Shown piece by piece: positions 1-64,000 of a stretch of 64,000 nucleotides of DNA. A program made the translations under genes and the position numbers. Position 1 is the stretch's first letter. Every line of letters starts with the position of its first letter. This DNA comes from Arthrobacter mangrovi (GTDB lineage Bacteria > Actinomycetota > Actinomycetes > Actinomycetales > Micrococcaceae), in the NCBI RefSeq assembly GCF_026011795.1, contig NZ_BRVS01000024.1, positions 1-64,000 on the forward strand, written 5' to 3'. Below the pieces are notes generated by a model, which had not been told where the DNA came from, made no database searches, and saw nothing but the letters and a program-made list of their open reading frames with translations.

Positions 1-186
1 GACTGCCTCCCCTCCCGGGACTTCCCCATGCTCGTCAACCACTACAAGCAGGGCAACCTCGACCTCGACGCCTTCGTCACCGAACGCATCACCCTCGACC
101 AAATCGAAGAAGCCTTCAACAAAATGCACGAAGGCAAAGTCCTCCGCTCCGTAGTGGAAATCGAACCCGCAGGAGCCGCCGCATGA
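1..186 (+). CDS. S-(hydroxymethyl)mycothiol dehydrogenase, C-terminal part
   Basis: This is the last 61 codons of a gene that begins before the window. The product resembles the C-terminus of zinc-dependent alcohol dehydrogenases of the mycothiol-dependent formaldehyde dehydrogenase type. These oxidise the S-(hydroxymethyl)mycothiol formed from formaldehyde and mycothiol. The visible part includes [18 protein letters not shown] and [10 protein letters not shown], typical of the end of the family. Its TGA overlaps the ATG of the next gene in an ATGA junction, so the two are translationally coupled. The specific substrate is inferred from the tail and the neighbour; the catalytic domain is not visible. 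Confidence 0.75.
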
Positions 187-812
187 GCGTTCGCATCGAG
201 AACCTCGTCACCTCCGGCACCTTCTCCCTCGACGGCGGGACCTGGGACGTCGACAACAACGTCTGGATCATCGGCGACGACTCCGAAGCCATCGTGATCG
301 ACCCCGCACACAACCCGGCCGCCGTCGCCGAAGCAGTGGGAGACCGCACCGTAAAGGCCATCCTGCTCACGCACGGCCACGACGACCACATCCGCGCCGC
401 CGGCGAAACCCGCCGACTCCTCGGCGCCGAGGTCTACCTCCACGACGCCGACCGCATGCTCTGGGACGCCGTCTACCCCGACTCCGCCCCGGACCACGCC
501 ATCAACGACGGCGACACCTTCGACATCGCCGGAACCACCCTGACCGCCCTGCACACCCCCGGCCACTCCCCCGGCTCCGTGTGCTTCCACCTGCCCTCCG
601 AGGCCGTCCTATTCAGCGGCGACACCCTCTTCAACGGCGGCCCCGGCGCCACCGGCCGCAGCTACTCCAGCTTCGAGACCATCATCGACTCGATCAAGAG
701 CCGCCTGCTCACCCTGCCCGCCGAAACCACCGTCAACACCGGCCACGGCGACGCCACCAGCATCGGCGCCGAAGCACCACACCTCGACGAATGGATCGCC
801 CGCGGCCACTAG
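183..812 (+). CDS. MBL-fold metallo-hydrolase coupled to the mycothiol dehydrogenase
   Basis: A 209-residue metallo-beta-lactamase-fold hydrolase. The metal site motif THGHDDH is at residues 63-69, followed by GHSPGS near 130 and SGDTLF near 145. A later TGHGD supplies another histidine. This is the glyoxalase II-like branch of the fold. The ATG overlaps the stop of the upstream dehydrogenase gene by 4 nt. In actinobacteria this pairing is common, and the hydrolase is thought to act on the mycothiol thioester left after formaldehyde oxidation. That role is an inference from context. The length is normal and the protein has no signal peptide, so it is cytosolic. Confidence 0.85.
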
Positions 813-850
813 ACCGCAGGAGCGCCGTTCCGTGATACCGCCGCCCGGCA

Positions 851-1333
851 TCATTCCCTGATGGGAGTGAGGCCGGGCGGCGTGCCGTAGAGGGGCTGGG
901 TCAGCACGTCGACGACGTCCTGCTGCCACGGGAGGCGGCCGCTGTCATCCGCCCACACGGCCTGCACCGCCCGCAGCCGCCGCCCGTACAGCTTGTGGGC
1001 ATACAGCAGCACGTCTGCCTGGTCCTGCTCCTCCACCGGCGCCAGATAGACCCGCCGGGTACTGAGCGGCACGTTGAGGGTGGCCAGCAGCCGGGTGCCG
1101 TGGCCGAGCACCATGTGCGCCATCTCGGCCAGCATCAGGTAGATCTCCCGCGGTTCCCTGCCGGTAATGAGGATCTCCGCGTGCCGCAGCTCCGTCAGAC
1201 CCACGGTGTAGCCGAAGGCGGGATACTCGGGGCCGCCCTCCACCAGCGCGGCGTGCCAGCCGTGCCGCGCGATGTTCATCCGGATCTTTTCCTTGAGCTG
1301 CCGCACCGACATGCCGTTGCAGATATCGCACAT
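851..1333 (-). CDS. DUF4262 family protein
   Basis: A 160-residue cytosolic protein whose sequence fits DUF4262: an N-terminal CDICNG cysteine pair, then HGWHAALVEGG, YTVGLTE and a LYAHKLYG segment. The family has no established biochemical role. The start is well supported, because AAGGAGG lies 4 nt before the ATG. The gene ends about 40 nt from the end of the convergent hydrolase gene and stands alone on this strand. Nothing in the sequence identifies a substrate or partner. Confidence 0.8.
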   Translation of the reverse strand: MCDICNGMSVRQLKEKIRMNIARHGWHAALVEGGPEYPAFGYTVGLTELRHAEILITGREPREIYLMLAEMAHMVLGHGTRLLATLNVPLSTRRVYLAPVEEQDQADVLLYAHKLYGRRLRAVQAVWADDSGRLPWQQDVVDVLTQPLYGTPPGLTPIRE

Positions 1334-1436
1334 GCTGCCTCCTTGAAGTGACCTGCTGTGGGATCAGTGTGGCCTCCGCCGTCGGCCGGGGACACTGGCT
1401 GCCTGCCGTTTGTGGATTACGGCGGGCGGGGCCGCT

Positions 1437-1550
1437 GGCGGCGGGCACGCAGTCCGTGCCACGGTGCTGCGCCACGCCATGCTCTCCTACGTGTTCGGCA
1501 CGGTCGTTCTCGCCACGACCATCAACCTGGTGGCCGGCCTCGTGCGCTGA
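1437..1550 (+). pseudogene. Remnant of a DUF1345 membrane protein gene
   Basis: Frame 3 of the plus strand reads [18 protein letters not shown] followed by NLVAGLVR and a TGA. This resembles the C-terminal end of DUF1345 integral membrane proteins, whose last helix carries a similar LSY-FGTV-ATTINL pattern. Upstream in the same frame the resemblance stops after roughly 15 more codons, and no start or earlier helices are present. The rest of a gene of about 220 codons is missing. I read it as a decayed tail. The alternative is chance similarity within a short hydrophobic stretch. Confidence 0.5.
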
Positions 1551-1581
1551 ACTGCCGGACGGCCACCGCGGGCAGCAGCGG

Positions 1582-4500
1582 TCACGGCCCGGCTCCCGGT
1601 TTGGTGAACGGAAAGCTCAGCACTTCCCGGATGCCGGTTCCCTCGAGCAGCATCATGAGCCGGTCGATCCCGAGCCCGAGCCCGCCCGCCGGCGGCATCC
1701 CGGTTTCCAGCGCGGCCAGGAAGTCCTCATCGACCCCGTACCCGCCGCCCGCCCCGGCGCCCGCGTGCAGGGCCTGCTCGGTTAACCGGCGACGCTGTTC
1801 CAGCGGGTCGGTGAGCTCCGAATAGCCGGTGCCGATCTCCATCCCGTTGGCCACGAGGTCCCAGCGTTCCACCAAACCGGTGCTGCTGCGGTGCGGGGCC
1901 GCCAATGGCGTGCTCTCGGCCGGGAAATCGTAGTAGAACGTGGGCAGGACCGTGGCCGGTTCGACGAGCCGGGCGTAAAGTTCCTCCAGCACGGTTCCGG
2001 CACCCGGTCCGGGACCGACGGCGACCCCGTTCCGGCGGGCGAGCCGCACCAGGAGATCGGGGTCCGAGTCAGCGGATACGCGCTGGCCGAGTACCTGGGA
2101 GACGGCGTCCAGGACCTTCACCCACGCCCATGGTCCGGATACATCCGTCAGTTCCGGAGGCTCCCCCGGGGCTTGTGCCCGGCGCAGCGGCATCACTGCC
2201 GCGCCGTGCACCTTCGTGGCCGCGGCCTTGACCAGCCGCTCGGCCAGCTCTTTCATGTCCGTATAGTCCGCGAACGGGCTGTACGCCTCCAGGGAAGTGA
2301 ACTCCGGGCTGTGGGTGGCATCGGCCCCTTCGTTGCGGAAGTTGCGGCCGATCTCGAAGATGCGGCCGGATCCGGCGACCAGCAGCCGCTTGAGATAGAG
2401 CTCGGGTGCGATGCGCAGGGTCAGATCGGTTCCGTAGGCGTTGCTGTAGGTGCGGAAGGGGCGCGCCGCGGCACCGCCGCCCGCCGCGGCGAGGATGGGT
2501 GTCTCGACCTCGCGGTAACCTTCCTCCCCGAGGAGGCGCCGGATTTCCCCAAGGACCCGAGCCCGGCGCACCAGCACATCCATTCCCGCCGGGCGAACCA
2601 GCAGGTCCATCTCACGGTGCCGCGGACGGCTGCCCGGCCCGGCCGGCCCGCGGACGTACGGCACGGGATGCAGCGCCTTCGCGGCCACCTGCAGCTGCGA
2701 GACCTGTAACGACGGCGTGCCGCTGCGGGACTGCGCCTCAGTGGCCGTGACCACCACGAGGTCGCCGACGTCCAGCGCCCGGCTCAGCAGGCGCAGCCGC
2801 TCCGTGCCGAGGACGCCGCGCTCCAGAACCGCCTGCACCGTGCACCCGCCGTCCGTGAGGTCGGCGAACAGCACGCCTCCGTGGTGCCGCAGCCCGCGGA
2901 TGCGTCCGAAGACCAGGCAAGGCTGTCCCGGTCCACCGTCGGCAGACGCAACCGGGACTGCGGGCGCCATCCCGACGGGGTAGGGCTCCATCCCCGCCTC
3001 CCGGAGCATCTGCGCGTGACGCAGCCGGTGCCGGGTCTGTGCAGAGAGCCTGCGGGCGGGTCCGCGGGGGCGGCGCGGAGCCGTCTCGAGGGCGCCCACC
3101 AACTCAAGCTCCGCTTCCGTCAGCCGGTACTGCGGGGCTTCCCGGTGCCACAGCCCGGGCACAAAACCCTCGACCTGCGCCGCCGCCAGGGCCACCCTGG
3201 GCAGCACCAGGAGACCGTCGAAACACAGATAGCGGGGGAACCACTCCGGCCGGTACTTGGCATTCGACCGGTAGAGCCGCTCCAACTGGAAGAACCGTTC
3301 GAAGAAACCCAGCAAGGACGTATTAAGCCGGGTCACCGCTCCGGCGCCGAGCCGGTCGGCGTCGGCGAACAGCCCCCGGAACATCGCGAAGTTCAAGGAA
3401 ATCCGGGTAATCCCGAGGTCCTTGGCCTGCTCCATCAGGCGGGCGACCAGGAGTTCGGTCGTCCCGTTGGCGGCCTCCGGCGAGCGCCGCATGAGATCCA
3501 GCGAGAGCCCGTTCCTCCCCCACGGCACCATCGACAGGAGCCCCGTGACGGCACCATCGTCGCCGTGTGCGGTGACGATGAGGCAGCGCCCGTCGGCGGG
3601 ATCGCCCCACCGGTTGAGTGCCATGGAAAAGCCGCGGTCGCTTGCGCTCCCCCGCCACTTGTCCGCCAACTCCCCCAGGGCTGCCAGTTCTGCCGGCGGC
3701 ACGTCCGACTGCCGCCGGATGCGGACCTCGAGACCCTTCCTGCGGGCGTGGCGCACGGCGCGCCGCACATCGGCCAGGTTCCGGTCGGTCAGCGAGAACT
3801 GGTCCGGATACAGGACCGCCTCGTCACCGAGCACCAGGACGCCGAGCCCGGCCGCGGCAAACACCCGGGCCGCCTCTTCCGATGCGCCCACCACGCCCAG
3901 AGTCCAGCCGAATCCGCGGGCGTGGCGCTTCCACGCCTCAACAGCGGGCTGCCAGGCCGCCGGATCCCCCACCGGATCCCCCGCCGCCAGGCACACTGAG
4001 CCAACCACCCGGTAAGCCACGGCGGCGCGCCCGTCCGGGGCAAAGATCAGCTCCTTGTCCCGCCGGGTCGCAAAGTAGCCGAGCGCATCGTGGCCGCCGT
4101 ATTCGGCAAGCAGGCCGCGCAGGGCGATCTCCTGGCCGCTCGTCCAGGCGCCCGGCCTGCGGCCCGAATGCAGGAAGACGAAGACGGTGGCTACGATCGT
4201 CACGGACAGCAGGATCGACGTCAGCAGCGGGATGCCCGCGGGGATCTGCCGGTAGAAGGCCGGCGCCACCCGCAGGCCGAGGGCGCGCAGCACCGCCATG
4301 CCGAGCACGTCCAGTCCGTCCACGGCAGGCCCGGTCCCGGCGCGCAGCAGGACGTGCGGCAGCCCCACGGACAGCACCGTTCCGCCGACCAGGGTCAGGA
4401 TGGCCGCCCGCGCCGCGCCGGCCCGGGTCCGCGCCGGGAACGCCGGCCGCACCCACCATACGAGCCACAGGGTCAGCAGGGAGGCAACGATCCCGATGAG

Positions 4501-4905
4501 TTCGACGGCGGTGCCCGCGGCGAGCGCTGCCGCCGGCCGGCTACCGGGGCGGCGTTCCCACAGCCCGGCGAGGATGGCTGCCGAGACGATCAGCCCCAGC
4601 ACGGCGAAGACCGCCAACAGCATCAGCGCCACCCGGCGGCGCCGCAACAGCGCGCCGGTGACGAGCGCCAGGACCACGATGGACACGAGGGAGGGCGTCA
4701 GCGGGATGTTGAGCGCCCCGAACACCACCACCGGCAGCCGCGACGGGAGCCCGGCGAGCCGGGCCAGCCAGAGGACGACGGCGGTCAGCGTCGCCACCGC
4801 GTAGAGCCAGGTCAGGATCCGGGCCCAGCGCTCCTGCGCCGGCGTGGGCGCCGTACGGCGGTGCCTGTGCCCGCCGGACCTGTTCGGGGAGATCGACCGA
4901 CCCAT
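1582..4905 (-). CDS. lysX: Bifunctional lysylphosphatidylglycerol synthetase/lysine--tRNA ligase LysX
   Basis: A 1107-residue fusion of three parts. Residues about 1-245 form a multi-helix membrane domain. Residues about 245-570 are the MprF-type (DUF2156) lysyl transfer domain. From about 660 there is an OB-fold and class II lysyl-tRNA synthetase, with motif 2 around FRNEGADATHSPEF and motif 3 around LGLGIDRLMMLLEG. In actinobacteria such proteins charge tRNA-Lys and transfer lysine to phosphatidylglycerol, lowering the negative charge of the membrane. GGAAG precedes the ATG. The gene starts about 26 nt after the lipoate ligase stop and is probably cotranscribed with it. A dedicated LysRS gene is expected elsewhere in the genome but lies outside the window. 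Confidence 0.93.
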   Translation of the reverse strand: MGRSISPNRSGGHRHRRTAPTPAQERWARILTWLYAVATLTAVVLWLARLAGLPSRLPVVVFGALNIPLTPSLVSIVVLALVTGALLRRRRVALMLLAVFAVLGLIVSAAILAGLWERRPGSRPAAALAAGTAVELIGIVASLLTLWLVWWVRPAFPARTRAGAARAAILTLVGGTVLSVGLPHVLLRAGTGPAVDGLDVLGMAVLRALGLRVAPAFYRQIPAGIPLLTSILLSVTIVATVFVFLHSGRRPGAWTSGQEIALRGLLAEYGGHDALGYFATRRDKELIFAPDGRAAVAYRVVGSVCLAAGDPVGDPAAWQPAVEAWKRHARGFGWTLGVVGASEEAARVFAAAGLGVLVLGDEAVLYPDQFSLTDRNLADVRRAVRHARRKGLEVRIRRQSDVPPAELAALGELADKWRGSASDRGFSMALNRWGDPADGRCLIVTAHGDDGAVTGLLSMVPWGRNGLSLDLMRRSPEAANGTTELLVARLMEQAKDLGITRISLNFAMFRGLFADADRLGAGAVTRLNTSLLGFFERFFQLERLYRSNAKYRPEWFPRYLCFDGLLVLPRVALAAAQVEGFVPGLWHREAPQYRLTEAELELVGALETAPRRPRGPARRLSAQTRHRLRHAQMLREAGMEPYPVGMAPAVPVASADGGPGQPCLVFGRIRGLRHHGGVLFADLTDGGCTVQAVLERGVLGTERLRLLSRALDVGDLVVVTATEAQSRSGTPSLQVSQLQVAAKALHPVPYVRGPAGPGSRPRHREMDLLVRPAGMDVLVRRARVLGEIRRLLGEEGYREVETPILAAAGGGAAARPFRTYSNAYGTDLTLRIAPELYLKRLLVAGSGRIFEIGRNFRNEGADATHSPEFTSLEAYSPFADYTDMKELAERLVKAAATKVHGAAVMPLRRAQAPGEPPELTDVSGPWAWVKVLDAVSQVLGQRVSADSDPDLLVRLARRNGVAVGPGPGAGTVLEELYARLVEPATVLPTFYYDFPAESTPLAAPHRSSTGLVERWDLVANGMEIGTGYSELTDPLEQRRRLTEQALHAGAGAGGGYGVDEDFLAALETGMPPAGGLGLGIDRLMMLLEGTGIREVLSFPFTKPGAGP

Positions 4906-4931
4906 CTTCCACCGTCCCGCCGCTCACGGTC

Positions 4932-5777
4932 CTACTCTTCCGGCCGCCCGGTCCGCTCCAGCAGCGCCCGGAAACCGGACTCCTCGGGTTCCCAGTCATT
5001 GCGGTACCTGGCCAGCACGGCGCGCTCGACCGCGTCCACCCCGATACCAGGAACCAGGTCATCGGCGGCGCCCGCGGTCGCCGGGTCCCATTCCAGCCCC
5101 AGCGCGTCGTAGGCCTGGACCAGCACCTCCCGCAGCGGCCCGGAGTCCTCCACCACGATCACGGAGGAGAACAGCCAGGCCCCGGCGACCACCCGCTGCG
5201 CGGTGCCCACCAGTTTGACCCGCGTCCCGCCGTCGTACCCGGGAACCCCGTGCACGCCGTACTCCCCCGGACAGTACTCGCCCGGAATCTCGCCCATGCG
5301 GGCGCTCACGCCGGCATCCCGCAACGCTGCCGCCAGCAGTTCGCCGAAGTAGGCAAAGCGGTGCCGGGAGGCTGCGATCGCGTCCGCTTCCGGCTGCACG
5401 TGGTCGACGACCAGGCACCCGCGGTGGTAGGCCGCCGCGCGTCCCCCGGCCTTGCGCACCAGCGGCTCGAATCCGAGTGCCCGGCAGCGCTCCGCGGCCT
5501 CGGCGAAGCCGGCGAGATGCGTGTCGCGCTGGCCGAAGGCCACGCTCGGCTCCGGCCGGTAGATCCGCACCGTCGCGCCCAGCCTGCCGGCCTTGGCCGC
5601 CTGCAGCATCCGCAGCCCGTAGTCCAGGTCTTCCGCGGCGCCGAAGGAGACGTCCTGCCGGACCCATGACAGCGACCGGTCCAGGTCACCCGGCCAGGCC
5701 TTCGCCGGAGCGGCGGACGATGGCGCGGAGGCGTCCGGCTGCTTCGCCGCTTCGCCGGCCGCCAGTTCAGTCGCCAA
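4932..5777 (-). CDS. Lipoate--protein ligase A family protein
   Basis: A 281-residue protein of the biotin/lipoate ligase (BPL_LplA) fold. Family features are RPEPSVAFGQRD near residue 75, a basic glycine-rich RKAGGRAAAYHRG near 108 and VKLVGTAQRV near 190, which carries the usual catalytic lysine. It probably attaches or transfers lipoate or octanoate to the E2 and H proteins of 2-oxo-acid dehydrogenase and glycine cleavage complexes. Whether it is a ligase or an amidotransferase cannot be told from sequence. The first 30 residues are low-complexity. It starts inside the last codons of the DUF427 gene (11 nt overlap) and precedes lysX. Confidence 0.82.
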   Translation of the reverse strand: MATELAAGEAAKQPDASAPSSAAPAKAWPGDLDRSLSWVRQDVSFGAAEDLDYGLRMLQAAKAGRLGATVRIYRPEPSVAFGQRDTHLAGFAEAAERCRALGFEPLVRKAGGRAAAYHRGCLVVDHVQPEADAIAASRHRFAYFGELLAAALRDAGVSARMGEIPGEYCPGEYGVHGVPGYDGGTRVKLVGTAQRVVAGAWLFSSVIVVEDSGPLREVLVQAYDALGLEWDPATAGAADDLVPGIGVDAVERAVLARYRNDWEPEESGFRALLERTGRPEE

Positions 5778-6051
5778 CGGTCACTCCGCGCCAGAAGGCC
5801 ACCCGGCCCCGGATCTTTTCGGCCTCGGGGGTGGTCAGCGGGTAATACCAGGCAGCGTCCTGGTTGCGCTCGCCGTCGACGTCGAGCGAGTAGTAGTGCG
5901 CCGTGCCCTTCCAGCCGCACTCGGAGTGGTGGCTGCTGGGAACCAGGAATTCGTCCTTGACGCTGTCGCGCGGGAAGTAGTGGTTGCCTTCTACCACCAG
6001 GGTGTCCTCGGATTCGGCGATCACCGCGCCGCGCCATACTGCCCTGACCAT
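5767..6051 (-). CDS. DUF427 family protein
   Basis: A 94-residue protein with the DUF427 signatures: a beta-rich core with HSECGWKGTAHYYSL near the middle, then AWYYP and a closing VAFWRGVTV. The family's function is unknown. An upstream in-frame ATG exists, but the ATG at 6051 has GGGAGA 8 nt before it and gives the usual family length, so I start there. It is the first gene of a minus-strand unit with the lipoate ligase and lysX. The small gap to the divergent ribonuclease Z gene (about 87 bp) must hold both promoters. Confidence 0.85.
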   Translation of the reverse strand: MVRAVWRGAVIAESEDTLVVEGNHYFPRDSVKDEFLVPSSHHSECGWKGTAHYYSLDVDGERNQDAAWYYPLTTPEAEKIRGRVAFWRGVTVGD

Positions 6052-6138
6052 GTTCTTCTCCCTCGTGCCGCTTGGGCCGTTCCTACCAGTAAACCGGTAA
6101 CGTCCCGCAGCCGCCAATCACATGGCACACTCGGTGGC

Positions 6139-7041
6139 ATGCGCGAACTGATCGTTCTCGGCACAGCGTCGCAGGTCCCCACGAGGACCCGGAACCACAA
6201 CGGCTACCTGCTGCTCTGGGACGGCGAGGGCCTGCTCTTCGACCCGGGTGAGGGGACGCAGCGGCAGATGATCCATGCCGGCGTCTCCGCCACCCGGATC
6301 ACACGGATCTGCCTCACGCACGTGCATGGGGACCACTGCTACGGCCTGCCCGGCGTGCTCTCCCGCATGGCCCTGGACGGTGTGCCCCATCCGGTCTATC
6401 TGCACTATCCGGCCTCCGGCGAGGACGTGGTCCGCGCGCTGGTCTCGGTCGCGTCCCCCGGCATCGACCTTCGGCTCTGCCCGCACGGTTCCGCCGGTCC
6501 CGTCGCCGCCGGGCTCGAGGTCCGCGAGCTGCGGCACCGGATCGAGACCTACGGCTACCGCCTGACCGAACCGGACGGGCACACCCTGCTGCCCAAGCGC
6601 CTCGCGGCGGCCGGCATCGACGGGCCCGACGTCGGACGGCTCCAGCGTGAGGGCAGCTTCAACGGCGTGCGCCTGGAGGACGTGAGCGTGTACCGCCCCG
6701 GTCAGCGCTTCGCCTTCATCATGGACACCGCCGTGTGTCCCGGTGCCGAGGACCTGGCCGACGGCGCCGACCTGCTGGTTACCGAGTCCACCTTCAACGA
6801 CGACGACGAGGGGCTGGCATCGCAGTATCGCCACCTCACCGCGGGGCAGGCAGGTGCGCTGGCGGCCTCCGGCGGGGCGGGCACGCTGGTGCTGACGCAC
6901 TTCTCCTCCCGCTACGGGGATGACATGTCCGTGCTGGCGGAGCAGGCCGGCGCGCGGGCGGGCGGCACCAAGGTCCTCGCGGCCGAGGACCTGGACAGGA
7001 TCCGGTTCCCGAAACGGCGCCACATCCTCCCGCGCGGCTGA
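6139..7041 (+). CDS. rnz: Ribonuclease Z
   Basis: A 300-residue metallo-beta-lactamase-fold nuclease. It begins with the family-typical LIVLGTASQVPT and carries the metal site THVHGDH at residues 60-66. Later ligands come from MDTAVCPGAEDLADGADLL and the closing LTHFSSRY. RNase Z cuts the 3' trailer of tRNA precursors that lack an encoded CCA; one tRNA-Ala gene in this window (24264-24336) is such a substrate type. A longer frame is open upstream to 5896, but the conserved N-terminus starts at 6139. The stop abuts the stop of the convergent methyltransferase gene with no gap. Confidence 0.88.
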   Translation: MRELIVLGTASQVPTRTRNHNGYLLLWDGEGLLFDPGEGTQRQMIHAGVSATRITRICLTHVHGDHCYGLPGVLSRMALDGVPHPVYLHYPASGEDVVRALVSVASPGIDLRLCPHGSAGPVAAGLEVRELRHRIETYGYRLTEPDGHTLLPKRLAAAGIDGPDVGRLQREGSFNGVRLEDVSVYRPGQRFAFIMDTAVCPGAEDLADGADLLVTESTFNDDDEGLASQYRHLTAGQAGALAASGGAGTLVLTHFSSRYGDDMSVLAEQAGARAGGTKVLAAEDLDRIRFPKRRHILPRG

Positions 7042-8139
7042 CTACAGCCCTGCCACGAAGTACAGGTTGAACGGGTCCGACTCGATCTCCTTGGCCTCGA
7101 CCCGGCCGAAGCCCGCGTCCGCGAGCATGGACAGCGCCAGCTGCCGGCCCCAGACCGTGCCCAGCCCGGCGCCGTCGAGCCCGAGCGAGACGCTCATGCA
7201 GTGGAACATCGAAATGGCATACAGGTAGCTGCCCCACGGGAGGGCGGCGTTGTCCTCGACGTGGCTGGAGGCCTTGATGTCCACGAGCAGGAACACGCCG
7301 CCGGGCCTCAGCGCCTTGCGGATGTTCGCGAGCACCTGCGCCGGGTGCGCCTGGTCGTGGATCGCGTCGAAGGCGGTCACCGCGTCGAAGGCCTGCACAC
7401 GGTCGAGGGCCGCCACGTCCAGTTCCTCGAAGGACGCGTTCTCCAGACCCATCCGTCCGGCCTCGGCTCGGGCCGCCGCGATGGCATCCGCCGAGAAGTC
7501 GTAGCCGGTGAACCTGCTGGCGGGGAAGGCCCTGGCCATCAGGTTGACGGCGTGGCCGCTGCCGCACCCGATATCGCACAGATCGATGCCCCGGGCCAGG
7601 CGATTCGGCAGGCCCGGCGCGAGCGGCAGGATCACGTCCAGCAGGGCCGCGTCGTGTACTGCCGCGCTGGTCTCGGCCATGTTGCGGTGGAAGTGGGGAT
7701 ACTCGGCGTACGCCAGCCCGCCGCCGCGGTGGAAGCGGTCGATGATCTTCTGCTCCACCTCGCCCATCATCGAAATATGCTGCATCAGCAGAGCCATGTT
7801 GTTCGGGCCCGCGGCCCTGGTCAGGACGGCCGCCTGGTCGCGGGGCAGCAGGTAGGTACGGCCGGCGGCATCGTAGCGGACTATCCCCGCCGCGGTCATC
7901 CCGCCCAGCCACTCCCGCACGTAGCGTTCGTCCAGGCCGCCCGCGTCGGCGATTTGCCTGCTCGTCGCCGCCGGCAGCTGCGCCAGCGTCTCGAACAGGC
8001 CGGTCTGGTGCCCGACGCTCGTGAGCAGGGCGATCGCAGCCTTGTTGAGGATCTCCAGGTAGGCTCCCGCGGCGGCAGCCGCCGCGGCATCGTGGCCGCT
8101 CCCGAATTCCTCACGAGTTGTTTCCTGGTCGATGGTCAT
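7042..8139 (-). CDS. SAM-dependent methyltransferase with N-terminal winged helix
   Basis: A 365-residue class I methyltransferase. Residues about 25-110 form a winged-helix segment ([18 protein letters not shown], then [13 protein letters not shown]). The Rossmann domain follows with motif [18 protein letters not shown] near residue 190 and an [15 protein letters not shown] acidic loop near 255. The architecture resembles Mycobacterium tuberculosis Rv2258c, which has a structure but no firm substrate. GGAAAG precedes the ATG. It lies 30 nt downstream of the PQ-loop-like gene and behind a LuxR-type regulator on the same strand, so the three may form one unit. The substrate cannot be deduced. 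Confidence 0.82.
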
Positions 8140-8169
8140 GGTTCTTTCCTTTCCTGCAGAGGACCTTCG

Positions 8170-8550
8170 TTACGGGACCAGCGTTCCTGAGGCGGCGGGC
8201 TGCCGGGGTTCGGACAGGGCCTCGGTGCCCTGCCGCGGCTGCCGCTCATCCGATCCGGTGCGCGGACGGACGTGCCGCCGGTCCGCGAACGCCCCGTGGC
8301 GCAGGTACATGGCCAGCATGAAGGCGGTCGAAAGGATGTAGAAACCGTGCAGCGCCCAGATCGGACCGGCCGGCAGGCTGTAGACGTACACGGCATAGAC
8401 GAGGTTCCCCGTGTTGCTCAGCAGCAGGTTCCCCAAGCTGTAGGACGCCAGGTCGCGGGTCCGCACCGCCTTGACGATCATGGGCATGACGCTGCCGGCG
8501 AAGATGACGGTGGAGACACCGCCGGCCAGGATCGCCAGATCGATATCCAT
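8170..8550 (-). CDS. Small PQ-loop/SemiSWEET-like membrane protein
   Basis: A 126-residue protein with three hydrophobic segments in the first 85 residues and a polar, probably cytosolic, tail of about 40. The first helix plus GSVMPMIVKAVRTRDLASYS matches the pattern of PQ-loop and SemiSWEET half-transporters: a proline in helix 1, a basic loop, then a serine-rich start of helix 2. The signature glutamine is methionine here. SemiSWEETs dimerise to carry sugars, but the substrate of this one is unknown. GGAG lies before the ATG at 8550. A longer reading from 8595 lacks a ribosome site. The gene sits between a LuxR-type regulator and a methyltransferase on the same strand. Confidence 0.6.
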   Translation of the reverse strand: MDIDLAILAGGVSTVIFAGSVMPMIVKAVRTRDLASYSLGNLLLSNTGNLVYAVYVYSLPAGPIWALHGFYILSTAFMLAMYLRHGAFADRRHVRPRTGSDERQPRQGTEALSEPRQPAASGTLVP

Positions 8551-8570
8551 CGCTGCTGCTCCTTCACGCT

Positions 8571-8590
8571 GTGTGCACTGGCTGTGCACC
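8571..8590. promoter_or_regulatory. Paired GTGCAC palindromes upstream of the PQ-loop gene
   Basis: The sequence GTGCACTGGCTGTGCAC holds two perfect six-base palindromes with centres 11 bp apart, about one helical turn. It lies 21-40 bp before the ATG of the membrane protein gene and downstream of the LuxR-type regulator gene. This arrangement suits a dimer-of-dimers operator. No known factor is assigned, and chance occurrence cannot be excluded. Confidence 0.3.
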
Positions 8591-8665
8591 ATCAACGCTA
8601 CGAAGCGGCGGAAACCGGGGCGTCGGGATGATTACCCATTTCCTCCGGCGGCCGTATGGCTCATT

Positions 8666-10315
8666 TCATGCAGAGCCCGGTATCCGGCGGGCTTCCGCCG
8701 GCTGCAGGCCGTGCTCATGGGCCCAGGCGGCAGCCGCAGTGCGGGACGACACTCCGAGCTTGGCGAAGATGTTGGCCACGTGCCGGCCTACCGTCTTCTG
8801 GCTGATGAACAGCGCCTCTGCCGTGTCCTTATTGCTGGCCCCCGAAGCGATCAGGGCCAGCACGCCGGCTTCCCGCTCGGTCAGGCCGCCGGGCAACGGG
8901 GTCCGCTCGAAGCGCCGGATGTCCGGCAGCGCGCCGAGCTCGCGGTAGATTGCGAGCGCCGTGGCCTCGTCGGCGTCGGCCACGGCCGGCTGGGACATCC
9001 CGCGGTGCGCCCGGGCGGACAGCTCGTACAGCCTGGCCGTCTCGTACCGCGCCTGCAGCGCCCGGTATCCGGCGGCCGCCGACTGCAGACGGGGCAGAGC
9101 GCCCGCAAAGTCCGCCGCGTCGATCAAAACTTCCGCCCTGGCGTGTCCGGCCCACGCGCGGAAGCAGGCCGTACCGAACTCGTCCGCCGTTTCCTCCAAC
9201 TGGGTGCAGAACCGCTCCGCTTCGTCCCGCAGCCCACGGGCAAGCGCGATGCAGACCGCCGGCTCAAGCAGGCGCGCGCAAGCCAGCCGGTCCCGCCCGC
9301 TCAGCGCCGAGCACAGCCCGGCCCAAGCCGCGTCGCTGTGGCCCGCCGCCTGCTGCAGCAGGGACTCCCCCGGCTGCGGGTCCGTGCCCAGCTCGCGGGC
9401 GCGCGCGTAGGCTGCCTGCGCTCCGCCGGCATCGCCGCGCAGCCGCCTCAACTCGCCCAGCTGGTAGAAGGCCTCGCCCGCCACCCAGTTGTTCCGGCCG
9501 ACCAGTTCGGCGCCGCTGCGCTCGATGGCGGCCTCGGCCTCGCCCCAGCGGCCTTCCACACTGAGCAGCTGCAGCCGGTGGATGCGGCAGATGCCCGCGT
9601 AGACCACTTCCCCCTGGAACTGCCGGCACCACTGTTCCGTGGCGCGGGTCCAGGCGCTCATGCGCGGCAGGTCCCCCAGTTCATGGCAGGCGTGGATGAC
9701 CGTGCAGTAGATGTCCCCGGCCCATTCCGGCGGGATCGCCCCGGCGAGCACCGGCAGCATCGCCTCATCCAGCTGGGCGAAGCCGGACGTTGTCCTGCCG
9801 GCGCGCAGGTCGACCAGCCCGGACAGCACCAGCCCGAACGACGTCAGCTCCGGTGCACGGTGCCGGCGGGCCAGCTCCTGCAGCCGTGCCGCGGCCCGGG
9901 CTGCCGGACCCCCGGGGGTGAAGTCGAAGGCGATCGAGGCGTCCAGGTACAGCAGGTAGCCCTGCGCCGGCCCCTCCGGCATGTCGGCAAGGATCCGCCG
10001 GGCCCGGCTGGCCCAGCCGGAGGCAATCACAAGGTCGCCCCGGATGAACCACAACAGGCCGAGGTTCAAGGCCTTCATCGCCGCCTCGGCCGGCTCGCCG
10101 CCGTCCAAAAAGCGGTGGTACACCTCCTCGGACAGCGACAGCGATTCCTGGACCTCCCCTACCCACCAGGCGGCGCTGCCCAGCAGGCCAAGATCCGCTG
10201 CAGGCAATCCGGAGAGTTCCTTGGCGCTCGCAAAGTCCCGGTAGGCGGCGTACCAGTCCCCGCGGGCGTATGCCGCCCGCGCTGTATCCACCAGTGCGTT
10301 GAAATCGTCCATCAT
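8666..10315 (-). CDS. LuxR-family transcriptional regulator with TPR-like sensor region
   Basis: About 549 residues. The last 65 are a LuxR/GerE helix-turn-helix: GLTEREAGVLALIASGASN, then KDTAEALFISQKTVGRHVAN and IFAKLGVSSRTAA. The remaining 480 or so residues are alpha-helical, alanine-rich repeats resembling tetratricopeptide repeats. No ATPase P-loop is visible, so it is not a full LAL/MalT-type regulator. I start at the first of two adjacent ATG codons (10315); ATGGAG just upstream suits the second one (10312) best, and a TTG at 10330 is possible. The regulator is followed on the same strand by the PQ-loop-like and methyltransferase genes, which are its likeliest targets by position. Confidence 0.8.
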   Translation of the reverse strand: MMDDFNALVDTARAAYARGDWYAAYRDFASAKELSGLPAADLGLLGSAAWWVGEVQESLSLSEEVYHRFLDGGEPAEAAMKALNLGLLWFIRGDLVIASGWASRARRILADMPEGPAQGYLLYLDASIAFDFTPGGPAARAAARLQELARRHRAPELTSFGLVLSGLVDLRAGRTTSGFAQLDEAMLPVLAGAIPPEWAGDIYCTVIHACHELGDLPRMSAWTRATEQWCRQFQGEVVYAGICRIHRLQLLSVEGRWGEAEAAIERSGAELVGRNNWVAGEAFYQLGELRRLRGDAGGAQAAYARARELGTDPQPGESLLQQAAGHSDAAWAGLCSALSGRDRLACARLLEPAVCIALARGLRDEAERFCTQLEETADEFGTACFRAWAGHARAEVLIDAADFAGALPRLQSAAAGYRALQARYETARLYELSARAHRGMSQPAVADADEATALAIYRELGALPDIRRFERTPLPGGLTEREAGVLALIASGASNKDTAEALFISQKTVGRHVANIFAKLGVSSRTAAAAWAHEHGLQPAEARRIPGSA

Positions 10316-10387
10316 CGGACTCCATCTCAACGGTAATCCCGCAGCCGGGCATCGGTCGAGCGGCCTTCCGCGGTCCCTCCCTTAAGC

Positions 10388-10425
10388 AAGTACGACGGCG
10401 GAACGTGAGTTCCGCCGTCGTACTT
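10388..10425. terminator. Perfect 17-bp hairpin, TACGACGGCGG family
   Basis: An exact inverted repeat with arms starting AAGTACGACGGCGGAAC and a GTGA loop. It lies between the end of the c-di-AMP-controlled gene and the start of the LuxR-type regulator gene, both on the minus strand. It probably terminates the former. The arm core TACGACGGCGG recurs in the hairpin between nrdE and nrdF. Confidence 0.7.
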
Positions 10426-10487
10426 TCCGCCGCGGTTCCGAGGCAGAGGCGCGGGACTTCTGCCCCGCGGACCAGTACCAAGGCCGG

Positions 10488-11396
10488 CTAGCGGCTGTCC
10501 TCTTCCTCGCGCCCGTCCAGATGCGAGCGGATCCAGCGCCAGTTCGGGTCGTCGACGGTCCCGCCGCGCACTGCCCGAAGCTTCCGCAGCGCCGCTTCGC
10601 CCTTGTCTGTGCCGATTTCCAGCGAAACCCCGGGCACGGGAGGACCGCCGGGAGCGGACGTTTCGGTGGACGGAGCAGGCTTCGGAGACACCGGCGCGGT
10701 GGCGCGCGCGCTGCGCTGGGCCGGAGCGGTCGGAGACGGCACGGCCCGCTCAGTGGGGGTGGCGGATGCGGTGGGTCGCGGGCTCTCCGACGCGGACGAC
10801 GCCGTACTGGCCGTGCCTGTCGGTTCCGGTGCCGCCGTGGGAGTTGCGGTGGGTGCTTGGGCCGCGCCGGCCGCCGCCTGGTCCCGGGTCGAGCCGGTGG
10901 CCGGGGCGCTCGCGGTCCCCGGTGTACCCGTGGCCCGCGGGGCATCGCTGGTCGGAACGGCAGCCGGTTCGTTGGAAACGCCGTTCGTTCCTGCTGCGGG
11001 AACCTGCGGAGAAACGGCGCCGGCGGTCGGCTGCACGTCGCTTGCCGGCATCGGATCAGCCTCGGTGGAGGCCGCCTTGCTGTCGACCGTGGGCCGGTCG
11101 TAGGCGGGCGTCGTGCTGCTGGTCGACGCCGCTACCGATCCCGTCGTCGTGAACGTCTTGGTGTCCGAAGGGCTCCCCGCAGCTTCCGGTTCCGATGGCT
11201 GAATCAGCGGCAGGACCACGGCTGCTGCCAACCCGGTGGCGACGGCGGCGATGCCGGTGAACGCCACCGGCTTCCGAACGGGGGAGAGTGCGGTCGCAGA
11301 GGAGGCTGCGGCGGCGCTTCGGCGGCCACGGGAGCGGCGGCCGGGTGGAACGGCGGAGCCGGCACGCCGGCGTCCGCGCGATGAGTGAATCTTCAC
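10488..11396 (-). CDS. Exported or membrane-anchored Ser/Thr/Pro/Ala-rich protein of unknown function
   Basis: A 302-residue protein. Residues 1-42 are rich in arginine, and residues 43-65 are one hydrophobic helix (VAFTGIAAVATGLAAAVVLP), so it is a signal anchor or long signal peptide. Residues about 70-250 are a low-complexity linker rich in Ala, Thr, Ser and Pro, as in cell-wall-spanning stalks. The last 45 residues are charged and ordered-looking, with DPNWRWIRSHLDG. No known catalytic domain is seen. The GTG start has AGAGGA 6 nt upstream. That ribosome site sits directly behind a c-di-AMP riboswitch, which suggests a role at the cell envelope. Function is otherwise unknown. Confidence 0.75.
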   Translation of the reverse strand: MKIHSSRGRRRAGSAVPPGRRSRGRRSAAAASSATALSPVRKPVAFTGIAAVATGLAAAVVLPLIQPSEPEAAGSPSDTKTFTTTGSVAASTSSTTPAYDRPTVDSKAASTEADPMPASDVQPTAGAVSPQVPAAGTNGVSNEPAAVPTSDAPRATGTPGTASAPATGSTRDQAAAGAAQAPTATPTAAPEPTGTASTASSASESPRPTASATPTERAVPSPTAPAQRSARATAPVSPKPAPSTETSAPGGPPVPGVSLEIGTDKGEAALRKLRAVRGGTVDDPNWRWIRSHLDGREEEDSR

Positions 11397-11409
11397 GGGA
11401 ATCCTCTCT

Positions 11410-11588
11410 ACACGCCTGAGAAGTTAGCTGTCGGATTCGAGAGAGAGCATCCCGGCGCGGCCGCCGCACAGCAGGAGCTGCTGAGGCTGGCCGCACTTCA
11501 CCCCAAGGCGCCGGTGGCGCCGATGATGGTTCCTCCACCTCTGCCAGTGCAATTGAACGGACAGGTACGCTGGCAGAGTTCGGCGTGC
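11410..11588 (-). promoter_or_regulatory. Cyclic di-AMP riboswitch (ydaO-yuaA type)
   Basis: Read on the minus strand, the leader has the conserved ydaO blocks in order: CACGCCGAACTCTGCC at the 5' end (to 11588), GGAGGAACC (11528-11536), TTGGGGTGAAG (11496-11506), and CGAATCCGACAGCTAAC running into CTTCTCAGGCGTG (to about 11411). The ends pair as P1 (CACGCC with GGCGTG), and CTCTGCCAG pairs with CTGGCAGAG as P2. The family binds c-di-AMP, usually to switch off downstream expression. The element ends 13 nt before the GTG of the exported protein gene, so its P1 lies against the ribosome site. That suggests translational control, though termination is the commoner mode in the family. Confidence 0.85.
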
Positions 11589-11627
11589 GCACCAGGCCAT
11601 GGCACCGTCCGGAGCATGGCGCCATCT

Positions 11628-11656
11628 AACGTATCGCCCCTGCTGAATCGTTACAA
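11628..11656 (-). promoter_or_regulatory. Probable vegetative promoter of the riboswitch-led gene
   Basis: On the minus strand TTGTAA (11656-11651) and TACGTT (11633-11628) are separated by 17 bp. Transcription would start near 11620, about 30 nt before the riboswitch. The spacing and position fit a primary sigma factor promoter; the -10 box is only a partial match. Confidence 0.45.
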
Positions 11657-11767
11657 ACCCGTGACATGTGTTGGTGCTCACGCAGGCGCTGAGCAGGCAA
11701 AACACCCGATTGTGGCGGGCGCCGCGCCGAAATGCAGGCTCAGCCCGAAGTTCCTTCGGTGAATCGT

Positions 11768-11796
11768 TTCGCAAACGGGTTTCCGCCCGTCATACT
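11768..11796 (+). promoter_or_regulatory. Possible promoter of the secreted nuclease gene
   Basis: TTCGCA and CATACT are separated by 17 bp on the plus strand, about 70 bp before the ATG at 11868. Both boxes are weak matches. The site is listed because it is the best candidate in the 471-bp divergent spacer; the other recognisable contents of that spacer are the riboswitch and its own promoter. Confidence 0.25.
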
Positions 11797-11867
11797 TTTG
11801 CCGGGGGAGGCTTCGGGGGTTCGATGCACGTCTCCTGCCAGGGACCACCCACTCGCTCAGGAGCATC

Positions 11868-13412
11868 ATGGACTTCACTCCCCTGCGCCGCGCCGCGGCC
11901 ACCCTGCTCGCCGCCTCACTGCTTGGCGCCACTGTTTCCGTGCCCGGCCCGGCCGCGGCTTCGCCCCTCCTTACGGTCACGGCGGAGATTTCGGCCATCC
12001 TCGCCGCCCCGAAGCTGGTCTCCGCCGGCTACACCGGCTTTACCCTCGACTGGGAGGCGGTGACCGGGGCCAACCGCTACGAGGTCCGCTATTCCACCCG
12101 GTCCGACTTGCTGGGCGCCCCCGTCGTCGAGAAGGTCCACAGCCGGTACCTGGGCGACCTGGAGGATGCGACGACCTACTACATCCAGTACCGGGCGCTG
12201 TACCGAGAGCCCGGCAGCGACTACGGCGAATACGTCCGCTCCGCATGGTCCCCCACGCTGAAGGCAACCACCCAGGCCAACTACCCCGGTGCGTTCACCA
12301 CGCTCAAGACGACCGGCGGGCAGGACAGCATTACGGTCAGCTGGAACCGCACCGCGGACACCACCCACTACACAGTCACCATTGCCGACAACATGGCCAT
12401 GACGCTGCGGCCGCGCACCTTCTCCAACGTCGCCGGCACGAGCCTGAAGATCACCGGGCTTACCCACGGCTCCCGCTCCTCCATGCCGAGCTTCATCCGC
12501 GTCTACGCCCACAACAAGACCTACAAGACCCGCACCTCGGCCCGGCTCACCGCCTACCCGGCTGCCCCGGCCGTCGCGGGAACCGAACCGTTGGCCGTAG
12601 CCAGCCAGAACCTGCTGTGCGCGAGCTGCACGGTCACCGGCGCCCCGCACTGGAACACCCGCAAGCTCACCCACCTGAAAACCATTAAGGCGAAGAACCC
12701 GGACGTCCTCCTGCTCCAGGAGGCCATGAACGTGAACATCCCGGGCACCGCCAGCACCAAGGCCATGACTGATTTCCAGGCCCGGCTGAAGACCATCGGC
12801 TACGCCCTGGACCGGACACCGGAGAAGGCCGGCACCAAGCACTACTGGAACCGCGTCGCCTACAAAAGCTCCAAGTACTCAGTGGTCAAGCGCGGCACGT
12901 TCGCCCTGCCCACCCCCGCGGGCCAGGACCGCCGCGGCGCCGCCTGGGTGGCGCTGAAATCGAAGAAGACAGGCAAGATCTTTTACGCCGTCTCCTACCA
13001 CGTCGACCCTAAGCTGCCGCTGACCGGCTCCGTCTCCAAAACCGCCGTCATGCAGACCATAGACCGGCAGCTGAAGACGATCAACACCCGCAACCGGCCC
13101 GTCGTTGTCGGCGGGGACATGAACTCCAGCTTCTACCAGCTGCCCTCCAACGCCCCGCACGAGGCCTTCATCAAGGCCGGCTGGACCGACACCGCCTCCT
13201 CAGCTGTGAAGACCGACTTCCTCTACCCCACCACCAACGGCTTCCGGAAGCAGCAGGCATCGACGTTCGGGCGCATCGACTACGTCTTCACAAAGAGCAT
13301 CCCTGGCACCGTCTCCTACGAAAACGTCCTCGACATCGACGCCGCGGGCCGGCTGCTCTCGACTCCAGGATCGGACCACAACATGGTCCTGGCCAAGCTC
13401 AAGCTGAAGTAG
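11868..13412 (+). CDS. Secreted Fn3 and endonuclease/exonuclease/phosphatase-domain protein
   Basis: A 514-residue exported protein. Residues 1-32 form a signal peptide (RRAAATLLAASLLGATVSV, ending near AAASP). Two fibronectin type III-like domains follow (about 45-140 and 142-230). The DNase I-like EEP domain runs from about 243 to the end. Its motifs are ASQNL, LLLQEAM, HYWNRVAY, VSYHVDP, VVGGDMNS, FGRIDYVF and GSDHNMV, which cover the usual metal and catalytic Asn, Glu, His and Asp positions. It is likely a secreted nuclease or phosphodiesterase; the substrate is not known. GGAG lies before the ATG. It diverges from the c-di-AMP-controlled envelope protein. Confidence 0.85.
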   Translation: MDFTPLRRAAATLLAASLLGATVSVPGPAAASPLLTVTAEISAILAAPKLVSAGYTGFTLDWEAVTGANRYEVRYSTRSDLLGAPVVEKVHSRYLGDLEDATTYYIQYRALYREPGSDYGEYVRSAWSPTLKATTQANYPGAFTTLKTTGGQDSITVSWNRTADTTHYTVTIADNMAMTLRPRTFSNVAGTSLKITGLTHGSRSSMPSFIRVYAHNKTYKTRTSARLTAYPAAPAVAGTEPLAVASQNLLCASCTVTGAPHWNTRKLTHLKTIKAKNPDVLLLQEAMNVNIPGTASTKAMTDFQARLKTIGYALDRTPEKAGTKHYWNRVAYKSSKYSVVKRGTFALPTPAGQDRRGAAWVALKSKKTGKIFYAVSYHVDPKLPLTGSVSKTAVMQTIDRQLKTINTRNRPVVVGGDMNSSFYQLPSNAPHEAFIKAGWTDTASSAVKTDFLYPTTNGFRKQQASTFGRIDYVFTKSIPGTVSYENVLDIDAAGRLLSTPGSDHNMVLAKLKLK

Positions 13413-13451
13413 GCCCGTGCTGCTGTCCTCTGCCGGAAGGTTCCGGAGAGG

Positions 13452-15215
13452 ATGGCTCTGGTGGACCACTGCGCCCGGGAGTATGACTGGACCATGAAAA
13501 GGTCCCAGCACAGGGGCCGGCCCCTGGTGCCACTGATCGGACAGCTCCGTTCCTACGACCACACGTGGCTGCGCGGCGACCTGACAGCCGGGATCACCGT
13601 CGCGGCCCTGATCGTTCCGAAGAACCTGGGGTATGCCGGCATCGCGGGGATCCCGCTGCAGAACGGACTGTACGCGGCCGCCGCCGGTGCAATCGCGTAC
13701 GGCATCTTCGGCACCTGCCGGCAGATCTCGATGGGGCCCAGCTCGGGCCTCGCGGCGGTGGCCGCCAGCGCCGTGCTCGCCGCCGGCCTCACCGGTCCGC
13801 AGGATATTGCCTCGTTTGTCGCCGGAATCACCCTGGCTTCGGGGATCCTCTTCCTGCTCGTCGCGGTCCTCAAGATGGGCTGGATCGCCCAGTTCCTCTC
13901 CCGGGCCGTGGTGACCGGCTTCCTGTTCGGCGCCGCGATCGACGTCGTCGTCGGCGAACTGCCGAAGCTCACCGGCACCGACGCGACCGGCTCCAATCCG
14001 ATCCAGGAATTTATCTCTTGGCTCGGAACCCTAGGCGCAACGCATCCCGCGACGCTCTTCGTCGGCACGATTGCGCTGGCCGTGGTTTTCGGCCTGAGGG
14101 CGGTCGCCCCCGGCATCCCGGGTGCGCTGGTCCTGGTCGTCGGCGGTCTTCTCGCATCAGCCGTGTTCGGCCTTGGTAACAAGGGCGTGGCCCTCGTGGG
14201 ACACGTGCCCAGCGGGCTGCCCTCGGTGCAGGTCCCGGACCTCCAGCTGATGTGGGACAAGGTGGGCATCGTCGCCGTCGCGGCTGTGGCGCTTGCCCTG
14301 ATCGGCTTCTCCCAGACCGCCGGAGACGCGCGGGCCTTCTCCGCGAAGCACCACTACCGGATCGATATCAACCAGGAGTCGACGGCCCAGTCGCTGGCCA
14401 ACACGGCGGCCGGCCTGTTCCAGGGGATGCCGGTTTCGACGAGCCTGTCGGCGAGCTCGCTGAATGACCATTCCGGGGCCAGGACGGGCCTGGCGTCCCT
14501 GACCTCGGGCGCCACCGTCCTGCTCACGCTGCTCTTCCTGGCCCCGCTCTTCTCGAACCTGCCGCAGCCGGTGCTGGCGGCCCTGATCATCGAAGCCGTC
14601 GTGATGGGCATGATGAACCTGCGCGAAATGCGGCGGCTGGCCCGGGTGCAGCGGTTCGACTTCTGGATCGCGGTCACCGCCATCGCCTGCACGGTCGTCT
14701 TCGGCGTGCTCGCGGGCGTCATCATCGGCATCGGGCTGTCGCTCCTCTGGCTCATCTCGGTGGCCACCCACCCCGAGATGCCGGTCCTGGGACGCCAGCC
14801 GGGCACGCAGGTCTTCCGCGAAACCGAAGGCCACCCCGGCGACGAAGTGCTTCCCGACATCGCCGTGGTCAGGTTCGACGGCGGACTCTTCTTCGCCACC
14901 GCCGACGCTCTCGAGGACCGCCTGCGCGAGGCCATCCAATCGACTCCCCAGCTCACCGGTATCGTGCTCGACTGCGAGGGGATCAACTTCATCGATTCCC
15001 AGGGTGCAGCCAAGCTGGCGGACGTTGTGCACCTGACCCGCGAGGCCGGCATCAACTTGCGCCTGGCCCGGCTGAAGCCCGCCGTCCGCGCGACCCTGGA
15101 GAGGGACGGCGTGGTGGAGCGCCTCGGCGCGCAGATGATCCACGGGAACGTCCACCGGGCGGTGCAGGCGGAACAGGCGGCGACCCGACCGGCACCCGAC
15201 GGCGAGTCCGGCTGA
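13452..15215 (+). CDS. SulP family anion transporter with STAS domain
   Basis: A 587-residue inner membrane protein. The SulP core has about a dozen hydrophobic segments (residues 45-430), including the family start GDLTAGITVAALIVPKNLGYAGIAG, here cited only by its position near residue 42. A cytosolic STAS domain covers about 460-565, with LDCEGINFIDSQGAAKL. SulP proteins carry sulfate, bicarbonate or organic anions; the substrate is not decided by sequence. Start at 13452 has GGAG close by; an ATG at 13494 is the alternative. The CPA1 antiporter gene follows after 46 nt, so both may be cotranscribed. A second SulP gene lies at 22321. Confidence 0.88.
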   Translation: MALVDHCAREYDWTMKRSQHRGRPLVPLIGQLRSYDHTWLRGDLTAGITVAALIVPKNLGYAGIAGIPLQNGLYAAAAGAIAYGIFGTCRQISMGPSSGLAAVAASAVLAAGLTGPQDIASFVAGITLASGILFLLVAVLKMGWIAQFLSRAVVTGFLFGAAIDVVVGELPKLTGTDATGSNPIQEFISWLGTLGATHPATLFVGTIALAVVFGLRAVAPGIPGALVLVVGGLLASAVFGLGNKGVALVGHVPSGLPSVQVPDLQLMWDKVGIVAVAAVALALIGFSQTAGDARAFSAKHHYRIDINQESTAQSLANTAAGLFQGMPVSTSLSASSLNDHSGARTGLASLTSGATVLLTLLFLAPLFSNLPQPVLAALIIEAVVMGMMNLREMRRLARVQRFDFWIAVTAIACTVVFGVLAGVIIGIGLSLLWLISVATHPEMPVLGRQPGTQVFRETEGHPGDEVLPDIAVVRFDGGLFFATADALEDRLREAIQSTPQLTGIVLDCEGINFIDSQGAAKLADVVHLTREAGINLRLARLKPAVRATLERDGVVERLGAQMIHGNVHRAVQAEQAATRPAPDGESG

Positions 15216-15261
15216 ACCAGCCGGCCCGGACTGCGACGCAGCGATCGAGAGCAGGATCCGC

Positions 15262-16566
15262 ATGGTGACGGCGGCGACGATACTGGGAATCATCATCCTC
15301 TGGAGCGCGATCTCCAGGCCGTTTGACCGCTATGGCGTCACGTCGGCCCTGTTCCTGACGGCCGCCGGATTCGCCGTCGGCGCCTCGACACTCGGCATGC
15401 TTGACGTCGCGCTCGAGGCCGAGGTAGTCGAGCGCGTGGCGGAACTCGCGCTCGTGCTGCTGCTGTTCAGCGATGCCGCCCGGCTCGACCTGCGCTCGCT
15501 GCGCCGCGAACTGGGATGGCCAAGCCGCCTGCTGCTGATCGGCCTGCCGCTCACTATGCTCGCCGGGGCATGGGTCGGAGCCCTCGTTTTCCCCGGCATG
15601 GCGCTCGCGTCTGCAGCCCTGCTGGCCACCATGCTGGCCTCGACCGACGCCGCCCTGGGCCGCAAGGTCGTGGCCGACACTGCCGTACCGGCCCGGGTGC
15701 GGCAGGCTTTGGACGTCGAGAGCGGCCTTAACGACGGCCTGGCGGTCCCGTTCTTCCTCGTCGCACTCGAGATCGCCAACGCCGAACTCACGACCGGGGT
15801 CACCGGGGCGGTCGTCAGCAACATGGCCGCCCAGATCGGCTGGGGACTCGCCGGCGGACTCGCGGCGGGAATCCTGGGCGGATTGCTGTTCCGCACCGCA
15901 GACCGGCGGGAATGGATCAGCCCGGAGTGGCGCCAGGTCGTGACGATGGCCGTGGCGCTGCTGGCTTACACCCTCGCGCTGGCGCTTGGCGGCAGCGGCT
16001 TTATCGCTGCGTTCGTCGGGGGCATCGCGTTCGGGAGGGCGTCCGGCGCACGCGGTTCGCTGGTCACCCTGTTCGCCGAGGAGTCCGGCGATTTCCTGGC
16101 CGCCGTGACCTGGATCGGATTCGGAGCCCTGGCGCTGACCTGGGCCGTCCCGCACATCACCTGGCAGGTGGTCCTCTACGCTGTGCTCAGCCTGACACTC
16201 GTGCGCATGGTCCCCGTCGCGATCGCCTTCGCCGGGCAGAGCGTGAAAGCCCCGACGACGGCGTTCATCGGCTGGTTCGGTCCGCGCGGCCTCGCTTCGC
16301 TCGTGTTCGCGCTGCTCGCCTTCGAGCGCGGGGTTCCCGACGGCCAGGTCGTGTTCACGACGGCGGTCATCACGGTAGCGCTCAGCGTCATTCTCCACGG
16401 CCTCAGCTCGGTCCCGCTGGTCGCCCTCTACCATCGGTGGTACGAGGTCCACGCCGCCGCGCATCCGTCGGCAGAGGAGTCGACCCCGGCGACAATGCCC
16501 CGCCGCCGACGCCAGTTCCCCTCCCTCAGTTCCGCCGGCTTCCACCGCGGTCGAAAGCCCGGCTGA
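15262..16566 (+). CDS. Cation:proton antiporter, CPA1/NhaP type
   Basis: A 434-residue membrane protein with about 12 hydrophobic segments. Family features include LLFSDAARLDL near residue 75, LASTDAALGRKVV near 130 and DVESGLNDGLAVPF near 150, where the ND pair is part of the ion-binding site in CPA1 exchangers. It probably exchanges Na+ or K+ for protons across the inner membrane. The C-terminal tail is short, without the nucleotide-binding TrkA domain. AGGAT precedes the ATG. It follows the SulP gene by 46 nt, which could couple proton movement to anion transport, though that is only suggested by position. Confidence 0.88.
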   Translation: MVTAATILGIIILWSAISRPFDRYGVTSALFLTAAGFAVGASTLGMLDVALEAEVVERVAELALVLLLFSDAARLDLRSLRRELGWPSRLLLIGLPLTMLAGAWVGALVFPGMALASAALLATMLASTDAALGRKVVADTAVPARVRQALDVESGLNDGLAVPFFLVALEIANAELTTGVTGAVVSNMAAQIGWGLAGGLAAGILGGLLFRTADRREWISPEWRQVVTMAVALLAYTLALALGGSGFIAAFVGGIAFGRASGARGSLVTLFAEESGDFLAAVTWIGFGALALTWAVPHITWQVVLYAVLSLTLVRMVPVAIAFAGQSVKAPTTAFIGWFGPRGLASLVFALLAFERGVPDGQVVFTTAVITVALSVILHGLSSVPLVALYHRWYEVHAAAHPSAEESTPATMPRRRRQFPSLSSAGFHRGRKPG

Positions 16567-16593
16567 ACCGGCCGGAGTGTCCCTTGGATACGC

Positions 16594-16629
16594 CAGTGCC
16601 CCGGCTGGACATGTCCAGCCGGGGCACTG
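16594..16629. terminator. Bidirectional terminator between the antiporter gene and nrdF
   Basis: A perfect 16-bp inverted repeat (arm CAGTGCCCCGGCTGGA, loop CATG) centred between two convergent genes. It has no strong T-run, but its position and perfect pairing support termination from both sides. Confidence 0.75.
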
Positions 16630-16652
16630 ACAGGGAGACGGGAAGAAGGAGG

Positions 16653-19947
<3,295 letters not shown>

Positions 19948-20430
19948 AAGTCTTCCAATCCTTGTTTGACCCGGTCCACGTCGTCGGACGTCCCCATTAG
20001 TTCAAAGCTGTATAGATGCGGCACCTGGCACTTCGCGGCGATCTTCTTTGCCGCCAGGCAGTATGTGGTGCCGAAGTTCGTGTTGCCGGAACCGATGACT
20101 CCGCGGAGCAGGTTCCGGTTGCCCTCGTGCTTGAGGAATTTGAGGACCTGCGGCGGAATCGAATTCCGGCCGTCCTCGCCGCCGTACGTCGGGATGACCA
20201 GGACGTACGGCCGGCGGGCGTAGATGGTTTCGTCCCGGGAAAAAACCGGTATCCTCGCCGCCTCCACACCGAGCTTGGCGATGAAGCGGTGCGTGTTCCC
20301 GGAGGCCGACGAGAAGTAGATCAGGGATGCAGCCGTGGTGGAACCGGGGCCGCCACCGGCCCCTTGCCCGATGGCCCCACAGGCCGCCAGGAGAGCCGTC
20401 ATGGAGACCGCCTTTCCGATTCCGTTCCGG

Positions 20431-20676
20431 CTAGGCCACGGTAGCGGCCGCGGACTGGGCGAGGCCCTCGATCTTGTCCGGGCGGAAGCCGGACCAGTGG
20501 TCCTGCTCGGTAACGACGACCGGAGCCTGCATGTAGCCCAGGGCCCGGACGCGGTCCAGGGCTGCGGGGTCCTGCGAGAGGTCAACGGTCTCGTAGGCGA
20601 TGCCCTTCTTGTCCAGCGCCCGGTAAGTCGCGTTGCACTGCACGCATGCCGGCTTGGTGTAAACCGTTACAGTCAT
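20431..20676 (-). CDS. nrdH: Glutaredoxin-like protein NrdH
   Basis: An 81-residue thioredoxin-fold redoxin, the electron donor of the class Ib reductase. The redox motif CVQC is at residues 11-14, and the C-terminal WSGFRPDKI is diagnostic of NrdH, which is reduced by thioredoxin reductase. GGGAGAGGG lies just before the ATG at 20676, so the longer open frame to 20757 is not used. It is the first gene of the nrdHIEF operon and sits behind two NrdR boxes. Confidence 0.95.
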
Positions 20677-20780
20677 GGTCCCTCTCCCGTAAAGTCTGTG
20701 GCTATTCTTCGCTGTCGCCCGGTGCCGTCCCGCCGTCACACCGGCTGGTCCTGCCATTCACCCGCCAGCGGCTTTCAATC

Positions 20781-20826
20781 TACTACATCTAGTGCACGCA
20801 TCTCGCCGCGACCCCTAGATGATGTA
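20781..20826 (-). promoter_or_regulatory. Two NrdR boxes upstream of nrdHIEF
   Basis: Box 1 (20781-20796) reads TACTACATCTAGTGCA, close to the NrdR consensus ACAC-A-ATAT-T-GTGT. Box 2 (20811-20826) reads ACCCCTAGATGATGTA, a weaker match. Their centres are 30 bp apart, near the three-turn spacing typical of NrdR pairs. They lie 105-150 bp before the nrdH ATG. NrdR represses ribonucleotide reductase genes when deoxyribonucleotides are plentiful. Confidence 0.7.
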
Positions 20827-20853
20827 TTACAAGTATGTCATTCATCCCCCGCG

Positions 20854-20950
20854 TCGTCCACAGGAACCCGGGATTCGATGAGTGATGAAACCGTTGATTT
20901 TCCGCGGTTCCGACGCCTCCGCCGGAACGCCATCCACAGGCTGTGGACGG
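20854..20950. promoter_or_regulatory. Cluster of three DnaA-box-like sites
   Basis: TCGTCCACA (20854-20862), CCATCCACA (20930-20938) and, inverted, TGTGGACGG (20942-20950) each share the TCCACA core of the actinobacterial DnaA box TTGTCCACA. They lie just beyond the NrdR boxes in the 545-bp spacer between nrdH and the LysR gene. DnaA control of nrd genes is known in other bacteria; here it is inferred from the motifs only. Nothing else was recognised in the rest of this spacer. Confidence 0.4.
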
Positions 20951-21221
20951 ACTTGCCAACAGGTTCGGAAATTCTTCGTGTCGCATGTTCTTCGGCGTGT
21001 CGTTCCGCCCATGCCGTGCCGCCCGAGCGACCCCCGCCGCTCCCGCAGCCAGCCTTAAGTAGAACACCCGCGGCCGGCAATCCATTCCTGTGCCGCGGCT
21101 GCCCGCCGCAGGCGGCGCGGCCTTGGCCGGACCGTCGCTTCATCCCCTCCCGGCACCGGAAGAGGCGCTTTCGTGCCTAAGATGCTGTGATGGGGCATCC
21201 TTCCATTCGTCAGGAGAGCTA

Positions 21222-22145
21222 ATGGTCAATACGGTGCATCTGCGCACCCTCCTGGAAGTGACCAGGCGCGGCTCCTTCGCGGCCGCCGCCGGCCAGCTGG
21301 GCTACACGGCATCGGCCGTGTCCCAGCAGATGTCGGCGCTGGAACGCGAGACGGGCGTCAAGCTCTTCGAGCGATCGGCCCGGAGTGTCCAGCCCACCGA
21401 AGCGGCGCAGATCATGTCGCGGCACGCCGCCAAGGTGCTGACCGACATCGAGGCGCTGCTCGCCGCAACGGCCGGCAGCCACGATGCCAGCGCACAGGAA
21501 ATCAAGCTGGGCATCTTCCCCAGCCTGGCCACGTATGTGCTGCCCCGCCTGCTGAGCGCCTCCGACTGGTCCGGCCTCGGCATCAAACTCAAGGTCTACG
21601 TGGCCGAACCCGGCCAGACGATCCAAGGGCTGCGGAGCGGCGGCGGACTCGACGTCGCCCTGGTCTTCCAGGTCGGACAGGGCGGCTTGGCCTGGCCGCA
21701 CAACATCAGCCGGCAGTGGCTCGGGGACGACAACTACCGGGTGGTGCTGCCGCAGTCCTGGGGCATCCGCCACGGCGCCACGGTAACGGCCTCCCAGCTC
21801 GCCGAAATGCCGTGGATCATGCACCACCCCGGGACGAGCGACGCGACGGTGATCGAGCGGCTCTTCGCCAGCTGCGACCTGCATCCGCGCGTGGCCGCCT
21901 ACTGCGACGACTTCAACGCCAGCCTGGCCATGGCCGCCTCCGGCCTGGGCGCGGCACTGGTTCCGGAACTGGCCCTGCAGAACGGACCGGACGGCATCGT
22001 CGTCATCGACGTCCCCGAGGTGAGGCTGGCACGGAACATCTTCGCCCTGCTCCTGAACGACCGGCAGAACCCGCGGCTGGATGTCTTCATGGACCGGCTC
22101 TCCGGCATCCTGCACGAGTCCAGCATCGCCCCCAGGCGCCGCTGA
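21222..22145 (+). CDS. LysR-family transcriptional regulator
   Basis: A 307-residue regulator. The N-terminal winged helix covers residues 1-62: LRTLLEVTRRGSFAAAAGQL then SAVSQQMSALERETGVKLFE. A periplasmic-binding-type effector domain covers about 88-290. The ATG has GGAGAG 6 nt upstream; the frame is open further upstream to 21090 without a ribosome site. It is followed 175 bp later on the same strand by a SulP transporter gene, its most obvious target. The effector is unknown. Confidence 0.88.
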   Translation: MVNTVHLRTLLEVTRRGSFAAAAGQLGYTASAVSQQMSALERETGVKLFERSARSVQPTEAAQIMSRHAAKVLTDIEALLAATAGSHDASAQEIKLGIFPSLATYVLPRLLSASDWSGLGIKLKVYVAEPGQTIQGLRSGGGLDVALVFQVGQGGLAWPHNISRQWLGDDNYRVVLPQSWGIRHGATVTASQLAEMPWIMHHPGTSDATVIERLFASCDLHPRVAAYCDDFNASLAMAASGLGAALVPELALQNGPDGIVVIDVPEVRLARNIFALLLNDRQNPRLDVFMDRLSGILHESSIAPRRR

Positions 22146-22320
22146 ACCGCGGGAGCCGCAGGCGCCCGGGGGCCCGCGGGATGCGCCTGCTGCCTGCCCC
22201 GCGCGGCAGCAACCGTGCGAGGCAACCGTGGCTGGCCCCGCAGGGTGCGGTGGATAATAAGCTCAGCCCCGGGCGCGCAGCCGGAGCGTCCGTACCGACC
22301 GACCGTGAGGCAGGGCTCGA

Positions 22321-24015
22321 GTGGGACAGCCCAAGTGGATCGACAGGTTCTTCCCCGGAATCGGCGTCGTCCTGCGCTATGACCGCTCCTGGCTGCGCTC
22401 CGACCTGGTGGCCGCGGCAGCGCTGTTCACCCTGCTGATTCCGGCAGGTATGGCCTACGCCTCCGCCGCGGGGCTGCCGCCGGTCACCGGGCTCTACGCC
22501 ACCATCGTCCCGCTGCTGGCCTACGCGGTCTTCGGCCCCTCACGGCTGCTGGTGATCGGGCCGGACTCGTCGCTGGCACCGATGATCGCCGCCGCCGTGC
22601 TCCCCCTGGCCCTGGAGGACCAGGACCGTGCCGTTGCCCTCGCCGGCCTGCTCGCGGTGCTGACCGGGCTCATCCTGGTCGCCGGCCGGGCGCTGAAACT
22701 CGGCTTCGTCACCGGGCTGCTCTCCAAACCCATCCGTTCCGGCTACCTCAACGGCATTGCGCTTGTGGTCTTCGCCAGCCAGCTTCCCAAACTGATGGGC
22801 GTCCAGGGCTCCGGGGCTTCGACCTGGGAGAACTTCGAACGGGCCGCGGGCGCGCTCATCGGTGGCGGCGTCAACGGCACGGCGCTGGCGATCGGCCTGG
22901 CATCGCTGGCGGGGATCGCGGTTCCGAAGCTGCTGGGGTGGAAAATTCCGGGCATCCTCGTCGCGGTTGCAGGGTCCATGATTGCGACGGCGGCGCTGGG
23001 GCTTGCGTCCGTGGTCCCGGTGGTCGGGGCGCTGCCTCAGGGCCTGCCGGCGCCGGCCCTCGCCGGGCTGAGGCCCGCTGACGTCCTGGCCCTGGTCGCC
23101 CCGGCCGCCGGGATCGCCCTGATAACCTTCGCCGATACCGGCGTCCTGTCCCGCACGCTGGCGGACCGCTACGGCTATCGTGTGGACGGCAGCCAGGAGA
23201 TGGGCGCCCTGGGCATGGCCAACGTGTCGGCCGGCCTACTCGGCGGGTTCCCGATCTCCGGCAGCACCTCGCGCACCCCGGTGTCCATCGACGCCGGGGC
23301 CCGCACCCAGCTGGCCGGCTTCGTCGCGGCGCTGCTCGTCGCGGGTTTCATGCTGCTGGCACCGGGCCTCATGGCGTACCTGCCGCAAAGCACCCTCGCC
23401 GCCGTCGTCATCGCGGCCGTGGCCTCCCTGGTGGACATCAGGACCCTCGTGCGGCTGGCACGCATGAGCCGAACCGAAACCGTCCTCCTCATCGCTGCCT
23501 TCCTGGGCGTCGTCTTCGTGGGCGTCCTCCAAGGCATCGCCATAGCCGTCGGCCTGGCTTTGCTGGCCTTCGTCCGGCAGGCCTGGAGCCCGTACCGCAC
23601 CGAACTCGTCAAGGTGCAGGACGTGCCGGGCTTCCATGACGTCGACAGGCATCCGGAGGGCGAACGGATTCCCGGGCTTGTCATCGCCCGTTTCGATGCC
23701 CCGCTGTTCTTCGCCAACAGCGCACTGTTCAGCGACCACATCAGGACGCTGGTCGAGGAAGCTCCCCCGCCGGTGCGGATGGTCATTGTTGCGGCCGAGC
23801 CGATCACCGGCCTGGACACCTCGGCCACGGACACTCTGGTGGAACTCGACAAGCATCTGGAGCGCGAAGGAATCGATCTGGTGTTTGCCGAGATGAAGGG
23901 TCCGATCAAGGACCGGCTCGTCAGGTTCGGCGTCGGCAGCCGGTTCGGTCCGGACCACTTCTTCCCGACCACCAACAATGCGGTGAAGGCGTACCGGGGA
24001 ACCGTGGACGATTGA
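22321..24015 (+). CDS. SulP family anion transporter with STAS domain (second copy)
   Basis: A 564-residue inner membrane protein with the SulP core from about residue 20 to 420 and a STAS domain from about 450 to 550. It starts at a GTG with GAGGCAGGG upstream. The substrate is not decided by sequence; SulP proteins move sulfate, bicarbonate or dicarboxylates. It differs clearly from the SulP at 13452, so the two are old paralogues rather than a recent duplication. A LysR-type regulator gene lies directly upstream. Confidence 0.88.
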   Translation: MGQPKWIDRFFPGIGVVLRYDRSWLRSDLVAAAALFTLLIPAGMAYASAAGLPPVTGLYATIVPLLAYAVFGPSRLLVIGPDSSLAPMIAAAVLPLALEDQDRAVALAGLLAVLTGLILVAGRALKLGFVTGLLSKPIRSGYLNGIALVVFASQLPKLMGVQGSGASTWENFERAAGALIGGGVNGTALAIGLASLAGIAVPKLLGWKIPGILVAVAGSMIATAALGLASVVPVVGALPQGLPAPALAGLRPADVLALVAPAAGIALITFADTGVLSRTLADRYGYRVDGSQEMGALGMANVSAGLLGGFPISGSTSRTPVSIDAGARTQLAGFVAALLVAGFMLLAPGLMAYLPQSTLAAVVIAAVASLVDIRTLVRLARMSRTETVLLIAAFLGVVFVGVLQGIAIAVGLALLAFVRQAWSPYRTELVKVQDVPGFHDVDRHPEGERIPGLVIARFDAPLFFANSALFSDHIRTLVEEAPPPVRMVIVAAEPITGLDTSATDTLVELDKHLEREGIDLVFAEMKGPIKDRLVRFGVGSRFGPDHFFPTTNNAVKAYRGTVDD

Positions 24016-24106
24016 GCCGCCGCACGCAATCCGGCGCGGGGTTGCCCTGAAAACGAAATGAGGCCCACCGCCTGCCGGTTATTCTCCGGCGGACGATAGG
24101 CCTCGT

Positions 24107-24182
24107 TGGTGGAGCTGAGGGGACTCGAACCCCTGACCCCCTGCATGCCATGCAGGTGCGCTACCAGCTGCGCCACAGCCCC
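24107..24182 (-). tRNA. tRNA-Ala(GGC), CCA encoded
   Basis: A complete 76-nt tRNA on the minus strand. The acceptor stem GGGGCTG pairs with CAGCTCC and includes the G3-U70 wobble that marks alanine tRNAs. The anticodon loop ATGGCAT gives anticodon GGC. The T arm is AGGGG-TTCGAGT-CCCCT. The discriminator is A, and CCA is encoded. Confidence 0.96.
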
Positions 24183-24263
24183 GTTAGGAAATACTGCCGG
24201 CGGATGATGCCGGACTGTTGTGTTCCACGGCGTGGTTCCATCTGTTGCAGATGCTTCCACGAG

Positions 24264-24336
24264 TGGAGCTGAGGGGACTCGAACCCCTGACCCCCTGCAT
24301 GCCATGCAGGTGCGCTACCAGCTGCGCCACAGCCCC
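24264..24336 (-). tRNA. tRNA-Ala(GGC), second copy, CCA not encoded
   Basis: A 73-nt tRNA identical in body to the copy at 24107-24182, including G3-U70 and anticodon GGC. After the discriminator A the sequence reads CTC, so CCA must be added enzymatically. The two copies are separated by 81 bp and probably lie on one transcript. The duplicate arose locally, since only the tRNA body is shared. Confidence 0.96.
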
Positions 24337-24398
24337 GTATTCGGTGGTATTTCCTTGCCGCCCCGTCCGGGGCAACTTGAATATTCTATGCAGAAGCT

Positions 24399-24441
24399 GC
24401 CGGGGATGCCAAATCGGCCGCGCGGAGCATCCGTCCCCGGC
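24399..24441 (-). terminator. Possible terminator after rsfS
   Basis: GCCGGGGATGC pairs with GCATCC-GT-CCCCGGC across an 18-nt loop, with a 2-nt bulge. It lies just after the rsfS stop on the minus strand and ahead of the tRNA genes. No T-run follows, so this is only a likely transcript end for the rplU-to-rsfS run. Confidence 0.4.
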
Positions 24442-24447
24442 TCCAGG

Positions 24448-24834
24448 CTACTCCGAGTCCGCCGGCGCAGGCTGCGCTTCCAGCTGCAGGTCGATGCTCG
24501 GGCAGTCCTTCCACAGGCGCTCGAGGGCGTAGAACACGCGGTCCTCCTCGTGCTGGACGTGGATCACGACCTCGGCGTAGTCGAGCAGGACCCAGCGGCC
24601 CTCGGAACGGCCCTCGCGGCGGACGGGGCGCAGGTCCATCTTGTGCAGGGCCTCCTCGACACCGTCGACGATGGCGTTGACCTGCCGCTCGCTGGGCGCC
24701 GACGCGATCAGGAAAACGTCGGTGATGGCCAGCCGTTCGCTGACGTCGATCGCCACGATATCCTTGGCGATCTTGTCCGAGGCCGCACGGGCTGCTGCGC
24801 GGGCGATGGAGATGGAATTTTCGGAAGCGGTCAC
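24448..24834 (-). CDS. rsfS: Ribosome silencing factor RsfS
   Basis: A 128-residue protein of the RsfS/Iojap family, which binds ribosomal protein L14 of the 50S subunit and blocks subunit joining in starvation. The conserved core DIVAIDVSERLAITDVFLIA, then RWVLLDYAEVVIHVQ and RVFYALERLW, is complete. It is the last gene of the long minus-strand run that starts at rplU. In many bacteria rsfS directly follows nadD; here an extra gene for a membrane-anchored unknown lies between them. Confidence 0.92.
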   Translation of the reverse strand: MTASENSISIARAAARAASDKIAKDIVAIDVSERLAITDVFLIASAPSERQVNAIVDGVEEALHKMDLRPVRREGRSEGRWVLLDYAEVVIHVQHEEDRVFYALERLWKDCPSIDLQLEAQPAPADSE

Positions 24835-24858
24835 TGAGGTCCCCTTGGTTAGTGCGGT

Positions 24859-26280
24859 CTAGCCGCTGAAGCTGATGATCATCATGGTGATGCCGGCGAT
24901 GAAGGCCAAGGCACCCAGGGCAAGGGCGGCTATGACGGCAATCCGCATGCGGTTGGCCTGCCCCAGTCCTGCCGTTCGTGCGTCGAGCGGGTCCAGCCCG
25001 TGCGCGTTGGTTGCGCGCAGCGGCTGGATCTTGTTGTCTGCAACGTTTTCGGCGTGGGCCAGCAGCCGCGACCGCGGTGCTGGCCCGGCCGGTTCCGGCG
25101 CCACGGGCTTGCGGGGCGCGGGCTTGGCCGCCGGCTTGTTCTGCTGCGCCGCGGACAGGGTGTCCTTCCGGGGCGGTGCGGGCGTTGCCGTCTTGCCCGG
25201 ATCAGCAGGACGGGCGGGCGCCGGCGCCGCTCCCGCCGCCGCCTTGGTCCGGGCAGCAGGCAGCGGCGTAGCCGGCCCCGTGACCTTCTCCGGGCGGCCG
25301 GCGGGGCGGGCCTTCTGCAGCCGGTCCGCCACAATCGGCACGTGCGAGGTGGTCGAGGGACGCAGGACGTGCTTCTCGCCCCCGGGCATGCGCACGAATT
25401 CCATCGGAGCCGAAGCCAGGTCCTTGACCGGGGGCTGCCCCGTGGCGGTGGTGCGTTGCTGGCGGGCCTCGGCGCTCAATCGCTGCTTGTCGGCGGCGCG
25501 CCGGTTGAGTACGGCGGCGCGTTCGGCGAGGGCCTTCTGCTGCGCCAGCACCTCCAGGTCCACCTTGCGGGGGTCCTGCTGCTGCGTGGCCAGCACATTC
25601 GCCATGTTCCTGGCCTGGCCAATCAAGAGTTCCCGGGCGGCCAGCGCCTGTTCGACGGACATCTCCCCCGCCTCGACTGCCTGGGCTGCGGCAGGGGGAA
25701 GCTCCGGAACGGCGGCCGTCGCCGCGGTGCCGTCCGGCTGCATGGGCTGCTCGCGCTGGCGGCGGTCGCGCCGCCCGCCCTCCACGGGCGGATGCTGGGG
25801 ACGGTAGCCGGCGTCAACCGTCATCCCGCCGTCTGCCTCGCCCGAGGTACCGCCACCCTTGTTACCGGACGCGGCGCCGTCGTTAGCATCTGGAACGGGA
25901 GGACCGCCAGCCGGCTTGGCCGGCGGCTTGCCGGCGCCCTGGGCACCGCGTTCCCGCTCCAGTTGCTGCAGCCTCAGCTGCCGGCGGGTCGGCGGGTTCT
26001 GCTGTTCCTGGGGAGCGGGAATCTTCGGCAGCGCTTCGGTCAGTGCCTTCAAGGCTTGGTGTGCTTCGCGGTCGCGGGCCCGTGCCTGCGAGGAGCGTTC
26101 GGCGGGGCGCTGCTTTCCCGCCTCGGGATCCCGGGTGGGCGCGTCCGGTGCACCGGCAGGAACCTCCGGTGCTGCGGCCTCCGTCGCGGTGAGTTCCCGG
26201 TCCTCGGGATGGTCGGCGGCTTCGCTGCGCTGCAGCCGAAGTTCCCTCCGGCTGCGAGGCTGCTGCGATTCCTTGCTCAT
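24859..26280 (-). CDS. Membrane-anchored Pro/Ala-rich protein of unknown function
   Basis: A 473-residue protein that I do not recognise. It is hydrophilic, rich in Ala, Pro, Gln and Arg, and largely disordered-looking. A short motif RR(E/Q)LRLQ occurs twice, at residues 11-17 and 99-105, the second leading into a coiled-coil-like LERERG stretch. Another helical, charged segment near 220-290 has AERAAVLNRRAADKQRLS. The last 29 residues are one hydrophobic helix (IAVIAALALGALAFIAGITM), so it is a tail-anchored protein with its bulk in the cytosol. It sits between nadD and rsfS, 24 nt before the latter. Confidence 0.75.
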   Translation of the reverse strand: MSKESQQPRSRRELRLQRSEAADHPEDRELTATEAAAPEVPAGAPDAPTRDPEAGKQRPAERSSQARARDREAHQALKALTEALPKIPAPQEQQNPPTRRQLRLQQLERERGAQGAGKPPAKPAGGPPVPDANDGAASGNKGGGTSGEADGGMTVDAGYRPQHPPVEGGRRDRRQREQPMQPDGTAATAAVPELPPAAAQAVEAGEMSVEQALAARELLIGQARNMANVLATQQQDPRKVDLEVLAQQKALAERAAVLNRRAADKQRLSAEARQQRTTATGQPPVKDLASAPMEFVRMPGGEKHVLRPSTTSHVPIVADRLQKARPAGRPEKVTGPATPLPAARTKAAAGAAPAPARPADPGKTATPAPPRKDTLSAAQQNKPAAKPAPRKPVAPEPAGPAPRSRLLAHAENVADNKIQPLRATNAHGLDPLDARTAGLGQANRMRIAVIAALALGALAFIAGITMMIISFSG

Positions 26281-26314
26281 GCTCTGCTAATCACCCATGT
26301 GGTCTCGTCTGCGG

Positions 26315-26977
26315 CTAGTTCTGTGATTCTGTTGCTCCCGGGAGTGCGGAGCGGTACAGGCCGTACTTGGCTATGTACTGTACTACGCCGTCCGGCACCA
26401 GGTACCAGACGGGCTGGTCTTCGGCGACGCGGTCACGGCAATCCGTGGAGGAGATGGCCATTGCCGGCACCTCCAGCAGGCTCACATCCTTGCGACCGAG
26501 GTCGTGGAGGACATGGCCCGGCCGGGTCACGCCGACAAAGTGCGCCAGCGACCACAGCTCATCGATGTCCTTCCAGGACAGGATCTGCGCCATGGCATCC
26601 GCGCCGGTAATGAAGAACAACTCGGCGTCCGGCCGGGCGGCCCGCAGGTCGCGCAGGGTGTCGATGGTGTAGGTCAGGCCGGGACGGTCGATGTCCACGC
26701 GGCTGACCGTGAACCGCGGGTTCGATGCGGTGGCGATCACCGTCATGAGGTAGCGGTGCTCGGCCGGCGAGACGTCCCGGGACGACTTCTGCCACGGCTG
26801 GCCGGTCGGCACGAAAACCACTTCGTCCAGGTCGAAGACGGCGGCGACCTCGCTCGCGGCCACGAGGTGGCCGTGGTGGATCGGATCGAAGGTCCCGCCC
26901 ATCACTCCGAGCCGGACGCGCCGGCCGGTGTCCCCCGCGGAGCGGGAGGCCGCATCCGCGGGTGACGCGAAGGGCAT
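26315..26977 (-). CDS. nadD: Nicotinate-nucleotide adenylyltransferase
   Basis: A 220-residue enzyme that makes nicotinate adenine dinucleotide from nicotinate mononucleotide and ATP in NAD synthesis. The nucleotidyltransferase motif [12 protein letters not shown] is near residue 27, and [11 protein letters not shown] near 175 is the second nucleotide-binding motif (usually SST-IR). The first 20 residues are not conserved. The ATG follows the stop of the small membrane protein gene by 1 nt, with no clear ribosome site, so translation is probably coupled. Confidence 0.93.
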
Positions 26978-26978
26978 G

Positions 26979-27206
26979 CTAGTGGCGGGCCTGGCCGTGG
27001 TCGTGCTTGTTCGGATGCTGGCGGTGCGGGTCGACGTGTTCCTCGACCGCGGGGTGCCGGTGGCCGACGCTGGTGAACGCCATCGTGGCGAACATCAGGA
27101 CGAGGAAGACCACGAAGATGCCTCCCCCGATTGCCTCGGCCGGAACCGGCAGTTCAACATGCGGTTCGGCTGCCGCCAGTGCGGCGCTGTATACCTGAGT
27201 CAGCAT
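26979..27206 (-). CDS. Small single-helix membrane protein with His-rich tail
   Basis: A 75-residue protein with one hydrophobic helix (about residues 25-45, [19 protein letters not shown]) and a short tail containing eight histidines, such as [19 protein letters not shown] precedes the ATG. It lies between proA and nadD and its stop is 1 nt before the nadD ATG. The histidine tail suggests possible metal binding. I do not recognise the family. Confidence 0.7.
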
Positions 27207-27327
27207 TGTTCTCCCTCTTCAGAGTGCGTCGAGCGCCATTACGCGGCGCGGGTCTGCTTCTGTCTAATCCTACGCGGTGAGCGGCGGCAAGCCCGCATCG
27301 GCGGGCCGCCGGGCTGCGGCCATCCGG

Positions 27328-28647
27328 TCAGCCGCGGACCTGGCCTTCGCCCTGGACGATCCACTTGGTGGTGGTCAGTTCGCGCAGCCCCATCGGGCCG
27401 CGGGCGTGCATCTTCTGCGTGGAGATGCCCACTTCGGCCCCCAGCCCCAGCTCGCCTCCGTCGGTGAAGCGCGTCGAGGCGTTGACGATCACGGCGGCGG
27501 AATCGATCTCGGCGATGAACCGCTCGGCGTTGGCCAGGTCGTTGGTGATGATCGCCTCGGTGTGGCCGGTGGTCCAGTGCCGGATGTGCTCCAGGGCCTC
27601 GTCCATCGAATCGACAACGCCGACCGCCAGGTCGAGGTCCATGTACTCCTGCGCCCAGTCCTCGTCGGTGGCGGGCGTGGCGACCGCGCCCTCGGGCAGC
27701 AGCTCGGCGGCGCGCTGGTCCGTGTGCAGCCGGACTCCGGCCTCCGACAGCGCGCGCAGGACCTCGGCGGCCGCGTGGGCATTGGAATGCAGCAGCAGGG
27801 TCTCCACGGTGTTGCACACAGAGGGCCGCTGGGTCTTGGCGTTGAGCAGGATGTCGATGGCCATCTCGGTGTTGGCCGACTCGTCGAGGAAGATGTGGAC
27901 GTTGCCCTCGCCCGTCTCGATGACGGGGACCTTGGCGTTGTTGACCACGGTCTGGATCAGGTCGCGGCCGCCGCGGGGAATCAGGACGTCGATCCGGCCG
28001 CGGGCCTGCATCAGTGCGTTGGCGCCCTCCCGGCCGTACTCGTCGACGCTCTGCACGGCGTCGGCCGGGAGGCCGACACGGTCCAGGGCATCCCGGATGA
28101 CTCCGATCAGCGCAACGTTGGTCTGTGCCGCCGCGCTGCCGCCGCGCAGGACCACGGCATTGCCGCTCTTGAGCGCCAGGCCGGCGATGTCCACGGTGAC
28201 GTTCGGCCGGGCCTCGTAGATGGCGGCCACCACGCCCATCGGCACGTGGACCTGGCGCAGGCGCAGGCCGTTCGGCAGGGTCTGGCCGCGCATGACCGTG
28301 CCCACCGGGTCCGGCTGTCCCGCGAGGTTCTTCAGCGCGTCGGCGAGCGAACCGATGCGGTCGGCCGAGAGACTGAGCCGGTCCAGCAACGCGGCGCTGG
28401 TGCCGTTTTCGCGCCCGGCTTCGACATCCAGGCGGTTGGCCCGCAGGATCAGGTCCCGCTTCGCCAGCAGCGAGTCGGCGATCTCCAGCAGGGCCTTGTC
28501 CTTCCAGGACCGGTTGGCCCTGGCCATGCGGCGCGAAGCGGTCCGCGCCCGGTCCGCGATGGCCCGGACGGCCGTCACGGCATCCGGCCGCTCGGCAGCG
28601 GCCTGCTCGTCACCGGAAGTTGCCTGGGAGGGAGCTGTCTGGGTCAT
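27328..28647 (-). CDS. proA: Glutamate-5-semialdehyde dehydrogenase
   Basis: A 439-residue gamma-glutamyl phosphate reductase, second step of proline synthesis, of the aldehyde dehydrogenase superfamily. Visible features are the MGVVAAIYEARPNVTVD cofactor-side segment, LRGGSAAAQTN, and PSVCNTVETLLLH with the catalytic cysteine. The length is typical. It follows proB in the same orientation after about 50 nt. The first 20 residues are a non-conserved extension. Confidence 0.95.
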   Translation of the reverse strand: MTQTAPSQATSGDEQAAAERPDAVTAVRAIADRARTASRRMARANRSWKDKALLEIADSLLAKRDLILRANRLDVEAGRENGTSAALLDRLSLSADRIGSLADALKNLAGQPDPVGTVMRGQTLPNGLRLRQVHVPMGVVAAIYEARPNVTVDIAGLALKSGNAVVLRGGSAAAQTNVALIGVIRDALDRVGLPADAVQSVDEYGREGANALMQARGRIDVLIPRGGRDLIQTVVNNAKVPVIETGEGNVHIFLDESANTEMAIDILLNAKTQRPSVCNTVETLLLHSNAHAAAEVLRALSEAGVRLHTDQRAAELLPEGAVATPATDEDWAQEYMDLDLAVGVVDSMDEALEHIRHWTTGHTEAIITNDLANAERFIAEIDSAAVIVNASTRFTDGGELGLGAEVGISTQKMHARGPMGLRELTTTKWIVQGEGQVRG

Positions 28648-28699
28648 ACTGCGATTTTAGCCGGTGCGGAGCGGCGCGCCGTCCAGCGTTACGGACGCG

Positions 28700-29830
28700 T
28701 CACAGGACCACCAGGTCGTCAACATGCACGACCTCGCGCTCGTACTGCCGGCCCAGGCTCGCGCCGAGTTCCTTCGTGGAACGCCCTAGCATGCGCGGCA
28801 GTTCGTAGGAGGAGAAGTTGACGAGGCCGCGCGCGACGATGCGGCCCTCGAGATCCGCCAGTTCCACCGGGTCGCCGGGTTCGAAGGTGCCCTTGACCGT
28901 GGTGATCCCGGCGGGCAGCAGCGATCGGTGGCGTTCGCGCACTGCCTGCACGGCGCCGTCATCAAGGGTCAGGCGCCCCTGCACGGTGGCCAGGTGCGCC
29001 AGCCACAAAAGCCGGACCGGCCGGCGGGAACCGTTGACGCTGAACCAGGTGCCGACGTCGTTCCCTTCCAGCGCCTCCGCGGCGTTCGGGGTCGAGGTGA
29101 CCAGCGCAGGAATTCCGGATTCGGCGGCGATGGTGGCGGCCTCGACCTTGGTGACCATGCCACCGGTTCCGACCCCTGCCTTGCCCGTGCTCCCGATGCT
29201 AACGCCCTCGAGGTCCTCCGCGCCGCTGACCTGCGGGATCCGCTTGGCACCGGCCTTGGGCGGGCCATCGTAGAGCGCGTCGACATCGGAGAGCAGCACG
29301 AGCGCCTCAGCCTTGACCAGATGCGCGACGAGGGCGGCCAGCCGGTCGTTGTCCCCGAAGCGGATTTCGTGCGTTGCCACCGTGTCGTTTTCGTTGACAA
29401 TGGGCACGACGCCGAGGTGCAGCAGGCGGTTCAGCGCACGGTATGCATTAGCGTACTGCTGGCGGCGCATCAGGTCCTCGGCCGTCAGCAGCACCTGGCT
29501 CACGGCGACGCCGTGGGCGCCGAAGGCCTGCGTGTAGCGGGCCATCAGCAGGCCCTGGCCGACGCTGGCGGCGGCCTGCTGGGTGGCCAGGTCCCGCGGG
29601 CGGCGGGCGAGGCCCAGCGGGGCCAGCCCCGCCGCGATCGCCCCCGAGGACACCAGGATCAGCTCCGTGCCCCTGTTGCGCCGGGCGGCCAGCACCTCCA
29701 CCAGGTCCAGCAGCGCGTCTTCCGCGATGCCGCCGGCCACGGAAGTCAGCGAGGACGACCCGACCTTGACGACCAGGCGGCGCGCGGTCCGCAGCATGGA
29801 CCGGTCCGCCGCGGGATGCCTACTGGTCAT
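28700..29830 (-). CDS. proB: Glutamate 5-kinase
   Basis: A 376-residue enzyme for the first step of proline synthesis. The amino acid kinase domain begins [13 protein letters not shown] and includes [23 protein letters not shown] and [14 protein letters not shown]-terminal PUA domain covers about 285-370. The ATG at 29830 lies inside the last codons of obg (11-nt overlap); 33 more codons are open upstream but are not conserved. Proline feedback inhibition is a family property. Confidence 0.95.
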
Positions 29831-31385
29831 CGCCGTCTTCCGAAGCGGCCCCCTTGTAGTTGGCCGATTCGGTCCAGAGGCCGGCCTTGCGCTCCGCTTC
29901 GAGCTCGGCGCGGGCGGCGGCCTTGGCATCCTTGCGGTCCTGCTGTTCCTGGCGCTTCTGGCTCCGGGTGGGCCGGCTGCTGAAGTCCGCGAGGCGCAGA
30001 TCCGTGCCGCGCGGGGTGCCGGCGAGCAGCTCCGCGCCGCCCATCATGGTCGGCTCCCAGTCGAAGACCACGGCGTCGTCCTCGCCGATCACGACCGTCG
30101 AGCCGGGCACGGCGCCGGCCTTGAACAGCTGGTCTTCGACCCCGAGCTTCGCCAGCCGGTCGGAAAGGTAACCGACGGCCTCGTCGTTGTTGAAGTCCGT
30201 CTGCTTCACCCAGCGCTCGGGCTTCTCCCCCAGGACGCGGTAGAGCGGCTCGAGGTTCTTCTCTTCCTTGCGGATGGTGAAGCCGGCCTCGTTGACCGCC
30301 TTCGGGCGCAGCACGACCCTCGCCGGAGCGGGGGCGGAGGCCGCGTTGGTGCGGGCGGCGGAAACGATCTCGGCCATGGCGAAGCTCAGCTGGCGCAGGC
30401 CTTCGTGGCTGACCGCGGAGATCTCGAACACGCGGTAGCCGCGGCGCTCCAGTTCCGGCCGCACGAATTCCGCCATGTCCCGCCCGTCCGGGACGTCCAC
30501 CTTGTTGAGGGCGACGAGCCGCGGCCGTTCGTTCAGCGGCACCACACCCTCGCTGCCCGCGTAGCTCATGTCGACGGCGTAGGCGCCCAGCTCCGCCTCG
30601 ATCACCTCCAGGTCGGTGATCGGGTCCCGGTCCGACTCCAGGCTGGCGCAGTCCAGCACATGCACCAGGGCCGCGCAGCGTTCCACATGCCGGAGGAACT
30701 CGTGGCCCAGGCCCCGCCCTTCGCTGGCGCCGGGGATCAGTCCGGGGACGTCCGCGATCGTGAAGCGGACATCGCCCGCCTGCACGACGCCGAGGTTGGG
30801 CACCAGGGTGGTGAACGGGTAGTCGGCAATCTTGGGCCGGGCCGCGCTCAGGGCCGCGATCAGGCTCGACTTGCCCGCTGAGGGATAGCCGACCAGTGCG
30901 ACGTCGGCGATGGTCTTCAGCTCCAGCAGCACGTCCCGCTCGTCCCCGGGAACTCCGAGGAGCGCGAAACCCGGCGCCTTGCGCTTCTGCGAGGACAGCG
31001 CCGCATTGCCCAGGCCGCCCTGGCCGCCCGCGGCCACGACGTACTCGGCTCCTTCGCCGACCAGGTCGGCCAAAACTTTGCCGTCCTTCGTCTTGACGAC
31101 GGTACCGTCCGGAACGGGCAGGACGAGGGTTTCCCCGTTGCTGCCGTGGCGCATGTCGCCCTTGCCGAAGTCGCCGTTGCTGGCGTGGCGGTGCGGCGCA
31201 TGGTGGTAGGACAGCAGGGTGGTGGTCTGGGAGTCGACCCGGAGGATGACGTCGCCGCCGTTGCCGCCGTTGCCGCCGTCGGGACCGCCCAGTGGCTTGA
31301 ACTTTTCGCGTCTTACGGAAACGCAGCCATGGCCGCCGTCCCCACCGGATACGTGCAGTACAACCCGGTCAACGAAAGTTGCCAC
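29820..31385 (-). CDS. obgE: Obg family GTPase
   Basis: A 521-residue ribosome-associated GTPase. The glycine-rich Obg fold covers residues 1-160. The G domain has the P-loop [11 protein letters not shown] near 165, DVPGLI as G3 and ALNKVDVPD as G4. A C-terminal OCT domain covers about 335-420, followed by a basic tail. I start at the GTG at 31385, with AGGAG 6 nt upstream, giving [14 protein letters not shown]; a TTG two codons earlier is the alternative. It follows rplU and rpmA, its usual partners. Confidence 0.95.
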
Positions 31386-31458
31386 GTTCAACTCCTCTTG
31401 CGTGCGGCGGACCTGTCGCGCATGGACGGTCCATGGGTGATTCTAGTCGGGTTAAATA

Positions 31459-31492
31459 CCAGTGAGGCGGACCTGCCGGCCCGCCTCACTGG
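31459..31492. terminator. Hairpin between rpmA and obg
   Basis: A perfect 12-bp stem (CCAGTGAGGCGG) with a 10-nt loop in the rpmA-obg spacer. It lacks a T-run in the direction of transcription. It probably attenuates or processes the message, so that ribosomal protein genes are expressed above the genes behind them. Confidence 0.6.
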
Positions 31493-31513
31493 AAAGCTGT
31501 CTACAGCCGAAAA

Positions 31514-31777
31514 CTACTCGGCGGCTGCAGCAGCGACGATGTTGACCACACGGCGTCCGCGGCGGGTGCCGAATTCAACGGCTCCGGCCTCCAGGGCGAA
31601 CAGGGTGTCGTCGCCACCGCGTCCTACGTTCGCGCCCGGGTGGAAGTGGGTGCCGCGCTGGCGAACGATGATCTCACCAGCGGAGACCACCTGGCCACCG
31701 AAGCGCTTCACGCCCAGACGCTGAGCGTTGGAATCGCGACCGTTGCGAGTGGAGCTCGCACCTTTCTTATGTGCCAT
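31514..31777 (-). CDS. rpmA: 50S ribosomal protein L27
   Basis: An 87-residue ribosomal protein with the canonical start [20 protein letters not shown] and the [22 protein letters not shown] core. L27's N-terminus reaches the peptidyl transferase centre. No N-terminal cleavage extension of the Firmicutes type is present. It follows rplU by 54 nt. Confidence 0.98.
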
Positions 31778-31831
31778 TTGCTATGCCTACCTTTGTGTCT
31801 CTGGAAACTGCTGGAAGCCTGCCGACCGCAA

Positions 31832-32152
31832 TTAAGCGATGGAGGTGACCTTGACCTTGGTCAGTTCGGAACGGAAGCCCTGGCGCTTCTTGTAGCCGGT
31901 CTTGTTCTTGAACTTCTGGATGACAATCTTCGGGCCGCGAAGATTCTCAACGATCTCGGCAGTGACCTTGACCTTGGCCAGTTCGTCAGCTGCGGAGGTG
32001 ACCTTGTCGCCATCGACCAGGAGCAGTGCAGGCAGCTCGAAGGTGCTGCCGGCTCCACCGGGGACGCGGTCAAGGGTCACGAGGTCTCCTACGGAAACCT
32101 TTTCTTGGCGGCCGCCTGCGCGGACAATCGCGTACACCACTTGGGAACTCAC
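31832..32152 (-). CDS. rplU: 50S ribosomal protein L21
   Basis: A 106-residue ribosomal protein with the L21 landmarks [28 protein letters not shown] and [14 protein letters not shown]. It starts at a GTG at 32152. A second GTG four codons later would give the common family start VYAIVRAGG, so the exact start is uncertain. It opens the long minus-strand run ending at rsfS. The 193-bp spacer upstream is relatively AT-rich and should hold the promoter and a leader of more than 100 nt. I could not fix the promoter. Confidence 0.97.
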
Positions 32153-32345
32153 TTCTCTCGACGTTTGATACCTTTACGCGCTCTTCTGCGGGCTTGATTA
32201 GCTCCACGCCAGCGCTGTGCAGACACGCCAACGGGATAATCCCTTCGAAGGCGTTTGCACCGAAGATCTAGATTACGCTATATCCGCTCAAACCCGCAAA
32301 TACCGGCCGGTCCGGCGTGGCGGATCCCGGCGCCTGCGCCCCTGC

Positions 32346-33848
32346 TCAGGCGGGCGTCCCGCCGGCATACAGCCGCGGTGCGTCGAAGAACCGGAGTTCA
32401 TAGCGCGAGGACTCGCGGAACGCCTCAAGCATCCGCTGCCGCACGTCCTCGGTTGAACGGGCGGCCACATCGTCCATGATACCGACCGCCTGCCGCGTCG
32501 CCTCCGCGAACCCCTGGTCCGCGTAGGTTTCCAGCCAGGCGCCGTACGGATGCCCGGCCGCACCCGATGCACGGTAGGCGCCATGGAGCTCCCCACCGAC
32601 ATGCGCATACAGCCAGTAGCACGGAATGACGGCCGCAACGAGCTCGGCGTAGCCGCCGGAAGCGCCGGTCGCCAACAGATGGTCGACATACTGCTTGGTC
32701 ACCGGCCCGAGTCCGCAGGACACCTCGCGGTCGCTGAGCCACTCCCGGTGCAGCTGCGCCTCCACCTCGATGCATTCGCGGGCGCCCTTCGCCCAGAACA
32801 GCTGCTCCCCCGCCGTCGGCGCCAGGCTGCTGGCCAGCGCCAGCGCACGCGAGTACCCCGACAGATAGAGCGCGTCCTGTGCGAGGTAGTAGCCGAAGTC
32901 GGACTCCGGCAGCGATCCGTCGCCAAGCTCGCGGATGAAGCCAAGGTCGAAAATGCCCTCGCGCAGACCGGCGATGTCTTCCCAGCACTCGGCGCTGAAG
33001 GCGGCGGGCGGCCGCGGGGTGTGGTGGTGGAAGTGGTGGATTGGCCCGTTGCCCAGCCCGACTTCCAGTTCATCGGCGCGGACCAGCGCGCCGAAGAGCC
33101 ACTCCTTCACCTGTTTCAGCGACTCGGTCCAGTCAGCGGTCCGTGCCTGCACCGTCGCCATCGCCGAAGAGAGGGAGCAGCCGGTGCCGTGCGTGTTGGC
33201 CGTGGCCACGCGCGATGAGCGGAATTCCACGACGTCCTCCGCGAGGCGGCCGTGCACGTCCACCAGCGCGTCGGGGCAGTCGCCGCCGGGCAGATGCCCG
33301 CCCTTCACCAGCACGATGGTCCCGTAGCGGCGCGAGAGGCTGCGGCCCTGGGCCAGCGCAGCATCCCAGTCTTCGGCCATCGGCTCGTTGAGGAGCACCC
33401 CGAGTTCCGGAAGGTTGGGAGTCACTAGATGGGCGTGCCGCAGCAACAGGCGCAGGGATTCCTCCGCGGCCGGTTCCAGCAGCCGGTCGCCGCTGGTCGC
33501 CACCATCACAGGATCAATAACGACGACGGCGGGCGCGGTTTCCGCGAGCCACTCCCTGACCGCACCGATAATGTCCGCCGAGCCAAGCATGCCTATCTTC
33601 ACGGCGTCGATTTCGACGTCCTCGCTGACCGCCGCCAGCTGCTCCGAGAGGAACGACGCGGGCGGCGTGTGCACGCTGCGCACGCCCCGGGTGTTCTGTG
33701 CGACCAGCGCCGTGACGGCGGCCATGCCGTACCCGCCGTTGGCCGCGATGCTCTTCAGGTCCGCCTGGACGCCGGCGCCACCTGTCGGGTCGGTTCCGGC
33801 GATGCTCAATACCCTGGGGATGCTGCGGGTTTCCACTGCTGGCTCCAT
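32346..33848 (-). CDS. thiD: ThiD-TenA fusion: HMP/HMP-P kinase and thiaminase II
   Basis: A 500-residue fusion in thiamin synthesis. Residues about 10-265 are ThiD, which phosphorylates hydroxymethylpyrimidine twice: SIAGTDPTGGAGVQADLKS, VTALVAQNTRGV and HGTGCSLSSAMAT. Residues about 285-495 are TenA, which salvages the pyrimidine from degraded thiamin, with catalytic cysteine in VIPCYWLYAHVG. Joining both lets salvaged pyrimidine pass to the kinase. ATG at 33848 lacks a ribosome site, while GTG at 33836 has GGAG 6 nt before it and may be the real start. A TPP riboswitch lies upstream. Confidence 0.93.
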   Translation of the reverse strand: MEPAVETRSIPRVLSIAGTDPTGGAGVQADLKSIAANGGYGMAAVTALVAQNTRGVRSVHTPPASFLSEQLAAVSEDVEIDAVKIGMLGSADIIGAVREWLAETAPAVVVIDPVMVATSGDRLLEPAAEESLRLLLRHAHLVTPNLPELGVLLNEPMAEDWDAALAQGRSLSRRYGTIVLVKGGHLPGGDCPDALVDVHGRLAEDVVEFRSSRVATANTHGTGCSLSSAMATVQARTADWTESLKQVKEWLFGALVRADELEVGLGNGPIHHFHHHTPRPPAAFSAECWEDIAGLREGIFDLGFIRELGDGSLPESDFGYYLAQDALYLSGYSRALALASSLAPTAGEQLFWAKGARECIEVEAQLHREWLSDREVSCGLGPVTKQYVDHLLATGASGGYAELVAAVIPCYWLYAHVGGELHGAYRASGAAGHPYGAWLETYADQGFAEATRQAVGIMDDVAARSTEDVRQRMLEAFRESSRYELRFFDAPRLYAGGTPA

Positions 33849-33923
33849 CGATCAGAGGCGGAGCGAATATTGCACGGCAGCGCGGCGGAACACGCGAAAC
33901 ACAGAGGCAACGCCGGTGGAGCC

Positions 33924-34008
33924 GTGTGACAATCCCTCCGCCAGTCCTAACTGGTTCAGGTTCAACGGGTATCCATCTCAGCCGGCGTTGCCGGCACCCC
34001 GTGTCACT
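33924..34008 (-). promoter_or_regulatory. TPP riboswitch (THI element)
   Basis: On the minus strand the leader reads CACGGGGTGCC, CTGAGAT, ATACCCGTTGAACCTGA and CAGTTAGGACTGGCG, the conserved blocks of the thiamin pyrophosphate aptamer in order, closed by AGTGACAC with GTGTGAC-type pairing. It ends about 75 nt before the ThiD-TenA start. High TPP should reduce expression of the fusion gene. No clear terminator follows, so control is probably at translation. Confidence 0.95.
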
Positions 34009-34025
34009 GACGCCAGCATAGCAAA

Positions 34026-34063
34026 ACGCCGCCGGGTGCCTAGCAACAGGCACCCGGCGGCGT
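34026..34063. terminator. Terminator after the RNase E/G gene
   Basis: A perfect 16-bp stem (arm ACGCCGCCGGGTGCCT) with a 6-nt loop, 15 nt beyond the end of the ribonuclease gene on the minus strand and followed on that strand by TTTTGC. It separates that gene from the thiamin riboswitch. Confidence 0.85.
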
Positions 34064-34077
34064 CATGGCTGCCGCGA

Positions 34078-37000
34078 TCAGAGTTCGGACGCGGGGACTC
34101 CCACACCAAGGATCATAGGCTCGGCGGCCTTCTTCTCCGGCCGGGCCGGCTTGGCCGCTTGTGCGGAGACCGACACCCTGCGCGAGGCCGCGGCGGCCCC
34201 GTCGGCAGCCGCGGGCGCCGGGGCTTCCGGAAGCTGCTGGACGGGTTCGGCGTTGGCTGCTCCCTGCGGCCGGACGGCGGCTCGATGGCGCCGGCGCCGG
34301 CCCGCCGGTGCGGGAGCCGGTGCCGCCTGGGTCGGTGCCGGAGCCGGTTCCGCCTGGGTCGGCGCCGCGACCGGTGCCGCTTGCACAGGTGCCGGCTGCA
34401 CTGGTTCGGCGGCGGGTTCGGCACCCGCTGTGGACGGCTCCGGCGCGGTGCCCGGCCGGGCTTCGGCCGGAGCGGGCTTCTCCGCCTTGACCTCGGGGCT
34501 GACACGGTCGAAGGCCTCGGTCAGGTTCTCGAGCGTCAGGGCCGGCTTTTCGCTGGCGGCGGCCGGGCTGTGCTCGGCCCGCGGCAGCGCCACTTCCTCG
34601 CCGTTGATCTTCAGGACCGGTGCGGACGGGGCCGCGCCCGCCTCGGCCAGCTCGTGGGCATGGTCCTCGGCCTCATGCGCGGCCTGGGCTGCGGCGGCAA
34701 TATTCGCCAGCGCGGCCCTGGTGGCCTGGGCCTTGGCCTGGCGCTCCGCGTCGTCCGGCTGCGGCGCCTCATGGGCGGCCTGCGCCGCCTGGCCCGCTTC
34801 CTGGTTGCCTTGGCCGCGGTTACGGCGCTTCTCGCTGCGCGACTGCCGCTCCGGGCGCGGCGCCTTCTCCGCGCGCACATGGTGCTGATGGTGCTCCGCG
34901 GCGACTGCCGCCCGGCGGTGCTCGATCGGCTCGTCGTGGGTCACGACGCCCCTGCCGCCGCAGTGCTCGCAGTTTTCGCCGAACACCTCCAGCAGTCCGG
35001 TGCCCATGCGCTTGCGCGTCATCTGCACGAGGCCCAGGGAGGTCACCTCGGCCACCTGGTGCTTGGTCCGGTCACGGCCGAGGCACTCGACGAGCCGCCG
35101 CAGGACCAGGTCGCGGTTGGCCTCGAGCACCATGTCGATGAAGTCGATGACGATGATGCCGCCGATGTCACGCAGGCGCAGCTGCCGGACGACTTCCTCC
35201 GCCGCCTCGAGGTTGTTCTTGGTGACGGTTTCTTCGAGGTTGCCGCCCGAGCCGGTGAACTTGCCGGTGTTGACGTCCACCACGGTCATGGCCTCGGTCC
35301 GGTCGATCACCAGGGAGCCGCCGGAGGGCAGGAAGACCTTGCGCTCAAGCGCCTTGTGGATCTGTTCGTCGATCCGGTTGGCCGCGAAGATGTCCTCGTC
35401 CGCGCTCCACTTCTCCAGGCGGTCCACCAGGTCCGGCGCCACGTAGGTCACGTACGCCTCGATGGTGTCCCAGGCTTCCTCGCCGGAGACGATGAGCTTG
35501 GAGAAGTCTTCGTTGAACACATCGCGCACGACCTTGATGGTGAGGTCGGGCTCGGCGTAGAGCATTTCGGGGGGCAGCGTCTTGTTCGACTTGGCCCTGC
35601 CGTCGATGCCTTCCCACTGGGCGCGCAGGCGGTTGATGTCGTTCATCAACTCTTCTTCGCTGGCCCCTTCGGCGGCCGTGCGCACGATCACGCCGGCACC
35701 CTCGGGAACGTGCTCCTTGAGGATCTTCTTGAGCCGGTTGCGCTCGACATCCGGAAGCTTGCGCGAGATGCCGGTCATCGACCCGCCCGGCACGTAGACC
35801 AGGAACCTGCCGGGCAGGGAGATCTGGCTGGTCAGCCGGGCGCCCTTGTGGCCGACGGGGTCCTTGGTGACCTGCACCAGCACGGAGTCGCCGGATTTGA
35901 GGGCATTCTCGATGCGGCGGGGCTGGCCGTCCAGATGCGCAGCGTCCCAGTTGACCTCGCCGGCGTAGAGCACGGCGTTGCGGCCGCGGCCGATGTCCAC
36001 GAACGCGGCTTCCATGCTCGGCAGCACGTTCTGCACCTTGCCCAGGTAGACGTTGCCGATCAGCGAGTCCTGCTGGGTCTTGGAGACGAAGTGCTCGGCC
36101 AGGACGCCGTCCTCGAGGACGGCAATCTGGATGCGGTCATCGCGCTGGCGGACCACCATCTGCCGGTCCACGGACTCCCGGCGGGCGAGGAACTCGGCCT
36201 CGGTGATGACCTGGCGGCGGCGGCCCGACTCCCGGGACTCCCGGCGCCGCTGCTTTTTGGCCTCGAGCCGGGTCGAGCCCTTGACGGAAGAAACGCGGTT
36301 GCTCGGGGCGGTTTCGCTGACCGGCCGGGGCGCGCGGACCCGCGTGACCGTGTTGGGCGGATCATCGTCGTGGCCGCCCGTCAGCTCCAGGTCCTGGTCG
36401 CCGCGGCGGCGGCGGCGCCGGCGGCGTGCGGTCACTCCGTCCGCCGCTTCCGGCGCGGCTTCCTCCGCAGTGGCGGCAGGCGTTTCTTCCGTGGCGGTCT
36501 CTTCAACAGCCTCGGTGCGGGTCTTGCTCTTCGAGCGCCGGTTGCGCCGGCTTCGGCGGCGGCCGCCCTCCTCTTCGTCGCCTGCTTCGGCCGGCTCGGG
36601 CTCTTCAGCGGGCCGGGCGGGGCGGACCGTGGTCAGGTCAGGCGCATGGAACAGCAGAGACACCGGCGACTCGGGCACGGCGAACGGGTTCAGCGGCGCT
36701 GCCGCATCCTGGCCAGCCTCGTCCTCAGCCGTCTCCTCTTGGGCATCTGCGCCGGCGGCGGGGGATGCCTGGTTCCGGGGTGCATCCCCGGCCTCTGCCC
36801 GGGCCGGCCGGGCGGGGGCGGCCTCGACAGCCGGTTCGCCAACCGCGGCGGGAGCGGACCCGGCGGACTCGGCCTCCGCGGCGGCAGCGGGCGGCTCGGA
36901 AACTTCCGCGCCTTCCTCAGCTTTCGCCGCCGGCTTCTTCCGGGTCGACGTGCGGGTCCGGCGCGTCCGCGCCGGTGCAGCGGCGGGCTCGGTGGTGGCG

Positions 37001-37596
37001 GGCTCAACGGCAGCGGGTTCCTCCGCAGCGGCCGCCCCGGCAGTCGGCTCGACGGCAGCGGATTCCTCCGCAGCCGGTGCCTGGACAGAGGGGACCTCCT
37101 CCACAGTGGCCCCTTCAAGGCCGGCTTCTTCTATGGCGGCGGCGTTGGCCGCGGGCTGGCCCCCCGGAGCCTCGGCCAAGCGGGTCTCGGCCGCCTGGGC
37201 TGCGGCCTTGGGCGCGGCTTTCCGCCGGCGGGTCGTCTTGGGCTTGGCGGGAGCCTCGGTTTCGGTCGCCAGGCCTTCCGGCCCCTGCGCCGGAACGGCG
37301 TCGCCCTGCGCGTCCGCCTCTCCAACGGCCGGCGGCTCGGCCGGCATCGGCGGAACGCTTACAGCGCCCTCGGCACCGGCGGATGCGGCAGCCGGCTTGC
37401 GGGTGCGGCGAACGCGGGGCCGGGCGGGCGCCGGCGTTTCCAGGGGCAGTTCCTCTGACGACGCCGCCAGGTCCAGTTCCACCGCGGCTTTCCGGCGGGT
37501 CCGCACCGCCCGCTTTGCCGGCGGTGCGGCCGGCTCCATCCCCGTCCCTACGGCCGCGTCGCCTTGTGCTTCCGGGTTCTGCTGTTCAATTTCCAT
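34078..37596 (-). CDS. rne: Ribonuclease E/G family protein
   Basis: About 1172 residues. The catalytic core, roughly residues 445-890, has the S1 domain (IGNVYLGKVQNVLPSMEAAFVD is cited by position only), MTVVDVNTGKFTGSGG, IIVIDFIDM with metal-binding Asp, and the zinc-link ENCEHCGGRG. Long Ala/Pro/Glu/Arg-rich arms flank it on both sides. This scaffold-on-both-sides layout is typical of actinobacterial RNase E, which matures rRNA and decays mRNA. I start at the ATG at 37596; a GTG 13 codons earlier is open. The plus strand is open for 1356 codons opposite this gene, a codon-bias shadow. Confidence 0.93.
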   Translation of the reverse strand: MEIEQQNPEAQGDAAVGTGMEPAAPPAKRAVRTRRKAAVELDLAASSEELPLETPAPARPRVRRTRKPAAASAGAEGAVSVPPMPAEPPAVGEADAQGDAVPAQGPEGLATETEAPAKPKTTRRRKAAPKAAAQAAETRLAEAPGGQPAANAAAIEEAGLEGATVEEVPSVQAPAAEESAAVEPTAGAAAAEEPAAVEPATTEPAAAPARTRRTRTSTRKKPAAKAEEGAEVSEPPAAAAEAESAGSAPAAVGEPAVEAAPARPARAEAGDAPRNQASPAAGADAQEETAEDEAGQDAAAPLNPFAVPESPVSLLFHAPDLTTVRPARPAEEPEPAEAGDEEEGGRRRSRRNRRSKSKTRTEAVEETATEETPAATAEEAAPEAADGVTARRRRRRRRGDQDLELTGGHDDDPPNTVTRVRAPRPVSETAPSNRVSSVKGSTRLEAKKQRRRESRESGRRRQVITEAEFLARRESVDRQMVVRQRDDRIQIAVLEDGVLAEHFVSKTQQDSLIGNVYLGKVQNVLPSMEAAFVDIGRGRNAVLYAGEVNWDAAHLDGQPRRIENALKSGDSVLVQVTKDPVGHKGARLTSQISLPGRFLVYVPGGSMTGISRKLPDVERNRLKKILKEHVPEGAGVIVRTAAEGASEEELMNDINRLRAQWEGIDGRAKSNKTLPPEMLYAEPDLTIKVVRDVFNEDFSKLIVSGEEAWDTIEAYVTYVAPDLVDRLEKWSADEDIFAANRIDEQIHKALERKVFLPSGGSLVIDRTEAMTVVDVNTGKFTGSGGNLEETVTKNNLEAAEEVVRQLRLRDIGGIIVIDFIDMVLEANRDLVLRRLVECLGRDRTKHQVAEVTSLGLVQMTRKRMGTGLLEVFGENCEHCGGRGVVTHDEPIEHRRAAVAAEHHQHHVRAEKAPRPERQSRSEKRRNRGQGNQEAGQAAQAAHEAPQPDDAERQAKAQATRAALANIAAAAQAAHEAEDHAHELAEAGAAPSAPVLKINGEEVALPRAEHSPAAASEKPALTLENLTEAFDRVSPEVKAEKPAPAEARPGTAPEPSTAGAEPAAEPVQPAPVQAAPVAAPTQAEPAPAPTQAAPAPAPAGRRRRHRAAVRPQGAANAEPVQQLPEAPAPAAADGAAAASRRVSVSAQAAKPARPEKKAAEPMILGVGVPASEL

Positions 37597-38024
37597 CTGT
37601 AGCTCTGCACTCCAGCCCCCTCTGGCGCCAGCCACATTCCGGCGCCCCCAAGGGCGGTTTGCCGGTTATTCTTCGGGCCTTGCGGCCGCCCGTCACCGGA
37701 AGTCATTGTTATATCGCCCGGGCTCGCGCCATCTAGGGAGCGCAGCACACCCGGGGACCAGCGGCGCTTTTCCTACTACCGCGTATATTCTCTTCATCGG
37801 TAGGGTTGTCTGGCGGATTCCGCGGGTCCCATCCGGATGATGGGCCTTGCTAACCGGAAGCATCGCCGACAAACCTGGAAGCCTGTCGCTGGACCGGTAG
37901 TGGCATGTGGTTCCATTACCAGCCAAGAGCCATTCTCTCACACAGGCGCCCGTTTGGCTGTTATTTGCCACTTCTACTGTGGATAGAATCGAACATCATC
38001 CCTGATGGAAAAGGACTTCTTCCG
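37597..38024. other. Divergent spacer between the RNase E/G and VKOR genes
   Basis: A 428-bp spacer without a convincing gene. It must hold both divergent promoters. The best minus-strand candidate is AGACAA with AATATA 17 bp downstream (37811-37783), giving a ribonuclease leader of about 180 nt, long enough for autoregulation as known for RNase E in other bacteria. TAGAAT (37984-37989) could be the -10 box for the plus-strand gene. I recognise no RNA family here. Confidence 0.3.
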
Positions 38025-38681
38025 GTGAACACTATTCCTGACCGGTCCGGGACTGGAACCGCTGTCATACCGTCCGCACACGCGGCGGACGAGAGCGTTG
38101 CGGCGCCTGCCCGGCATAAGCCGTTCGCCTGGCTGCTCCTCGTGACCGGTGCGGTGGGCTGGATCGCCTCCGGGATCCTCGTGCTCGAGCGCATAGCCAC
38201 GTACGTCAGTCCGGATTACGTCACCAGCTGCGACGTCAGCCCCTGGGTCTCCTGCGGCGCCGTCTTCAAGACCTGGCAGGCCGCGCTGTTCGGATTTCCC
38301 AATCCGCTGATCGGCATCGTGGCCTTCGTGGTGCCCATTACGACGGCGATGGCCATGCTCGCGGGCGCCAGGTTCCGGCGATGGTACTGGATCGGCCTGC
38401 AGACCGGCGTCACCCTGGGCTTCATCTTCGTCGTCTGGCTCTGGAGCCAGGCGCTCTTCGACATTTTCATCCTGTGCATCTACTGCATGGTCGTCTGGGC
38501 CATGATGATTCCGATGTTCGTCATGGTCACGGTGCGCAACCTGGCGCACGGTGTCATCAAAGCACCGGAGTCCGTGGTCCGCTTCGCCGGCGACTGGGCC
38601 TGGACGATTACCGCTGTGCTCTGGATTGCCACGGCGGCGAGCGTGTTCATCCGCTTCATGAACGCCTTCCTCGGCGGCTGA
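38025..38681 (+). CDS. Vitamin K epoxide reductase family protein
   Basis: A 218-residue membrane protein with about five hydrophobic segments. The active-site CIYC lies near residue 152 in a helix, and the loop pair in CDVSPWVSCGAVF near 70 would shuttle electrons from a partner. Bacterial VKOR homologues re-oxidise DsbA-like proteins to make disulfides outside the membrane, using quinone. I start at the GTG at 38025 with AAGGA upstream; the frame is open 40 codons further without conservation. A DsbA partner is not adjacent. Confidence 0.9.
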   Translation: MNTIPDRSGTGTAVIPSAHAADESVAAPARHKPFAWLLLVTGAVGWIASGILVLERIATYVSPDYVTSCDVSPWVSCGAVFKTWQAALFGFPNPLIGIVAFVVPITTAMAMLAGARFRRWYWIGLQTGVTLGFIFVVWLWSQALFDIFILCIYCMVVWAMMIPMFVMVTVRNLAHGVIKAPESVVRFAGDWAWTITAVLWIATAASVFIRFMNAFLGG

Positions 38682-38701
38682 CTGCCCTTATTGTTGAACG
38701 G

Positions 38702-38738
38702 AAAGGCCGCCCGCATCACTCGGATGCGGGCGGCCTTT
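38702..38738. terminator. Bidirectional terminator between the VKOR gene and ndk
   Basis: A perfect 16-bp stem (arm AAAGGCCGCCCGCATC) with a 5-nt loop and a T-run on the plus strand and matching A-run on the other side. It sits between two convergent genes and should stop both transcripts. Confidence 0.92.
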
Positions 38739-38759
38739 TTGCTGCGGCGGCCGGCGGGT

Positions 38760-39176
38760 CTAGCCGAACCAGATGCCGATCTCACGCTCGGCCGACTCCG
38801 GGGAATCCGAGCCGTGCACCAGGTTCTGCTGGACCTTCAGGCCCCAGTCGCGGCCGAAATCGCCGCGGATGGTTCCGGGGGCGGCCAGGGTCGGCTCGGT
38901 GGTTCCGGCCAGCGACCGGAATCCTTCGATGACGCGGTTGCCCTCGAACACGGCCGCCGCGGTCGGCCCGCTCAGCATGAATTCCACCAGCGGTTCGTAG
39001 AACGGCTTGCCCACGTGCTCTTCGTAGTGGCGCTCCAGCAGTTCGCGGGTAGCATCCACCAGCTTCAGCTGGACGAGCTTGTAGCCCTTCGCCTCCACCC
39101 TCGCCAGGATGGTGCCGGTCAGACCCCGGGCAACGCCGTCGGGCTTTACCAGTACCAAAGTGCGCTCAACGCTCAC
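38760..39176 (-). CDS. ndk: Nucleoside diphosphate kinase
   Basis: A 138-residue enzyme that equalises nucleoside triphosphate pools by a ping-pong mechanism through a phosphohistidine. It has [16 protein letters not shown] at the start and [20 protein letters not shown] with the catalytic histidine. The GTG at 39176 has GAGGAG upstream and gives normal length; the frame stays open far upstream, but that part is not conserved. It is the last gene of the ileS-folC-DUF4233-ndk run. Confidence 0.97.
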
Positions 39177-39253
39177 GTAGCTCTCCTCAATTCGCTTGGC
39201 CTGCGGCTGCAGAGTTTCCCGGTCCATCCTATGCGAACGGCCCGGATCCCCGG

Positions 39254-39703
39254 TCAGGCGCCTTGCTCCGGGGCCGGCGGGTTGTTCCGCTCCCACTCGG
39301 CCTGCTCGGCGTCGCGTTCGGCGTTCTCGCGGTCCAGCCGGATGCCCGTCCGGACGCCGTACCACCACGAGAGGGCGAACATCAGGCCGACGATGAACAT
39401 CATCGGCTCCACGAAGCCCGTGGCGATGATGACAAGCTGGAGGATCCACCCGATGGCGTAGCCGGCGGGCCGGCGCAGCAAGGCGCAGTCGAGGACCAGC
39501 AGCAGGCTGAGCGCGAGGCCCACGCCCAGCACCACGGGCTGCGGGAAGCGGTCCTTGTGGAGTCCGAAGGCCACCAAGGTGGCGAAGAACACCACGAAGG
39601 CTTCGAGGGTGAGCACCATCGAGCAGAAGGTCACCTTGATGGACCGCCGCTTCTTGGGCATGTCCGGGCGCCATTCCCGCTGTGCTTTGGTCAGTCGTGC
39701 CAT
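39254..39703 (-). CDS. DUF4233 family membrane protein
   Basis: A 149-residue protein with three to four hydrophobic segments (about residues 20-110) and a charged tail [16 protein letters not shown]. The pattern [20 protein letters not shown] at the start of the first helix fits DUF4233, found next to folC in actinobacteria. Function unknown. I start at the ATG at 39703; an ATG at 39661 is also possible. It begins 13 nt after the folC stop. Confidence 0.8.
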
Positions 39704-39716
39704 GTTCTGATGCGTT

Positions 39717-41069
39717 TCACTTTCCGAGCAGGATTCGGGCATCCGCCACGAGGGTGATGGAGCCGGTGATGAGGACGCCACCGGAGAGGTCGTTGAGTTC
39801 TTCCGCGCGTTCGACCGCCCATTCGATGGCATCGTCGAGCCTCGGCGCCACGTGGATGGACTCCTCCGCGAAACCGGCGGCCATCGCGTCCTCGGCGAGG
39901 TCCTCCGCGGAGATGGCGCGCGGCGAGTCCGATGCGGTGACGCAGATCTGGTCCACCCAGTCCCCGAGGTGTTCGCGCAGCTGCTCGAGCACGCCCACGG
40001 AGTCCTTCTCGTGCAGCACCCCGACGATGGGAACGAGCCGGGTGAAGTTGAAGGCCTCCTTCAGCGCGAGGGCGGAGGCCTTCATGCCGTCCGGATTGTG
40101 CGCGGCGTCCACGATGATGGTCGGCGCGGTGCGGACCACCTCCAGCCGGCCTGGCGACGTCACCTGGCGGAAGCCCTCGCGGAGCACATTCGCATTGAGC
40201 TCCTTGGTCCCGCCGCCGAGGAACGCCTCCAAGGCGGCAACGGCGACGGCGGCGTTCTGGGCCTGGTGGGCGCCGTGCAGCGGCAGCAGGATGTCCTCGT
40301 AGCGGCCGGCCAGGCCGGAGATGACCAGCTGCTGCCCGCCGACGGCCAGCACGCGCGACTCCACCCCGAACTCGACGCCTTCGAAGCGGAACGGCACCCC
40401 GGTCTCCTGGGCCTTCTCCAGCAGCACCTGCGCCGCCTCTGCAGGCTGCGCAGCGCTGACCAGGAAACCGCCGTGCTTGATGATTCCGGCCTTCTCCGCC
40501 GCAATTTCCTCGACGCTGTCGCCCAGCAGGTCGGTGTGGTCCAGGGAAATAGGGGTGACGACGGAGACCTGGCCGTCCACGACGTTCGTCGCATCGGTGA
40601 TGCCGCCCAGTCCGACCTCGATCACGGCGACTTCCACCGGCTCATCGGCGAAGATCGCGATGGCCAGGATGGTGACGCATTCGAAGTAGGTCAGCCGCGG
40701 CTCGCCGGCCCCGGCCAGTTCGGTATCCACGATCTCCAGGTAGGGCCGGATTTCGTCCCAGATCCGCACGAAGGTCTCGTCGGCAACCGGCTCGCCGTCG
40801 ATACTGATCCGTTCCGTCACCTTGCTCAGGTGCGGGCTGGTGTAGCGGCCGGTACGCAGGCCGTGGGCACGCAGGCCGGCCTCGATCATCCGCGCGGTGG
40901 AGGTCTTGCCGTTCGTGCCCGTGAGGTGGATGCTGGCGAACGCCTTCTGCGGCTCGCCGAGGATCTCCATGGCGCGGAACAGCGGTTCCATCCGCGGCTC
41001 CATCTTGTTTTCGGGGGCCCTGCTCAGCAGTTCCGCATAGACGCTTTCGACGCCGAACTCGTCGCTCAT
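39717..41069 (-). CDS. folC: Dihydrofolate synthase/folylpolyglutamate synthase
   Basis: A 450-residue Mur-ligase-family enzyme that adds glutamate to dihydropteroate and to folates. The P-loop is in [19 protein letters not shown] near residue 47, followed by [16 protein letters not shown] and [17 protein letters not shown]. The ATG overlaps the ileS stop in ATGA, so translation is coupled. The length is normal. Confidence 0.94.
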
Positions 41070-44000
41070 GCCTGTGCCTCCACCTTCTCTACGGTGACCT
41101 GCTGGCCGTCGCCGGGCAGCAGGACGAGCTCTACGGTCAGGGTTTCCTCCGAGACCAGGTCCTGGTGCCGGCCCAGCGCCGCGAGCACGTCCGGCCCGGC
41201 CGCCACGGTGGTGCGGATCCGGTCGCTGACCACGAGGTCGGCGTCCTTGCGGGCCTGCTGGATGGTGCGCACGAAGTCGCGGGCCAGGCCCTCGGCTTCG
41301 AGCTCAGGGGTGACCTCGGTGTTCAGGACCACGAAGCCACCGCCGGGCAGCATGGCCACGGATGCCGATGCCCCGCCCGCCTGCTCGGCAACGACGGTCT
41401 CCAGGGTGTACTCCTGCGGCTCGAGCGCGAGCCCGCCGGCGGTGACCTTGCCGTCGGCGTCCACCGACCAGTCCCCCGACTTGGAGGCTTTGATCGCCGT
41501 CTGGACGTTCTTGCCCAGGCGCGGACCGGCGGCGCGGGCGTTGACCACCAGCTTCTGCTCGATCCCGAACTCCTCCGGCGACGCACTGCCGGCGTCGACC
41601 AGGCGGACGGTCTTGATGTTCAGTTCGTCCTTGATGATCTCCTCGTAGCCGCCGGCCAGTTCCGCCGCACCGGCAGCGACCACGGTCAGTTCGGACAGCG
41701 GCAGGCGCACGCGCAGGTTCGCGGCCTTGCGCAGGCTCGAGCCGGCCGAGCAGATGCCCCGGGTGCTCTCCATGCGGGCAACCAGGTCGGCCTGCTCCGG
41801 GAACAGTCCGGCGTCCGGCCAGTCGGTCAGGTGCACCGAACGGCCGCCGGTCAGGCCGCGCCAGATCTCCTCGGTCACCAGCGGCAGCAGCGAGGCGGCG
41901 CTGCGGCAGACGGTCTCCAGGCAGGTGTAGAGCACGTCGAACGCGTCGGCGTCCTCGTCGAAGAAGCGCTGGCGGCTGCGGCGGACGTACCAGTTGGTCA
42001 GGGTGTCCAGGTACTCGCGCAGCGCGTCGCAGGCGCCGCTGACGTCGTACTCGTCCAGGCTGGCGGTGATATCCCGGACCAGCTGCCCGGTGTGCGCCAG
42101 GATGTACTGGTCCAGCGAATCCAGGCCGGCGATGCGGGCGGCGTCCCCGGCCACCGTGACCGCCTCATAGCCGGCGCCGTTGTTCGCCGTGTTCGTATAC
42201 AGCTTGAAGAAGTGCCAGACGTTCCAGAGCGGCAGGATGACCTGCCTGACGCCGTCGCGGATGCCCTGTTCGGTGACGATCAGGTTGCCGCCGCGCAGGA
42301 TCGGCGAAGACATCAGGAACCAGCGCATGGCGTCCGACCCGTCGCGGTCCAGCACCTCGGAAACGTCCGGGTAGTTGCGCAGGCTCTTGGACATCTTCTG
42401 CCCGTCGGAGCCGAGCACGATGCCGTGGCTGATCACGTTCCGGAACGCCGGGCGGTCGAACAGCGCCGTGGCCAGGATGTGCAGCGTGTAGAACCAGCCG
42501 CGGGTCTGCCCGATGTACTCCACGATGAAGTCGCCGGGATTGTGGTGCTCGAACCAGTCCTGGTTCTCGTGCGGGTAGTGCACCTGGGCGTAGGGCATCG
42601 ACCCGGAATCGAACCAGACATCCAGCACGTCCGGCACGCGGCGCATGGTGGACTGGCCCGTGGGGTCGTCCGGGTTGGGCCGGGTCAGCTCGTCGATGTA
42701 GGGCCGGTGCAGGTCCGGCTGGCCCTCCGCGTTGAGCGGCAGCCGGCCGAAGTCCGCCTCCAGCTCGGCCAGCGAGCCGTAGACGTCCTGGCGCGGGTAG
42801 TCCGGGTTGTCGGATTCCCAGACCGGGATCGGGCTGCCCCAGTAGCGGTTGCGGCTGATCGACCAGTCGCGGGCGTTCTCCAGCCACTTGCCGAACTGGC
42901 CGTCCTTGACGTTCTCCGGGATCCAGTTGATCTGCTGGTTCAGCTCGACCATCCGGTCCTTGATCTTCGTGACCTCCACATACCAGGACGAGATGGCGCG
43001 GTAGATCAGCGGGTTGCGGCAGCGCCAGCAGTGCGGGTAGGAGTGCTCGTAGCTGGCCTGGCGGAGCAGCCGGCCGTCCGCCTTGAGCACCTTGGTGATC
43101 GGCTTGTTCGCCTCGAAGACCTGCAGCCCGGCGATTTCGGCCAGCGGCCCTTGGCCGAAGTAAGGGAGGAATTTGGCGCCCTCGTCAACCGAGACGATCA
43201 CGGGGATGCCGTTGGCCTCGCAGATCCTCTGGTCATCCTCGCCGTAGGCCGGCGCCTGGTGGACCAGGCCGGTGCCGTCGGTGGTGGTGACGTAGTCCGC
43301 GACGACGATCTTCCAGGCGTTGCCGGTGCCCCACTTCTCCGCGTCCGCGTAGTAGTCCCAGAGCGGCTCGTAGCGCAGGCCCTCCAGCTCGGCGCCCGCG
43401 AAGATGGCCGTCACCGCCTCCGCCGCGGCAGCGCCGTCGTCGTACCCCAGGTCCTTGGCGTAGGTGTGCAGCAGGTCCTGCGCCAGCAGGAACCGCTCCC
43501 CCGCAGCCGTAGTGCCGTTGGGACCCGCCGGCAGCACCGCGTAGCTGATGGCAGGTCCGACGGCGAGGGCTTCGTTGGTGGGCAGGGTCCAGGGCGTGGT
43601 GGTCCAGGCCACGGCGTTCACGCCGGCGAGCTCGCGGCTGAGCTCCGATTCTCCGGCCAGCAGCGGGAACGTCACCGTCACCGTCTGGTCCTGGCGGTTC
43701 TTGTAGACGTCGTCGTCCATCCGCAGTTCGTGGTTGGACAGCGGCGTCTCGTCCTTCCAGCAGTATGGCAGGACGCGGTAGCCGTTGTAGGTCAGCCCCT
43801 TGGTGTGCAGCTGCTTGAACGCCCAGATGACCGACTCCATGTACTCGACGTTGAGCGTCTTGTAGTCGTTGTCGAAGTCCACCCAGCGGGCCTGCCGGGT
43901 GACGTAGTCCTGCCACTCCCGGGTGTACTTGAGCACCGAGGACCGGCAGGCGTCGTTGAACTTGTCGATGCCCATGGCCTCGATCTGGGCCTTGTCCGTC

Positions 44001-44350
44001 ATGCCCAGCTGCTTCATGGCCTCCAGCTCGGCGGGCAGCCCGTGGGTGTCCCAGCCGAAGCGGCGCTCCACGCGCTTGCCGCGCTGCGTCTGGTAGCGGC
44101 CGACGATGTCCTTGACGTAGCCGGTCAGGAGGTGTCCGTAGTGCGGCAGCCCGTTGGCGAAGGGCGGGCCGTCGTAGAAGACAAACTCGTTGGAGCCGTT
44201 GCTGCCGGCATCACGCGCGTCGATCGAGGCCTGGAAGGTACCGTCCTGCTGCCAGTACTTCAGTACCAGCTCTTCGACTTCGGGAAACTTCGGGGAGCTC
44301 TGGGCTGCGGCTGCACCGGCGGCAGCGGCCTTGGGATAGGTCTGTGGCAT
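41066..44350 (-). CDS. ileS: Isoleucine--tRNA ligase, type 2 (eukaryote-like)
   Basis: A 1094-residue class I synthetase. The ATP-binding HIGH motif appears as [11 protein letters not shown] near residue 95, and [11 protein letters not shown] near 665. HYGH and the overall length are features of the type 2 IleRS common in actinobacteria; that family is known to be less sensitive to mupirocin than type 1. Editing (CP1) and anticodon-binding domains are present by length. The ATG at 44350 has AGGA upstream. Expression is probably set by the T-box element upstream. folC follows with a 4-nt overlap. Confidence 0.95.
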
Positions 44351-44394
44351 TTCATCATCCTGGGCGGCTGGGAGCGTGGACACTTTATGCGAGG

Positions 44395-44625
44395 ACGTGC
44401 CCTCCCCTGGCCGCCGGGCCGGGACTCCGGCCTGGCCGCCCGGCCGAGAAGCCCGCGGTACCACCTCACTTGCCGCCGCCGCCGCACAGATCCCGTGCGC
44501 CGTGGCTGCCACTCATTCGCTGCTGTGACGGGCTTACCCGTCCGGTTCTACTGGGCTTGCGCCGTTCTTCCGGAAGCTCACCGGTGATGGCCGGGTCAAC
44601 GCTGCTACTCCCCAGTTTAGGCCAG
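44395..44625 (-). promoter_or_regulatory. T-box riboswitch of ileS
   Basis: The leader of ileS carries AGGTGGTACCGCGGGC (44466-44451), the T-box sequence whose TGGT pairs with the uncharged tRNA end. Upstream, GGGGAGTAGC and CCGGCC-ATC-ACCGG (ATC at 44588-44586) form a short stem I with an AUC isoleucine specifier codon. Actinobacterial ileS T-boxes of this kind act on translation: uncharged tRNA-Ile frees the ribosome site. No terminator with a T-run follows, in agreement. The limits are approximate. Confidence 0.9.
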
Positions 44626-44671
44626 CCCGGGGCAATGGCGAAAACCCGGCAATCACCCGGCCATCCCGGGG

Positions 44672-46177
44672 CTACCGGGCGCCGTCGGCGGCGAGCGCGG
44701 TGCTCCGGGCAGGCCGCGACGCGGCGACCATCTGCTCCCGCGGGACCACCTTGATCCGCTCCCGGGGCACGGGACCGCGGGAGGTCTCCACCAGGCCGGC
44801 GGCGGCGCCGAGTTCCCGCTCCCGGGCATCCAGCTCGAGCCAGCCCTCCCAAGTGGTGTATTCGATGCCGCGGGCCTGAAGCAGCCGGACTATTTCCTCC
44901 TCCTCCGGCCGCGGTGCCATCTGAAGCGCGTCCCGGTCGGCGAGGAGATGGGTGATCGTCTCCAGGGCGTCCCCCTTCGTGTGCCCGATCAGCCCCACGG
45001 GACCGCGCTTGATCCAGCCGGTGGCGTAGAGACCGGGCACGGGCCGGCCGCCGGCATCGAGCACCCGGCCCTCCTCGTTCGGGATGACGCCGCGGCGGCC
45101 GTCGTATTCGAGACCGGGCAGCGCCGAACCGAAGTAGCCGATGGCGCGGTACACGGCCTGCACCGGGTACTCGACCATCTCGCCCGTGCCGCGGACGTTT
45201 CCGGTGCCGTCCAGCTCGTTGCGTTCGAACCTGACCGCCGCCACGGAGCCGGGGTCGGCCTCGTCCCCGAGGATCTCCACCGGGGTGTGCAGGAAGTGCA
45301 GGTGGAGGCGGCGCGAGGCACCGCGGCTCCCTTCCTGTTCCTGCCGTTCTTCCCGGTCCTCCTGCTCCACCAGCCAGTTGGTCAGCGTGGCCACCATGGT
45401 CTTGGTCTGGTTGTTGCCGCGGATGGCCTCGTCCGAGGCCTCGTCGAACTCGAAGTCCTCCGGGTACAGCACGATGTCCACGTCGTGGCTGTGCGAGAGC
45501 TCGCGCAGCTCCAGCGGCGTGAACTTGACCTGGGCCGGTCCGCGCCGGCCGAACACGTGCACGTCGGTGACCGGCGAGGCCTTGAGCCCGGCGTGGACGT
45601 TGTCCGGGATCTCGGTGGGAAGCAGTTCCGGGGCATGCTTCGAGAGGACGCGGGCGACGTCGAGCGCAACGTTGCCGTTGCCGATCACGGCGACCTCTTT
45701 CGCGGACAGCGGCCATTCGCGCGGCACGTCGGGATGTCCGTCGTACCAGGAGACGAAGTCAGCGGCGCCGAACGATCCGTCCAGCTCGACCCCGGGGATG
45801 TTCAGGTCGGCGTCCTTGACGGCGCCGGTCGCGAAGATGACGGCGTCGTAGTGGCGGCGCAGGTCCTCCAGGTCGAGGTCGGTACCGTAGTCCACGTTCC
45901 CGAAGAAGCGGATGTCCCCGCGGTCCAGCACCTTGTGCAGCGCGGTGACGATGCCCTTGATCCGCGGGTGGTCCGGCGCCACCCCGTAGCGGATGAGTCC
46001 ATAGGGTGCGGGGTAGCGGTCGAACAGGTCGATGCTCAGGCTGAGCCCGCCGGAGACCGCCGCCTCGCTCTTGGTCAGCAGGTCGGCCGCGTAGACTCCG
46101 GCCGGGCCGGCCCCCACCACGGCGATGCGCAGGCGTCCGTGGACGTTGTTGTTGTTATCGATGGTGTCTTCACTCAT
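44672..46177 (-). CDS. Ferredoxin/adrenodoxin-type NADP reductase (FprA family)
   Basis: A 501-residue flavoprotein. The FAD-binding start is IAVVGAGPAGVYAADLL near residue 18, the NADP site is VAVIGNGNVALDVARVL near 165, and ATGWIKRGPVGLIGHTK near 395 is typical of the family. It resembles M. tuberculosis FprA. It would pass electrons from NADPH to ferredoxin, which feeds the sulfite reductase at the head of this cluster. AAGGAG precedes the ATG. It is the last gene of the sulfur run, 62 nt after the CysG-like gene. Confidence 0.9.
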   Translation of the reverse strand: MSEDTIDNNNNVHGRLRIAVVGAGPAGVYAADLLTKSEAAVSGGLSLSIDLFDRYPAPYGLIRYGVAPDHPRIKGIVTALHKVLDRGDIRFFGNVDYGTDLDLEDLRRHYDAVIFATGAVKDADLNIPGVELDGSFGAADFVSWYDGHPDVPREWPLSAKEVAVIGNGNVALDVARVLSKHAPELLPTEIPDNVHAGLKASPVTDVHVFGRRGPAQVKFTPLELRELSHSHDVDIVLYPEDFEFDEASDEAIRGNNQTKTMVATLTNWLVEQEDREERQEQEGSRGASRRLHLHFLHTPVEILGDEADPGSVAAVRFERNELDGTGNVRGTGEMVEYPVQAVYRAIGYFGSALPGLEYDGRRGVIPNEEGRVLDAGGRPVPGLYATGWIKRGPVGLIGHTKGDALETITHLLADRDALQMAPRPEEEEIVRLLQARGIEYTTWEGWLELDARERELGAAAGLVETSRGPVPRERIKVVPREQMVAASRPARSTALAADGAR

Positions 46178-46239
46178 GCGGGTACTCCTTGTGCCTTCCT
46201 GTTGGTCAAAAGTGTGGGTCCGGCGGGACGCCGGCGGTA

Positions 46240-47505
46240 TCAGCGCGCAGCCGCGCCGACAGGGGATTCTGCCGGCTGTCCTGCCGGCTCGCCGGCCAGT
46301 TCCGCGGGCGCGTACGGACTCAGCCGCACCACATCCCCCACCACGATCACTGCCGGATTCTCCACCCCGACGCGCGCCGCCTGCGCCGCGATGCTGTCCA
46401 GGGTGCCGATGGTCACGCGCTGGTCCGGCAGCCAGCCGCGCTCGACGATGGCGACGGGCGTTTCCGGGCCCAGCCCCCGCGAGCGCAGCGCGGCCGCGAT
46501 CCGGGGCAGGCGGCGCACTCCCATCAGCAGGACGAGGGTGTGGTCCGCCCGCGCCGGCAGCTCGGCCAGTTCCTCGTGGCCGGTGGCGACGCTGAAGCCG
46601 GCCGCCGCGCCCCGGTGCGTGACCGGGATCCCGGCGGCCGCGGGGACGGAGATGGCGCTGGTGACCCCGGGGACGACTTCGACGTCCACGCCGTGCCGGC
46701 GGCAGAAGCGGGCCTCCTCGCCGCCCCGGCCGAGGACGTACGGATCGCCGCCCTTGAGCCGGACGACCAGCCGGCCGGCCCGGGCCTCGCGGACCAGGAT
46801 CGTGTTGATCTCGTCCTGGCCCGCCAGATGGTTGCCCGGCGCCTTGCCGACTTCGATGACACGGACGCTTTCTTCCAGTTCCGCGAGCAGGTCCCGGGGA
46901 CCCAGCCGGTCCGCGACGACCACGTCCGCCTCGGCGAGCAGCTGCCGGCCGCGCACCGTGATTAGGCCCGCGTCACCGGGACCGCCGCCGACCAGCGCCA
47001 CGCGGCCCGGGCGGGTGTCCGCCGGGCGCCGGCGGCGCAGGGGCAGCCGCCCCGTCCGGAGCGCGAGCATGATCGCGTCCTTGAGTGCCTTAGCCCGCCG
47101 CGGATCGCCCCCGGCATTGACCGCGACGGTGATGTCGTCCGCGCGGCCGACCGCCGGCGTCCAGGCGGCGGAGGCCTCGGCGTCGGACGCGTTGACGCAC
47201 CAGATCCGGCGTTCTTCGGCATCGGCCGCCACCTGCCGGTCCACTCCCGGAATCCCGGTCGCGGTCTGGGCGAGCCACACGCCGTCGAGGTCTGCCGGCG
47301 CGTAGCCGCGGCGCACCCAGGTGAGCAGTCCCGCCTCGGCCAGGCGTCCGACGTCGTTCCCCGCCGCCGGGGCGACGACAGTAACCGCCGCGCCGGCGTC
47401 CAGCATCGCCCGGGCGCGCCGGCCGGCGACCCGGCCGCCGCCCACCAGCAGCACCGGCTTGCCGAGCAGCCGGAGCGATACCGGGTAGAGATCCAGTCCG
47501 TTCAT
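46240..47505 (-). CDS. cobA: Siroheme synthase: precorrin-2 dehydrogenase and uroporphyrinogen-III C-methyltransferase
   Basis: A 421-residue CysG-like fusion. Residues about 1-150 have an NAD-binding LLVGGGRVAGRRA and resemble precorrin-2 dehydrogenase/ferrochelatase. Residues about 165-405 are the SAM-dependent methyltransferase: VALVGGGPGDAGLITVRG, VVRLKGGDPYVLGRGGEE and IPVTHRGAAAGFSVATGH. Together they convert uroporphyrinogen III to sirohydrochlorin; the chelatase at 55259 can insert iron. Siroheme is the cofactor of the sulfite reductase in the same run. The start overlaps the permease stop in ATGA. Confidence 0.9.
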   Translation of the reverse strand: MNGLDLYPVSLRLLGKPVLLVGGGRVAGRRARAMLDAGAAVTVVAPAAGNDVGRLAEAGLLTWVRRGYAPADLDGVWLAQTATGIPGVDRQVAADAEERRIWCVNASDAEASAAWTPAVGRADDITVAVNAGGDPRRAKALKDAIMLALRTGRLPLRRRRPADTRPGRVALVGGGPGDAGLITVRGRQLLAEADVVVADRLGPRDLLAELEESVRVIEVGKAPGNHLAGQDEINTILVREARAGRLVVRLKGGDPYVLGRGGEEARFCRRHGVDVEVVPGVTSAISVPAAAGIPVTHRGAAAGFSVATGHEELAELPARADHTLVLLMGVRRLPRIAAALRSRGLGPETPVAIVERGWLPDQRVTIGTLDSIAAQAARVGVENPAVIVVGDVVRLSPYAPAELAGEPAGQPAESPVGAAAR

Positions 47506-48476
47506 CGTGTACTTCCTTCCAAAAGGCCGCGGCGCTTGAGCAGCCGCCGCTCCACGGGGCCGAAGACCAGCAGTTCGACCAGGATGCCGACGGCCAGGAT
47601 GACCAGGACGGCGCTCATCACGATTCCCATGTCGGAGAGGGTCCTGCCCTGGTCCAGCAGGGAGCCCAGGCCGTAGCCCATGGTGCCGCCGACGGCGATG
47701 ATCTCCGCGGCCATCAGCGAGCGCCAGGAGAAGGCCCAGCCCTGCTTCAGGCCGGCGACGTAGCCCGGCAAGGCCGCCGGCAGGACTACCTGCAGCGCCG
47801 TCTCAAGCCGCGAGGCTCCTAGCACCCGCGCCACGCTGCGGTACTGCGGCGGGACCTGGTCCATCCCCGCCACCAGGCCGTTCACGATCGACGGGATCGC
47901 GCCCATCAGCACCACAAAATAGGCGGTGGCGTCAGTCAGGCCGAACCAGATGATGGCCGCCGGCACCCACGCCACCGAGGGAAGGACCTGCAGGCCGGAG
48001 ACCAGCGGCCCGAAGGCGCGGCGCACCACGGCGACCTGGCCGAGCAAGAGGCCCAGCGGGGTGCCGACGGCCACGGAGACAGCGAAGCCGGCCAGTCCGC
48101 GCTGGAGCGACGTGCCCACGGACTCCTGCACCAGTCCCTCGGTCCACAGCCGGCCCAGGGACGCGAAGACGTCCAGCGGGCCGGGCACCAGGTCGCGGCG
48201 CTTAAGGTCCATCGAGACCAGGAGCTGCCAGACCAGGAGGAGAACAACGACGGCGGCGAGCGGCAGCAGGATCCGGCTCCAGTCCCTTTGCGGGGACGTT
48301 CCCCCGGACTGCAGGGTGTCCAGCCCGGTCTCGACGGCGCGGAGCTCGTCTCCTGCCGGTGGCGGCGGCTGTTCCGTCGGCGGAACGCCCGGGGCTGATG
48401 CGGGAGCGGGCGCAGCCGCCTGCACACCCTCGGGCGCCAGCGGGCGCGGTTCGAGGTTGGTTGCATTACGTGGCAT
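47502..48476 (-). CDS. ABC transporter permease, sulfonate/nitrate/taurine type
   Basis: A 324-residue permease with about six membrane helices after an unusually long, proline-rich cytosolic N-terminus of about 75 residues. The family loop EAA-like segment VARVLGASRLETALQVVLPAAL near 215 contacts the ATPase. It belongs to the SsuC/TauC/NrtB group. It overlaps the ATP-binding gene by 11 nt. The system probably imports sulfonates or sulfate as sulfur source, judged from its place in the cluster. Confidence 0.88.
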   Translation of the reverse strand: MPRNATNLEPRPLAPEGVQAAAPAPASAPGVPPTEQPPPPAGDELRAVETGLDTLQSGGTSPQRDWSRILLPLAAVVVLLLVWQLLVSMDLKRRDLVPGPLDVFASLGRLWTEGLVQESVGTSLQRGLAGFAVSVAVGTPLGLLLGQVAVVRRAFGPLVSGLQVLPSVAWVPAAIIWFGLTDATAYFVVLMGAIPSIVNGLVAGMDQVPPQYRSVARVLGASRLETALQVVLPAALPGYVAGLKQGWAFSWRSLMAAEIIAVGGTMGYGLGSLLDQGRTLSDMGIVMSAVLVILAVGILVELLVFGPVERRLLKRRGLLEGSTR

Positions 48477-49191
48477 GGCGTCGGATCTCTTCCCTCAAGC
48501 GTGCGGTGACTTCGGCGGCCAGGGCCGCCGCGCAGGCGGTTTCGGTCCGCGCTTCCGCCGGCACCGCCCATTCCCGGACCACCCGGCCGGGACGGGAGGA
48601 GAGCAGCAGGACGCGCTGGCCCAGCCGGACGGCCTCCCGCACGTTGTGCGTGACGAAGACGATGGTCCGGCCGGTCTCACGCCAGATCCGTTCCAGTTCC
48701 TCGTGGAGCAGGTCCCGGGTAATGGCGTCGAGCGCCGCAAACGGCTCGTCCATGAGCAGCAGCTGCCGGTCCTGGCTCAGCGCCCGGGCGAGGGCGACGC
48801 GCTGGCGCATCCCCCCGGACAGCTCGTGCGGCCGCTTCCCGACGGCCTCGCCCAGGCGGACCAGTTCCAGCAGCTCCGTGGCGCGCCGGCGCCGGGCCGC
48901 CTTGCCCACGCCGCGCAGCTTCAGCGCCAGCTCCACGTTGCCCCGGGCCGTGAGCCACGGAAACAGGGCGGGATCCTGGAACATGAAGGCCGCGCCCTCC
49001 GCGGGAACCTCCAGGGCACCGGAGCTGGGCAGCTCCAGGCCCGCGATGATGTTGAGCAGTGTCGACTTTCCGCAGCCGGAGGCACCGAGCAGGGCGACGA
49101 ACTCCCCCTGCCCGAACCGGGCATCCACGCCGTCGAGCACGGCCGGCCCGCCGCCGAAGCGCTTGCCGAGGTTTTCCAGCACTACCGTCAT
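48466..49191 (-). CDS. ABC transporter ATP-binding protein, sulfonate/nitrate/taurine type
   Basis: A 241-residue ATPase. Walker A is LLGASGCGKSTLLNI near residue 35, the signature is LSGGMRQRVALARALS near 122, and Walker B is LLLMDEPFAALDA near 145, with the switch histidine in VFVTHNVREA. It powers the permease encoded next. It starts 13 nt after the binding-protein gene and overlaps the permease gene by 11 nt. Confidence 0.92.
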   Translation of the reverse strand: MTVVLENLGKRFGGGPAVLDGVDARFGQGEFVALLGASGCGKSTLLNIIAGLELPSSGALEVPAEGAAFMFQDPALFPWLTARGNVELALKLRGVGKAARRRRATELLELVRLGEAVGKRPHELSGGMRQRVALARALSQDRQLLLMDEPFAALDAITRDLLHEELERIWRETGRTIVFVTHNVREAVRLGQRVLLLSSRPGRVVREWAVPAEARTETACAAALAAEVTARLREEIRRHAT

Positions 49192-49204
49192 TGCGCCGCC
49201 CGCC

Positions 49205-50383
49205 TCACTCTGTGCCCAGCTTCGCGGCGCCGATGCGCGAGTGCCCGGGTTCCTCCGCGAGCACCTGGTTCAGGGCGCGGAGGTCGAACAGGCCCGCCAG
49301 GTCCGCCGGTTTGGTGAGACCGGACTCCACGCCGTCTTCGAGCAGCCGGGGGAACGTCCCGGCCAGCGGGTCGGGCGTGAATTCGATGTTGCGCAGCGCG
49401 CGGTCGATGACGTCGCGCGGCAGTTCCGCGCCCGCGGCTTCCTTGAGGCTGGCGTTGACGGCCTCGGCTCTTTCCGCCGGGGCGGCCGCATTGAGCCAGT
49501 CAATGGCTGCGACGTGGCCCCGCAGGAGCGCCTCGACCGTCCCGGGATGATCCGCGGCGTACTTCCGGCTGACGACCAGCACGGTGGTGGTGAACTGGCC
49601 GGGCTTCCCCGCCAGCGTTCCGTCCCACAGGTCCGCCTCGTCGACGAGGACCTCGGCACCGGCCTGGAGCACCAGGCGGGAGGCCCATGGTTCGGGCAGC
49701 CAGGCGCCGTCCAGCTTCCCGTCCTGGAACAGCTTCAGGGTCTGGGCATTCTCGGTCGGGTTGATGGTCACGTCCCCGCCGCCGTCCGGGGTGGCGGCCA
49801 GGCTGTGGGATGCCAGGTAGGAGCGCAGGGCCACGTCCTGGGTACCACCGAGCTGCGGGGTGGCCAGCACCTTGCCCTTGAGCTGCGCCGCGTCCCGGAT
49901 CCCGGGCCGGACCACCAGCTGCGCACCGCCCGAGGTGGCCCCGGCGATGACGGCCACGGATTCGCCGCGGCTCTGGACGAAGGAATTGATGGCCGGGTTC
50001 GGCCCCAGGTACGCGGCGTCGATGGCCCCGGCATTGAGGGCCTCGATTGCGGCGGGGCCCGCGTTGAACACCTGCGTGCTCAGGGTAGTGCCGGTCCCCT
50101 GCTCCAGGGCTTCGGCGAGCAAGCCCTGCCGGACGCCGACCAGTGCCGGGGCGTGCGTGACGTTGCCGAAATAGCCCAGCCGCAGTTCGGCCGCGGACGA
50201 GGCCGCGCTGTCCGCGGGCTCGCCGGCGCCGTTGCCCGCCGCAGAGAGGGCAGCCGCGCCGGAGCCGGCGATGGCCGCGCAGAACAGCAGTGCCACCGCG
50301 ATGTCCCAGCCGCGCCGCCGCCGGGGTTTCGAACCGGCCGCCGTGATCCGGACGGTCCTAGGGGTATGCCGGTCATGGCTCAT
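49205..50383 (-). CDS. ABC transporter substrate-binding protein, sulfonate/nitrate/taurine type
   Basis: A 392-residue exported binding protein. A hydrophobic segment at about 26-50 (VALLFCAAIAGSGAAALSAA) follows an arginine-rich start; no clean lipobox is seen, so it is probably held by an uncleaved signal anchor. The core has LRLGYFGNVTHAPALVGVRQ and LGPNPAINSF, typical of the SsuA/TauA/NrtA family. The ATG overlaps the cysN stop in ATGA. The ligand (sulfonate, sulfate or other) is not decided by sequence. Confidence 0.88.
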   Translation of the reverse strand: MSHDRHTPRTVRITAAGSKPRRRRGWDIAVALLFCAAIAGSGAAALSAAGNGAGEPADSAASSAAELRLGYFGNVTHAPALVGVRQGLLAEALEQGTGTTLSTQVFNAGPAAIEALNAGAIDAAYLGPNPAINSFVQSRGESVAVIAGATSGGAQLVVRPGIRDAAQLKGKVLATPQLGGTQDVALRSYLASHSLAATPDGGGDVTINPTENAQTLKLFQDGKLDGAWLPEPWASRLVLQAGAEVLVDEADLWDGTLAGKPGQFTTTVLVVSRKYAADHPGTVEALLRGHVAAIDWLNAAAPAERAEAVNASLKEAAGAELPRDVIDRALRNIEFTPDPLAGTFPRLLEDGVESGLTKPADLAGLFDLRALNQVLAEEPGHSRIGAAKLGTE

Positions 50384-51720
50384 CGGGCACCGCCGCTGGT
50401 GATCATCCCGGCTGCCAGGGTGGTTCCGTCCTGCGGATCGATCAGCAGGAAGGCCCCCGTCCGCCGCTGGACGGCGTAGGGTTCGAGCGGGAGCGGGGCG
50501 GACAGCCGCAGCGCCACGTGTCCGATGTCGTTCAGTCCCAGCTCCTCGGCGGGCCCGGCCTGCAGTGCCTCGAGGTCGAGCCGGCCCTCGATGGCCTCGA
50601 CCCGGGCACGCACGGTGGCGGTGCCGTGCTTGACCAGGACCTTGGAGCCCGCCCGCAGCGGCTGCTGCGCCAGCCAGCACACCGAGGCCGGCAGGTCCGC
50701 CGAAGCGGCCGGGGCGCCGTCCGCGGCGGCGATCAGGTCCCCGCGGGCGACATCGAATTCCCCGGCCAGGCGCAGCGCCACCGACTGCGGGGAGGAGGCC
50801 TCCCGCAGTTCGGTGCCCGCGGCGTCTATCCCCGCGACCGTCGTGGTCCTCGGCGGATGCCCCGGAGCCAGGACCGAGACGGCATCGCCCACCCGCACGG
50901 TGCCGGCGACGACCTGGCCCGCATAGGCGCGGTAATCCCGGAACGCGTCCGGGTCGAGCCCGGGCGCCAGCGCCCCCTGCGGCCGCAGCACCAGCTGGAC
51001 CGGGAAGCGGAAGGAGGCAACGGCGTCGTCCTCGTCATCGGTGCCCGGAAGGGACTCCAGCAGCTCAAGCAGCGTCGGCCCGCCGTACCAGGGAGTGCGC
51101 TCCGAACGCTCCACCACGTTGTCGCCGTCCAGGGCGGACACCGGGATGCTAACCGCGTCGGTCAGGCCGAGGTCCGCGGCCACCCGGCGGACGTCGGCCT
51201 CGATGCGCGCGAAGGCCTCTTCGGCGTAGCCCACGAGATCGATCTTGTTCACGGCGACAACGACGTGCGGCACGCGCAGCAGCGCGATCACGCTCAGGTG
51301 CCGGCGGGTCTGCTCGAGGACCCCCTTGCGGGCGTCGACGAGGACCACCACGGCGTCGGCCGTCGAAGCGCCGGTGACGGTGTTGCGCGTGTACTGCACA
51401 TGCCCGGGGCAGTCGGCGAGGATAAAGGTGCGCCGGCCGGTGGCGAAGTAGCGGTAGGCGACGTCGATGGTGATGCCCTGCTCGCGTTCGGCCCTCAGGC
51501 CGTCGGTCAGCAGCGCAAGGTCGAGTCCGCCCTCGCCGCCGAAGCCCCGCTGGGCCGAGGTGCGGGCGACGGATTCCAGCTGGTCGGCCAGGATCGCCTT
51601 CGAGTCGTGCAGCAGCCGGCCGACCAAAGTGGACTTGCCGTCATCCACGGAGCCCGCGGTGGCGAAGCGGAAGAGCGTCCCGGTGGCGAGGGCAGGCCGT
51701 TCCAAAAGTTCCTCGGTCAT
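50380..51720 (-). CDS. cysN: Sulfate adenylyltransferase subunit 1 (GTPase)
   Basis: A 446-residue EF-Tu-like GTPase that drives ATP sulfurylase. The P-loop is in GSVDDGKSTLVGRLLHDSKA near residue 25, followed by DCPGHVQYTRNTVTGAS and VAVNKIDLVGY. The length ends after the beta-barrel domains, with no fused APS kinase (CysC), as expected since CysH here uses APS. The ATG overlaps the cysD stop in TAATG. Confidence 0.95.
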   Translation of the reverse strand: MTEELLERPALATGTLFRFATAGSVDDGKSTLVGRLLHDSKAILADQLESVARTSAQRGFGGEGGLDLALLTDGLRAEREQGITIDVAYRYFATGRRTFILADCPGHVQYTRNTVTGASTADAVVVLVDARKGVLEQTRRHLSVIALLRVPHVVVAVNKIDLVGYAEEAFARIEADVRRVAADLGLTDAVSIPVSALDGDNVVERSERTPWYGGPTLLELLESLPGTDDEDDAVASFRFPVQLVLRPQGALAPGLDPDAFRDYRAYAGQVVAGTVRVGDAVSVLAPGHPPRTTTVAGIDAAGTELREASSPQSVALRLAGEFDVARGDLIAAADGAPAASADLPASVCWLAQQPLRAGSKVLVKHGTATVRARVEAIEGRLDLEALQAGPAEELGLNDIGHVALRLSAPLPLEPYAVQRRTGAFLLIDPQDGTTLAAGMITSGGAR

Positions 51721-52655
51721 TAGAAATACCCATCCTTCTTGCGGTCTTCCATGGCCGCCTCGGAAATCCGGTCGTCAGCGCGGGTAGCGCCGCGCTCGGT
51801 GAGGGTGGACGCGGCGACTTCGAGCACCACGTCCTCGACGGTTGCCGCCTCGGAGAGGACGGCGCCGGTGCAGGACATGTCTCCGACGGTGCGGTAGCGG
51901 ACCGTCCGGACGGACACTTCGTCCTCCGGGCCCGGCCGGGAGAATTCCCCGACGGCCCTCCACATCCCGTCGCGGCGGAAGACCTCGCGCGGATGGGCGT
52001 AGTAGATCGACGGCAGTTCGATGCGCTCGCGGGCGATGTAGCGCCAGATGTCCAGTTCGGTCCAGTTGCTGATCGGAAAGGCCCGGACGTGCTGGCCCGC
52101 GGCGTGGCGGCCGTTGTACAGGTTCCAGAGTTCCGGGCGCTGGTTGCGCGGATCCCACTGGCCGAACTCATCGCGCAAGCTCAGGATGCGCTCCTTGGCA
52201 CGGGCCTTGTCCTCGTCGCGCCGGCCGCCGCCGAAGACGGCGTCGAAGCGGTGCCCGGCGATGGTGTCGAGCAGCGGCGCGGTCTGCAGCGGGTTCCGGG
52301 TGCCGTCGGCCCGTTCCTTCAGCTCCCCGCGGTCAATGTATTCCTGCACCGAGCCCACGACGAGCCGCAGGCCCAGGCGCTCCACTGTCCGGTCACGGAA
52401 GGCCAGGACTTCGGGGAAATTGTGCCCGGTGTCCACGTGCAGGACCGGATACGGCACGCGCCCCGGCCAGAACGCCTTAGCTGCCAGGTGCAGCATGACC
52501 ACGGAGTCCTTGCCGCCGGAGAACAACATCGCGGGCCGCTCGAATTCCGCCACCACTTCGCGGATGATGTGGATTGATTCGGCCTCGAGCGTGTCCAGGA
52601 CGCCGAGCCGCTCGGGGGCCGGGGCCGGCGCGTCGTAGGAATGGGTCAGGGTCAT
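51720..52655 (-). CDS. cysD: Sulfate adenylyltransferase subunit 2
   Basis: A 311-residue PP-loop enzyme that makes adenosine 5'-phosphosulfate (APS) from sulfate and ATP together with CysN. The PP-loop is AMLFSGGKDSVVMLHLAAKA near residue 45, and FGGGRRDEDKARAKERI near 140 is typical. The C-terminus TEMED-like ends in EDRKKDGYF. AGGA precedes the ATG; it starts 51 nt after cysH. Confidence 0.96.
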   Translation of the reverse strand: MTLTHSYDAPAPAPERLGVLDTLEAESIHIIREVVAEFERPAMLFSGGKDSVVMLHLAAKAFWPGRVPYPVLHVDTGHNFPEVLAFRDRTVERLGLRLVVGSVQEYIDRGELKERADGTRNPLQTAPLLDTIAGHRFDAVFGGGRRDEDKARAKERILSLRDEFGQWDPRNQRPELWNLYNGRHAAGQHVRAFPISNWTELDIWRYIARERIELPSIYYAHPREVFRRDGMWRAVGEFSRPGPEDEVSVRTVRYRTVGDMSCTGAVLSEAATVEDVVLEVAASTLTERGATRADDRISEAAMEDRKKDGYF

Positions 52656-52706
52656 CGCGGGTCCTTGCGTGTCGGGGAAGGGAAGGCACAGATGGTTGGG
52701 CGAAGG

Positions 52707-53435
52707 TCAGGAATGGATGCCGCACTCGGTTTTGGCCAAGCCTGCCCAGCGCCCGGCCCGGGGATCTTCGCCGGGGGCGACGGGCCGCGTGCACGGGCGG
52801 CAGCCGATGGACGGGTAGCCGTGCTGCAGCAGCAGGTTGAGCGGCACGGCGTGGCGTGACGCGTAGCCGGTCAGTTCCTCGAAACTCCACGCCGCCACCG
52901 GATTCACCTTGACCAGCCCGTGGGCCTCATCCCAGCCCACCAGCGGCGTGTTGGTGCGGGTCGGCGCCTCGTCGCGTCGGACGCCGGTGAACCAGACCCG
53001 GTAGCCTGCGAGCGCAGTGGCGAGGGGGTCCATCTTCCGCAGCCGGCAGCATAGGGCCGCGTCGCGCGCGAACAGGTCCGGCCCGTGCGTTGCCTCCTGC
53101 TCGGCGACGGTCTGCTCCGGAAGCACGTCCACAACGTTGACGTCGAGCCTGCGGGCTACCTCGTCCCGGGTGGCCACGGTTTCGGCGAAGTGGTAACCCG
53201 TTTCCAGGAACAGGACATCGACGCCCGGAAGCTGGGCCGCCACCAGATGGGGCAGCACGGCGTCCGCCATGGAACACGCGACCGCGGCGTCCGCGGGCGC
53301 GAAATTCCGCCGTACCCAGGCCACGACGTCTTCTGCGGATGCTTCGAAGCCCAGTTCCTCGGCGCCCGAGGCCGCCAATCGGCGCAGTCCCTCGGTTTCG
53401 GCAGGCGTGCGGACCGTCCGGATGCCGCCGCTCAC
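52707..53435 (-). CDS. cysH: APS reductase (adenylyl-sulfate reductase, thioredoxin-type)
   Basis: A 242-residue PAPS/APS reductase family enzyme that reduces activated sulfate to sulfite. The paired cysteines CCRLRK near residue 135 and CRPC near 215 bind a [4Fe-4S] cluster and mark the APS-using type. The catalytic cysteine is in the terminal ECGIHS. I start at the GTG at 53435, which overlaps the sulfite reductase stop in GTGA; the upstream open part is not conserved. Confidence 0.94.
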   Translation of the reverse strand: MSGGIRTVRTPAETEGLRRLAASGAEELGFEASAEDVVAWVRRNFAPADAAVACSMADAVLPHLVAAQLPGVDVLFLETGYHFAETVATRDEVARRLDVNVVDVLPEQTVAEQEATHGPDLFARDAALCCRLRKMDPLATALAGYRVWFTGVRRDEAPTRTNTPLVGWDEAHGLVKVNPVAAWSFEELTGYASRHAVPLNLLLQHGYPSIGCRPCTRPVAPGEDPRAGRWAGLAKTECGIHS

Positions 53436-55159
53436 TTCAGGAACTCCTCGTCCGCGCGGTGTGCCCACTCGGCGAAGGTCTCGCCCTCTGCGTGCTGTTC
53501 GTCGTAGCGGCGCACGACGCGGTCCACGTAGCCCACCAGGCCGTCGGCCGTCACCTTCAGCCCGCGCACGGTGCGGCCCAGGCCCGCCTCTTCCCTGTCA
53601 CTGGAAGCAAGTCCCCCGCCGAGGTGCACCTGGAAACCGGGCGTCTGCCCTCCGTCCGCGTCCGGCAGCAGCTGCCCCTTCAGGCCGATGTCCGCCGTCT
53701 GGATCCGGGCGCAGGAATTCGGGCAGCCGTTGATGTGCAGGCTCAGCTGTTCCGGCAACCGCGCCGAGATGTCAGCCAGGCTCTCCTCGAGGCCGGCGAC
53801 CGTCCGCTCGGCTGTGTCCTTGGTGTCGACAATGGCGAGCTTGCAGAACTCCAGGCCGGTGCAGGCGATGGTCGAACGGCGGAACAGCGACGGGGCGCTG
53901 CTCAATCCCAGCGCTTCGAGACCCTCGACGACGGCGTCCACCTTCCCGGGCGCGACATCCAGTGCGACGATCTTCTGGTGCGGCGTGGTGCGCAGGCGGC
54001 GGGACCCGTTGCGCTCCAGAAGGTCCGCCAGCCCCGTCAGCACGGTTCCGTTGACGCGGCCCACAACCGGCGCGGCGCCGATATAGAAGTTGCCGTCGTT
54101 CTGCTCATGGACCCCGACATGGTCCCCGGGCGAGCCAGCCCGCGAAGGCGCCGGCCCGTCGGGCAGCTCATACCCCAGGTACTCGTCCTGCAGGACCGCA
54201 CGGAATTTCTCCGGCCCCCAGTCATTCATCAGGTACTTCAGCCGGGCCTTGTTCCGGAGCCGGCGGTAGCCGTAGTCCCGGAAGATCCGCACCACGGCAT
54301 GCCAGACGTCTGCCGCCCGCTCCTCAGTGACGAAGGCTCCCAGGCGTTCGGCGAGGCGCGCGCTGGTCGAGAGTCCCCCGCCGACCCACAGGTCATAGCC
54401 CGGGCCCAGTTCGGGGTGGACCACGCCCACCAGGGAGATGTCGTTGATCTCGTGCACGACGTCCTGCGACGGGTGCCCCGTGATGGCGGACTTGAACTTC
54501 CGCGGCAGGTTCGCCAGCTCCGGGTCGCCGATGAACCTGGCCGAAATTTCGCGGATGACCGGCGTTGGATCGATGATCTCGTCTTTCGCGATGCCGGCAA
54601 CCGGCGATCCGAGGATCACGCGCGGGACGTCGCCGCAGGCTTCGGTCGTGGAGAGCCCGACGGATTCAAGGCGCCGCCAGATCTCCGGCACGTCGGTGAC
54701 GTCGATCCAGTGCAGCTGGATGTTCTGCCGGTCGGTGACATCGGCCGTGCCGCGGGCGAACTCTACGGAGATGCCCCCGATGACGCGCAGCTGCTCGGTG
54801 GTCAGCGCTCCGCCGTCGATCCGCACGCGCAGCATGAAGTAGCGGTCCTCAAGCTCATGCGGCTCGAGGGTGGCCGTCTTGCCGCCATCGATCCCCGGCT
54901 TCCGCTGCGTGTACAGGCCCCACCAGCGGAACCTGCCGTGGAGGTCGTCCGACGGAATCGAGTCAAAGCCCTTGACGGCGTAGATCGTCTCGATGCGCTC
55001 GCGCACATTCAGGCCGTTGTCCCGCTGTTTGAATTCCTCGTTGTGGTTCAGCGGGGCTTTTCCGTCGACGTTCCACTGGCCGTGGGGCTTGGCGGACGGG
55101 CGTCGCCTGGTTTGCGGCGCCGTGTGCGGGTCCGCCTGTGTCTCGATTGCCTGAGTCAT
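53432..55159 (-). CDS. Ferredoxin-dependent assimilatory sulfite reductase
   Basis: A 575-residue nitrite/sulfite reductase that reduces sulfite to sulfide with siroheme and a [4Fe-4S] cluster. Cluster and siroheme cysteines are in CTGLEFCKLA near 415 and NGCPNSC near 455. The WWGLYTQR tyrosine and ACGDVPR cysteine match the residues cross-linked in M. tuberculosis SirA, which favours sulfite over nitrite. I start at the ATG at 55159; a GTG three codons earlier is open. Translational overlap with cysH supports the sulfite role. Confidence 0.92.
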   Translation of the reverse strand: MTQAIETQADPHTAPQTRRRPSAKPHGQWNVDGKAPLNHNEEFKQRDNGLNVRERIETIYAVKGFDSIPSDDLHGRFRWWGLYTQRKPGIDGGKTATLEPHELEDRYFMLRVRIDGGALTTEQLRVIGGISVEFARGTADVTDRQNIQLHWIDVTDVPEIWRRLESVGLSTTEACGDVPRVILGSPVAGIAKDEIIDPTPVIREISARFIGDPELANLPRKFKSAITGHPSQDVVHEINDISLVGVVHPELGPGYDLWVGGGLSTSARLAERLGAFVTEERAADVWHAVVRIFRDYGYRRLRNKARLKYLMNDWGPEKFRAVLQDEYLGYELPDGPAPSRAGSPGDHVGVHEQNDGNFYIGAAPVVGRVNGTVLTGLADLLERNGSRRLRTTPHQKIVALDVAPGKVDAVVEGLEALGLSSAPSLFRRSTIACTGLEFCKLAIVDTKDTAERTVAGLEESLADISARLPEQLSLHINGCPNSCARIQTADIGLKGQLLPDADGGQTPGFQVHLGGGLASSDREEAGLGRTVRGLKVTADGLVGYVDRVVRRYDEQHAEGETFAEWAHRADEEFLK

Positions 55160-55258
55160 GGCAGCCACCGTAGGGGCGGCGATCCGGGCCCTTCAACTGT
55201 TTCCTCATGCGGCGTCGTGGCGCTCAATACGTCGCAATGAGGGGCAATGAATGACGAC

Positions 55259-55960
55259 TTAGCGCGTCATGTTAAGCGCCTCGAACAGCCGGTCGACGAC
55301 ACATTCCGCAACGCTGGGGGACGGCAGCAGCGGGGCGGTGACAGCGTCCGCTCCGGCGCGGCCCAGCACCGAGTGGAAATGCCCCGGCGCGAGGAGATAG
55401 GAGGCAATCAGCACCCTCCGGCAGCCCGGCTCGGAGCGGGCGGCCTCGACCGCAGCGCCGATCCGCGGTTCGGCGGCCGCGCCGAAGCCAAGCGCCACCG
55501 GCCTGCCGATCTCCTCGGACAGCCACCCGGCCATCTGCTCCACCTCCGCCGTGCCGCGCTCCACCCGGGTGCCTGCCGAGGCCAGCACGACGCAGTCCCC
55601 CTCCGCGAGGTCAGCGGCGGCTAGCCGCTCGGCCAGCACTGCCGCCAGCCGGCGGTCCGGTCCAATGGCTGCAGCGGCCGTTGTCCCGGGACGCGAGTCC
55701 ACGGCCGTACGGATATCGACCTGGGTGTGGAACCCCGTGGACAGCAGCAGCGGGACGACGACGGCGGGTTCCCCCGGCGGGAGGGCGGCGACGACACCGT
55801 CTAGGGCCGGCTGCTGGACGTCGACGTACGCCTCGTGGACAAGGACGTCCAGCCCGCGGCGTCCCGCCTCGGCCGCCAAACCGGCGCGGAGCCCGTCGAT
55901 CAGCAGCCGGCCCGCGGGATCGTCCGTCCCGTGGGCACAGGCCACTACGTGCAGCGCCAC
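55259..55960 (-). CDS. Sirohydrochlorin chelatase (CbiX/SirB type)
   Basis: A 233-residue chelatase with two related halves. VVACAHGTDDP near residue 5 and LLLSTGFHTQVDI near 90 place the metal-binding histidines; the second half repeats the fold with LIASYLLAPGHFHSVL. It would insert Fe2+ into sirohydrochlorin to give siroheme for the sulfite reductase next door. It starts at a GTG 11 nt after the SDR gene. The 99-bp gap to the sulfite reductase gene probably holds a promoter. Confidence 0.9.
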   Translation of the reverse strand: MALHVVACAHGTDDPAGRLLIDGLRAGLAAEAGRRGLDVLVHEAYVDVQQPALDGVVAALPPGEPAVVVPLLLSTGFHTQVDIRTAVDSRPGTTAAAAIGPDRRLAAVLAERLAAADLAEGDCVVLASAGTRVERGTAEVEQMAGWLSEEIGRPVALGFGAAAEPRIGAAVEAARSEPGCRRVLIASYLLAPGHFHSVLGRAGADAVTAPLLPSPSVAECVVDRLFEALNMTR

Positions 55961-55971
55961 CCGGGGTCCGC

Positions 55972-56721
55972 CTACCGGTCCGAACGGATCAGCTTGTGCG
56001 CGGCCGCCTGCGCCACGGGGCGGATCACAATCTGGTCCAGGTTCACGTGGTGCGGCAGGTTCAGCGAATAGGCCACGACGTCGGCAATGTCCTCGGCGAG
56101 CAGCGGCTTCTCCACCCCGGCATAGACGTTGTCCGCCGCCGCCCGATCACCGCCGAGGCGGTTGAGCGAGAATTCCTCGGTATGGACCAGCCCCGGGGCG
56201 ATCTCGATCACCCGCACATTGTGCTCGGCCTCCTCCAACCGGAGCGTGTTGGCCATCGAGTGCTCGGCGAACTTGGCCGCCACGTAACCGCCGCCGCCCT
56301 CGTACGCGACGAGTCCGGCAGTCGAGGTCAGCAGCAGGACCGACCCTTCGCCGTTTTCCCGCAGTGCCGGGAGGAAGGCCCGGATCATCCGCAGCGTGCC
56401 GAGCACGTTGACGCTGTACATCTTTTCCCAATCGGCGAAATTGGCGTCGGCGATCGTGTCCACGCCGAAGGCTCCGCCGGCCACGTTCACCAGGGCATCG
56501 ATCCCGCCGCCGTCCAGCACGTCGCCGGCCAGACGTTCCACTGCCGCGGCATCGGTGATATCCGCGGCCATAGCGACGGCGCCGGTCTCGGCCGCCAGTT
56601 CGGCCAGCTTCTCTTCGCGGCGCGCCACGGCAACAACGTCCCAGCCGCTCTTGCACAGGGCGCGCACCGAGGCCGCACCGATTCCCGAACTTGCTCCCGT
56701 TACTACTGCGCGCTTGGTCAT
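55972..56721 (-). CDS. Short-chain dehydrogenase/reductase
   Basis: A 249-residue classical SDR. The cofactor motif TGASSGIGAA is near residue 9, NVAGG near 85, the catalytic serine in LTSTAGLVAY near 140 and YVAAKFAEH near 157 (YxxxK). It is YdfG-like, an oxidoreductase for hydroxy acids or similar, with NADP(H) likely. I start at the ATG at 56721. It lies 11 nt before the chelatase gene, so it may be cotranscribed, but no link to sulfur metabolism is evident. Confidence 0.9.
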   Translation of the reverse strand: MTKRAVVTGASSGIGAASVRALCKSGWDVVAVARREEKLAELAAETGAVAMAADITDAAAVERLAGDVLDGGGIDALVNVAGGAFGVDTIADANFADWEKMYSVNVLGTLRMIRAFLPALRENGEGSVLLLTSTAGLVAYEGGGGYVAAKFAEHSMANTLRLEEAEHNVRVIEIAPGLVHTEEFSLNRLGGDRAAADNVYAGVEKPLLAEDIADVVAYSLNLPHHVNLDQIVIRPVAQAAAHKLIRSDR

Positions 56722-56866
56722 GCCCCTAGCGTAGCGGCCCGGCAGGAGGCCCCCGACGGTGCCGCCACCGCGCGACGCTGCCATGCTCATCGCGCCGACT
56801 CCGGGCAGTCGCGCCCGGCGTCCACCCGGCGTCGTCCGCTCCCATCGCGGCAGCCGGCGCCGAGGG

Positions 56867-57235
56867 TCAGCGCTCGCTCCCGCCGAGTCCTTCCAGGATC
56901 AGCTCCCGCAGCACGACGGCCTGGTTGTGCGTCTCGTCCTTGGCTCCGTAGAGCAGGCAAAGCTTCGGCTGTTCCCGGGCGAGCTCCACCAGCTTTTCCA
57001 GCGCCTCCGTCCCCTCCAGTTCCCGGCGGTAGGCCGCCGCGAAGGCCTGGAACTTCTCGGGTCTGTGGCTGAACTCCCTGCGCAGTCCCGCGGACGTGCC
57101 GGCTTCCTTTAGCCAGAGGTCCAGGCGGGCGTCGTCCTTCGTGATTCCGCGCGGCCAGATCCGGTCCACCAGGACCCGGTAGCCGTCCTGGTCGTCGGCC
57201 GGTTCGTAGACCCGCTTGATCTGAACGTTCACCAT
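56867..57235 (-). CDS. DUF488 family protein
   Basis: A 122-residue cytosolic protein with the DUF488 pattern: IKRVYEPADDQDGYRVLVDR, IWPRGI, LWLKEAGTS, REFSHRPEKF and a closing LLYGAKDETHNQA. The family's activity is not established. It is divergent from valS with about 90 bp between them, and no partner gene adjoins it. Confidence 0.88.
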   Translation of the reverse strand: MVNVQIKRVYEPADDQDGYRVLVDRIWPRGITKDDARLDLWLKEAGTSAGLRREFSHRPEKFQAFAAAYRRELEGTEALEKLVELAREQPKLCLLYGAKDETHNQAVVLRELILEGLGGSER

Positions 57236-57321
57236 GGCCGCATGCTACGCGAGGCCGCGCGGGGCAGGAAGGTGCTGCACCGCCGTCGTACGAATCAACA
57301 TTCCCCGCCCGGCATGAAACA

Positions 57322-59952
57322 ATGGCCAGCATGGCAGAACATACCCCGGGCACAGACACGCCCGTTTCCGTTAACGTCCCCGACAAGCCGGCCCTCGAGG
57401 GCCTCGAGGCTGTCCTGTCCCGCCGCTGGCGCGAGGAAGGGACCTACGCGTTCAACCCGGACACGGTCCGCAGCGACGTCTACTCGATCGACACTCCCCC
57501 GCCGACGGCTTCGGGCTCGCTGCACGTTGGGCACATGTTCTCCTACACGCAGACCGACGTGCTTGCCCGGTACCAGCGCATGCGCGGCAAGAACGTCTTC
57601 TACCCGATGGGCTGGGACGACAACGGCCTGCCGACCGAGCGCCGCGTCCAGAACTTCTACGGCGTGCGCTGCGATCCGGCGATCCCCTACGAAGCGGATT
57701 ACCAGCCGCCGGCCAAGCCGGCGAAAAACCAGCGGGATTTCGACGTCGTCTCCCGCCGGAACTTCATTGAGCTGTGCGAGCAGCTGGCCGTCGAGGACGA
57801 GAAGGTCTTCGAGAACCTGTTCAGTACACTGGGCCTGTCGGTCGACTGGGACCTGACCTACCGGACCATCGACGACGTTTCCCGCGCCGTGTCGCAGCGG
57901 GCCTTCCTGGCCAACCTGGCTGCCGGGGACGCCTACATGGCCGAAGCACCGACGCTGTGGGACGTGACTTACCGGACCGCGGTCGCGCAGGCGGAGCTCG
58001 AAGACCGCGAGATGCCCGGCGCCTACTATCGTTACGCCTTCAGGACCCACGACGGCGAGGCCGTCCACATCGAGACGACCCGCCCCGAGCTGCTGCCGGC
58101 CTGTGTGGCATTGGTGGCGCACCCGGACGACGAGCGCTACCAGAAGCTCTTCGGCACCACGGTGACTTCCCCGCTTTTCGGCGTCGAGGTTGAGGTCAAG
58201 GCGCATCCGCTCGCGAAGCCGGACAAGGGTGCCGGCATCGCCATGGTCTGCACCTTCGGCGACCTGACGGACGTCACCTGGTGGCGCGAGCTGCAGCTTC
58301 CGACCCGGGCCATCGTGGGCCGCGACGGACGCATCGCCGCGGACGCTCCGGAGTGGATCACGAGCGAGGAAGGCAAGGCGAACTACGCCGAGCTGGCGGG
58401 CAAGACGGTGTTCTCCGCCAAGGAGAAGGTCGTCGAGCTGCTGCAGGCCGCCGGAGAACTCGACGGCGAGCCGAAGAAGATGACGCATCCGGTCAACTTC
58501 TACGAAAAGGGCGACAAGCCCCTCGAGGTCGTGACCTCCCGCCAGTGGTACATCCGCAACGGCGGGCGGGACGCCGACCGCCGGGAACGGCTGATCGGCC
58601 GCGGCCGCGACATCGATTTCCACCCGGCCTTCATGCGCTCCCGCTACGAGAACTGGATCGAGGGGCTCAACGGCGACTGGCTCGTCTCCCGCCAGCGGTT
58701 CTTCGGCGTGCCGATTCCGGTCTGGTATCCGCTGGATCTGGCCGGCAACCCGGACTATGACAACCCGGTACTCCCCGCCGACGACATGCTTCCCGTGGAC
58801 CCGGCCGCGGAAGCGGCCCCGGGCTACAGCGAGGACCAGCGCGATGTCCCCGGCGGCTTCACGGGCGACGCCGACGTTCTGGACACTTGGGCGACGTCGT
58901 CGCTCACACCGCAGATCGTCGGCCGCTGGAGCCGCGACGAAGAGTTCTTCGGCAAGGTCTTCCCGTTCGACCTGCGCCCGCAGGGCCATGACATCATCCG
59001 GACCTGGCTCTTCTCCACGGTGGTCCGGGGCGATGCCCTGCAGTCCTGCGCCCCGTGGCGCCATGCGGCGATCTCCGGCTGGATCCTGGACCCGGACCGG
59101 AAGAAGATGTCCAAGTCCAAGGGCAACGTGGTGGTTCCCACCGATGTGCTGGAGCAGTTCGGCGCGGACGCGGTCCGCTACTGGGCGGCCTCGGCCCGGC
59201 TGGGTGCGGACACCGCGTACGAGATTGCACAGATGAAGATCGGCCGGCGCCTCGCCATCAAGCTGCTGAATGCCTCGAAGTTCGTCCTGAACCTCGGAGC
59301 CACGGAAGCCTCGGTCATCACTGACGACGCCACCACCGTGACGAACCCGCTGGACAAGTCGCTGCTTGGCCAGCTGGCCGACGTCATCGACCAGGCCACG
59401 GCGGCCTTCGATAACTACGACTACGCACGCGCGCTGCAGATCACCGAGTCGTTCTTCTGGTCCTTCACGGACGACTACGTGGAGCTGGTCAAGGACCGGG
59501 CCTACGGTGCGGCGGGCGACGCGGAGCAGGGCTCGGTGCTGGCGACGCTGGCCACCACCCTCGACGCGTTGCTGCGCCTGTTCGCTCCCTTCCTGCCCTT
59601 CGCGACGGAAGAAGTGTGGAGCTGGTGGCGTGCCGGGTCGGTGCACCGCGCGGAATGGCCGGCCACCGGCGCCCTAGCTTCGATCGCGGCTGCCGCGGAC
59701 AAGGGCCTGCTCGGCACGGTCGGCCAGGCGCTCGGCGGAATCCGCAAGGCGAAGTCGGAGGCCAAGGTCAAGCAGCGGACCGAGGTCCTGACCGCGATCA
59801 TCAGCGGTTCGGCCCTGCAGGTCGGCCAGCTTGAGGCCGGTCTGGAAGACCTCAAGGCGGCGGGCAACGCCCGCGAACTCAAGATCGTCGAGGCCGACGG
59901 CGAGCTGGCCGTGACCGGTGTCGATCTGGCACCTGCGGAGGCACCCGCCTAG
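57322..59952 (+). CDS. valS: Valine--tRNA ligase
   Basis: An 876-residue class I synthetase. The HIGH motif is in PTASGSLHVGHMFSYTQTD near residue 60, WDDNGLPTERRV follows, and RKKMSKSKGNVVVP near 595 is the KMSKS site. The C-terminal end has the ValRS coiled-coil-like arm. No clear ribosome site lies before either ATG at 57322 or 57331, so a short-leader or leaderless message is possible. The minus strand opposite is open for 783 codons, a codon-bias shadow. Confidence 0.96.
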   Translation: MASMAEHTPGTDTPVSVNVPDKPALEGLEAVLSRRWREEGTYAFNPDTVRSDVYSIDTPPPTASGSLHVGHMFSYTQTDVLARYQRMRGKNVFYPMGWDDNGLPTERRVQNFYGVRCDPAIPYEADYQPPAKPAKNQRDFDVVSRRNFIELCEQLAVEDEKVFENLFSTLGLSVDWDLTYRTIDDVSRAVSQRAFLANLAAGDAYMAEAPTLWDVTYRTAVAQAELEDREMPGAYYRYAFRTHDGEAVHIETTRPELLPACVALVAHPDDERYQKLFGTTVTSPLFGVEVEVKAHPLAKPDKGAGIAMVCTFGDLTDVTWWRELQLPTRAIVGRDGRIAADAPEWITSEEGKANYAELAGKTVFSAKEKVVELLQAAGELDGEPKKMTHPVNFYEKGDKPLEVVTSRQWYIRNGGRDADRRERLIGRGRDIDFHPAFMRSRYENWIEGLNGDWLVSRQRFFGVPIPVWYPLDLAGNPDYDNPVLPADDMLPVDPAAEAAPGYSEDQRDVPGGFTGDADVLDTWATSSLTPQIVGRWSRDEEFFGKVFPFDLRPQGHDIIRTWLFSTVVRGDALQSCAPWRHAAISGWILDPDRKKMSKSKGNVVVPTDVLEQFGADAVRYWAASARLGADTAYEIAQMKIGRRLAIKLLNASKFVLNLGATEASVITDDATTVTNPLDKSLLGQLADVIDQATAAFDNYDYARALQITESFFWSFTDDYVELVKDRAYGAAGDAEQGSVLATLATTLDALLRLFAPFLPFATEEVWSWWRAGSVHRAEWPATGALASIAAAADKGLLGTVGQALGGIRKAKSEAKVKQRTEVLTAIISGSALQVGQLEAGLEDLKAAGNARELKIVEADGELAVTGVDLAPAEAPA

Positions 59953-59970
59953 CAACCGGCTTAAATAGGG

Positions 59971-60006
59971 GAAGCCCCATCAGCGTTTAGCCGTTGGTGG
60001 GGCTTC
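59971..60006. terminator. Terminator after valS
   Basis: GAAGCCCCATCA pairs with TGGTGGGGCTTC over 12 bp (one G-U) around a 12-nt loop, 18 nt beyond the valS stop. It probably ends the valS transcript. Confidence 0.75.
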
Positions 60007-60258
60007 GACTCTATGACTCCTAGTGACGATTGGAATCTCCCGAACTCCTTGGAATTCCAGGTCTTCCGAGTCCCGTCACGGACTGGCTGTTAGCGGAACT
60101 TGGTCCGTATAACTAGTCTCTGGATCTTTGGTGTTCGTTCCCGCATCTTTTGGGGGATGCGTATAGATATTTATACTCGCATGCAAGCCGACACGCCATA
60201 GGTTTCGTGCTTTTTTCCGCAGGAAATGCTCCGGCGTGCCGACAGTCCGACGTTAGTC
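60007..60258. other. AT-richer spacer between convergent valS and DsbA-fold genes
   Basis: About 250 bp with markedly lower G+C than its surroundings and no supported gene. It contains a near-palindrome TGCGTATAGATATTTATAC at 60158-60176 continuing to TCGCA, a small hairpin CGCATC/GATGCG at about 60142-60161, and a T6 run near 60212. No transposase fragment or known RNA was recognised. Confidence 0.5.
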
Positions 60259-60879
60259 CTAGTCGAACTCGGGGCTGGTGGTGCGCGACCGCTTGATTTC
60301 GTAGAAGTACGGGAAACCGGCGAGGGCGACGGCCCCGTCGAAGATCCGGCCCGCGTCCTCCCCACGTGGGATCCTGGTCAGCACCGGCCCGAAGAAGGCA
60401 GTGCCGTTGAACGACACGACCGGGGTCCCGACCTCGTCGCCCACCAGCGAGATGCCCTCTTCGTGGCTGGCCCGCAGCTGCTCGTCGTACTCCGTCGAGG
60501 TGGCGTAGTCGGCCAGCCCGGCCGGCAGGCCCGCTTCTTCCAAAGCCGCCGCGATGACGGCCGAGGTGTCCTTGTTGCCTTCATTGTGGGTGCGTGTGCC
60601 CATCGCGTCGTAAAGCTTCTTGACGTACTCGTTGCCGTGCAGCTCACGCGCCGCGATGATCACGCGGACGGGACCCCAAGCCGACTTCAGGAATTCCTTG
60701 TAGTTGTCCGGCAGCTCGTCGCGGCCGTCATTCAGCACCGCCAGGCTCATCACGTGCCACTCGACCTTGATGTCGCGTACCTGCTCGACCTCCAGGATCC
60801 AGCGGGACGTGATCCACGCAAACGGGCAGGCCGGGTCGAACCAGAAGTCAACGGTCGAAACGTCGGTGCTTGCGGACAT
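60259..60879 (-). CDS. DsbA-fold protein, mycothiol-dependent nitroreductase-like (Rv2466c family)
   Basis: A 206-residue thioredoxin/DsbA-fold protein closely patterned on M. tuberculosis Rv2466c: [20 protein letters not shown] at the start, [26 protein letters not shown] and [17 protein letters not shown]. Rv2466c uses mycothiol to reduce substrates. The active site here is CPFA, so the second cysteine of CXXC (CPWC in Rv2466c) is alanine, giving a one-cysteine site. GAGGAG precedes the ATG. It lies 51 nt beyond the clpX stop in the same orientation. Confidence 0.88.
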
Positions 60880-60930
60880 GGTGGAACTCCTCGGGTGCAG
60901 TGAGTGTTTGTATTCCTGCCTGGTGCCAGG

Positions 60931-62223
60931 CTAGGCGGACTTGTTCCTGCGTTTGGCAACCACGTCATGCGAGATCAAGGTGGGCGATCCCTTGCTGGTC
61001 ACCACGTCAGCGGTGATTACCACGGACGCGATGTCGTCCCGGCTCGGGAGGTCGAACATGACGGGAAGCAGGGCCTCTTCGATGATGGCGCGCAGGCCGC
61101 GGGCCCCCGTCCCCCGTTCCAAGGCCAGGTCCGCCACGGCCTCAAGGGCATCCGTTTCGAAGGAGAGCTCGACACCATCCAGGTGGAACATCTTCTGGTA
61201 CTGCTTGATCAGCGCGTTCTTCGGTTCCGTCAGGATCTGGATCAGTGCCTGGCGGTCCAGGTTCGAGACCGTCGTGATGACGGGAAGCCGGCCGATGAAC
61301 TCCGGGATCAGGCCGAACTTGAGCAGGTCCTCCGGCATGACTTCGCCGTAGGAGTCCTTATCCTTGCTGGCGTCGCTGAGCGGGGCCCCGAAGCCGATTC
61401 CCTTGCGGCCGGCACGGGACCCGATGATTTCCTCCAGCCCGGCAAAGGCTCCGGCCACGATGAACAGGACGTTCGTCGTGTCGATCTGGATGAACTCCTG
61501 GTGCGGATGCTTGCGCCCGCCCTGCGGCGGAACCGATGCAACGGTGCCCTCGAGGATCTTCAGCAGCGCCTGCTGGACACCCTCCCCGGACACATCGCGG
61601 GTGATCGATGGATTTTCGCTCTTGCGGGAGATCTTGTCGATCTCGTCGATGTAGATGATGCCCTGCTCGGCCTTCTTCACATCGTAATCGGCCGCCTGGA
61701 TCAGCTTGAGCAGGATGTTCTCCACATCCTCGCCGACATAGCCGGCCTCAGTCAGGGCGGTCGCGTCCGCGACGGCGAACGGAACGTTGAGGCGGCGCGC
61801 CAGGGTCTGGGCCAGGTAGGTTTTGCCGCAGCCCGTGGGGCCGATCAGCAGGATGTTCGACTTGGCGACCTCGACGTCTTCCAGCGGGCTGGCATCGGAG
61901 AGGTTCGCGGAGCCTTTCGGAGCGTGGCCGGACTGTATGCGCTTGTAGTGGTTGTAGACCGCGACGGCCAGGGCCCGCTTGGCCGGCTCCTGCCCGATGA
62001 CGTATTCCTGCAGGAAATCGAAGATCTCCCGAGGCTTCGGCAGCTCGAACGAGCCGAGGTCCGCGACCTCCGAGAGTTCTTCCTCGATGATCTCGTTGCA
62101 GAGTTCGATGCATTCGTCGCAGATGTAGACGCCGGGGCCGGCAATCAGTTTCCGGACTTGCTTCTGGCTTTTGCCGCAGAAAGAGCACTTGAGCAGATCA
62201 GCGCTCTCGCCAATGCGAGCCAT
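60931..62223 (-). CDS. clpX: ATP-dependent Clp protease ATP-binding subunit ClpX
   Basis: A 430-residue AAA+ unfoldase. The N-terminal zinc-binding domain has [11 protein letters not shown] and CDECIELC. Walker A is [18 protein letters not shown] near residue 122, Walker B is [10 protein letters not shown] near 180, and the ClpP-docking loop lies near IGFGAPL. It feeds unfolded substrates to the ClpP1P2 chamber. AAAGGGGA precedes the ATG. It is separated from clpP2 by 190 bp with a hairpin, so it may have its own promoter. Confidence 0.97.
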
Positions 62224-62357
62224 ATTCGGTCCCCTTTACCTGGTCCTACTGGAGATGGTCAACCCCCGGGACATCCTCGACGGATACCCGATTCGAGCGG
62301 TGGAGGCTGCTGACTAGCTTCCACTCTAAATCACTTCACTGACAGTTTCAGTAACCC

Positions 62358-62395
62358 GATGGCCCGCGGGGCGATGTTACGCACCGCGGGCCATC
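62358..62395. terminator. Hairpin between clpP2 and clpX
   Basis: GATGGCCCGCGG pairs perfectly with CCGCGGGCCATC over 12 bp with a 14-nt loop, 20 nt beyond the clpP2 stop. No T-run follows on the minus strand. It should end or attenuate the clpP1P2 message before clpX. A weak TAGAGT -10 box lies further on (near 62326), ahead of clpX. Confidence 0.7.
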
Positions 62396-62415
62396 CGGCT
62401 ACCTGCACACAACAG

Positions 62416-63090
62416 CTAGGCTTTGTTGATCGCCGGCTTATTGATCTTGCGGGAATCCAGCACCTGGTCGATCAGGCCGTAGGACAGGGCATCCTCGGCG
62501 GTCAGGATCTTGTCCCGCTCGATGTCCTGGTTGATCTCGGCGGAGGTCTTGCCGCTGTGCAGCGCGAGGGTGTCCTCCAGCCAGGTGCGCATACGCATGA
62601 CCTCGGCGGCCTGGATTTCCAGGTCGGAAGCCTGGCCCCGCTCGCCGCCGCCCAGCGCCGGCTGGTGGATCAGTACTCGGGCGTTCGGCAGCGCGAGCCG
62701 CTTGCCGGGGGTGCCGGCCGCGAGCAGCACAGCCGCTGCGCTGGCCGCCTGGCCGAGGCAGACCGTCTGGATTTCCGGACGGATGTACTGCATCGTGTCG
62801 TAGATCGCCGTCATCGCCGTGAAGGAGCCGCCCGGCGAATTGATGTAGAGGGTGATATCCCTGTCCGGGTCCGTCGACTCGAGCACCAGCAGCTGGGCCA
62901 TGATGTCGTCGGCCGAGGCATCGTCCACCTGGACGCCGAGGAAGATGATGCGGTCCTCGAACAGCTTGGTGTACGGATCCTGGCGCTTGAAGCCGTACGG
63001 CGTCCGCTCCTCGAACTGGGGCAGGACGTAGCGGCTGGTGGGTAGGTTGCCGGCGTAGCCGCCGGCTGCGGCTGCGAAGTTGGGGGTCAT
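62416..63090 (-). CDS. clpP2: ATP-dependent Clp protease proteolytic subunit 2
   Basis: A 224-residue serine protease subunit. INSPGGS lies near residue 84, the catalytic serine is in [11 protein letters not shown] near 112, the histidine in [12 protein letters not shown] near 137, and the aspartate near [15 protein letters not shown]. Of the two ATGs at 63096 and 63090, the second has AGGAG at proper spacing. In actinobacteria ClpP1 and ClpP2 form a mixed two-ring chamber. It follows clpP1 by 52 nt. Confidence 0.96.
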
Positions 63091-63142
63091 GTTCATGCTC
63101 CTGCTTGTGAAGGTCTGGAAGGAAGTCGGCTGCCAGCCGCCG

Positions 63143-63769
63143 TCACGAATCCTGGGACGTCCCGCCGCCGCCGGTCACCCCGCCGGCGTGGGCCGAGATG
63201 TGGTCGAAGAAGCCGTACTCCAGACCCTCCTCGGCCGTGAACCACTTGTCCCGGTCATTGTCTTTGAGGATCTGCTCGACCGACTGCCCGGTCTGCTCGG
63301 CCGTCAGTTCCGCCATCACGCGCTTCATGTGGAGGATCAGCTCGGCCTGGATCTTGATGTCCGACGCGGTTCCACCGATGCCGCCGGAAGGCTGGTGCAT
63401 CAGGATGCGGGCATGCGGAGTGGCATAGCGCTTGCCCTTGGTTCCGGACGAGAGCAGGAACTGCCCCATCGATGCGGCCAGGCCCGTGGCCACCGTGACG
63501 ACGTCGTTCGGAATGAACTGCATCGTGTCGTAGATCGCCATGCCCGCCGTGACGGAACCGCCCGGAGAGTTGATGTACAGGTAGATGTCCTTCTCCGGGT
63601 TTTCCGCCGAGAGCAGGAGCAGCTGGGAGCAGATGGCGTTGGCGTTTTCGTCGCGCACCTCGGAGCCCAGCCAGATGATGCGCTCTTTGAGCAGCCTGTT
63701 GTAGATGTAGTCTTCGCGGCTGGCCGGATCGACCGTAGCCATCATCGGAGTGGCGGATTCATTCGACAT
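63143..63769 (-). CDS. clpP1: ATP-dependent Clp protease proteolytic subunit 1
   Basis: A 208-residue ClpP paralogue. [20 protein letters not shown] lies near residue 67, the catalytic serine is in [11 protein letters not shown] near 98, and the histidine in [14 protein letters not shown] near 122. The aspartate is in [15 protein letters not shown]. The start has GAGAGG about 11 nt upstream; ATGs 8-9 codons later are alternatives. It is the first gene of the clpP1-clpP2 pair and lies behind a ClgR-type operator. Confidence 0.96.
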
Positions 63770-63884
63770 GCTGAAATACCTCTCGCTTCTTCCCCGGGCA
63801 GTTACCGTTGTCGCGGGCCCTCGGGGCGTTTACTTACTTGGACAGTAACGTGTTCGGCTGCCCGATTCCTCCCTGACGCCGCAC

Positions 63885-63902
63885 TGTTCGCTGACGGCGC
63901 AT
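63885..63902. promoter_or_regulatory. ClgR-type operator upstream of clpP1P2
   Basis: CGCTGACGGCG at 63889-63899 matches the core CGCYNANRGCG reported for the ClgR regulator of actinobacteria, with TGTT before it also fitting. It lies about 120 bp before the clpP1 start. ClgR activates clp protease genes under proteolytic stress. No gene is visible in the remaining 230 bp to the window edge; trigger factor often lies further upstream in relatives. Confidence 0.55.
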
Positions 63903-64000
63903 CGGGCCCGCCACAGGGCGGACGGCCGCCCGGCATGCAGCAGGATAACGACGCCGGGGCGCGCCCGCGAGCCATCAAGGAGGCGTTAAAGCGGCGGACC

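Follow-up and report, generated by a model that had tools for sequence, protein, structure and literature searches.

A conserved protein without a known domain behind a c-di-AMP riboswitch in Arthrobacter, best read as a derivative of M23 endopeptidases

The window analysed here is a stretch of 64,000 nucleotides from Arthrobacter mangrovi (contig NZ_BRVS01000024.1, positions 1 to 64,000). On its minus strand, a gene for a 302-residue protein without a known domain, which we term the orphan, lies directly behind a c-di-AMP riboswitch. The features of the locus are as follows.

11399..11591, minus strand: c-di-AMP (ydaO/yuaA) riboswitch aptamer (RF00379, 51.8 bits)
11582..11586, minus strand: 5' strand of helix P1, ACGCC (sequence and cmscan alignment)
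11443..11447, minus strand: loop CTCTC, the 5' pseudoknot strand (complementary to the Shine-Dalgarno; covariation test)
11412..11416, minus strand: 3' strand of helix P1, GGCGT (sequence and cmscan alignment)
11402..11409, minus strand: Shine-Dalgarno AGAGAGGA, whose GAGAG (11408-11404) is the 3' pseudoknot strand (sequence)
10488..11396, minus strand: orphan gene, 302 aa, GTG start, without known domain (open reading frame; found in nine of the ten genus genomes)
11082..11396, minus strand: N-terminal module, residues 1-105, with GRRRA-type Arg repeats, a hydrophobic stretch and the motif YDRPTVDS (alignment, dN/dS 0.17, tag test)
10632..11081, minus strand: Ala/Pro/Thr/Ser stalk, residues 106-255 (composition, dN/dS 0.54, block pLDDT 36-54)
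10491..10631, minus strand: C-terminal tail, residues 256-302, with TVDDxxWxWI in 5 of 9 homologues (dN/dS 0.65; two low-confidence helices)

The original prediction, made from the letters of the DNA, had placed a ydaO aptamer in this leader, and a covariance-model search agrees: RF00379 matches 11591-11399 over its full length (model positions 1-134) with 51.8 bits against a gathering score of 38 (E = 3.9e-9 when the whole window is searched, 2.8e-11 when only the local stretch is, the latter with alignment). The aptamer blocks quoted in its support, GGAGGAACC, TTGGGGTGAAG and CAGCTAACTTCTCAGGCG, were all located in the leader, and four of the five P1 pairs (ACGCC 11586-11582 with GGCGT 11416-11412) are present in the Rfam model. 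The Shine-Dalgarno AGAGAGGA (11409-11402) begins two bases past the 3' strand of P1, much as had been said of a ribosome site abutting that helix, and the GTG start at 11396 lies two bases past the end of the aptamer model. By its match to the model we take the leader to be a genuine c-di-AMP (ydaO) aptamer, and binding of c-di-AMP is predicted. A diadenylate cyclase domain (PF02457) is encoded in all ten genus genomes, that of the window included, a count that speaks of gene presence only. Elsewhere in the window there is a TPP riboswitch (33915-34011, minus strand, 65.8 bits), and two tRNA genes of identical sequence (24110-24182 and 24264-24336, minus strand) are separated by 81 bases.

The reading frame of 302 residues (11396-10488, GTG start) was confirmed, and the Arg-rich start, the single hydrophobic stretch and the Ala/Thr/Ser/Pro stalk that had been described are all present by sequence and composition. 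That this is an unusual riboswitch target without a known hydrolase domain was borne out, as the protein matches no Pfam family up to E 1, with Peptidase_M23, NlpC/P60, LysM and Rpf all absent, and no NCBIfam family up to the same limit. Its sequence lacks LPXTG, and no wall-binding domain was found with Pfam or NCBIfam. The other eight orphans likewise appear to lack an M23 domain, given that the 23 M23 and 26 NlpC/P60 matches among the 59 targets of the switch in the genus all fall in non-orphans. The 'short charged C-terminal domain' of the original prediction fared less well: this region is a weakly conserved tail (dN/dS 0.65) whose predicted fold is not confident. The AlphaFold model, built on a nine-row alignment, has a mean pLDDT of 45 and a pTM of 0.15, with no residue at 70 or above and two weak helices (264-277 and 284-293). 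We therefore rejected a folded C-terminal domain and, given the low confidence and the loose constraint, speak of the C-terminus as a tail. The idea that the orphan is a frame-broken M23 gene was also unsupported, since the next gene downstream, of the GerE/LuxR type by Pfam, starts after 157 bases and the homologues are equally open.

Conservation behind the leader in relatives, on which the original prediction had staked itself, was found. The orphan protein occurs in nine of the ten Arthrobacter genomes, one copy each, and an RF00379 match lies directly upstream of all nine, 2-3 nt ahead of the start codon. The nine proteins are 279-319 aa long and their frames are open, without stops, in every case; G009 is 72% identical to the window protein and the remaining orphans 27-36%. 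The tenth genome (G008) is without the orphan, and its five switches all precede hydrolases. With the homologue from G004 as query, records from Arthrobacter sp. SF27 and Arthrobacter sp. VKM Ac-2550 were matched. A profile of the orphan run against 295 family genomes found matches in its own genus only (9/295), with seven candidates scored per genome, so that more distant relatives may have been missed; a pattern search of the genome contigs with the window protein gave 596 pattern matches, with no relative among them. The orphans do not share one locus, an idea that was rejected because the neighbourhoods differ between genomes: in G009 the orphan lies in the same surroundings as in the window over a long stretch, the G002 orphan is flanked on either side by homologues of the window genes read as NrdF and RNase Z, and the orphans of G001, G003, G004 and G007 have one neighbourhood in common, different from that of the window.

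Constraint on the protein is uneven. For the pair G000 and G009, dN/dS (Nei-Gojobori, taken as the quotient of the two printed estimates) comes to 0.17 over residues 1-105, 0.54 over the stalk, 0.65 over the tail and 0.46 overall, against 0.06-0.30 for four hydrolases compared between these two genomes. Among G001, G003, G004 and G007, the whole orphan gives 0.24-0.33. The front of the protein is thus held and the rest is loose, and part of the orphan protein may matter little, as its stalk and tail evolve fast.

The orphan is one member of a regulon. The genome of the window has five RF00379 switches, and the four besides that of the orphan precede M23 or NlpC/P60 wall hydrolases. Across the ten genus genomes there are 60 hits with 59 readable targets, the remaining target being cut by a contig end; these 59 comprise 26 NlpC/P60 proteins, 23 M23 proteins, one interrupted LysM gene and the nine orphans, and Pfam finds LysM in 14 of them. 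The usual targets had been named as Rpf, NlpC/P60 and LysM proteins; NlpC/P60 and LysM hold here, and Rpf is absent from the 50 readable non-orphan targets of the genus. The interrupted gene (L053:274-801, plus strand) is a LysM-NlpC gene of G002 that is broken past its LysM part. In three genomes, G001, G003 and G007, adjoining NlpC/P60 genes (L099/L100, L093/L096 and L086/L087) have a switch each, and their proteins are identical within each genome.

Two lines of evidence connect the orphan to the M23 arm of this regulon. In a maximum-likelihood tree of the 59 leaders, whose bootstrap was not fully settled and whose root is for drawing only, the leaders of all nine orphans group together (support 92/90). 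This clade and the 23 M23 leaders make up the whole of a 32-row branch (100/100), and the 27 NlpC/P60 and LysM leaders lie on the opposite side. The N-terminal module is shared as well. The strict tag [GA]R[RH][RC]A occurs within the first 50 residues of 9/9 orphans and 48/50 other genus targets (57/59 together), and of 90/124 family targets, a count made without L164, where the wrong frame was picked; shuffles of the same residues average fewer than one per class. Two hydrolases of the window's genome that have no switch lack the strict tag, a control too small to make the tag switch-specific. The F-x-R-x-x-V-x-S-like motif is found in 20/23 M23, 13/13 short NlpC and 1/13 LysM-NlpC targets of the genus, and in 24/124 family targets. 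Among the orphans, the strict F-x-R pattern is present in four of nine (G001, G003, G004 and G007); the window protein has YDRPTVDS at that place, which the strict pattern rejects. As an observation in its own right, a GRRRA/GRHRA-like tag precedes the hydrophobic stretch in targets with unrelated catalytic domains and may be a targeting signature.

Set against the M23 endopeptidases of the genus (23 of the 59 targets), the orphan has the same leader branch, GRRRA-type start, hydrophobic stretch and, in part, F-x-R motif, but lacks the M23 domain and has a low-complexity stalk and a short tail instead. Compared as a candidate M23 endopeptidase, it thus has the genus-type leader and the N-terminal module without the catalytic domain. 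On the strength of the leader tree and the shared Arg-rich N-terminal module, we favour the view that the orphan descends from an M23-type unit whose catalytic domain disappeared, leaving a disordered stalk. The original prediction had described an uncharacterised envelope protein; judged by its leader and N-terminal module, it is no unrelated newcomer but derives from the M23 endopeptidases that share its switch.

We scanned 61 family genomes, 58 of them outside the genus, with RF00379 under stricter filters, by which weak hits may have been lost, and obtained 127 hits outside the genus, in 47 of the 58. A readable frame follows 125 of them, the exceptions being L118 and one hit in L206. By Pfam, these 125 targets include 71 NlpC/P60, 37 M23 and one GH16 protein, and a motif of our own finds an aggregation-promoting-factor-like C-terminus in 11, of which the two checked both match NF052397. 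If one such domain is allowed per protein, five targets are left over (L164, L225, L125, L165 and L229). L225 is cut by a contig end, and the frame of L164 was mis-picked, an alternative frame ending like the NlpC/P60 targets. L125 (633-1880, plus strand), in G043, encodes a 416-residue stalk protein without a Pfam family behind its own switch. On the same contig, an M23 protein with its own switch (L216:263-1141, plus strand) starts 3.8 kb from it, and the first ~70 residues of the two proteins are 46% identical (E = 3.3e-9). L125 therefore looks like a second, independent loss of the M23 domain in a second genus. Three further targets stand out among those of the family. Two genomes of a further genus (g13) have the switch ahead of long proteins (L165:3-1901, minus strand; L229:280-1929, plus strand) with repeats around AQWWNYWDGNGAKG..YGTGKQ.N.FLNA; neither has a Pfam or NCBIfam family over the cut-off, and both leaders are without the usual loop sequence. 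The glycoside hydrolase family 16 target (L172:217-1320, plus strand; E = 3.5e-11) is the sole one among the 125 family targets scanned.

How the switch acts can be approached through the loop and the Shine-Dalgarno. In the window, CTCTC (11447-11443) pairs with GAGAG (11408-11404) over 5 bp. The 187 leaders (60 from the genus and 127 from the family) give 141 distinct loop/Shine-Dalgarno pairs, 137 of which have at least four contiguous pairs, against a mean of 119.7 and a maximum of 131 in 2000 shuffled pairings. In a test anchored on the Shine-Dalgarno (186 leaders, 114 distinct pairs; L206, which is without a site, was dropped), the covariation score was 13.32 against 11.78 +/- 0.15 for shuffles and was reached by 0/5000 of them, a figure that is not a probability since shuffling ignores relatedness. 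At least five pairs form in 98 of the 114, and no shuffle exceeds 82. In the GGGAGAGG class (34 pairs), which hardly varies, there is no covariation signal, its score being reached by 3561/5000 shuffles, and the 80 pairs other than this class keep the signal (0/5000). The 66 of these 80 with a GAGAGG core also keep the score (0/5000), but their count of pairings at 5 bp or more stays within the range of the shuffles (56 against a mean of 51 and a maximum of 57), and the signal persists with one pair per Shine-Dalgarno string (69 pairs, 0/5000). The orphan leaders of G001, G003, G004 and G007 have three contiguous loop/Shine-Dalgarno pairs only. In the ydaO crystal, the pseudoknot reportedly joins this same hairpin loop and the 3' tail, as we read its printed sequence.

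The hint of translational control in the original prediction gains from these results, given that the Shine-Dalgarno is itself the 3' strand of the pseudoknot, that the two strands covary and that a terminator search of 10300-11900 gave nothing on the strand of the gene. According to the available text of PMC9960051, translation is most likely the level of control of the nlpC switch of Corynebacterium glutamicum, for which a CTCC/GGAG pseudoknot to the ribosome site was proposed. The Streptomyces coelicolor switch seems to affect translation initiation (available text of PMC8079986), the crystallised ydaO RNA contains a pseudoknot (in the part available of PMC5393176), and a review, also available in part (PMC10907184), groups ydaO with those switches in which the aptamer, once bound to its ligand, docks on the expression platform. 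The covariation of loop and Shine-Dalgarno supports translational control of the kind reported for Corynebacterium nlpC, and what was a proposal there is here joined by covariation over many leaders. Even without ligand, the Shine-Dalgarno is paired with this loop in a plain minimum-energy fold, and the direction of regulation is for this reason not settled by sequence; that c-di-AMP would turn the gene OFF is taken over by analogy from C. glutamicum.

That the switch acts by transcription termination instead is in our view highly unlikely. The Bacillus subtilis prototype does terminate transcription, and terminated transcripts of S. coelicolor were seen in vitro (both in the available text of PMC9960051). 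Here, however, the start codon lies two nucleotides past the aptamer in the window, and the 2-3 nt spacing of the nine orphans leaves no room for a terminator between; since no terminator-like site turned up between 10300 and 11900 on this strand, a terminator as expression platform was rejected, and the covariation of loop and Shine-Dalgarno also argues for translation.

What the orphan does is open to more than one reading. We consider it moderately probable that a translational OFF c-di-AMP riboswitch controls a non-enzymatic paralogue of M23 wall endopeptidases. Binding of c-di-AMP would steady the loop/Shine-Dalgarno pseudoknot and so hide the Shine-Dalgarno, and a fall in c-di-AMP would allow the orphan protein to be made together with the hydrolases. 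Export would rely on a signal region like theirs, and the surface output suggested by the original prediction is likewise putative. Embedded in the wall, the protein may then be an enzyme-free stalk that, for instance, spaces the hydrolases, partners them or competes with them where they act. The orphan might alternatively be a mucin-like stalk for surface display or for spanning the wall, with a role of its own in adhesion or shielding that is unrelated to the hydrolases. Its long Ala/Pro/Thr/Ser stalk, its hydrophobic stretch and the want of a confident predicted fold suit this idea, but the N-terminal module and the leader are those of wall hydrolases, and neither LPXTG nor a wall-binding domain was found, so that we hold it doubtful. 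It is also unlikely, in our estimation, that the orphan is a decaying paralogue in which the switch and the signal region survive and function went with the catalytic domain. The fast stalk and tail, the uneven conservation of the tail and the lack of the orphan in G008 are what decay would lead one to expect; against it, the open frame and the switch are kept in 9/9 orphan-bearing genomes, the N-terminal module is constrained, as is the whole protein among G001, G003, G004 and G007, and length is steady. Returning to a non-enzymatic M23 paralogue, a broader and speculative proposal, to which we give limited credence, is that the c-di-AMP regulons of these actinobacteria hold empty hydrolase mimics, made of the switch, an M23 export or targeting front and a stalk, which would have arisen at least twice (in this genus and in G043) as non-enzymatic regulators or place-holders limiting wall cleavage when c-di-AMP drops.

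In Actinobacteria, almost all described targets of c-di-AMP riboswitches are wall-related, according to the part available of PMC9960051, and of the targets read here in genus and family, all but a few are lytic enzymes. The C. glutamicum nlpC switch, as described there, resembles that of the orphan in its RF00379 family, its wall-related target and its lack of a canonical terminator, but its target is an NlpC/P60 peptidase, whereas the orphan has no catalytic domain. Similarly, the ydaO regulon of Streptomyces lividans (PMC8079986) places wall-related products behind the same switch; however, the six listed in the available text are hydrolases, peptidases or a transglycosylase, and none is domain-less. 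We found no report of a c-di-AMP/ydaO riboswitch in Arthrobacter in the open-licence literature, a scope that leaves most subscription papers aside.

The covariation described here adds comparative support for a mechanism by which these switches would block translation, and it names the pairing involved. The orphan, one gene behind one switch, offers a small and clean system for tracing the role of c-di-AMP. As the enzyme appears to have been lost and the export-like front kept, the signal probably controls something other than wall cutting at this gene, and the existence of a conserved, enzyme-free target suggests that lysis may not be the only envelope process coordinated by c-di-AMP.
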